A DNA stretch of 35,345 nt, from assembly GCA_947471365.1 (NCBI GenBank), contig CANIWQ010000018.1:1-35345 (forward strand), in the 5' to 3' direction. Of this stretch, positions 1 to 35,345 are shown piece by piece. Position numbers and translations under genes: made by a program. This DNA comes from Gemmatimonadota bacterium (GTDB lineage Bacteria > Gemmatimonadota > Gemmatimonadetes > Gemmatimonadales > Gemmatimonadaceae). Every line of letters starts with the position of its first letter. Within the stretch, counting starts at the first letter, position 1. The notes below the pieces were generated by a model that was given only the letters and a program-made list of their open reading frames with translations, did not search any database and was not told where the DNA came from.

Positions 1-1
1 C

Positions 2-550
2 GCCGATCCGAACCTGAACGAAGTGTTCGTGGACACGGCCGTGACGCTCCGCGCGTACAGCGCCCCGCGTAAGACGGTGACGTTGAACACGGGCATCGAA
101 GTACTCGACCGTCGCCTGCGCTTCACGGCGTTGCTCGACTATCGCGGTGGCAACCAGTACTACAACAACACCGAGCGCATCCGCTGCGTGAGCCGTCAGA
201 ACTGCAACGGTCTCATGAATCCGGGCGCTTCGTTTGAGGAGCAGGCGATGGTCGTGGCGACACGCAACGATCCGTCGGCCACGCTCGACGGCTTCTACCA
301 GCCGGGCGCCTTCCTCAAGCTCCGCGAAGTCTCGGCAGTGTACACGCTGCCCGACAAGCTCGCCCGCTCGATGCGGGCGCGGAGCGCCACGGTCATGCTC
401 TCGGCGCGTAACGCGGCCAAGTGGACGAACTACCGCGGCGTGGATCCGGAAAATGACTACACGGCCACGGCTGGCGGTGACAACCCGTCGGACTTCCAGA
501 GCTTCGGCGCTCCGACGTATTACATCCTTCGCTTCAACCTCGGCTTCTAA
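2..550 (+). CDS. SusC/RagA-like TonB-dependent outer-membrane receptor, C-terminal part (cut by window start)
   Basis: This is the last ~182 residues of a TonB-linked beta-barrel; the reading frame is already open at base 2, so the start lies outside the window. The segment shows the usual end of SusC-type barrels: an LKLREVSAVYTLP strand, an SARNAAKWTNYRGVDPEND block (the family's 'RN-L-x-T-x-Y-x-G-x-DPE' region), and a terminal strand YILRFNLGF ending in Phe, the outer-membrane assembly signal. The second receptor in this window (24056-27076) ends with an equivalent block. SusC proteins import oligosaccharides, peptides or other large solutes across the outer membrane using TonB energy. A SusD-like lipoprotein gene follows 24 bases after the stop. 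The substrate cannot be told from this fragment. Confidence 0.9.
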   Translation, partial: ADPNLNEVFVDTAVTLRAYSAPRKTVTLNTGIEVLDRRLRFTALLDYRGGNQYYNNTERIRCVSRQNCNGLMNPGASFEEQAMVVATRNDPSATLDGFYQPGAFLKLREVSAVYTLPDKLARSMRARSATVMLSARNAAKWTNYRGVDPENDYTATAGGDNPSDFQSFGAPTYYILRFNLGF

Positions 551-574
551 ATGCCCACCGACAAGGGACACCCC

Positions 575-1960
575 ATGACGACCTCGCAAAAGGTCCAGCG
601 TCGCGGCCTGATCCTGGCCAGCGCAGCTGTGGTGGCGCTGGCGGCGGCGTGCCACAACAGCATTACCGACTCCATGCTCAGCGTTGCTGAGCCGAACATT
701 ATTGACCCGACCAACGTCAATAGCGTGGACGGTGCCAACGCGCTGAAGGTTGGCGCGCTGGCCCGCTTCCGCAACATGACGGCGGGCTCCGAAAGCGACT
801 GGCTGTTTGGCGGCCTGCTCGCGGACGAGTGGGTGACGAGCTCGACGTTCATTCAGAACGACGAGGCCGACGAACGGTCCATCAGCCTGAACAACTCCAC
901 GGTGACGGGACAGTTCCGCACCATCAATCAGGTGCGCACGGCCTCCAATCAGGGCATTGCCGCCCTGAAGAAATACCGGCCGACCGCTGCGGCGGATATT
1001 GCGGAGTTGTACTTGGCTCGTGGTTTTGCGGAAATGCAGCTGGCACAGGATTTCTGCAACGGCATTCCGTTGAGCGACGCGACGGTGGCGCCGGTGGGCT
1101 ACGGTACGCCGCTCACCAACGACGCCGTGTTCAAGGTTGCGCTCGCCTCGTACGATTCGGCGATCGCGCTTTCGAACAGCCTGACGGACGCGACCGGTAT
1201 CTCGGTCAACCGTGCCGCGAAGGTTGGCCGCGCGCGCGCGTTGCTCGGCACGAACGACATCGCTGGGGCGGCCGCGTTGGTGGCAGCCATTCCGACGACG
1301 TTCTCGTACGATCACACGTTCCTCACGAGCTCGGGCGACAATATTCTTTGGTCGCAGCCGCTCAGTTCGCGCCGCTATAGCGTGGGCGACACGACGGTGC
1401 GCACCAGCGCCGGCGCGTTCACGGTGAAGCCGTCGATCGAGTTTGCGTCGGCCAAGGACCCGCGCTTGCCGGCGGCGAACACGCCGCTGAACACCAAGTC
1501 GCAGGATGGCTCGGTGATTTCGTTCACGACCACGATGTGGGCGCAGTCCACGACGGTGCCGGTACTCAACGGCATCGACGCCCGCATGATTGAAGCCGAA
1601 GCCGCCTTGCGGTTGGACAACGCCACGGGCTTGCTGGCGATTCTGAACGCGCTGCGTGCCGCTCCGCCGAAGCTTGGCGAAGTGCAGGCAGCGGCGATGG
1701 CTCCGCTCGTCGATCCGGGCACGTCGGCCGGTCGTCGGGACCTGATGTTCCGCGAGAAGGCGTTCTGGACGTTCTCCCGCGGGCAGCGGTTGAGCGACAT
1801 GCGTCGCCTGATGCGGCAGTACGGCATGGCGGAGGCCTCGGTCTTCCCGACGGGCACACACTACCGTGGCGTTCCCTACGGCCACGACGTAAACCTCCCG
1901 GTGCCGCAGGATGAGACCAACAACCCCAACTTTACGGGGTGCCTCGACCGCAAGCCGTAA
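575..1960 (+). CDS. SusD/RagB-like nutrient-binding outer-membrane lipoprotein
   Basis: A 461-residue protein. I chose the ATG at 575 because an AAGGGA ribosome site lies seven bases upstream and translation from here begins with a basic, then hydrophobic signal peptide ending in a lipobox-like ALAAAC (lipidated Cys26). An in-frame ATG at 551 directly after the receptor's stop is possible but would add eight residues ahead of the signal. The body is helix-rich with TPR-like stretches and carries SusD hallmarks: an N-terminal 'NIIDPTNVNSVDGANAL' segment, a late RRDLMFREKAFWTFSRGQRL block (family 'ER-x-x-E-F-x-E-G-x-R-x-x-D-L-R-R'), and a C-terminal PVPQDETNNPNF. SusD proteins sit as a lid on their SusC barrel and capture ligand. 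It is paired with the preceding receptor gene. Confidence 0.9.
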   Translation: MTTSQKVQRRGLILASAAVVALAAACHNSITDSMLSVAEPNIIDPTNVNSVDGANALKVGALARFRNMTAGSESDWLFGGLLADEWVTSSTFIQNDEADERSISLNNSTVTGQFRTINQVRTASNQGIAALKKYRPTAAADIAELYLARGFAEMQLAQDFCNGIPLSDATVAPVGYGTPLTNDAVFKVALASYDSAIALSNSLTDATGISVNRAAKVGRARALLGTNDIAGAAALVAAIPTTFSYDHTFLTSSGDNILWSQPLSSRRYSVGDTTVRTSAGAFTVKPSIEFASAKDPRLPAANTPLNTKSQDGSVISFTTTMWAQSTTVPVLNGIDARMIEAEAALRLDNATGLLAILNALRAAPPKLGEVQAAAMAPLVDPGTSAGRRDLMFREKAFWTFSRGQRLSDMRRLMRQYGMAEASVFPTGTHYRGVPYGHDVNLPVPQDETNNPNFTGCLDRKP

Positions 1961-1993
1961 GGCTCGCGGTAGGGTTGCGTCGGTAGGGCGGGA

Positions 1994-2027
1994 GGGGGAG
2001 GACTGCTTCGGCAGTCCTCCCCCTTTT
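1994..2027 (+). terminator. Rho-independent terminator after the first susCD pair
   Basis: A perfect 13-bp stem (arms 1994-2006 and 2011-2023) closes on a TTCG tetraloop and runs into TTTT. The very stable UUCG loop and the position 33 bases after the susD stop make it a clear end for this transcript. It separates the pair from the mreB operon. Confidence 0.9.
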
Positions 2028-2137
2028 GCTTGCTCCCTTCTGCCGCACGGACTAGCTTTGAGAGGTTATTCCCCGACCATGTCCCTTCGCCTTTTTTTGA
2101 GAGCCGCTCGCTTCCCGCGAGCGCGCGCCGACACCTA

Positions 2138-3175
2138 ATGCGCTGGCCGTTCTTCAAGAGGGGTTCGTTGTTCCCCGCCAACGCGATCGCCGTGGATCTT
2201 GGCACGGCGAACACTCTGGTGTACGTGAAGGGCGAGGGGATCGTGCTCAACGAGCCCTCGGTGGTCGCGATGGATCGCGAAACCAAAAAGATTAAGGGCG
2301 TGGGCCTCGAAGCCAAGCGGATGCTCGGTCGCACGCCGGATGGCATCATTGCCGTTCGCCCGATGAAGGACGGCGTGATTGCCGACTTCGACGTCACTGA
2401 GAAGATGTTGCGCTATTTTCTCACGCTGATCATCGACAACCATGTGTTCAAGGTGAAGCCACGGGTGATTGTGTGTGTACCGTCTGGTATCACCGAAGTG
2501 GAAAAGCGCGCGGTGCGCGACTCCGCGCTGGGCGCTGGCGCCAAAGAAGTGTTTATGGTCGCCGAGCCAATGGCGGCGGCGATTGGCGTGGGGCTGCCGG
2601 TGGAAACGCCGACGGGCAACATGGTCATCGACATTGGCGGCGGCACGACGGAAATCGCGGTGATTGCGCTCTCGGGCATCGTCAGCGACACGTCGATCCG
2701 TGTGGGTGGCGATGAACTCGACATGGCTATCGTGCAGTTCATGCGCAAAAGCTACAACTTGCTGATCGGGGAACCGACGGCAGAGATGATTAAGATTCAG
2801 ATCGGCTCGGCGGCTCCGATGGGCGAAGAGCGCGAGATGGAAGTCAAGGGTCGCGATCTTGTGTCGGGCATTCCGAAAACCGTGCGCGTGCACTCCGCGG
2901 AGATTCGCGAGGCGTGTCAGGAACCGGTTCAGCAGATTGTGGATGCGGTGCGTCGCGCGCTCGAAATTACGCCGCCGGAGTTGGCGAGCGACATTGTCGA
3001 TCGCGGCATCGTGATGACCGGTGGCGGCGCCCTCATTCGCGGGCTCGATATTTTGCTCACGCAGGAGACCGGTCTGCCGATTCACGTTGACGAGGATCCG
3101 CTCACGTGCGTGGTGCGTGGGTGCGGACGCATTCTCGATGACGAGGAGAAGTACTGGTCGGTCCTGAGCACCTGA
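2138..3175 (+). CDS. mreB: Rod-shape-determining actin homologue MreB
   Basis: A 345-residue protein, the normal MreB length. It assembles as membrane-bound filaments that direct lateral wall synthesis by the elongasome. Visible actin-fold motifs are the phosphate-1 loop [14 protein letters not shown] near residue 20, the phosphate-2 region [12 protein letters not shown], and the adenosine motif [15 protein letters not shown] near the C-terminus. The N-terminus MRWPFFKR is basic and hydrophobic, as expected for membrane binding. The ATG at 2138 gives the family length but has no good ribosome site. A 7-bp hairpin (2105-2111 with 2117-2123) lies just upstream and may affect initiation. A weak promoter-like pair, TTGCTC at 2030 and TAGCTT at 2053, is the best I could find. 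It is the first gene of the mre-mrdA-rodA cluster. Confidence 0.97.
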
Positions 3176-3191
3176 AGCTCGACCGCCCCCA

Positions 3192-4196
3192 GTGCAGCGA
3201 TCCACGCGGACGGATCCACGGATAGATATTGTCTTGGTGGCGGCCTGTGTGGCCGTGTCGCTCGCCTGTCTGGTGTTGCCGACCGCCATGCGCGACTCCG
3301 CCGCCGCGGCTATGCGCGCGACGCTGGTATCCCCGCTCTTCACGCTACAGTCGCGCGCCGAGGTGTCGCGACACGCGCTTCTCAGTCGCGACGCGGCGCT
3401 CCGGTTGGTGGACAGCGTGACGGTTCGCTCGCAGCGAGTCTCGGGGCTCGAGGCTGAGAACGAGCGCCTGCGCCTGCTGCTCGGCCTAGGGGCTGGGCTC
3501 CGCTGGGGCTTTGTGCCTGCCGAAGTGCTGCAGGGGCGAGGGCTTGGTGACGAGTTTACGGTGACGCTGACGGCGGGCGAGCGGGACGGGGTCGAGCCGT
3601 TGTCGGCCGTGGTCGCCCCGGAAGGGATTGTGGGGGTGGTGGAGCGCGTGGATCAATCCGTCTCGATGGCGATTCTCTGGCCGCACCCGGATTTCCGCGT
3701 GAGCGCCATGGCCGCTGACGAGAGCGCGTACGGTATTGTGTCGTCGCATGCCGCGATCGGCGCAGCGCGATACCTCCTTGAAATGCGCAGTGTGTCGTTG
3801 CGCACACCCCTGAAGGCGGGAGCGGTTATTGTGAGTTCAGGCCTTGGCGGGGTGTTTCCGCGTGGCATCCCGGTGGGAACCGTGGTGTCGGAACTCCGCA
3901 GCGCGGAGGGCATCACGCGTAGTTACCTCCTCCGTCCGATGGTGCGGCTCCCAGATGTGGCATCGGTGATTGTGCTTCGCCCCGAGCGTGCGCGCGCCGG
4001 CACAAGCGGCGTATGGCAGCTCGGGCCGGCGGCCGACAGCTCGACCAAGCGAGTCCTCGCGGCCGCTGATTCGCTCGCGAAGCGCGCGGTGGCCGATTCC
4101 ATCGGTCGGCGCGCACGCGCGGATTCAGTGTGGCGCCGCTCCATCGTGGGCGATTCGATCTCGCGGACGCGTCCCGACGCCGGACGGAAGCCGTGA
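3192..4196 (+). CDS. mreC: Rod-shape-determining protein MreC
   Basis: A 334-residue bitopic protein starting at GTG. It has a short cytoplasmic N-terminus, one membrane helix (about residues 13-35), a coiled-coil segment around SGLEAENERLRLLL (~83-96), then the periplasmic beta domains (GDEFTVTLTAG, GIVGVVERVD, SSGLGGVFPRGIPVGTV). MreC scaffolds PBP2-RodA and activates wall synthesis. The C-terminal ~54 residues are unusual: ADSSTKR, ADSLAKR, ADSIGRR and ADSVWRR recur at 9-11-residue intervals (281-316), followed by GDSISR. The result is a basic, periodic tail after the conserved domain. The gene starts 16 bases after mreB and overlaps mreD by a GTGA stop-start. Confidence 0.95.
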   Translation: MQRSTRTDPRIDIVLVAACVAVSLACLVLPTAMRDSAAAAMRATLVSPLFTLQSRAEVSRHALLSRDAALRLVDSVTVRSQRVSGLEAENERLRLLLGLGAGLRWGFVPAEVLQGRGLGDEFTVTLTAGERDGVEPLSAVVAPEGIVGVVERVDQSVSMAILWPHPDFRVSAMAADESAYGIVSSHAAIGAARYLLEMRSVSLRTPLKAGAVIVSSGLGGVFPRGIPVGTVVSELRSAEGITRSYLLRPMVRLPDVASVIVLRPERARAGTSGVWQLGPAADSSTKRVLAAADSLAKRAVADSIGRRARADSVWRRSIVGDSISRTRPDAGRKP

Positions 4197-4681
4197 ACGC
4201 CACTCGGGCACTCTGGTTTCTCTGTGTGTTCGCGTTGCTCGTGGCGTTGCACTATACGTTGCGCCCGATGCTGGCGTGGCGAGCGAGTATCGATTTTCTC
4301 GTGATCGCCCTGCTGCTGGTGTCGGTGCGATCGCGTCCGGGCGTGGCGGCCATCGCCGGTCTCGCGATTGGGATCATGGCGGACTCGTTGACGCCAGGCG
4401 CTTTTGGCGCCGGCGCGCTCTCGATGACCTTGGTGGGTTTTTCGGCGAGTTGGCTTAAGGCGGCGTTCTTTGCCGACAACCTAGCCCTCAACGGTATGTT
4501 TGTGTTCCTCGGCAAATGGGCCTGTGATGTGCTGTACTTGGTGGCCGAGCGTCGGGTGCACGGCGGGGACTTCCTGGTGCAGGCTATCCTCTGGTCGCCG
4601 CTGGCAGCAGCGGTGACGGCCGTGGTCGGACTCGTCGTGCTGACGTTGGTGCGCCCCGTGCTTGGGGCGCCGCGCGCGTGA
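4193..4681 (+). CDS. mreD: Rod-shape-determining membrane protein MreD
   Basis: A 162-residue, highly hydrophobic protein with about five membrane helices (for example FLCVFALLVALHY, FLVIALLLVSV, AAIAGLAIGIMADSL, AAAVTAVVGLVVLTLV). Size, topology and position between mreC and the PBP2 gene identify MreD, an inner-membrane elongasome component. The motif GIMADSLTPGAFGAGALSMT matches the family's 'G-x-x-x-D-x-x-x-x-x-x-G' loop. I chose the GTG at 4193, whose GTGA overlaps the mreC stop. An open frame continues further upstream, but only as a shadow of mreC. It overlaps the next gene by another GTGA. Confidence 0.9.
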   Translation: MNATRALWFLCVFALLVALHYTLRPMLAWRASIDFLVIALLLVSVRSRPGVAAIAGLAIGIMADSLTPGAFGAGALSMTLVGFSASWLKAAFFADNLALNGMFVFLGKWACDVLYLVAERRVHGGDFLVQAILWSPLAAAVTAVVGLVVLTLVRPVLGAPRA

Positions 4682-6453
4682 GTTATCAGCCCAACGACGT
4701 GCAGCGCCGCGGGCGCATCGCGACCGGCTTGTTGTTTGTGGTCTTCCTTTTTTTGATCGGCTCTTTTTTCCGCACGCAGATATTGCAACACTCGCAATAC
4801 ACGCTGCAGTCCGAGGAGAACCGGTTGCGGGAAGTACCGGTGCCGGCTCCGCGCGGAATTATTTACGACCGGCGCGGTGCCGTGATCGCAGAGAACGTGC
4901 CCGGCTACTCGGTGTCGTTGCTCTCGCCGCGGGAGGATTCGCTCCATGCCGCGCTGCGGCGGTTGTCGGGCACGGTGCCGATGTCCGAGGAACAAGTGGA
5001 TGCGGTGCTCCGCCGTTATCGCCGGAACCCCAACCGACCCGCCGTGATCTTTCCGGATGCGTCGTTTGATCTGGTGTCGGTGCTCGAAGAGCACCGCGTG
5101 GAGTTACCGGGGTTGATTATTCAGGCCACCTCGCGCCGACATTATCCCGACGGGCCTGCGGTCGCGGCGCTCGTGGGGTATACCGGCGAAATCAACGAGA
5201 TCGAGCTTGGTGCCCTCGCCGTGCAGGGGTACAAGGCGGGGCAGCAAATCGGGAAAGCCGGCATTGAGAAGCAGTACGAGAAGCGGCTGCGTGGACGGGA
5301 AGGCGTTCGTTTTGTGGAAGTGGACGCCCGCAATCGTGTGGTGCGTGAGGCGGGGGCGCGTCAGGACATCAGTCCTGACCCTGCGCAGCCGCTCTACACG
5401 AACATCGATCTCGATTTGCAAAAATTCATCGTCGGCATTTTTGGTGACTCGCTGCAAGGTGGCGCGGTGGCGCTTGAGCCGCGCACCGGCGAAGTGCTCG
5501 CGTTGCATAGCGCGCCATCGTACGACCCCAATCGGTTTATTGGGGGAATCCCGTTGGAATACTGGCTCCAGCTGCAGTCGGATCCACGGCGACCGTTGCT
5601 CAACAAGGCTATTCAAGGGATGTACCCACCGGGCTCCACGTGGAAGCTCGCGAGCGCAGTGATTGCGCTACAGGAAGGGGTCGCCAAGCTCTCCGACTAC
5701 ATGCCCACCCCGTGCACGGGTGGCATGCAGTTCGGGAATCGCTATTTCAAGTGTCACGACAAGCGCGGGCACGGCTCAATTACGCTCGGTGAAGCGATTG
5801 AAAAATCGTGTGACGTGTATTTCTACCAGCTGGGATTGAAAATCGGACTGTCTCGCCTCGTGGCCGGAGGGATCGCGCTCGGTTCGCGTGAGCGATCGGG
5901 GATTGATTTGCCCGCGGAGTCGCGGCCACTGTTTCCGACAACGCCGGTGGCGGATTACTACAACCGGAAGTTTGGCGTGCGCGGATGGAATCAGTCGAAC
6001 TCGCTGAACTTGGTGATTGGGCAAGGGGAGAACGCGCAGACGGTGGTGAATATGGCGCGCTTGTACACCGCGCTCGCCACGGACGGCGATGCGGCGCAGC
6101 CGTCCGTGGTTCGGAGCACGCCACATCACACGCGACTGTATCAACTCGATAGTGCGCAACTGGCCGGCGTACGTGGCGCGCTTGCCGGCGTGGTGAGTCG
6201 CGGCACGGCCGCCGCGTCACGCATTCAAGGGATCGTGCTGGCCGGAAAGACAGGCACGGCGCAGAGTGGCCCCAAAACCGGCGATCATGCGTGGTTCGTG
6301 GGCTTTGCGCCGGCCGATGATCCCAAAATTGTGGTGGCGGTGATGCTCGAGTTTGGCGGACACGGCACGCGTGCCGCGCGCATTGCCTCAAAGATTATTG
6401 AACATTATCTCAAGGTGTCGGCGCAGCAGTTCCTCCAGACGGAGGGGCCGTGA
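4678..6453 (+). CDS. mrdA: Penicillin-binding protein 2 (peptidoglycan transpeptidase MrdA)
   Basis: A 591-residue class B PBP that cross-links peptidoglycan during elongation, working with RodA. After a short cytoplasmic tail comes one membrane helix (about 13-31), then the dimerisation domain with RGIIYDRRGAVIAENVPGY, and the transpeptidase domain. Catalytic motifs are complete: STWK with nucleophile Ser320 and Lys323, SCD at 377-379 (the PBP2 form of SxN), and KTGTAQ starting at Lys524. The GTG start overlaps the mreD stop by four bases and the end overlaps rodA by four, so translation is probably coupled through mreD-mrdA-rodA. Beta-lactams such as mecillinam target this family. Confidence 0.97.
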   Translation: MSYQPNDVQRRGRIATGLLFVVFLFLIGSFFRTQILQHSQYTLQSEENRLREVPVPAPRGIIYDRRGAVIAENVPGYSVSLLSPREDSLHAALRRLSGTVPMSEEQVDAVLRRYRRNPNRPAVIFPDASFDLVSVLEEHRVELPGLIIQATSRRHYPDGPAVAALVGYTGEINEIELGALAVQGYKAGQQIGKAGIEKQYEKRLRGREGVRFVEVDARNRVVREAGARQDISPDPAQPLYTNIDLDLQKFIVGIFGDSLQGGAVALEPRTGEVLALHSAPSYDPNRFIGGIPLEYWLQLQSDPRRPLLNKAIQGMYPPGSTWKLASAVIALQEGVAKLSDYMPTPCTGGMQFGNRYFKCHDKRGHGSITLGEAIEKSCDVYFYQLGLKIGLSRLVAGGIALGSRERSGIDLPAESRPLFPTTPVADYYNRKFGVRGWNQSNSLNLVIGQGENAQTVVNMARLYTALATDGDAAQPSVVRSTPHHTRLYQLDSAQLAGVRGALAGVVSRGTAAASRIQGIVLAGKTGTAQSGPKTGDHAWFVGFAPADDPKIVVAVMLEFGGHGTRAARIASKIIEHYLKVSAQQFLQTEGP

Positions 6454-7697
6454 GAGCCCGTCAGGTGATGGACTGGCCGCTCGCGGTGTTAGCCATCGCG
6501 CTCTCGGCGTTTGGCGTCGCGATGGTGTTTAGCGCCGGGCAGACTGACGTGCCGACGCCTGTGGCGCATCTTTGGCAGAATCAATTGCTGTGGCTGAGCA
6601 TCGGACTGTTTGCCGCGTGGCTGGCCACGCGCGCGTCCGTCCGATTCTTAGACTGGGCGGCGACCCCGGCATATGTCGCGACCTGTGTGGTGCTGGTGTT
6701 GCTCCTCTTCGTGGGCAAAGGCGCGGGTACGGCGGCCGGCACCAAGAGTTGGCTCGCGATTGGCGGCGTGCGTTTGGGGCAGCCCTCCGAACTGGCCAAG
6801 ATCGCGGTGGTGTTGATGCTGGCCAAGGTGCTGGCCTCATACAAACAGGCGCCGCGTTCACTGCTCGAGTTGTGGCGCCCCGCCGCGGTGGTGGGCTTGC
6901 CGTGGCTCTTGATCATGTTGCAGCCGGATCTGGGGACGGGGATCGTCTTCATCGGCATTTTCTTTGCGATGCTGTTCTGGTCAGGGGTCTCGTGGCCGCT
7001 GCTGGTTATGGTGGCGAGTCCCGCCATCAGCCTCTTGTTGGCGTCGGAACCCCTGCGATGGGGCGCGTGGTTCTTTTTTCTGATCGGGCTCGTGCTCTGG
7101 TACAAACCGTACATCGCCGAGGGTGTGGCGGTGGTGACGCTCAACGTGATCACGGGGCTCGCGGCGACCGTGCTGTGGGACCGGCTCAATCCGTATCAGC
7201 AGCGCCGTCTGCTGGTGTTTCTTGATCCGTCCACGGATCCGTTGCGCTCCGGCTATCACGTGCTTCAATCGCAGGTCGCGATTGGGTCGGGCGGATGGCT
7301 CGGGAAAGGATTCACACTCGGTTCGCAGAAGCGCCTCGCGTTTCTGCCGGCACAGCACACGGACTTTATTTTTCCTGTGGTGGGCGAAGAACTGGGGTTT
7401 GTCGGCGTGACGATTGCGCTGATCCTCTTTTATTTTCTCTTCACGCGCTGTGTGCGCATCGCCTCTCGGTCCGCTGATCCGTTCTCGAGCCTCGTGGCGT
7501 TCGGGCTCGTGGCGATCTGGGTGGTGCATGTGTTCGTCAACGTGGGGATGACATTGAACCTGTTGCCGGTTACCGGCATTCCGCTTCCGTTCTTCAGCTA
7601 CGGCGGGTCGTTTATGTTGGCCTGCTGGCTGGGGATGGGGATGCAGCTCCGGGTATCGGCCGAGGGGCGTGGTCGAGCGGACTCGCTGGTCATTTAG
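6450..7697 (+). CDS. rodA: RodA, SEDS-family peptidoglycan glycosyltransferase
   Basis: A 415-residue polytopic membrane protein that polymerises lipid II into glycan strands together with PBP2. SEDS signatures are clear: GYHVLQSQVAIGSGGWLGKG, then HTDFIFPVVGEELGFVG carrying the conserved acidic residues, and the C-terminal GIPLPFFSYGGSFM. The start is GTG at 6450, overlapping the mrdA stop (GTGA), with a GGAGGGG ribosome site inside the end of mrdA. RodA is chosen over FtsW because of the mre-mrdA context. The middle (about residues 190-245) adds extra hydrophobic segments, making it slightly long for the family. Confidence 0.95.
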   Translation: MRARQVMDWPLAVLAIALSAFGVAMVFSAGQTDVPTPVAHLWQNQLLWLSIGLFAAWLATRASVRFLDWAATPAYVATCVVLVLLLFVGKGAGTAAGTKSWLAIGGVRLGQPSELAKIAVVLMLAKVLASYKQAPRSLLELWRPAAVVGLPWLLIMLQPDLGTGIVFIGIFFAMLFWSGVSWPLLVMVASPAISLLLASEPLRWGAWFFFLIGLVLWYKPYIAEGVAVVTLNVITGLAATVLWDRLNPYQQRRLLVFLDPSTDPLRSGYHVLQSQVAIGSGGWLGKGFTLGSQKRLAFLPAQHTDFIFPVVGEELGFVGVTIALILFYFLFTRCVRIASRSADPFSSLVAFGLVAIWVVHVFVNVGMTLNLLPVTGIPLPFFSYGGSFMLACWLGMGMQLRVSAEGRGRADSLVI

Positions 7698-7720
7698 CCC
7701 CCGAGAGGCGAGATTTCAGC

Positions 7721-8584
7721 ATGGCATGGTTCCGCAAAGAGAAAAAGGCTCGCGAACCCCGCGCCCAGCGGCTGGACATTCCGGCGGATGCGTGGGAGAA
7801 GTGCGAGGCGTGTGGGCATACCGACATCCGGGAGAAGTTTGCCCGGAGTCTTAACGTGTGCCCGGTCTGTGACTATCATCGGCGTCTCCGTGCTATTGAG
7901 TACGTGACGCTCCTGCTCGACGGCGATAGTTGGGAAGAGACGGAGTCAGATCTGCGCTCTGTTGACCCCTTGGGCTTTCCGGACTACCCCGCGCGCCTCA
8001 AGAAGGCGCTCACCAACGCTGGGGATACCGACGCCATCCTGACCGTCTCCGGCAAGATGGAAGACATGCCCGTCAATCTGGCCGTCATGGATTTTGCCTT
8101 CATGGGCGGATCGATGGGATCTGTGGTCGGAGAAAAGATCGCACGGCTCGGGCAGCGTTCGCTCGAAAAGAAATTCCCATTGATCATCATCTCTGCCTCC
8201 GGCGGCGCCCGCATGCAGGAAGGGGTGCTCTCGCTGATGCAGATGGCCAAGACCTCCGCGGTGCTCTCGCAGTTGGCGGAGCGGCGTATTCCGTATGTGT
8301 CGATTCTCACGAATCCCACCACGGGCGGCGTGAGTGCGAGCTATGCGATGCTCGGCGATGCGATCCTCGCCGAGCCTGGCGCGGTGATTGGCTTTGCCGG
8401 GCCGCGCGTGATCAAGCAGACGCTGGGGCAGGACCTTCCCGAAGGATTCCAGACCGCCGAGTTTCTGCTCGACCATGGCATGGTCGACACGGTGGTGCAC
8501 CGTCACAAGATGAAGGGGACGGTGGGGCAGTTGCTGCGCCACATGAGCAGGATGCCCGCGGCCAGCGGGTGGGTGCCGAGCTGA
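7721..8584 (+). CDS. accD: Acetyl-CoA carboxylase carboxyltransferase subunit beta
   Basis: A 287-residue protein, typical AccD length. With AccA it moves the carboxyl group from biotin to acetyl-CoA, giving malonyl-CoA for fatty acid synthesis. The N-terminal zinc ribbon is intact (CEAC at 28-31 and CPVC at 47-50), followed by the crotonase-like carboxyltransferase fold with ISASGGARMQEGVLSLMQM and NPTTGGVSASYAMLGD. No accA is in the window, so the alpha subunit must be encoded elsewhere. It begins 23 bases after rodA and overlaps folC by 16 bases. Confidence 0.97.
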   Translation: MAWFRKEKKAREPRAQRLDIPADAWEKCEACGHTDIREKFARSLNVCPVCDYHRRLRAIEYVTLLLDGDSWEETESDLRSVDPLGFPDYPARLKKALTNAGDTDAILTVSGKMEDMPVNLAVMDFAFMGGSMGSVVGEKIARLGQRSLEKKFPLIIISASGGARMQEGVLSLMQMAKTSAVLSQLAERRIPYVSILTNPTTGGVSASYAMLGDAILAEPGAVIGFAGPRVIKQTLGQDLPEGFQTAEFLLDHGMVDTVVHRHKMKGTVGQLLRHMSRMPAASGWVPS

Positions 8585-9846
8585 AAACGTACGGCGACGC
8601 GCTCGACTTTTTGTTTGCGCGCACCACCGGCGTTTGGAAGCTTGGGTTGGAGCGGGTTGAGGGCTTTCTGCACCTGCTGGGCGACCCGCACCGCGACCTG
8701 CGCACGTTGCACGTGGCCGGCACCAATGGCAAAGGGAGCGTCTGCGCGACGCTCGAAGCGGCGCTTCGCGCCCGCGGCCTGCGCGTGGGAAAATACACGT
8801 CGCCGCACCTCGTCGACTTTCGTGAGCGGTTTTTGATTGACGGCGCTCCTGTGGAAGCGGAACGCATTGTCTCCTTTGTTGAGCAGTGGACGCCGGAAGT
8901 TGAACGACTCGGCGCCACGTTCTTTGAAGCGACGACCGCCATGGCGTTCACCTTCTTTGCGGAAGCGAAGGTGGATGTCGCGGTGATTGAGACCGGGCTT
9001 GGCGGGCGGCTCGATGCGAGCAATGTCGTGCAGCCGCTCGTGGCTGGTGTGACGAACATCGGCATTGACCATGTGGAGTATCTGGGCGGCACGCGCGAAG
9101 AAATCGCGGTGGAAAAAGCCGGAATATTCAAGCGGAACACGCCGGCAATTGTTGGTGAGCCCGAGGCGGAAATTCGGGCGTTGCTCTGCCGCGAGGCGGT
9201 GGCGCGCGGGGCGAGTCCGATACGCTGCGTATATGAGGACGGAGGCCCCAGCGATGTGCGGGTGACCGCCGAGGGGACCGACTTTACGCTGGGCGGGCAG
9301 CGCATTCGGACGCCGTTGGTGGGCGCCCATCAGGCCGCCAATGCCGCGGTGGCGATGGCCATGCTCGACGCCCTGCCGGACGACCTGCGGCCGTCGAACG
9401 CCGACCTGCACCGCGGCCTGTCGCAGGTGTTGCTCCCAGGGCGCTTTCAGCGCGTGGGGCGGTACCTGTTTGACGTGGCCCACAACCCAGACGGGGCGGC
9501 GACGCTGGCCCGTACGATGGAGGCGGTGCGGCCTCCGGGGCCCGTGGTGGCTGTCTTTAGCGTGCTGGCGGACAAAGACTGGCGGGGCATGCTGGACGTC
9601 CTCTCCGGCGTCGTAGACCACTTTGTGCTTACGCACTGCCCAACCGCCCCAGCCAGCCGCGCCTGGAATCTCCCAGAGGTGCTGGCTTATGCGCGGGAGC
9701 GAGGGGTGTCCGCCGAGGTGATCCGAGACTTTGACCGGGCGCTGGTGAGGGGGGAGGCGCAGGGGGCCACGGTGCTCATTACGGGGTCGTTTCACACCGT
9801 GGGCGATGCGATGGCTCGGCTGGAGGTAAACCCAACAGGCGGCTAG
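8569..9846 (+). CDS. folC: Bifunctional folylpolyglutamate synthase / dihydrofolate synthase
   Basis: A 425-residue Mur-ligase-type enzyme that adds glutamate to dihydropteroate and folates. The ATP-binding loop GTNGKGS is at residues 51-57. The folate/Mur signature YTSPHLVDFRERF and the metal-binding ETGLGGRLDASN stretch follow, with ITNIGIDH-type and C-terminal FDVAHNPDGA motifs. I chose the GTG at 8569, which overlaps the end of accD by 16 bases; no other start gives the conserved N-terminus. Whether it has one or both activities cannot be told from the sequence. The accD-folC order is common in bacteria. Confidence 0.95.
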   Translation: MGAELKTYGDALDFLFARTTGVWKLGLERVEGFLHLLGDPHRDLRTLHVAGTNGKGSVCATLEAALRARGLRVGKYTSPHLVDFRERFLIDGAPVEAERIVSFVEQWTPEVERLGATFFEATTAMAFTFFAEAKVDVAVIETGLGGRLDASNVVQPLVAGVTNIGIDHVEYLGGTREEIAVEKAGIFKRNTPAIVGEPEAEIRALLCREAVARGASPIRCVYEDGGPSDVRVTAEGTDFTLGGQRIRTPLVGAHQAANAAVAMAMLDALPDDLRPSNADLHRGLSQVLLPGRFQRVGRYLFDVAHNPDGAATLARTMEAVRPPGPVVAVFSVLADKDWRGMLDVLSGVVDHFVLTHCPTAPASRAWNLPEVLAYARERGVSAEVIRDFDRALVRGEAQGATVLITGSFHTVGDAMARLEVNPTGG

Positions 9847-9855
9847 ATTTCGGGC

Positions 9856-11226
9856 ATGTCTAGCGGGTCACTGCCCGGGTTCCGGGATTTCTATCCAGAC
9901 GAGTTCGCGCTCCGCGCCCATATCTTTGCGGCGTGGCGGGCGGTTGCCCATCGGTACGCCTTTGTGGAGTACGACGGGCCGCCCCTTGAACCGCTGGATT
10001 TGTATACCAAAAAGAGCGGCGACGAGATTGTCGGCCAGCTCTACAACTTCACCGACAAGGGCGATCGCGCGGTGGCGCTACGCCCAGAGATGACGCCGAC
10101 CTTTGCGCGGATGGTTGGAGCGCGCGCCAACGCTCTCCGGAAGCCGATCCGGTGGTTCTCCATCCCACAGCTGTTCCGCTACGAGCGCGCCCAACGGGGG
10201 CGCCTGCGGGAACACTTTCAGCTGAATGTGGACATCGTAGGGGAGCCCAGCGAACTGGCCGATGCTGAGCTGATTTGTGTGGCCGTGGACATCATGCGCG
10301 AACTCGGGCTCGGTCCGGACGACGTACGCGCGCGGGTGAGCGACCGCCAGTTGCTCAATGCCATTCTCGAGGAGATTGGCGTGACGGAGGGGCAGCTCAC
10401 GACGGTCTATGCCGTGCTCGATAAGATGGCGCGGCAGCCGCACGATATTTCGCGCACGAAGCTGGCCGATGCCGGGATGGTGCCGAAGCACGTGGACCGC
10501 GTGATGGAACTCGCCTCACTGGGATCGCTCGTGGAGTTGCGCGAAGCGTTTGGTGCGGCGCCGGCACTCGTGCCGCATCTCGACCGGTTTGCGCGGATGT
10601 TGGAGCATGCGCAGGCCCTTGGGGTGGGGGCGTGGATGGACCTCGACCTCACGATTGTGCGTGGCCTCGCCTATTACACCGGTAGCGTCTTTGAGTTGTT
10701 TGACGCGCGCGGCGAGTTGCGCGCGATTTGCGGTGGCGGTCGCTACGATAACCTGCTGGCCGCGCTGGGCGGCGTGAATTTGCCCGCGCTTGGGTTTGGC
10801 ATGGGTGACGTGGTGCTCGGCGAGTTGTTGAAAGAACGGAACCTGCTCCCCACGTTCAGTGGAACGCGGGCCGATTTGTATGTGGTGGGCGGCGACGGCG
10901 CGCTCGAGCATGGCATACAGGACGCGCTCACGTTGACGCGGCACTGTCGTGATGCGGGGTTCCGCGTGGACTACGCGCTCAATGCGGAGCGGTATTCGAC
11001 GCAGTCCACGCGCAACCAAGTGGATGCGGCGAAGAAGGGAGGGGCTCGGGCGGCGGTGTATTTTGAGCCCGGTGATCTGGTGGCCGTGCAGGGATTGCAT
11101 GGAAAAATGACGGAGGCGCCGCGCGGCACATTTGCCGCTGCGCCGCTCCTCGCGGGCGACGCGCACGCAATGGCCGCGTTCAAGCAGTGGTTTGACTCGA
11201 CGATTCCTCATCGCACCAACGACTGA
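9856..11226 (+). CDS. hisS: Histidyl-tRNA synthetase
   Basis: A 456-residue class II synthetase that charges tRNA-His. Recognisable motifs are [13 protein letters not shown] (RPE-x-T), motif 2 [16 protein letters not shown], histidine motif [14 protein letters not shown], the glycine-rich [15 protein letters not shown], and the motif 3 region [12 protein letters not shown]-terminal anticodon-binding domain follows ([12 protein letters not shown] onward). It starts 10 bases after folC and its TGA overlaps the next ATG by one base (TGATG), suggesting coupled translation with proS. Confidence 0.97.
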
Positions 11227-12698
11227 TGGCTGACGACAAGAAGCTCACCACCCGCGCGGCGGATTTTAGCGCTTGGTACAACGAACTTGTACTTCGCGCC
11301 GAACTGGCCGACTATTCGCCCGTGAAGGGCTCGATGGTCATTCGCCCGAATGGCTATGGTATTTGGGAGCGCATGCAGCGCGCCCTCGACGACAAGTTCA
11401 AGGCAACGGGGCACCGGAACGCCTACTTTCCGCTCTTTATTCCGGAGAGCTTCCTCAAGAAGGAAGCGCAGCATGTGGAAGGCTTTGCCCCCGAGTGCGC
11501 GGTGGTGACGCACGGCGGCGGCAAGAAGCTGGAGGAGCCGCTCATTGTGCGCCCCACCAGCGAGACGATCGTGTACCATATGTTCGCGAAGTGGGTGCAG
11601 AGCTATCGCGACTTGCCGTTGCTGATTAACCAATGGGCGAATGTGGTGCGCTGGGAAATGCGCACGCGCCTCTTCCTGCGCACGCTCGAGTTCTTGTGGC
11701 AGGAAGGGCACACGGCGCACGCCACGCACGATGAAGCGGAGGAAGAGACGCGCCGCATGCTTGGCGTGTATCGCGATTTCATGGAAGGATGGATGGCCAT
11801 GCCGGTGGTGACGGGGCAGAAGTCGGAGAGCGAGAAGTTTGCCGGCGCGCTGCGTACGTATTCCTGCGAAGCGATGATGCAAGACAATAAGGCGCTGCAG
11901 GCGGGCACGTCGCACAATCTTGGGCAGAACTTTGCCAAGGCCTTTGAGCTGCAGTTCCAGACCGAAGCCGGTGGGCTCGACTTCGCCTGGAACACGAGCT
12001 GGGGCGTGAGCACGCGCATGGTCGGCGGGCTCGTGATGACGCATGGTGATGACAACGGTCTGGTGACGCCGCCGAAACTCGCCCCGATTGAAGTCGTGAT
12101 TGTCCCGATCTGGAAGAGCGACGAAGAGCGCGGCCGCATGACTGATGCGGCCTACGCACTGCGGAACGAACTCCAGTCGTGGACGGGGCGCGGCACGCAT
12201 GATCCGCTGCGCGTGCATGTGGACGCGCGCGAAGGGGTGAAGCCGGGCGCCAAGTATTACGAGTGGGAGATGCAGGGCGTTCCGCTGCGGCTCGAACTTG
12301 GGCCGAAGGATCTCGAAAAGCAGTCGGTGTTCTCGGCGCGCCGCGACACGCGCGCCAAGGCGCCGATTCCGATGGCGGGCGTGTGTGAGGGCGTTGCGGC
12401 GATTCTCGAGACGATGCAGCGCGAGCTGTTTGACGCCGCCAAGGCGCGACGCGAAGCCAATAGCTATCGTGGGCCGATTACATATGATCGCTTCAAGGAA
12501 ATTATGGAAGGGCCCGGCGGCTTTGTGTACGCGGGCTGGAACGGTGATCCGGCGGTGGAAGCGCAGGTAAAGGAAGAAACCAAGGCGACGATCCGCGTGA
12601 TTCCCGATGCCGAGTTCCGTTCGCCCGATGCGCCCACGACGTGCATGGTCACGGGTCAGCCCGCCAAGTACGAGGTCGTGTGGGCGAAAGCGTACTAA
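11226..12698 (+). CDS. proS: Prolyl-tRNA synthetase, short (archaeal/eukaryote-like) form
   Basis: A 490-residue class II synthetase that charges tRNA-Pro. It has the short architecture without the editing insertion found in E. coli-type enzymes. Motifs include [17 protein letters not shown] (motif 1 region), [18 protein letters not shown], motif 2 [29 protein letters not shown], and a late motif 3 region [20 protein letters not shown]. The C-terminus ends in Tyr, as in the archaeal/eukaryotic-type family, but the zinc-binding cluster seems reduced: only one Cys is visible in the terminal [15 protein letters not shown] stretch. The start codon overlaps the hisS stop; the end overlaps the lysA start by 19 bases. 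Confidence 0.96.
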
Positions 12699-13963
12699 CT
12701 CAGGCCTTCGCCCGGAGAGCGGGCGGGGTGCACTGTGAGGAGGTGCTGGCGGAGCGCATTGCGCGCGAAGCCGGCACGCCGGCGTTTGTGTATAGCGCCG
12801 CGGTGATTCGTGACCGCTACCGCAAGTTGGACGCGGCACTCGCGGGCGTTCCGCATCGCATTCACTACAGCCTCAAGGCCAACTCGAATCGCGGCATTCT
12901 GACGTTGCTTCGCGAGCTAGGCTCGGGCGTGGATGTGGTGAGCGGCGGCGAGTTGTTTCGCGCGTTGCACGCGGGCTTTGGCGCGCAGGATATCATCTTT
13001 GGCGGCGTCGGGAAGACGGCCAAAGAGCTGAGCGAGGCGTTACAGGCTGGCATCAAGATGATCAACGTGGAGTCTGAGGCGGAGCTGTTGCTGCTCGATC
13101 GCATAGCGGGCGAACAGGGGGTGCAGGCGCCCGTGGGGCTCCGTATCAATCCCGAGGTCGCGGTGGCGACGCGGCACGAGTATATCGCGACGGGCGCCAA
13201 GGGGCATAAGTTCGGGATTCCGTACGAGGAGGCTGCGGCCGTCATCGCGACCGCTGTCTCGTTGCGCCATGTGGCGGTCGTTGGACTCGATATGCACGTC
13301 GGGTCGCAACTGCAGTCGTTTGAGCCGTACCGGCATGGGATTGAACGGCTGGCGAGTCTGGCGTCGCAGGCGCGCGCCCTTGGCGCGCCGCTCAAGTATG
13401 TGGATATCGGCGGCGGGTTACCGGTGGCATATGGCGACGGTGACGCCGACCCTGATCTTGAGGCGTGGCAACGTGTGGTGATCCCCGCGGTGCGCGAGAT
13501 CGGGGCGGAGCTCCTGGTGGAGCCCGGTCGTTTTTTTGCGGCCGCGAGCGGCGTGTTATTGGCGCGCGTCTTGTATCGAAAGAAAAGCGGCGGCAAAGAC
13601 TACGTGATTTGCGATGCGGGGATGACGGAATTGCTGCGGCCTTCGCACTACGATGCCTATCATTTTATTGAGACGGCTGGTGATCGGGCTGGGCGAGCCC
13701 GTGTCGATGTGGTGGGCCCGGTGTGCGAGAGCGGGGATTTTCTTGCCCTCGATCGGGAGATGGAGGATGCACAGCCGGGGGATCTGCTCGTGATCCACAC
13801 TGCCGGTGCCTATGGCTATGTGATGAGTTCGACGTATAACTCCCGCGCTCGTGCCGCCGAGGTGATGGTGGACGGGCACCGCTTTGCCGTGGTGACGGCT
13901 CGCGAACATTACGAGGATCTGGTGCGCCTCGAGCACGAGGACCCAGACTGGAGGGATGCCTGA
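12680..13963 (+). CDS. lysA: Diaminopimelate decarboxylase
   Basis: A PLP enzyme of about 427 residues that turns meso-diaminopimelate into lysine, the last step of lysine synthesis. The PLP lysine is in HYSLKANSN (Lys66); other fold type III signatures are [44 protein letters not shown] and [15 protein letters not shown] chose GTG 12680 because a GAGG lies four bases upstream and because the protein then starts as the family does ([17 protein letters not shown]). This puts the start inside proS. The frame is open further upstream, and a GTG near 12728 would be too short. Its TGA overlaps the next ATG (TGATG). Confidence 0.93.
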
Positions 13964-14472
13964 TGCTCATCGGATTAATCTCGGATACGCATGATCGGGT
14001 GCCGGCCGTGGCCGAGTTACTCAACCAGATGGTGGAGCGCGGCGTCGGCATGGTCCTGCACGCCGGGGATTACTGCTCCCCATTTGCGCTCAAGCCGTTT
14101 CAGGATGCGAATGTGGCGCTGGCTGGCGTCTTTGGGCGAAACGACGGTGACCCCGAGGGGCTTCGCGCGTTCGCCGCGCAGGGGATGGGGCTCGAGCTTT
14201 TTGAGTCGCCGCACAGCCTCACCATTGGCGAGCACAAGATTCTCCTCGTGCACGACATTGGCGACGTGGCCGCGCGGTCGGTGAAGGCGCACCACGTGGT
14301 GGTGCACGGCAACGAGCACCAGCAGTCCATGAAGACGCGCGGGGACACCCTGATCATCAACCCGGGCGAAGCGTGCGGGTGGATTCACGGCGCTCCAACG
14401 GCAGCGGTGCTCGATCTCGACAGCAAGCACGTGGAATTCATCAAGTTGTCCGACCCGAAATGGCAGGTGTAA
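13963..14472 (+). CDS. YfcE/MJ0936-type calcineurin-like metallophosphoesterase
   Basis: A 169-residue single-domain phosphodiesterase of the small YfcE/MJ0936 family, which hydrolyses phosphodiesters with two metal ions. Metal motifs seen are SDTHD at the N-terminus, HAGDYC, FGRNDGD (the GN[D/H] motif) and a terminal VVHGNEHQQ followed by INPGEACGW, which is a family hallmark. Two sites differ from the textbook pattern: the 'GHTH' motif reads GNEH and the 'HG' after the central strand reads HD. Either the metal shell is altered or these are tolerated variants. The physiological substrate is unknown. Both ends overlap neighbours by one base (TGATG with lysA, TAATG with guaA). Confidence 0.9.
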
Positions 14473-16016
14473 TGAGTTCGCGTATCCTGATTCTTGATTG
14501 CGGGTCGCAGTTCACGCAGCTCATTGCGCGGAGGGTGCGCGAAGCGCGCGTGTACTCGGAGATTCATCCCACCACGCGGTCGCTGCAGTGGATTCGCGAC
14601 TGGAAGCCCACGGGGATTATTCTGAGTGGTGGCCCGAACTCGGTCACGGACGAGGGCGCGCCCACGTTTGACCGAGCGATTCTCGATGTGGCGCCGGTGC
14701 TTGGCGTCTGCTATGGACTGCAGTGGATCACGCACACCGAAGGCGGTACGGTCGTCGCCGGCGGTGGTCGCGAGTATGGTCGCGCAGAAATCACGGTGGA
14801 GGAGCCGTCGGGCATGTTCGCCGGCTTCAGCAGGGGCGAGCGCACCACCGTCTGGATGAGCCACGGCGACCATGTAGAGACGCCGCCGCCAGGGTACGTG
14901 CGCACGGCGGGGAGTGCCGGCAATGTGGTGGCCGGCATTCGACACGCCACGAAGCCCATTCACGCGATTCAGTTTCACTCCGAAGTGGCGCATACCGTGC
15001 GTGGCGCCGAGATCATTGCGAATTTTTTGTTTGGCGTATGCAAGGCGGAGCCCGATTGGACGCCAGGGTCGTTTATCGACCACGAGATCGCCAAGATTCG
15101 GGCGCTCGTTGGCACCAAGAAGGTGATCTGCGGCCTCTCGGGCGGCGTCGATAGTTCCGTGGCGGCGGCGCTGGTTCACCGCGCCATTGGCGATCAACTC
15201 ACCTGCGTCTTTGTGGATACCGGGCTCCTGCGTCTACACGAGCGCGAGCAGGTGGAACGCACCATGGGGCAGCACCTCGGCATCAAGCTCGTCACGGTGC
15301 GCGCCGAGGATCGCTTTTTGAAGGCGCTCGCGGGCGAGGGCGATCCGGAAAAGAAACGTAAGGCTATCGGCCACGCGTTTATTGACGTGTTTGAAGAAGC
15401 GACCGCCGAAGCCGGCGAGCATGCCGAGTTCTTGGTGCAGGGCACGCTGTACCCTGATGTGATTGAGAGCGTGAGCGCCAAGGGCGGCCCCAGCGCGACA
15501 ATCAAGACGCACCACAACGTGGGCGGTCTCAAGCCGGACATGAAATTCAAGCTCATTGAGCCGTTGCGTGAGCTGTTCAAAGATGAAGTGCGCAATGTGG
15601 GGCGCGAGCTCGGACTCCCAGAGGAGATGGTGGGGCGTCATCCGTTCCCAGGGCCAGGGCTCGCGATTCGCGTGCTCGGCGAAGTGACGGAGGAACGGCT
15701 CGACACGTTGCGTAAGGCCGATGCGATTTACCTCGAAGAGATTCGCAGTGCCGGCTTGTATAACGACATCTGGCAGGCCTTTGCGGTCTTTCTCCCCATT
15801 CGCTCGGTGGGGGTGATGGGCGACGGTCGCACCTACGAGTATGTGATTGCGCTGCGTGCAGTCACGAGTACGGACGGTATGACCGCGGACTGGTACTCGT
15901 TCCCGCACGAAGTGCTGGCGCGGATGTCGAACCGCATTATCAATGAAGTGAAGGGTGTGAACCGCGTGGTGTACGACATCAGTTCCAAGCCGCCGGCCAC
16001 CATCGAGTGGGAGTAG
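14472..16016 (+). CDS. guaA: GMP synthase (glutamine-hydrolysing)
   Basis: A 514-residue two-domain enzyme that converts XMP to GMP. The N-terminal class I glutamine amidotransferase has GVCYGLQ with nucleophile Cys80 and the catalytic His-x-Glu in QFHSEVAHT. The ATP pyrophosphatase domain has the P-loop SGGVDS (223-228). The C-terminal dimerisation domain has [14 protein letters not shown] and ends KPPATIEWE, the conserved GuaA terminus. The ATG at 14472 overlaps the preceding stop by one base (TAATG); an upstream extension in the same frame is only a shadow of the phosphoesterase gene. Length matches the family. Confidence 0.97.
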
Positions 16017-16024
16017 AGGCGTAG

Positions 16025-17389
16025 ATGCTGCCCCTCGCGCAGCTCCGCCCGACGAGCGGTGAACTGCGCGAGATGCTGCGGCTCGCGTGGCCGATCGTGC
16101 TCGCACAGGTCGGCGTGATGATGATGGGCGTGGTGGACACCGCGATGGTGGGGCGCGTGTCGCCCGACGCCATTGCCGCGGTGGCGCTTGCGCATATCTA
16201 CTGGACGAACCTGTTCCTCTTTGGGATGGGACTCCTGCTGGTGCTCGATCCGATTGTGTCGCAAGCGGTGGGTGCGAACAACAGCGTGGGCGTGGCGCGC
16301 GGTGTGCAGCGCGGCGTGATCATGGCCGTCGTGCTCAGTGTGCTGATGTCAGTGGCGATGTGGCCGGTGGAGCCGTTCTTTCGATCGCTGCATCAGCCGG
16401 ATGGCGTGGTGCCGATCACCGCGAGTGTGATTCACTGGCTGATTCTTGGCGTATTGCCGTCGTTTTTGTTTGTGGTCTTCCGGCAGTCATTGCAGGCGAT
16501 GGGCACGGCGCGCGCGATTGTCGTGTCGATTGTGGTGGCGAATGTGCTGAACGTGGTGCTGAACTGGGTGTTGATCTACGGACACTGGGGCGCACCCGCG
16601 CTTGGCCCCGCCGGATCGGCGATTGCGACGGTCATCAGCCGCTGGGTGACACTGGCAATTATTCTCGCAGGCGGATGGTCGCATTTGCGGCCCACACTAC
16701 GCCCTTGGTTGCCCGAGAGCTTCGCGCCGAAGCCCATGCTGCGCATGCTCGCGATTGGACTCCCCGTGGCCTTCCAGCAGTGGCTGGAGATGGCGGTGTT
16801 TTCGATGGGCGGGTTGGTGATCGGGACCTTCGGCGCCGTGCAGCTCGCGGGTCACGAGATTGTGCTGAACCTCGCGTCGATCACCTTTATGGTTCCGGTG
16901 GGCGTCGGCGCGGCGGCGGCGGCAATGGTCGGGCGGGCGATTGGGCGGGATGACGTCTCAGCGGCGCGACGCGACGCGGTGGCTGCGCTCGCCGTTGGGA
17001 CCGCGTTTATGGCTCTAGCGATGCTCGCGTTTATGCTGCTCCCGGGTCTCATCGCCAGCGGTTTTGCTGCCGACGCGGGCACCGTGGCGATGGCCGCATC
17101 GCTCCTTCCCATTGCCGGACTCTTTCAGGTGTTCGACGGCATCCAGTGCGTGTCGGCGGGCATTCTTCGCGGCACGGGAGACACGCGTGTGCCGATGCTA
17201 TTGCACCTCGGCGGCTTCTGGGGAGTTGGAATCCCGCTCGGACTTGCGCTCTCGCTCTGGGCGGGGATGGGCCCGGCGGGAATCTGGTGGGGCTACGTCG
17301 GGAGCCTCATCGCCGTCGCGTTCCTGCAACTGAGCCGCGTGCGCTGGCGGCTGATGCAGGACATCAAACGACTACACATCGAGCACTAG
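16025..17389 (+). CDS. MATE-family multidrug/toxin exporter
   Basis: A 454-residue integral membrane protein with about 12 helices in two homologous halves, typical of MATE (DinF/NorM-like) efflux proteins that expel cationic compounds using Na+ or H+. Signatures are the opening LAWPIVLAQVGVMMMGVVDTAMVG, where the 'D-T-x-M-V-G' element is diagnostic, an internal LNVVLNWVLIYG block, and the start of the second half at GLPVAFQQWLEMAVFSMGGL. The substrate is unknown. It starts nine bases after guaA and closes the long plus-strand run. Its stop overlaps the convergent creatininase-family gene through a shared CTAG, and no terminator hairpin is evident there. Confidence 0.93.
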   Translation: MLPLAQLRPTSGELREMLRLAWPIVLAQVGVMMMGVVDTAMVGRVSPDAIAAVALAHIYWTNLFLFGMGLLLVLDPIVSQAVGANNSVGVARGVQRGVIMAVVLSVLMSVAMWPVEPFFRSLHQPDGVVPITASVIHWLILGVLPSFLFVVFRQSLQAMGTARAIVVSIVVANVLNVVLNWVLIYGHWGAPALGPAGSAIATVISRWVTLAIILAGGWSHLRPTLRPWLPESFAPKPMLRMLAIGLPVAFQQWLEMAVFSMGGLVIGTFGAVQLAGHEIVLNLASITFMVPVGVGAAAAAMVGRAIGRDDVSAARRDAVAALAVGTAFMALAMLAFMLLPGLIASGFAADAGTVAMAASLLPIAGLFQVFDGIQCVSAGILRGTGDTRVPMLLHLGGFWGVGIPLGLALSLWAGMGPAGIWWGYVGSLIAVAFLQLSRVRWRLMQDIKRLHIEH

Positions 17390-18150
17390 GCGTACGGCGC
17401 GGCGGGGTCGAGAGCGGCGAGTTCGGTGAAATAGTCCGCGATCTGCTCGCACACCAAGTCGAAGAAGCGCGCGCCTTTCTCCGCCGTGGCAGCCGCGGGA
17501 TTTCCGATGCCGGTGTCGGCGCTGACCTTGGTCCATTGGCGCGGCGCCCAAGCCCATCCTTCGCGAATCCCGCGGAGCTTGGACTTCTTCTCCGCGCCAT
17601 CGCCGGCGCTGCTCAACGGGCGCACGAGATCGGCCGCGATGTGTTGCATCACGCTCGTCTCCAATTCGCCTGCGTGATCGCCGAGGTCGGCGAAGTGCCC
17701 CTTCGGATCCACGACCTTGTACCAGTTGATCGTCGAGAGAAAGACGCGCGTGCGCGGCTGTAATTCACGAATGATCTGTTTGAAATCATTGCCGCCGTGG
17801 CCGTTGACGATTACCAATTTTTGAATTCCCTGTACCGCCAGCGCCGAACAGATATCGGCGAGCACCGCAGCCTGCGTGGACGGGTTCATGTTGATGCAGA
17901 GTGGAATGTCGAGCTGCCCCGTGTTCACGCCGAACGGAATGCAGGGGAGGACAATCGCTCTGGTGCCCCGCTCCCAGGCGCGGCGGGCGGCTTCGGCGGC
18001 GACGGCATCACTCTGGATGTTGTCGGTGGCGTACGGGAGGTGGTAGTTATGCGCTTCCGTGGCGCCCCACGGAAGCACGGCGACGCTGTAGGCGGTGCCG
18101 CGCACCTCAGCCCATGTTGTTTCGGCGAGAATCCAGGGACGTGCGCTCAT
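17386..18150 (-). CDS. Creatininase-family metal-dependent amidohydrolase
   Basis: A 254-residue protein of the creatininase family, whose members hydrolyse cyclic amides or formamides (creatinine, MftE peptides, FAPy intermediates). The binuclear metal site is visible: GATEAHNYHLPYATD (Glu32, His34, Asp43), VNGHGGND (His118) and GDHAGELETS (His159, Glu162, Glu164). There is no signal peptide, so it acts in the cytoplasm. True creatininase activity is not implied. It is the second gene of a two-gene operon: its ATG overlaps the stop of the upstream aspartoacylase-like gene (ATGA). The 3' end meets the MATE gene tail to tail, overlapping by four bases. Confidence 0.9.
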   Translation of the reverse strand: MSARPWILAETTWAEVRGTAYSVAVLPWGATEAHNYHLPYATDNIQSDAVAAEAARRAWERGTRAIVLPCIPFGVNTGQLDIPLCINMNPSTQAAVLADICSALAVQGIQKLVIVNGHGGNDFKQIIRELQPRTRVFLSTINWYKVVDPKGHFADLGDHAGELETSVMQHIAADLVRPLSSAGDGAEKKSKLRGIREGWAWAPRQWTKVSADTGIGNPAAATAEKGARFFDLVCEQIADYFTELAALDPAAPYA

Positions 18151-19238
18151 GGCTTTGGCTTGGCGTAGGCGGGAGGCGCACCCTCGTACCGCTTGGTGAC
18201 GGTGACGATGGTCGCGCCTTTGGAAAGCGAGGGAACGCCGCGGATGAAACTCACCACGCCGTCCTGAGGTGCCACAACGTCGCCGGTGCGACGGCCAACG
18301 TAATCGGTGATAAACCCGACGCGCGCCCCCTTGGTGATGGAGGCGCCGCGCTTCACGGTGGCGAAAAACATGCCCCCGCCTTCGGCGCGCACGCGCTCGT
18401 CTGGCCCCACCCAGAGGGGATGCACCACCGGTTTCATGGGGTGAGTCATCATCTTGAGCGAACTGAGGAGGTTGGCTGACCCCTCAACGAGCATCGCCGT
18501 TTCTTCGGCGGTGACGAGCCCCGAGTGGCCGGCTTCCGCGACGAAGGTGATTTTGCCGAGCGAGAGCGCGTAGCCACTGAGGCTGCGTGTGCTGGCCGGG
18601 TTCGTGAGGTCGAGGTCGCGCACGATGATCATGTCGAGCCCAAAGGCGAGCGCGAGTTTGCGTGATGCACTGTCTTGCGAGTCGACGCCGGTGCGAAACC
18701 AATAACTATACGGGCGCAGGTCTTCGTCGAGGTCGCCGCCGTGCATGTCCACCACCACATCCGCCATGCGCACGACATGCTGCGCAACGGACGCGAGCAC
18801 GCGAGCTGTTTGCGTGCCGGTGACATCGCCAGGGTACTGCGTGTTCATCCCTTTACGGTCGACGGGATTGACGTGCGGCACCATCTGCTCAAAAGACGCC
18901 ACGTTGAGCAGCGGGACGATGATCACCGACCCGCGCAGCTGCGCAGGGTTGAGACGTTCGATCAGCCGTGTCATGGCGACAATCGAGGTGTATTCGGTGC
19001 CGTGCGCCCCTGACACAAAGGCGACGATCGGCCCCGGCGCCGCGCCGTGAATCACCGCCACCTGAATGGAGGTTCCCGAGTCCACGCCAGCAGGAATGAC
19101 GAGCGCGCCGTACGCGCGTTCGCCGCGGTGAGCGGTGGCGGAGCCCACGGTGAGTGCGGGGAGGGAATCAACCGCCTGAGCGGGAAGCACCGGCGAGACC
19201 GCCGCCAGCGCGAGCAGTGAAGCGAGGAGTGCGCGCAT
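18147..19238 (-). CDS. Secreted succinylglutamate desuccinylase/aspartoacylase-family zinc hydrolase
   Basis: A 363-residue protein with a Sec signal peptide (about 1-21, ending LPAQA), so it acts in the periplasm or outside. The M14-like AstE/AspA fold shows the zinc ligands in SGAHGTEY (His79, Glu82) and VVVDMHGGDLDED (His166), and the catalytic Glu in FVAEAGHSG (Glu235). The C-terminal ~90 residues resemble a small barrel (VRAEGGGMFFATVKRGASI, then APQDGVVSFI), as in other members. These enzymes cleave N-acyl amino acids or similar amides. Translation appears coupled to the cytoplasmic creatininase-family gene downstream (ATGA). The pair could process an external amide whose product is broken down further inside; this is inference. 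Confidence 0.88.
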   Translation of the reverse strand: MRALLASLLALAAVSPVLPAQAVDSLPALTVGSATAHRGERAYGALVIPAGVDSGTSIQVAVIHGAAPGPIVAFVSGAHGTEYTSIVAMTRLIERLNPAQLRGSVIIVPLLNVASFEQMVPHVNPVDRKGMNTQYPGDVTGTQTARVLASVAQHVVRMADVVVDMHGGDLDEDLRPYSYWFRTGVDSQDSASRKLALAFGLDMIIVRDLDLTNPASTRSLSGYALSLGKITFVAEAGHSGLVTAEETAMLVEGSANLLSSLKMMTHPMKPVVHPLWVGPDERVRAEGGGMFFATVKRGASITKGARVGFITDYVGRRTGDVVAPQDGVVSFIRGVPSLSKGATIVTVTKRYEGAPPAYAKPKP

Positions 19239-19330
19239 GAGAGGAACTTGAGCGCGCGACTGCCGTGATGCTAGGGGAAGTCGGCCGCCGCGTAGGCGGG
19301 CGACGGCGGAGCGAGCGCGATGCGCCAGCG

Positions 19331-19783
19331 TTAGACGCCTTTTTCTTCGAGGAGCTTCATAAACTCGGCGGGCTGCGTAATCGCGAGCAGTCGTTCCGGG
19401 ACGTCCGATTCCTTGGAGAACTGGGCGATCTTGCCGAGGACGGGGAGGTACTGGTTCGACACTTCCAGCGGCGGGGCGACGATCAAGAAGAAGAAGTTCA
19501 CCGGCTTCTCGTCGATCGCCTTGAAGTCGAGCCCGTCCTTTTTGCGTCCGAATGCCACGCGGAGCTTGTTGACCACGAGGGAGCGGCAGTGCGGAATGGC
19601 GATGCCACGACCGATGCCAGTGCTGCCGAGGTTTTCGCGGCGCTTGAGCATCTTGAACAGCATGGCCTCGTTTTTCTCGTCGAGGCCGAGCAGGGCGATC
19701 ATTTCCTTGATGACTTCGTCTTTGGTGGAGCCGACGAGGTCGAGCTTCACGGCGTCTTCGGAGAAAAACTCGCGCAGTTCCAT
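19331..19783 (-). CDS. ptsN: PTS EIIA (PtsN-like) regulatory phosphotransfer protein
   Basis: A 150-residue single-domain EIIA of the fructose/nitrogen type. The phosphorylatable histidine is in GRGIAIPHCRS (His65). The family features TGIGRG and VNFFFLIVAPP are also present. With no EIIB or EIIC nearby it is probably regulatory, as in the PtsN/EIIA-Ntr branch, rather than part of a sugar transporter. The ATG has an AGAGG ribosome site seven bases upstream. It is transcribed divergently from dusB. A 92-base gap separates it from the secreted hydrolase gene downstream; I see nothing definite there. The symbol is given by family resemblance only. Confidence 0.85.
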   Translation of the reverse strand: MELREFFSEDAVKLDLVGSTKDEVIKEMIALLGLDEKNEAMLFKMLKRRENLGSTGIGRGIAIPHCRSLVVNKLRVAFGRKKDGLDFKAIDEKPVNFFFLIVAPPLEVSNQYLPVLGKIAQFSKESDVPERLLAITQPAEFMKLLEEKGV

Positions 19784-19845
19784 GCCACGTCCTCTACTGA
19801 AAAGGGCGCATCAGGCGCGCCAGCGAAACGAGCCTGCGAGAACTC

Positions 19846-19874
19846 AAGATATAACGGGGAACAAGGTGAGTCAA
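19846..19874 (-). promoter_or_regulatory. Probable sigma-70-type promoter for the EIIA gene
   Basis: Read on the minus strand, TTGACT (19874-19869) and TATCTT (19851-19846) are separated by 17 bases. The -35 matches consensus 5/6 and the -10 matches 4/6. It would give a leader of about 55 bases before the EIIA start. The same TATCTT hexamer appears in the likely tmRNA promoter. Confidence 0.4.
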
Positions 19875-19919
19875 ATGCCGATGTTGCAAGCAGTTGCCTC
19901 TGGGTGTAACTTTCAGGGA

Positions 19920-20927
19920 ATGCCCACTTTTCCGTACCCCGTCGCGCACCCTGTGCCGCTCTTTCTGGCTCCCATGGCTGGGGTGTCGGAGTCGCCGTTC
20001 CGGCGGCTCTGTCGGCGCTATGGGGCTGACGTGGTCGTCACCGAGTTCTTGTCGGCTGAGGGAATTCGCCGCGAGAACGAAGCGACCATCGCTAAACTGC
20101 GGTTTGGCGCTGACGAACGGCCCATTGGCGTGCAGATTTTTGGGGGCGAACCAGGGCCGATGGGCGACGCTGCCGCGCTGGTGACCGACGTGTTTCAGCC
20201 TGAGTTCATTGACATCAACTTTGGCTGTCCCGTCAAGAAGGTGGTGCGGCGCAACGGCGGATCCGGCTGCCTCAAGGATCTGGGGCTCGTGCAGGAGGTC
20301 ATTCGCGCGGTGGTGAAGAACACCCACCTTCCGGTGACGTGCAAGATTCGCAGTGGTTGGAGCGAGGAAATGCGCGATCCGGTGAAGATCGGCCTGCACT
20401 GTCAGGAGGCGGGCGTGAGGGCGATTGCCATTCATCCGCGCACGCGCACGCAGATGTATACGGGGAGCGCGCGCTGGGAGGAGATCGGCCTCCTCGTGCA
20501 GGCGCTGGAGATTCCGGTCATCGGCAACGGCGACATCAAGACCGCCGAGGACGCCTTCCGGATGCACAAAGAAACGGGATGCGCCGCGGTGATGATTGGG
20601 CGCGGATCTTTTGGTCAGCCCTGGATTTTCACACAGGTGCGCGCGTTGCTCAATGGCGAGACGCCGCGCGCAACGCCCGGCGTGGAAGAGCGCTTCGCGC
20701 TCGCACTCGAACATGCACGGATGGTGCAGAGCTACGAGGTGGACCCCGAAGGTGCCGCCATCGAGTTCCGGAAGCATCTTGGCTGGTACGTGAAGGGGCT
20801 GCACAACTCGGCGGATCTCCGCCGCAAGTTGCACGTGGTGAACAGCTTTGGTGAAGTCGAGGGGATTTTTGAAGAGTATCTCGCGGAGCATGCCGCGAAT
20901 CAGTCGCTCGAGGCCGCGGCGCCGTGA
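19920..20927 (+). CDS. dusB: tRNA-dihydrouridine synthase (DusB/NifR3 family)
   Basis: A 335-residue FMN enzyme that reduces uridine in the tRNA D-loop. Motifs are LAPMAGVSESPFRRL (FMN binding), INFGCPVKKVVRRNGGSGCL with catalytic Cys103, TCKIRSGW, IAIHPRTRTQMYTG, and the phosphate-binding VIGNGDIKTAEDA and GRGSFGQPW. I chose ATG 19920 because it places APMAG at the usual distance from the N-terminus, though its AGGGA is directly adjacent. ATG 19875 with AGGTGAG four bases upstream, or GTG 19866, are real alternatives adding 15-18 residues. The gene may also be leaderless: a weak TTGCAA/TAACTT pair ends just upstream. It overlaps larB by four bases (GTGA). Confidence 0.93.
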   Translation: MPTFPYPVAHPVPLFLAPMAGVSESPFRRLCRRYGADVVVTEFLSAEGIRRENEATIAKLRFGADERPIGVQIFGGEPGPMGDAAALVTDVFQPEFIDINFGCPVKKVVRRNGGSGCLKDLGLVQEVIRAVVKNTHLPVTCKIRSGWSEEMRDPVKIGLHCQEAGVRAIAIHPRTRTQMYTGSARWEEIGLLVQALEIPVIGNGDIKTAEDAFRMHKETGCAAVMIGRGSFGQPWIFTQVRALLNGETPRATPGVEERFALALEHARMVQSYEVDPEGAAIEFRKHLGWYVKGLHNSADLRRKLHVVNSFGEVEGIFEEYLAEHAANQSLEAAAP

Positions 20928-21676
20928 GGCGTGACCGTGTGCGCGCGCTGCTCCAGGCCGTGGCGAGCGGGCACACGCCAGTGGACGACGCGCTCGTGCA
21001 ACTCGATCAGGCGCCGCTTGAGGCGTTGTCCTTTGCGCAGATCGACCATCATCGTGCGTTGCGCCATGGTTTTCCCGAAGTCGTGTTTGGTGAAGGGAAA
21101 ACGGTGGAGCAGGCCACCGCGATCTGCGAGCGGATTGCGGCGCACGGCGACGGATTTCTAGTCACGCGGGCCTCTCCAGAGTTGCGTGCGGCGTTGGTGG
21201 CACGGTTCTCGGGTGCCGAGGCCAATGCGCTCGGTCGCACGGTGTGGCTGCGCGGCGCGGCGCGTGCGGCGCGCGCTGACGCGCGTCCCGTGCTGGTGAT
21301 CACCGCAGGGACGGGCGATCTCCCCGTCGCTGAGGAAGCCGCGGTGACGCTCGATGCGCTCGGCTGTTCCGTGGCGCGGCTCGTGGATGTGGGAGTCGCG
21401 GGGATTCATCGGTTGCTCTCGCAGCAGGGCGCGCTCGCCGAGGCCGGTGTGGTGATTGTGGTCGCGGGGATGGATGGCGCGCTTCCCTCGGTGGTGGGCG
21501 GACTCGTGCGCGTGCCAGTGATTGCCGTGCCAACCAGTATTGGCTACGGCGCGAGTTTTCACGGACTGGCCGCGTTACTCACCATGCTCAACAGCTGTGC
21601 GGCTGGCGTGACGGTGTGCAACATCGACAATGGCTTTGGTGCTGCGATGGCCGCGGCCCGGATCCTCGGCGACTAG
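20924..21676 (+). CDS. larB: LarB-like carboxylase (pyridinium-3,5-biscarboxylic acid mononucleotide synthase)
   Basis: A 250-residue protein with a PurE-like C-terminal half. LarB carboxylates and hydrolyses nicotinic acid adenine dinucleotide to start synthesis of the nickel-pincer cofactor of lactate racemase and related enzymes. Visible are VLVITAGTGDLPVAEEAA, VVIVVAGMDGALPSVVGGL, VPTSIGYGASF, and the active-site NSCAAGVTVCNIDNGFGAA with Cys225 in the position of the family's covalent Cys. The basic, helical N-terminus (about 1-110) is the usual LarB-specific extension. No larC or larE is in this window. Translation is coupled to dusB by a GTGA overlap. Confidence 0.88.
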   Translation: MRRDRVRALLQAVASGHTPVDDALVQLDQAPLEALSFAQIDHHRALRHGFPEVVFGEGKTVEQATAICERIAAHGDGFLVTRASPELRAALVARFSGAEANALGRTVWLRGAARAARADARPVLVITAGTGDLPVAEEAAVTLDALGCSVARLVDVGVAGIHRLLSQQGALAEAGVVIVVAGMDGALPSVVGGLVRVPVIAVPTSIGYGASFHGLAALLTMLNSCAAGVTVCNIDNGFGAAMAAARILGD

Positions 21677-21699
21677 TGCGCGCTCTGGGGCGTTGAGCG

Positions 21700-23319
21700 A
21701 TGTGGTTGCTCGTCGCCTTTGTCAGTGGAGCCGTGGCCGCGCTCGGCAGCGCGTGGTGGAAACGGCGCACCGCGCACGAGCGCCCCGCGCTTTCTGATCG
21801 TCTGTTCGGGGCGGTTCGGACTGCTGGCGCGACCGTTGACGTAACCGCGAAATCGCTTTCCGACGCACTCGTGCCGTCGCGAGATGCGCTGCTCGCGAGC
21901 CATCTCCGTTTGGTGCGCGACGCGCTGCATGCTGACGCCGTGCTCGTGTGGCAGCGCGCGTCGGCGCGCGCGCCATTTGTTTGTGTGGCCTCGGCCGACA
22001 GCGTGCGGTGCGACCCCGCGACGTGGGGCACGCTGCAACATCGTGAGTTGGCGCGGTGGAGCGCGGACGAAGGGATGGTGTCGGTTGACGCGGGGGCAGA
22101 GCCGCGCTTCGTGGCTGCGCCGGTGCGGTGGCCCCAGAGCGCGACGGCGCCGGCCCCTGAGGCGCCGGCGTTGTTGCTGGTGGCGTCGCTGCCGAGTGAG
22201 AGCGTGTGGACGCGCGATACACTCAAGGCGATGGTGCAGGCGCAGGCCGCGCATACGGGTGCGCTCTGGGCGTTGTGGGAGCACGATACGGCGATGACGG
22301 CGCAGAATCGTGAACTACGCGCGCTGGTGCGTACGGCGCTTGAAGTGCAGGCTTCGAGCGACCCCGCCGAGCTTGAGCGCAATCTGGTGGAGCGAGCGGT
22401 GGAGGCGACCGGCGCGGATTTCGCCGTTCTCGTGCAGTGGGATCGAACGCAGCATACGGGGACGGTGCGGCGCGTGACCGCGCAGCATCCGCTTCCTGCT
22501 CCGGCGGTGGGTGAGATGGTGACGGTGGATTCGATTATTGCGCGCGCGTGCATTGATGGCACACCGCAGCTGTGGGATAATGCGCAGAGCGTGGCGCGAG
22601 CGAATCGCGTGTACGGTGGGCCTCGAGAGATTTCTGCCGGTGCGTCACTCGCGGTGATCCCGATGCGTCGTGGGGCGCACAGTCTGGGCGCGGTGGTGCT
22701 GGGGAGCAATGCCCGCGACGCGATGCCGCTACGCGACTTACGCACGGCGGGGCTCTTTGCGCAACTCGCGGCGTCTGGGCTTGAGGCGGCGTGGGAGCTG
22801 GAGGAAGTGAGCCGGGAATCGCAGACCGATGCGCTCACCGGGCTGTGGAACCGGCGGCGATTCAATGATGACGTCGTGCGCGTGCTGAATGAAACCGATC
22901 GGTTTGGCGGGCAGTGCGCGCTGGTGCTCGTGGACGTGGATCATTTCAAGGCGGTGAACGACAACTACGGACACGAGTGTGGCGACGCGGTGTTGAAGGT
23001 GGTGTCGCAGGCATTGCTCGAGCATCTGCGCAGTACCGACATGTGCGCGCGCATTGGCGGCGAGGAGATTGGCATCGTGCTGCCGCAGACCGGGCGGGAC
23101 GGCGCGCTGGAACTCGCGGAGCGTCTGCGGCTGGCCGTGGCGGCCGGCGTGCTGCCGTGGCGCGGTGGCGCGGTGCGGGTGACGGCGAGTTTTGGGGTGG
23201 CGCTCTACGAGGCAGGGAGCGGCGAAGCGAGGCGAAAACGCCATTTTGCGCTCGCGGACGCGGCCCTGTACGCGGCCAAGCGAGACGGCCGTAACCGCGT
23301 GGAGTGTGCGTCCGGTTGA
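21700..23319 (+). CDS. Membrane-anchored GAF/GGDEF diguanylate cyclase
   Basis: A 539-residue protein predicted to make cyclic di-GMP. It has a short N-terminal membrane segment (about residues 1-19), one or two GAF-like sensor regions (about 65-200, weaker, and 215-360), and a C-terminal GGDEF domain. That domain opens with the typical TDALTGLWNRRRF, holds DVDHFKAVNDNYGHECGD, and has the active-site GGEEI at 453-457, an Ile variant of GGDEF/GGEEF. The inhibitory I-site RSTD is at 444-447, five residues before it, so product feedback is likely. No EAL or HD-GYP partner domain is present. It lies 23 bases after larB, so it could share that transcript. Its stop codon sits within the likely tmRNA promoter. 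Confidence 0.9.
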   Translation: MWLLVAFVSGAVAALGSAWWKRRTAHERPALSDRLFGAVRTAGATVDVTAKSLSDALVPSRDALLASHLRLVRDALHADAVLVWQRASARAPFVCVASADSVRCDPATWGTLQHRELARWSADEGMVSVDAGAEPRFVAAPVRWPQSATAPAPEAPALLLVASLPSESVWTRDTLKAMVQAQAAHTGALWALWEHDTAMTAQNRELRALVRTALEVQASSDPAELERNLVERAVEATGADFAVLVQWDRTQHTGTVRRVTAQHPLPAPAVGEMVTVDSIIARACIDGTPQLWDNAQSVARANRVYGGPREISAGASLAVIPMRRGAHSLGAVVLGSNARDAMPLRDLRTAGLFAQLAASGLEAAWELEEVSRESQTDALTGLWNRRRFNDDVVRVLNETDRFGGQCALVLVDVDHFKAVNDNYGHECGDAVLKVVSQALLEHLRSTDMCARIGGEEIGIVLPQTGRDGALELAERLRLAVAAGVLPWRGGAVRVTASFGVALYEAGSGEARRKRHFALADAALYAAKRDGRNRVECASG

Positions 23320-23345
23320 ACTAGATGGGGTCCTCGGTGTATCTT
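23316..23345 (+). promoter_or_regulatory. Probable promoter of the tmRNA gene
   Basis: TTGAAC (23316-23321) and TATCTT (23340-23345) are spaced 18 bases apart, each matching consensus 4/6, and lie 13 bases before the mature tmRNA 5' end. The -35 overlaps the stop codon of the GGDEF gene. A start point near 23352 would need little 5' trimming. Confidence 0.45.
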
Positions 23346-23358
23346 TCCCCCGTAGCAC

Positions 23359-23715
23359 GGGGACGAATGGAATCGATTGTGTGGGTGGCCCCGTAGTTGC
23401 GTGCCCAGGTCCTCGGGTTCCTGGTAAAACACTCGGGAAATTTTCAACTGCGAACAACAACTTCGCTCTTGCTGCGTAACTTCTAGTTACGTCCAGCAGT
23501 GCCCATGAGGAAGCCCGCCCGGGGCGGCTTCTAGGGTATCGCAAATCCGGGCTAGCCTTACGTCGCGCCTTCCGGCGTCGGGCAAAACTATAGAGGGCTC
23601 ATCCAGTATTCGGCGGCCTACCGGCCAGGTACTGGAAACATCAAACGGTAGGATACGCACGTAGACGCTGCGGAAGATCTTATGCAAGACGCGGGTTCGA
23701 ATCCCGCCGTCTCCA
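23359..23715 (+). ncRNA. ssrA: tmRNA (transfer-messenger RNA)
   Basis: About 357 nt, the normal size. It rescues stalled ribosomes with SmpB, acting as tRNA then mRNA. The 5' GGGGACG pairs over seven positions (one G-U) with CGTCTCC at 23708-23714. The T arm GCGGG-TTCGAAT-CCCGC is at 23691-23707, and the D-like TGGAATCGATTG follows the acceptor. The 3' CCA is not encoded: the genome reads A then CTC. The tag frame runs from GCG at 23450 to TAA at 23477-23479 and encodes ANNNFALAA, nine codons; with the charged alanine, the tag would be AANNNFALAA. This ends in the ALAA protease signal. The stop lies in a small hairpin (TAAC...GTTA). No open reading frame here should be called a protein. Confidence 0.95.
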
Positions 23716-23722
23716 CTCCGGT

Positions 23723-23773
23723 CAGGCTCGCAATTCCTTAAAAACTTAAGGAGTTGCGGGCCTGATTTTTTTT
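23723..23773 (+). terminator. Strong rho-independent terminator of ssrA
   Basis: A 19-bp stem (23723-23741 with 23746-23764; all positions pair, two as G-U) closes on a four-base loop and is followed by A and eight T residues. It begins eight bases after the mature tmRNA 3' end and isolates ssrA from the downstream susC operon. Confidence 0.93.
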
Positions 23774-24055
23774 CGGCGACATGGGCGGTTCGGTCTTTGT
23801 AACTGCCGATCACGCCTCTCCGCAGAACGATCGCAGCGATAGCGAGTGATCTTAGTAACCGTGGATGGAATCCCGCCCCAATTATCGGGGTCAGCTGGCA
23901 GCTGGCAGCTGCAGGCTAGCGCAACAGCTAGCCGTCGAGCAGGTTACAATGTCGCTTTTGAGACAGCTACCGCCGTCAGCCGGAGTTGACGGGTTTCGGT
24001 GGTTAACGGACTGGATTTGGTGTTTGGAAAATCATCCCATTTTTTGGAGTTCGTA
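23774..24055 (+). other. Leader region of the second susC operon
   Basis: No gene is seen in these 282 bases. They hold three tandem heptamers, CAGCTGG twice then CAGCTGC (23892-23912), followed at once by a 7-bp hairpin (23914-23920 with 23927-23933; loop GCAACA). A good -10-like TACAAT lies at 23945-23950 but has no convincing -35. A GGAG ribosome site (24046-24049) serves susC. The operon promoter most likely lies here. The repeats and hairpin could be a regulator or RNA-binding site, but that is unproven. Confidence 0.4.
23868..23877 (+). repeat. Short direct repeat of the ssrA 3' end
   Basis: The 10-mer GAATCCCGCC repeats bases 23699-23708 of ssrA (T-loop into T-stem and acceptor) 169 bases further on. 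The 3' ends of tmRNA genes are classic integration targets, so this could be a decayed attachment site. It is short, and no integrase is visible. Confidence 0.3.
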
Positions 24056-27000
24056 ATGAAGTTTCTCAGTGTCCCTTATTCGGTCTTGCGGCGCGCTGCG
24101 GGGATATTCGCCTGCGGGGGTTTGGCTATCCTCGCAGTCGCTGGGCCAGCCGATCTACACGCTCAGGCCACCGGAATCATTCGAGGCACGATCACGTCAG
24201 ATCGTATGATGACGCCGATCGAGGGGGTTCAGGTATCGGTTGTTGGTGATGCGAGATTCGCGCGCACGGACGCCGCTGGTCGGTTCCGCTTGACTGGCGT
24301 GACCGCCGGTGCGCAGATGGTGCGCGCCCTTCGCATCGGTTACGCGGTACAGACGAGCGCCGTCACCGTGTCGCCCCGAGATAGTGCCACCGTCAACTTT
24401 GTCCTCAAAGATGCGGCGCTCTCCCTCGACGCGGTTGTGGTGACAGGAACGGCTGCTGAAGCGCGCAAAAAGGAAGTGGGCAACGCCATGGCCACGATTG
24501 ATTCGCGGTCGCTCGAGTCGGCGCCGGTCAAGGATGCCCAGGACATGATTGCCGCACGCGCGCCGGGTGTCACCGTGATGGGCAACTCCGGGCAGCCGGG
24601 AGCCGGCGGCACGATTCGCTTGCGGGGCAGCAACAGCATCACGCAAGGTAATGCTCCGATCATCTACGTCGACGGCATTCGCATCTACAGTTCAGGAGGG
24701 CCGATCACGCCTTCTGCGCGTCAGAGCGCCGCAGCGTTTAATGATATCAAGGCCGACGAGATTGAACGCATCGAAATCGTCAAGGGTGCCGCGGCCACGA
24801 CGCTGTACGGCACCGAGGCGTCGGGTGGCGTGTTGCAGATCTTTACGAAACGTGGCTCAGCTGGCGCGCCGCAGTGGAACGTGGCCACAGGCGCCGGTCT
24901 CAATGTCATGGGGCACGTCGGTCCGGCCTCGGACCCGACGGGACTCGGTCTCAACAATTGCTCGGGTATCCGTACCGACGGCACCGGGCTCAAATTCACA
25001 GATCCCACCTGCCCTGCGAACGGCAGTTGGCTTCAGAATGGTGCGGTCAAACGCCTTGAAGCCGACGTCAAGGGCGGTGGGGAGAATATGACCTATTTCC
25101 TTTCCGGCAACTACAACGAGAATCAAGGTGCGGTAAGAACCGGGTATCAAAAGGATGGCGGCTTCCGCGCCAACTTTACGTTTACGCCAAGCAAGAACGT
25201 GGTGATCGGGCTGAATACGTCGTATAACAAGAAGTCGATTGGTTGGCTCGGCGATGGAAATCTGGCCAATGGATTCACGTTGAACGTCATGCGCGGCCCG
25301 AGCAATAATTTTAAGGGTGGCAAGGGGACGGACTGCAACGCCGCCGTTGCGGCCGGTGTGACGTGCATTACCGACGGCTATGTGCTCGATCAGGTGGTCA
25401 CGAATAATTCCGATCACTTTATTACCGGCATGTCGCTGGCGTGGAGTCCGTTTGCGGCTCTCAGTAATCGTCTGAACGTCGGATTTGACTTCAATGCCAG
25501 TAATAACAATTCGCTTCTGCCGTTCGGTTTCCTGAATCTGGCGACCGGATCGCTGAATACGTCGGACTGGAATCACACGAAACTTTCTATTGATTACGCG
25601 GGCTCGTTTCAGAGCACGGTGTTGAAGCGGTTTGCTTCCACGCTGTCATGGGGCGGCCAGTTGTTCGACGATCGCGAGCGCTTTACCGGAATCAATGGCA
25701 CGCTACTCGCTGGACCCGGAGATCCGACGATCGCCTCCTTCGCCACGGTCACGCTCGGGTCCGCTTCCCAGCCGCGTGTGGTGAATGCCGGATTCTTCCT
25801 GCAGGAAATGCTCGGCTGGAACGACCGCCTGTTTCTTACGGCTGGATTGCGCGTCGATGGCAACAGTGCGTTCGGCTCCAACTTTGGATTGCAGGCGTAT
25901 CCGAAGGTGAGTGCTGCGTGGGTCTTGTCGGAGGAAAAGTGGTGGCCGACGACCTATGTCTCGACGATGAAGTTGCGCGCGGCGGTTGGAGAGTCCGGGA
26001 AGGCGCCGGGTGCCTTTGACGCGGTTCGCACGTGGGATCCGGTCGCCGGAGACGAAGGGAAACCCGGCGTCTCTGTTGCACAGCGCGGCAATGCGCAGCT
26101 CGGACCTGAGCGCACGCGCGAAGTTGAAGTCGGCTTTGATGCAAGCGGGCTCGGCGACCGGCTCTCGCTGGAGGTCACGGGATTCCGAGCGCGGACGTAC
26201 GGCGCGCTGATCGGTGTCGTGTTCCCACCGTCCGAAGGATTCTCGCGGACGCAGTTGCAGAACGTCGGCACGTTGGAGAATAAAGGGCTCGAAATGCAGT
26301 TGAACGCCGGCTTGGTGCGTTCGGCCAAGTTCGAATGGGAAGCGCGGGTGAGTTTGACCTCGCTTGCCAGCAACACCATCAACGTTGGTCATGTGCCGAT
26401 TTCGACGGGACTTGGCAGCTATGTGCGTGAGGGATATCCCGTGCCGGGAATCTTTGGCGCGAGAATCACCAACCCCAACGCCATCGCGGATCCCATCGTG
26501 GCGACCGATCAGTACCGCGGCTCTGTCTACCCCACGCGTATCATCGGCTTGGGGACGACCATCACCTTGCGGCGCGATTTGACCTTGGACGTGTTGGGTG
26601 AGTATCAGGCGGGTGGCCACCTCACGAACTTCATTGGCTTCCAGGGCGAGTCACGCAACATCTGGCAGCCCTGCTACGACACCCAGTCGAAGCTCCGCGC
26701 CTACAATGGTGCGGACGGAAAGAAAGGCACGGCAGACGACGTGACGTCGGCACTCGACGGCGTGACCGCTTTACAGCGTGGCCGCTGCGCGATCGATGCG
26801 ACGGTTCGCAATAGCGATTTCTGGATTTCTGAGAGCGACTTCTTCAAGCTGCGCTCCATCTCGCTGTCGTATCGCATTCCGGCGCGTTTTCTGCATGGCG
26901 CCAAGGCAGCGACGATCTCGGTTGCTGGACGGAATCTGTTCACCAGCACGAAGTACGATGGCGTAGATCCCGAAGCCAATGACGCCTCCGATGCCGCCAC

Positions 27001-27076
27001 CGGCTTGGGTCGCCGTGAGTACTACCAGTTACCGCCGTTCAAGTCTGTGCTGGCGACGCTGCGAATCACTTTCTAA
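24056..27076 (+). CDS. SusC/RagA-like TonB-dependent outer-membrane receptor (complete)
   Basis: A 1006-residue receptor. I chose ATG 24056 because a GGAG lies six bases upstream and a clear signal peptide follows (cleavage after HAQA, ~residue 38); the open frame extends further upstream without such support. Domains in order are a carboxypeptidase-D regulatory-like domain (about 40-118, IIRGTITSDRMMTPIEGVQV), a TonB-box-like LDAVVVTGT (124-132), the plug (about 140-260, with IRLRGSNSITQGNAPIIYVDG and ERIEIVKGAAATTLYGTEASGG), and a 22-strand-type barrel ending LATLRITF. It imports an unknown solute with its SusD partner. It is separated from ssrA by a strong terminator and starts an operon with susD, an RskA-like lipoprotein gene and a PAP2 gene. 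Confidence 0.95.
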   Translation: MKFLSVPYSVLRRAAGIFACGGLAILAVAGPADLHAQATGIIRGTITSDRMMTPIEGVQVSVVGDARFARTDAAGRFRLTGVTAGAQMVRALRIGYAVQTSAVTVSPRDSATVNFVLKDAALSLDAVVVTGTAAEARKKEVGNAMATIDSRSLESAPVKDAQDMIAARAPGVTVMGNSGQPGAGGTIRLRGSNSITQGNAPIIYVDGIRIYSSGGPITPSARQSAAAFNDIKADEIERIEIVKGAAATTLYGTEASGGVLQIFTKRGSAGAPQWNVATGAGLNVMGHVGPASDPTGLGLNNCSGIRTDGTGLKFTDPTCPANGSWLQNGAVKRLEADVKGGGENMTYFLSGNYNENQGAVRTGYQKDGGFRANFTFTPSKNVVIGLNTSYNKKSIGWLGDGNLANGFTLNVMRGPSNNFKGGKGTDCNAAVAAGVTCITDGYVLDQVVTNNSDHFITGMSLAWSPFAALSNRLNVGFDFNASNNNSLLPFGFLNLATGSLNTSDWNHTKLSIDYAGSFQSTVLKRFASTLSWGGQLFDDRERFTGINGTLLAGPGDPTIASFATVTLGSASQPRVVNAGFFLQEMLGWNDRLFLTAGLRVDGNSAFGSNFGLQAYPKVSAAWVLSEEKWWPTTYVSTMKLRAAVGESGKAPGAFDAVRTWDPVAGDEGKPGVSVAQRGNAQLGPERTREVEVGFDASGLGDRLSLEVTGFRARTYGALIGVVFPPSEGFSRTQLQNVGTLENKGLEMQLNAGLVRSAKFEWEARVSLTSLASNTINVGHVPISTGLGSYVREGYPVPGIFGARITNPNAIADPIVATDQYRGSVYPTRIIGLGTTITLRRDLTLDVLGEYQAGGHLTNFIGFQGESRNIWQPCYDTQSKLRAYNGADGKKGTADDVTSALDGVTALQRGRCAIDATVRNSDFWISESDFFKLRSISLSYRIPARFLHGAKAATISVAGRNLFTSTKYDGVDPEANDASDAATGLGRREYYQLPPFKSVLATLRITF

Positions 27077-27095
27077 CATGCGAGTGGACAACATT

Positions 27096-28325
27096 ATGAA
27101 AACCAAGAGAACTCTCCTGGTTGCCCTCGTCGGTTCGCTGACTGTCGTGGCGTGTCAGGGCTTCCTCGAAGTCACCAATCCAGGGCCTATTGCGGACTCC
27201 AGTCTGCTGACGCCCGACGCTGTGCCCAGTCTCGTGACCGGCATGTCGTCTGATTTTTCAAATAACTACGATGAAATTGTGCGCCTGACGTCCATCGCGG
27301 CGGATGAAAGCGCGCATGGCGGGAGTTATGCCGGCGAGGGGTTGTGGGTGCGCGGGATTATCCGCGCCGAGGATGTGAACACGCACTGGTCCGGCTCGCA
27401 TCAGGTCCGTTTTGAGTCCGAGTCCGGAATCGAGCGGATGAAGGGTATGAAGGGGTTTAGCTATGAGACGAGTGCTCAGGCGGCTCGTGCGAACATGTTT
27501 GCCGGCCTGTCGAATCGGACCTTGGGTGAGAATTTCTGTGAGGCCGTCTTCAACAACGGACCGGCGCAGCCCGGCACCGAATACTTTGTTCGGGCGGAGA
27601 AGTATTTCACGGAAGCGATCCGCGTAGCGCAGGCGGCTACTGGCGCATCGGATATTCTCAATGCGTCGTACGCGGGTCGTGCGGCGGTCCGCGCCGCGCA
27701 GGGTAACTGGACTGGTGCGGTCGCAGACGCGGCCCTTGTCCCAGCGACCTTTGTGTATGTCGCGCCATTTTCCACGAACTCAACTCGTGAGAACAACTCG
27801 CTGGTTCAGGAAACCTACGTGCGACGCGAGTTTAGTGTCTTCGGCACGCAGTGGGCGCAGGTGTTTAAGGATCCGCGTGTGCCGTGGGATACGATCAAGA
27901 CCACCACAGGCGCGATTCAAAAGGGCCAGGATGGATTGACGAATTATTTTCGCCAGGCGAAGTACAAGGATTTAGGTGCCGATATTCCTATTGCAAAAGG
28001 CACGGAGATGTTGATGCTGCGGGCGGAGAATGCGCTCCGCGCTAGCGACATCGGCGGTGCGTATGCTTTTCTCAATCAGGCGCGCGTCGTTGCAGCCATG
28101 ACGCCGCTGACCGTGCCGTCGGATCTTGCCTCCGCGTGGGTGACCTTGCAAAAGGAGCGTGGAGCGACGTTGTGGCTGGAAGGGCGCCGCTTGTGGGACT
28201 TGCGGCGCTGGAATGTGGAGACCGGTCCGTCGCATAGTTCGTTCTTGGACGGTCGCGACAAATGCATTCCGATCGGCCTCGCCGAGTTGCAGACGAACCC
28301 GAATCTGCGTAGTCGTCTTCCGTGA
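27096..28325 (+). CDS. SusD/RagB-like outer-membrane lipoprotein
   Basis: A 409-residue partner of the preceding receptor. I chose ATG 27096 because GAGTGGA lies seven bases upstream and the product begins with a compact lipoprotein signal (TVVAC, lipidated Cys20). ATG 27078, two bases after the susC stop, would add six residues. SusD-type features are the early FLEVTNPGPIADSSLLT, TPR-like helices, a late RGATLWLEGRRLWDLRRWN block, and a C-terminal CIPIGLAELQTNPNL. At ~410 residues it is compact for the family. The stop overlaps the next gene by a GTGA. Confidence 0.92.
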   Translation: MKTKRTLLVALVGSLTVVACQGFLEVTNPGPIADSSLLTPDAVPSLVTGMSSDFSNNYDEIVRLTSIAADESAHGGSYAGEGLWVRGIIRAEDVNTHWSGSHQVRFESESGIERMKGMKGFSYETSAQAARANMFAGLSNRTLGENFCEAVFNNGPAQPGTEYFVRAEKYFTEAIRVAQAATGASDILNASYAGRAAVRAAQGNWTGAVADAALVPATFVYVAPFSTNSTRENNSLVQETYVRREFSVFGTQWAQVFKDPRVPWDTIKTTTGAIQKGQDGLTNYFRQAKYKDLGADIPIAKGTEMLMLRAENALRASDIGGAYAFLNQARVVAAMTPLTVPSDLASAWVTLQKERGATLWLEGRRLWDLRRWNVETGPSHSSFLDGRDKCIPIGLAELQTNPNLRSRLP

Positions 28326-29332
28326 GTTGGATGGTCCGCAGGCTGTCGGCGTTCTTGCCGGCAGCCGTCCTTGCGTGCGCTGGCGGTGCTGAGGTTACAG
28401 CGCCGCCAGCGTACGCGAAGACGATGGTGCTGTCGCTCGCTGGGCTTCCGCCACTCGATGCGCTTCGGGAGGGCAGTTACGAGGCGTGGATGGTAGACCG
28501 TCAGGGCGTCTTTCACTCTGCGGGTCGTTTTGCGCCTTCCGTGTCCGTTGCGCTGACGCTGCCCGAAGCGGTCGCAGACCCCGTGAGCGTGATCATTACG
28601 GTTGAGCCGCCGTTTGATAGCGACGCGCAGCCCTCGAAGCAGCATCTGTTACAAGGTGCGTTCTCTGGTGCCAATGCGACGCTCCGCGTCGTCGGAGCGC
28701 TGACCCAGGGCGATCTCGCACTGCGTGAGCGGCCTGGGCAGTTCACCATCTTCACGCCGAGTGACAACGCCATTAATGGCTATCCGTCGCATGAAGAGGC
28801 GGGTATTTGGCTTTTTAATATGGCACCCTTCGACACGCCGCAAGGCGATATGTGGGTGCGACTCACGCAGCTGCAAGCGGGGTGGATTTACGAAGGCTGG
28901 GTGGTACGCGACGTTGGCCTTCCAGGTGCGGTCTGGTTTTCGTATGGCAAGTTTCTCCCAGACCAGACGGGCGCGGTCAGCGCTCGTGATGATCAGGGCT
29001 GGGGGGCGTTTTCGGGGGTGTTGGATTTTGCGAGCGAGCAGTCTGAGGAATTCCCGGGTGGTGATTTTATTTCGAATCCTCTCCATCTCCCCGTGCCGGG
29101 CGATCTCCTCCTCCCATTGAATCTGACGGAGAAGACCGCCGCCGGCGGGAGCCGTTGGACGCACGTTATTACTATTGAACCCGCGTGGAATAAAGGGGAA
29201 GGGTTAGCCACGGAGCGTCCCTTTTTCCTCGCGCCGTATAGCGACGCTGTTGGCAGCGGCGGGCCGGGATTACCGCGTACCATCACGTATCGTGCGTCGG
29301 TCATTCCCAGTGGGTCGGCGGTGCTTCGATGA
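28322..29332 (+). CDS. Predicted lipoprotein with RskA C-terminal-like repeats
   Basis: A 336-residue protein of uncertain function. It starts at GTG 28322, overlapping the susD stop (GTGA); ATG 28331 is an in-frame alternative. The signal ends near VLACAGG (Cys19), suggesting lipidation. Two segments resemble the extracytoplasmic fold of RskA-type anti-sigma factors: LSLAGLPPLDALREGSYEAW with SAGRFAPS (about 37-77), and LTQLQAGWIYEGWVV with YGKFLPD (about 180-215). No zinc-binding anti-sigma domain and no transmembrane helix beyond the signal is seen, and no sigma gene is near, so a regulator is not indicated. A surface or periplasmic accessory of the SusCD system fits the position better. 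The stop overlaps the PAP2 gene (ATGA). Confidence 0.65.
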   Translation: MSWMVRRLSAFLPAAVLACAGGAEVTAPPAYAKTMVLSLAGLPPLDALREGSYEAWMVDRQGVFHSAGRFAPSVSVALTLPEAVADPVSVIITVEPPFDSDAQPSKQHLLQGAFSGANATLRVVGALTQGDLALRERPGQFTIFTPSDNAINGYPSHEEAGIWLFNMAPFDTPQGDMWVRLTQLQAGWIYEGWVVRDVGLPGAVWFSYGKFLPDQTGAVSARDDQGWGAFSGVLDFASEQSEEFPGGDFISNPLHLPVPGDLLLPLNLTEKTAAGGSRWTHVITIEPAWNKGEGLATERPFFLAPYSDAVGSGGPGLPRTITYRASVIPSGSAVLR

Positions 29333-30786
29333 ATTCCGTTCGGTCTGTACGCCGCGGCATGATGGGCCTGCTCGTCGTTGGAGTGGTGCTCGGAGGAGTC
29401 GAGGGGTGCGGGATCCTCGCCACGGAGACGAAGCACAGCGCTGTGGTGGAGATGGACTCTACGGGTGGACAGTGGGCGACTTGGGCTCTTGTGAATCGCG
29501 CCGAGGTACGCCCCGCGCCGCCGCCCGTAGCCGGTTCGACGCAGGCCGGGCAAGAGATCAGCGAAATTCTCGCGCTGCAACACGGTTTGGATGCCGCAAC
29601 GCGAGGCCGGATTGCTCAGTGGGACGGACTCCCATCCGTTCTGTGGACAGAGGTCGCCCTTGAGCGCCTCGCGTTGTATTGGCCCCTGTTACCGGATGTC
29701 CGACTCGCGACCCCGGTGCGGTCGACCCGCATCATGGCGCTGCTCCATATCGCCGTGTACGACGCTCTGGTCGCCGCGTGGGACGCAAAGTTCATGTATC
29801 ATCGTGCCGCGCCTTCGACCGCGGATGCTCGGGTTCAGGCGCTCACTGCTCGGAGTGACCTCCCGAGCTACCCATCGGAGCATGCGGCGGCGGCGGCGGC
29901 GGCCGCCGCCGTGCTCGGCTATCTGTTTCCGCTCGACGATAGTGCGCAGTTTACGGCGCAAGCTCGCGCGGCGGCAGAGACTCGGATCGCGGCCGGTGCG
30001 AACTACCGGAGTGACGTGGAGGCGGGGCTCGCGCTCGGCGCGAAAGTGGCGGCGCGCGTCATCGCGCTAGCGAAAGCAGACGGCTCTGCGTTCGAGGCCA
30101 AAGTGGCCATTCCAACGGGTTCCTATTTCTGGAAGCCGACCCCCCCGCGGGCGGTGGCGATTCCATTCGATGTCGGCGCTGGCGGCTGGCGCACGTGGGT
30201 CCTGCGGTCGGGGAGCCAGTATAGGCCCGCCCCTCCGCCGATTCCGGGCCAAGCGCTGTTCGATGCGAGCCTCGATGAGCTCCGGCGACTCTCGACATCG
30301 CGTACGACGGCGCAGGCAGATACCGCACGATATTGGGCATCTGAGGCACCATCGGCGCGGTGGGAAGCCTTCATGCAGGATGAGCTAAGGAAACGCCGGG
30401 TTTCACCGCTCCGGGCGGCGCGGGCACAGGCGCTCGCGAGCGTGGCGAGCTTTGACGCGCTCGTTGCGTGCTGGGACGGAAAGTTTTTCTACTGGATGGA
30501 ACGCCCGATCACGGCAGATCCTGCGCTGGTGACGGTCTTTGCGACGCCGCCGTTTCCTAGTTACCCATCGGGACACTCGACGCAGTCGGCCGCCATGGCC
30601 GCCGTGTTCGCTGAACTCTTCCCAGATAGCGCGAATGTGTATCTCGCGAGAGCGGGAGCGGCGTCCGTCTCGCGGGTTTTGGGTGGCATCCATTTTCGAT
30701 TCGACGTCGTCGCGGGTGAACAGCTCGGCAAGCAGGTGGGCGCCGCGGTCGTCGCCTGGGCCAGGGCAGACGGGTCGACGCGGTAA
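29329..30786 (+). CDS. Tandem-duplicated PAP2-superfamily protein (phosphatase or vanadium haloperoxidase-like)
   Basis: A 485-residue exported protein (hydrophobic signal, possible lipid Cys27) built of two similar ~200-240-residue units. Each unit starts with a Gly-Gly/Trp-Thr-Trp segment and RPAPPP (61-66 and 299-304), then a helix with DALVA-WD-KF, then the PAP2 core. The second unit has all PAP2 residues: Lys385 with Arg392-Pro393, PSGH (413-416), and SR-x5-H-x3-D with Arg449, His455 and Asp459. In the first unit the aligned residues are Lys154, Ala161 for Arg, PSEH (182-185), and Asn225 for the nucleophile His, so it is probably inactive. PAP2 folds serve acid phosphatases, lipid phosphatases and vanadium haloperoxidases; the DALVA-WD-K helix leans toward the haloperoxidase branch. 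It is the last gene of the susCD operon. Confidence 0.88.
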   Translation: MNSVRSVRRGMMGLLVVGVVLGGVEGCGILATETKHSAVVEMDSTGGQWATWALVNRAEVRPAPPPVAGSTQAGQEISEILALQHGLDAATRGRIAQWDGLPSVLWTEVALERLALYWPLLPDVRLATPVRSTRIMALLHIAVYDALVAAWDAKFMYHRAAPSTADARVQALTARSDLPSYPSEHAAAAAAAAAVLGYLFPLDDSAQFTAQARAAAETRIAAGANYRSDVEAGLALGAKVAARVIALAKADGSAFEAKVAIPTGSYFWKPTPPRAVAIPFDVGAGGWRTWVLRSGSQYRPAPPPIPGQALFDASLDELRRLSTSRTTAQADTARYWASEAPSARWEAFMQDELRKRRVSPLRAARAQALASVASFDALVACWDGKFFYWMERPITADPALVTVFATPPFPSYPSGHSTQSAAMAAVFAELFPDSANVYLARAGAASVSRVLGGIHFRFDVVAGEQLGKQVGAAVVAWARADGSTR

Positions 30787-30935
30787 CGCCTGCGCCGAGT
30801 CGCGGCCGCTCGAAATGTGCTCCGCCGTAGACAGCAGCACGGTGACGCGAGAGGTTTAGGGAGCGGTTGCGCGGTAGGGAATGCCTCGTGAACGCGTTTT
30901 TCGGATATTGCTGATCTCCCACCAGCCCACCGTCA

Positions 30936-33299
30936 ATGCCATACGTCCGATTCCGCTCCCTTGCCTCCGCGATCTTGTGCGCGCTCGCCCTCGCAACGCC
31001 CGCCGCCGCTCAAAAATCAACCGCTAAACCGCTCCCCAATTTTGAGCAGATGTTCGGCTTCAAACCGGGCGCGGACCGTACGCTGCCGAGTTGGAAGCAA
31101 GTCACCGAGTACTTCACCGCGCTCAGCAAAGTGAGCCCGCGCGTCCAACTGCGCACGCTCGGCAAAACCGTCCTTGGGCGCCCGTTTCTCGTGGCGTTCA
31201 TTGCCGATTCGAGCACGCTCGCCAACCTCGAGCACTATCGCACCATTCAGCGCAAACTGATGGACCCGCGCGTGCGTACGGCGAGTGACGTGCGAGAGAA
31301 GCTCATTGCCGAAGGGAAGAATGTCATTCTCGTGACCTGCTCCATTCACTCCACCGAAGTTGGCGGCTGGAGCACGGCGCTGGTGCTCGCCGATCGACTC
31401 GCGCGAGCGAGTGACGCCGAGGCGAAGATGATTTTGGCCAACACGATCATTATGCTCGTGCCCAGTCAGAATCCCGACGGCGTGGACATTGTGGGCGACT
31501 GGTATCGCGCCACGCTCAACACGGCGGCCGAAGGAACCAACCCGCCGGAGCTGTATCATCACTACACGGGGCACGACAACAACCGCGATTGGTATGCGTT
31601 CACGCAGCCCGAAACGCGCTACACGGTGGACTCGCTCTACACACCGTGGGACCCGGAAATTGTGAATGACGTGCACCAACAGGGCGGAAATGCGGGGCGC
31701 ATCTTTGTGCCGCCGTACATGGATCCGGTGGAACCGAATATCGATCCGATTCTCACGTCGAGCACGAATGCCTTGGGCCTTCAGATGACGTGGAGCCTGA
31801 TTCAGGGTGGCAAGACCGGCGTCGCGAACAATGCGAGCTACGACCAGTGGAGCCCGGCACGTCAGTATTCGCTCGTGCACCGCGGGGCGCGCGTCCTCAC
31901 AGAAACGGCAAGCGCGCGACTGGCGACGGCGGTGGATGTACCGTTCGACCGGCTCGGCACTGGCCGCGGCTACGATGCGCGTGAGGTCAGTTGGAACTTC
32001 CCGGCGCTTTGGCCAGGCGGGAAGTGGGGGTATCCGGATATTGTCGACTATCAGGTGTCCGCCTCGTGGGCTCTGTTTGTACACGCCGCGCGCGACCGCC
32101 GCGCCTGGCTCGAGTCGTACGCCACGATGGGCGACCGCGCACTCGGCACGATGCCCGCGTGGGGGAAAGACCCGTGGCCGACGGCGTTCATTATTCCTAA
32201 GTCGCAGAGCAGCGCCAGTTCGCTGCAGCGGATGATCTGGACACTCCAGCACGGTCAGGTAGAAGTACGCGAAACGACTGCGCCGGCGTCCGTTGATGGA
32301 AAGACGTATCCCGCTGGGAGCTACGCGGTGCTCGTGAAGCAGCCCTTTGGTGGCTATGCCAAGTCGCTGCTCGAACGGCAGAAGTATCCGAATCTCTTTG
32401 AATATCCTGGCGGGCCGCCCAAGCGGCCGTATGACGTGACGGCGCACACGCTGCCGTTGCTGTTCGGCGTGGAGGTGGCCACGGTGATGGGCGCCGCGCC
32501 CACCACGGGGAAGGTGGTCGCCGAGGTGAAGGAGCCGACGTTTACGGCGCCGTCGCTCTCGGGTGTGAGCAGCAAACGTATTGGCATCTATAAGAGCTTT
32601 GCGGAGTCCATGGATGAAGGGTGGACGCGCTATGTGTTTGATACCTATCGCGTGCCCTTTACCTCCTTGCACGACAACGACGTAAAGGCGGGCAATCTCA
32701 TTGCGAAGTACGACGTGATCATCATGCCGGCGCAGTCGGCTAATTCGATTGTGCGGGGAGTGGGGAATGCGTATCCGGATTCGCTGAAGGGCGGACTTGG
32801 CGAGGCTGGTGGTGCGGCGCTGACGGCGTTTGTTGAGGCTGGCGGCACGCTACTCGCATTCAACGAGGCGTCGGAATACGCCATCGAAACGATGAAGCTG
32901 CCGGTCAAGAACGCGCTCGCCGGTGTGCGCAACACGGAGTTCTACGCGCCGGGCTCGATCTTCGCGGTCGAGGTGGATCGCACGAACCCGGTGGCGAAGA
33001 CGTTCAATGCCCCGACGCCGTCTGTTTGGTTTGAAAACAGTCCGGCCTTTGATATTACGGATCCTTCGCAGGCGGTCGCCGTCGCGAAGTATGCCGCCAC
33101 GGGGAACTCGCTGCTCTCCGGTTGGTTGTTGGGTGCGTCCAAACTGAACGGCAAAGCGGCGCTCGTGGACGTCTCAAAGGGGAAGGGGCATGTGATGCTG
33201 TTTGGTTTCCGTCCGCAGTATCGAGGGCAGAGCGAATCGACACTGCCGCTGATTTGGGGCGCGATCTTGCGGGGCACGGACAACGGCGTCAAGCCATAG
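30936..33299 (+). CDS. Secreted M14-family zinc carboxypeptidase
   Basis: A 787-residue peptidase with a Sec signal peptide (LALATPAAAQ, cleavage ~26). The M14 zinc site is visible: SIHSTEVGG (His138, Glu141) and NDVHQQG (His247), with the substrate-binding NPDGVD and HDNNRDWY between them and a likely catalytic Glu in ARVLTETASARL. A C-terminal region (about 545-680, starting KRIGIYKSFAESMDEGW) looks like an amidotransferase/flavodoxin-like alpha/beta domain, as in large bacterial M14 proteins. It would trim peptides outside the inner membrane. It lies 149 bases after the PAP2 gene, so it may have its own promoter; I could not identify one. A hairpin terminator follows. Confidence 0.92.
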   Translation: MPYVRFRSLASAILCALALATPAAAQKSTAKPLPNFEQMFGFKPGADRTLPSWKQVTEYFTALSKVSPRVQLRTLGKTVLGRPFLVAFIADSSTLANLEHYRTIQRKLMDPRVRTASDVREKLIAEGKNVILVTCSIHSTEVGGWSTALVLADRLARASDAEAKMILANTIIMLVPSQNPDGVDIVGDWYRATLNTAAEGTNPPELYHHYTGHDNNRDWYAFTQPETRYTVDSLYTPWDPEIVNDVHQQGGNAGRIFVPPYMDPVEPNIDPILTSSTNALGLQMTWSLIQGGKTGVANNASYDQWSPARQYSLVHRGARVLTETASARLATAVDVPFDRLGTGRGYDAREVSWNFPALWPGGKWGYPDIVDYQVSASWALFVHAARDRRAWLESYATMGDRALGTMPAWGKDPWPTAFIIPKSQSSASSLQRMIWTLQHGQVEVRETTAPASVDGKTYPAGSYAVLVKQPFGGYAKSLLERQKYPNLFEYPGGPPKRPYDVTAHTLPLLFGVEVATVMGAAPTTGKVVAEVKEPTFTAPSLSGVSSKRIGIYKSFAESMDEGWTRYVFDTYRVPFTSLHDNDVKAGNLIAKYDVIIMPAQSANSIVRGVGNAYPDSLKGGLGEAGGAALTAFVEAGGTLLAFNEASEYAIETMKLPVKNALAGVRNTEFYAPGSIFAVEVDRTNPVAKTFNAPTPSVWFENSPAFDITDPSQAVAVAKYAATGNSLLSGWLLGASKLNGKAALVDVSKGKGHVMLFGFRPQYRGQSESTLPLIWGAILRGTDNGVKP

Positions 33300-33318
33300 C
33301 TTGCTCACATTGCAACGA

Positions 33319-33351
33319 GGGCCGTCGGTTTTCGGCGGCCCTTGGTTGTTT
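33319..33351 (+). terminator. Probable rho-independent terminator after the M14 peptidase gene
   Basis: A 9-bp stem (GGGCCGTCG with CGGCGGCCC, one G-U pair) spans 33319-33341 with a GTTTT loop, followed by a broken T-rich run ending in TTT. It lies 20 bases after the stop and just before the ribosome site of the amidase gene, which therefore may be only partly insulated. Confidence 0.6.
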
Positions 33352-33369
33352 CACTCACGGAGATGACAG

Positions 33370-35166
33370 GTGAATACACGCCGCCAGTTTCTGATTACCG
33401 CGCCGCTTGGACTGATTGGTGCGGTGTCCGCCTGTCGCAGTGACACGCAGGCGGCCGCGTCTGCACCACCAGCTGGCGCGCCACCGACCTTTGGCACGAT
33501 GCCCGCCTCTGGGCCCGCCGTGACCACGGCGACCTTTGCGGAGGCCGAAAAGCTGGCGCAGGTAACGATGACCGCCGCTGAACGAGAGCAGGCGGCAGCG
33601 AGTTGGCGGACGTCGATTGCCGCGATGTTAGAACGGCGCACTGGGCCACGCAAAGTGGCGATCAGCGACTCGGTCGCCCCCGCGACGCAGTGGAATCCCG
33701 CGATCGCTGGAACCGTGGCTGGGCCAGCCCACGATCGGTTTATTCGCAGCGCCGGAGCTCCCGGGCCGCTTCCGGCGACGGACGCCGCGATTGCCTTTGC
33801 GCCGGTGACGCAACTCTCGCGTTGGATTGAGACGCGCAAGATCACGTCGGTGCGACTCACAAATATCTATCTCGAGCGGCTTGAGCGATTCACGCCAACG
33901 CTGCGGTGCGTCATTACTCTCACGAAAGAGTTCGCGCTGGCACAGGCGCGCAAAGCCGATGCGGAGATTGCCGCAGGGAAGTATCGGGGGCCGTTGCACG
34001 GCATACCGTATGGCGTCAAGGATTTACTCGATACCGCCGGCATTGCCACGACCTATGGGGCTGAGTTTCACCGCAAACGTGTGCCGACCGCCGATTCTAC
34101 CGTGGTGAAGCGGTTGAATGACGCCGGTGCCGTGTTGGTCGCGAAGTTGAGCTTAGGCGCGCTCGCGCTCAACGACATTTGGTTCGGTGGCCAGACCATG
34201 AACCCGTGGCTGCTCGAAGAAGGGGCGTCCGGCTCCAGCGCAGGCCCTGGCTCGGCGACGGCGGCCGGCCTCGTGGGATTTTCAATCGGCAGCGAAACAG
34301 GGGGGAGTATTGTGAGCCCCGCGATGCGTTGCGGCGTGACGGGGTTGCGCCCGACGTACGGCCGCGTGCCGCGGACCGGCGCGATGACGCTCTGCTGGTC
34401 GCTCGACAAACTCGGCCCGATGACGCGGAGCGTGGAAGACGCAATGCTCGTCTTGCACGCGATCACTGGGCCGGACGGAGCAGACGTCGCGTGCGTCCCG
34501 TGTCACCTCGACTACGATGCGGCCGCGCCGGTGAAGGGATTGCGCGTGGGCTACTTCCCCGCGTGGATGAAGGAAAGTCCCGCGACGGATGTCGACCGCG
34601 CCGCGCTGGAGGCCGTACGGAAGCTTGGGATGATTCCTACTGAGGTCACGCTCCCCGATTGGCCGCACGGGGCGCTGAATGTGGTGCTCTTTGCTGAGGC
34701 CGCCGCCGCCTTCGAAGAGATGACGCTCTCAGGCACTGACGACCAACTCACCTCGCAAGTGAACGACGCCTGGCCAAACTTGTTCCGTCAATCGCGCTTC
34801 TTGTCGGCCGTCGATTTTGTGCAGGCCGACCGGATGCGGCGGATGTTCGCGGCGGAAATGGCGCGCATCTTCCAGCAGGTGGATGTTCTGCTCGTGCCAT
34901 CGCTGCGCGATGAGATGCTCACGGTCTCGAATTTCACGGGGCATCCGTCGCTGACCATGCGGGCCGGATTTGTGCAGGTGGCGGAGGCGCGGAGCGACTG
35001 GGCGCCCGACCCCAAGCACCCGCTGCCGAAGTTTGCGCCACCTCGTCGTGTGCCGCACGGCATCACGCTGCTCGGCAGTCTCTTTGACGAAGGCATCATC
35101 GTGCGCGCCGGACTCGCGTTGGAAAAAGCATTCAACGTGGTCGGCGAAAACCCACCCGGGTTCTAG
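33370..35166 (+). CDS. Tat-exported amidase-signature hydrolase (lipoprotein)
   Basis: A 598-residue protein of the amidase signature (AS) family, which cleaves amides with a Ser-cisSer-Lys triad. The residues are Lys217 (PYGVKDLLD), cis-Ser289 (GASGSSAGPG) and nucleophile Ser313 (ETGGSIVSP); the 24-residue gap between the serines matches well-studied members. The N-terminus reads MNTRRQFL, a twin-arginine motif, followed by a hydrophobic stretch and GAVSAC, a lipobox, so it is probably exported folded and lipidated. An Ala/Pro-rich linker of ~100 residues precedes the domain. The GTG start is set by GGAG seven bases upstream. It is not GatA: it is exported, and no gatB or gatC is nearby. The substrate is unknown. 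Confidence 0.92.
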   Translation: MNTRRQFLITAPLGLIGAVSACRSDTQAAASAPPAGAPPTFGTMPASGPAVTTATFAEAEKLAQVTMTAAEREQAAASWRTSIAAMLERRTGPRKVAISDSVAPATQWNPAIAGTVAGPAHDRFIRSAGAPGPLPATDAAIAFAPVTQLSRWIETRKITSVRLTNIYLERLERFTPTLRCVITLTKEFALAQARKADAEIAAGKYRGPLHGIPYGVKDLLDTAGIATTYGAEFHRKRVPTADSTVVKRLNDAGAVLVAKLSLGALALNDIWFGGQTMNPWLLEEGASGSSAGPGSATAAGLVGFSIGSETGGSIVSPAMRCGVTGLRPTYGRVPRTGAMTLCWSLDKLGPMTRSVEDAMLVLHAITGPDGADVACVPCHLDYDAAAPVKGLRVGYFPAWMKESPATDVDRAALEAVRKLGMIPTEVTLPDWPHGALNVVLFAEAAAAFEEMTLSGTDDQLTSQVNDAWPNLFRQSRFLSAVDFVQADRMRRMFAAEMARIFQQVDVLLVPSLRDEMLTVSNFTGHPSLTMRAGFVQVAEARSDWAPDPKHPLPKFAPPRRVPHGITLLGSLFDEGIIVRAGLALEKAFNVVGENPPGF

Positions 35167-35196
35167 CAGCAGGGCGGCTGCGGCGCCGCCCTGCTG
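35167..35196. terminator. Hairpin between convergent genes, possible bidirectional terminator
   Basis: A perfect 12-bp stem (CAGCAGGGCGGC at 35167-35178 with its complement at 35185-35196, six-base loop) lies between the amidase stop and the convergent gene's stop. It lacks a T-run on either strand, so intrinsic termination is uncertain. Confidence 0.5.
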
Positions 35197-35210
35197 ATGG
35201 GGTTGCTTGA

Positions 35211-35345
35211 TTACGGCTTGGCGATCAACCGATCGCTGATCGTTTCCGCGATGCCGCGAGCATCGGCGGTGGCATCGTTGGTGAGAATGATGATCGTGGC
35301 GTGTTTATCGGGAATGCGGACAAACGCGTTGCGCTTGCCGGCATC
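35211..35345 (-). CDS. C-terminal end of a possible serine beta-lactamase-like protein (cut by window end)
   Basis: This is the last 44 codons of a minus-strand gene whose start lies beyond the window; the stop TAA is at 35213-35211. The fragment contains NAFVRIPDKHATIIILTND and then ADARGIAETISDRLIAKP. A hydrophobic strand ending LTN followed by a helix is the usual end of class C beta-lactamase/esterase-fold serine hydrolases, but this is too short for certainty. It faces the amidase gene tail to tail across a hairpin. Confidence 0.55.
   Translation of the reverse strand, partial: DAGKRNAFVRIPDKHATIIILTNDATADARGIAETISDRLIAKP

Follow-up and report, generated by a model that had tools for sequence, protein, structure and literature searches.

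The last gene of a SusCD operon in the window (the whole stretch of 35,345 nucleotides analysed here, from a Gemmatimonadota bacterium) encodes a protein of two homologous PAP2-like units, of which the second has a complete catalytic set and the first has lost its nucleophile. The protein is probably a secreted lipoprotein member of the superfamily of vanadium haloperoxidases (VHPOs) and class A acid phosphatases, with a two-bundle fold and one live unit. What is special here is not the two-unit layout itself but an unusually well preserved and legible first unit, which is clear enough to show that an old duplication gave rise to the two-bundle shape of haloperoxidases. The features of the gene and of its neighbours are listed in Table 1.

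Table 1. Features of the operon and of the two-unit protein, with positions in the window.
Feature	Position	Strand	Evidence
SusC/RagA TonB-dependent outer-membrane receptor	23999..27076	+	TIGR04056 378 bits, above cut-off; conserved beside orthologues
SusD-like lipoprotein	27096..28325	+	PF07980 E 2.4e-9; start reassigned to the ATG that precedes the signal peptide; conserved
336-aa lipoprotein (p336), RskA_C-like domain	28322..29332	+	PF10099 E 2.2e-9; synteny
Tandem-PAP2 VHPO-like lipoprotein gene	29329..30786	+	485-aa ORF; PF01569 E 3e-22; 4cit profile E 1.4e-40
Signal peptide, lipobox Cys27 (VEGC)	29329..29409	+	Sequence; Cys27 invariant in 8/8 clade A members
Unit 1 (residues 46-253), degenerate PAP2/acid-phosphatase-like, with W-x-TW...RPAPPP leader	29464..30087	+	Homology; model helices 71-249
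Unit 1 motif 1: K154 kept, Arg to Ala161, R159 conserved two residues off register	29788..29811	+	
Unit 1 motif 2: PSEH (182-185) replaces PSGH	29872..29883	+	
Unit 1 motif 3: R219, N225 replacing nucleophilic His, D229	29983..30015	+	
Unit 2 (residues 285-485), intact PAP2/VHPO unit	30181..30783	+	Motifs, profiles; model helices 309-479
Unit 2 motif 1: W382, K385, R392, P393	30472..30507	+	Conservation in 80 relatives; aligned with 4cit and 1idu
Unit 2 motif 2: F409, PSGH (413-416)	30553..30576	+	Conservation; alignment
Unit 2 motif 3: R449, nucleophile/vanadate His455, D459	30673..30705	+	Conservation in 80 relatives

Two homologous units and their predicted fold

The halves can be aligned along their whole length, with 37% identity over 215 residues (BLASTP of unit 1 against unit 2, E 3e-35), and their Smith-Waterman score is 338, compared with a mean of 38.6 and a maximum of 73 in 1000 shuffles. 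When the units are compared as profiles the probability is 99.9% (E 1e-36) in clade A, which comprises the window protein and seven orthologues that are 47–55% identical to it, and the E-values are 4e-34 in the Bacteroidota and 2e-13 in a shorter VHPO-like group (clade C); column-shuffled control profiles gave E 0.05 or worse. The repeat exceeds the catalytic core and begins in both units at a common leader, W-x-TW-x-L...RPAPPP, part of which is aligned with the leader PPPP found in class A acid phosphatases. With the Pfam model PF01569 (PAP2, curated cut-off 27.2 bits) the whole protein scores 79.2 bits, most of it from unit 2, and unit 1 alone still scores 42 bits. The two homologous units described in an earlier note on this DNA are thereby borne out, and the motif positions given there are all right. 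RPAPPP is found at 61 and 299, DALVAAWDAKF at 145, DALVACWDGKF at 376, SYPSEH at 180 and SYPSGH at 411.

An AlphaFold2 model built with a 42-sequence alignment (pLDDT 91.5, pTM 0.89; a single-sequence model with pLDDT 36 was set aside) has eight helices per half, in the same order and of like lengths. In unit 1 these are residues 71–85, 89–97, 102–120, 129–157, 162–165, 184–199, 202–221 and 227–249, and in unit 2 residues 309–324, 327–338, 341–356, 360–388, 393–396, 415–430, 432–451 and 457–479. The note had suggested that structure prediction should tell two bundles from one, and this confident model has matching helix sets in both halves and not a single bundle. The near-full-length Foldseek matches are vanadium haloperoxidases (4usz/4cit, 9l8x, 3w36, 8cxl and 1vnc), with 4usz/4cit aligned over 419 columns at TM 0.73 by target and E 2e-14, and matches to single-bundle acid phosphatases cover about 180–200 columns. 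The model and these matches agree on two helical bundles in one chain with the active site in the C-terminal bundle. As the fold matches to VHPOs are nearly full-length, the two-bundle layout is that of the known VHPO architecture and is not peculiar to the gene in the window. The fusion of a pseudo-enzyme with an enzyme, to which the note had drawn attention, is therefore real, but it represents the ordinary architecture of VHPOs, ancient and widespread.

The vanadium iodoperoxidase (VIPO) of Zobellia galactanivorans (4cit/4usz) likewise has two bundles per chain with the live site in the C-terminal one, and it has the motifs W-x2-K-x6-RP, FPxYxSGH and R-x5-H in common with the window protein. 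It differs in that the identity is 23–24% and the unit-1 profile finds its N-terminal bundle weakly, so that the evidence for equating this bundle with unit 1 is the match in fold, the comparison of profiles in clade C and the chain order; unit 1 of the window protein, in contrast, is still above the Pfam PAP2 cut-off. The vanadium chloroperoxidases (VCPOs; Curvularia 1vnc/1idu, Streptomyces NapH1 3w35/3w36 and XhnO11 9l8x) are also two-bundle chains with a C-terminal vanadate site, and their fold matches cover 450–610 columns with an identity of about 16%. The Curvularia enzyme, with 609 residues, is a longer chain, and a separate Pfam model (PF17897 VCPO_N) exists for its N-terminal domain, which unit 1 matches weakly. 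The window protein scores 19.4 bits with this model and 12.2 bits with PF22778 VCPO_2nd, below the cut-offs of 29.3 and 27 bits respectively.

The live site of unit 2 and the degenerate site of unit 1

The protein matches 4cit (E 1.4e-40), the acid phosphatase 7f18 (E 1.2e-20) and the Curvularia VCPO 1idu (E 3.7e-14) in sequence-profile searches, and the motifs W-x2-K-x6-RP and FPxYPSGH align with 4cit and 1idu. By this alignment the vanadate-site residues K353, R360, S402, G403, H404, R490 and H496 of the VCPO, together with W350 and F397, correspond to K385, R392, S414, G415, H416, R449, H455, W382 and F409 of unit 2, where W350 and F397 are the active-site Trp and Phe of the Curvularia enzyme. 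Mutation of H496, K353, R360 and R490 in the VCPO is announced in the title of Hemrika 1999. The catalytic set KX6RP - PSGH - SRX5HX3D is full in unit 2, in agreement with the proposal in the note that the second unit is intact and holds the single live site (K385, R392, PSGH at 413–416, R449, H455, D459). With the clade A alignment as query 377 relatives were found, and 80 non-redundant ones were kept, all with both units; a contig scan of genomes with the single window protein as query found no relatives. W382, R392, P393 and R449 are present in all 80, K385 and H455 in 79, and D459 in 77.

Unit 2 appears to have kept an oxyanion/vanadate site made up of K385, R392, S414, G415, H416, R449, H455 and D459, together with the VHPO-type W382 and F409. 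His455 most likely binds vanadate, and the unit most likely oxidises halide with peroxide. It is conceivable, though rather unlikely, that the live unit in this same architecture is instead a non-specific acid phosphatase, releasing phosphate from organic phosphates or nucleotides for uptake with SusCD. The motifs of the unit are common to class A acid phosphatases, and phosphatase activity has been reported for the Curvularia VHPO itself (PMC4859513). However, W382 (80/80) and F409 occupy the Trp and Phe positions of the VCPO/VIPO active site, at which the aligned 7f18 has other residues, and the full-length fold matches are VHPOs. Each half of the window protein, leader PPPP included, aligns with one whole unit of a class A acid phosphatase (PhoN, the E. 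blattae phosphatase, P. aeruginosa 7f17). These enzymes differ in having one unit per chain; the score with the PhoC model for this class (NF045654) is 44.3 against a cut-off of 430 bits, and the protein is a chain of two units, not one.

In unit 1 the catalytic set is interrupted by A161, E184 and N225, as the note had stated in calling the first unit inactive, and K154, R219 and D229 are found at the positions given there. Two details have to be amended. N225 is right for the window protein, but it is not clade-wide, since this position is Ala in 6/8 clade A members and Ser in 1/8, and never His; and the change from PSGH to PSEH is correct, but the distal His of this motif, H185, is also kept and had been passed over. 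H185, R219 and D229 are invariant in clade A (n = 8). Among the 80 relatives the nucleophilic His is found in unit 1 of none and in unit 2 of 79, so unit 1 is predicted to be incapable of the covalent chemistry of the live site. Homologues with an intact first unit, which by the note's own account should speak against its reading, were sought and amount to 0/80, and by this test that reading is not refuted.

The decay of unit 1 has followed a pattern. K154 is kept in 73/80, D229 in 72/80, P182 in 76/80, E184 in 68/80 and R159, a hallmark of unit 1 offset by two residues from the position of the lost Arg, in 71/80, whereas H185 is kept in 12/80 and R219 in 26/80, indicating that the Gly to Glu exchange is common to most relatives and that H185 and R219 have been lost in a graded manner. 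The two-unit lipoproteins of the Bacteroidota (Spirosoma, Dyadobacter, Chitinophagaceae) and of Bryobacter have the same full-length layout with an inactive unit 1, but mostly with PSED or PSEA and not PSEH. The best preserved first units are those of clade A, Bryobacter, Rufibacter and some Chitinophagaceae, and K-x6-RP is present even in unit 1 of the last three. In clade A, and in the Bryobacter and Rufibacter relatives, the first unit is still recognised as PAP2 by standard models.

The first half is most likely a structural pseudo-unit under constraint, which would be packed as an N-terminal bundle on the active bundle and in effect form a fused pseudo-dimer. A role as a repurposed ligand-binding or regulatory domain, with non-covalent binding of an oxyanion, halide or substrate in the pseudo-site, is unlikely for it. 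P182, P162, K154, D229 and R159 do rank 4, 10, 15, 18 and 19 in conservation among 120 unit-1 positions, and R159 and E184 are both conserved and peculiar to unit 1, but many conserved residues (P201, R134, A146, G237) look structural, and with H185 and R219 lost in most relatives oxyanion binding by unit 1 is not family-wide. There is a slight chance that unit 1 of clade A is an intermediate, in which K154, R159, H185 and R219 hold a non-covalent oxyanion (vanadate or phosphate), for example for loading or regulating the live site; if so, the passage from a phosphatase dimer to a haloperoxidase would be open to study in an existing protein.

Phylogeny of the two units

A tree of 98 units has one branch, supported at 98/90 and present in 97% of bootstrap trees, that separates every first unit from every second unit, and a tree in which the two units of clade A are forced together is rejected (AU p=0.0023). 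As outgroup plasmid-borne class A acid phosphatases were used, with Shigella phoN2 left out; a search within the phylum with the PhoC model found no outgroups. The two units group together against these phosphatases (100/100), and within this group unit 2 makes up a single clade (97/94). The root of unit 1 relative to the outgroups is placed with low support (82/42), where long-branch effects are possible as the first units are fast-evolving. Unit 1 and unit 2 are 35.1% identical within the same protein and 34.4% across proteins, which gives no sign of gene conversion. The trees thus date a single duplication to a time before the two-unit proteins sampled here had spread over Gemmatimonadota, Bacteroidota and Bryobacter, and place a class A acid-phosphatase-like protein as the duplicated ancestor. 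The event would have been a tandem duplication, long ago, of one acid-phosphatase-like unit with its RPxPPP leader included.

A fusion of two different PAP2 proteins, instead of one duplicated, is very improbable, as the two units are separate branches but group together against the outgroups as above and have the leader W-x-TWVL...RPxPPP before the core in common. A recent duplication inside the Gemmatimonadota clade with a decaying first copy, or halves kept alike by gene conversion, is hardly credible despite the striking likeness of the halves in the window protein (37–39%), as unit 1 groups with unit 1 of other phyla and apart from unit 2, the forced tree is rejected, identities within and across proteins are equal, and PSE in unit 1 is common to 68/80 relatives.

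A part for gene duplication and fusion in the evolution of these enzymes has been suggested as a possibility, together with a relationship of vanadium haloperoxidases to acid phosphatases, and the N-terminal bundle of the known structures is described as variable (PMC4859513). The unit-1 sequences presented here lend direct support at the sequence level to such a tentative duplication-fusion origin. The graded decay across phyla and the acid phosphatase outgroup make the proposal testable by sequence and experiment, and provide bacterial proteins for tracing how one site was lost step by step.

Gene neighbourhood

The VHPO-like gene is the last of four tightly packed genes on the + strand, preceded by SusC, the SusD-like gene and the gene of the 336-aa lipoprotein, which overlaps both of its neighbours by 4 bases. 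The setting at the end of a SusCD operon had been pointed out in the note, with the suggestion that relatives should be looked for beside susCD, and SusC, SusD and the 336-aa gene are indeed found in 9/9 clade A loci (the window's own, those of seven relatives and one of Longimicrobiaceae). In each of the nine the 336-aa gene directly precedes the VHPO gene, with SusC-SusD on either side, which points to a rearrangement of the block that left the 336-aa and VHPO genes joined. SusC-SusD is downstream of the VHPO gene in L033, L034 and L038 (genomes G072, G003 and G155) and upstream in the other genomes. The conserved SusCD neighbourhood and the invariant lipobox C27 make a role at the outer membrane likely. 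A literature search found no paper linking haloperoxidases with SusD.

The 336-aa lipoprotein matches RskA_C, the anti-sigma-K C-terminal domain, without an anti-sigma context, and seems to carry a repeated motif (YEAWMVD..GRF / YEGWVVRD..YGKF). The operon is followed by genes for an M14 zinc carboxypeptidase (30936–33299) and an amidase (33370–35166) that are not conserved beside the orthologues.

The Bacteroidota loci inspected differ from the window in that the upstream gene encodes an outer-membrane barrel and a SusD/p336 set of this type is absent. The barrel-like protein, of about 310 residues, is encoded directly upstream of the VHPO-like gene (L096 4832–5818, L063 5105–6001, L066 4871–5830), and that of L066 matches Phenol_MetA_deg; it was compared with the 336-aa protein and no homology was found. 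A TonB receptor is located downstream of the VHPO-like gene in L096. Many Chitinophagaceae loci have a second, divergent VHPO-like gene 1–3 kb upstream on the same strand (L096 at 2048–3460, L091, L098, L105, L110 and L119).
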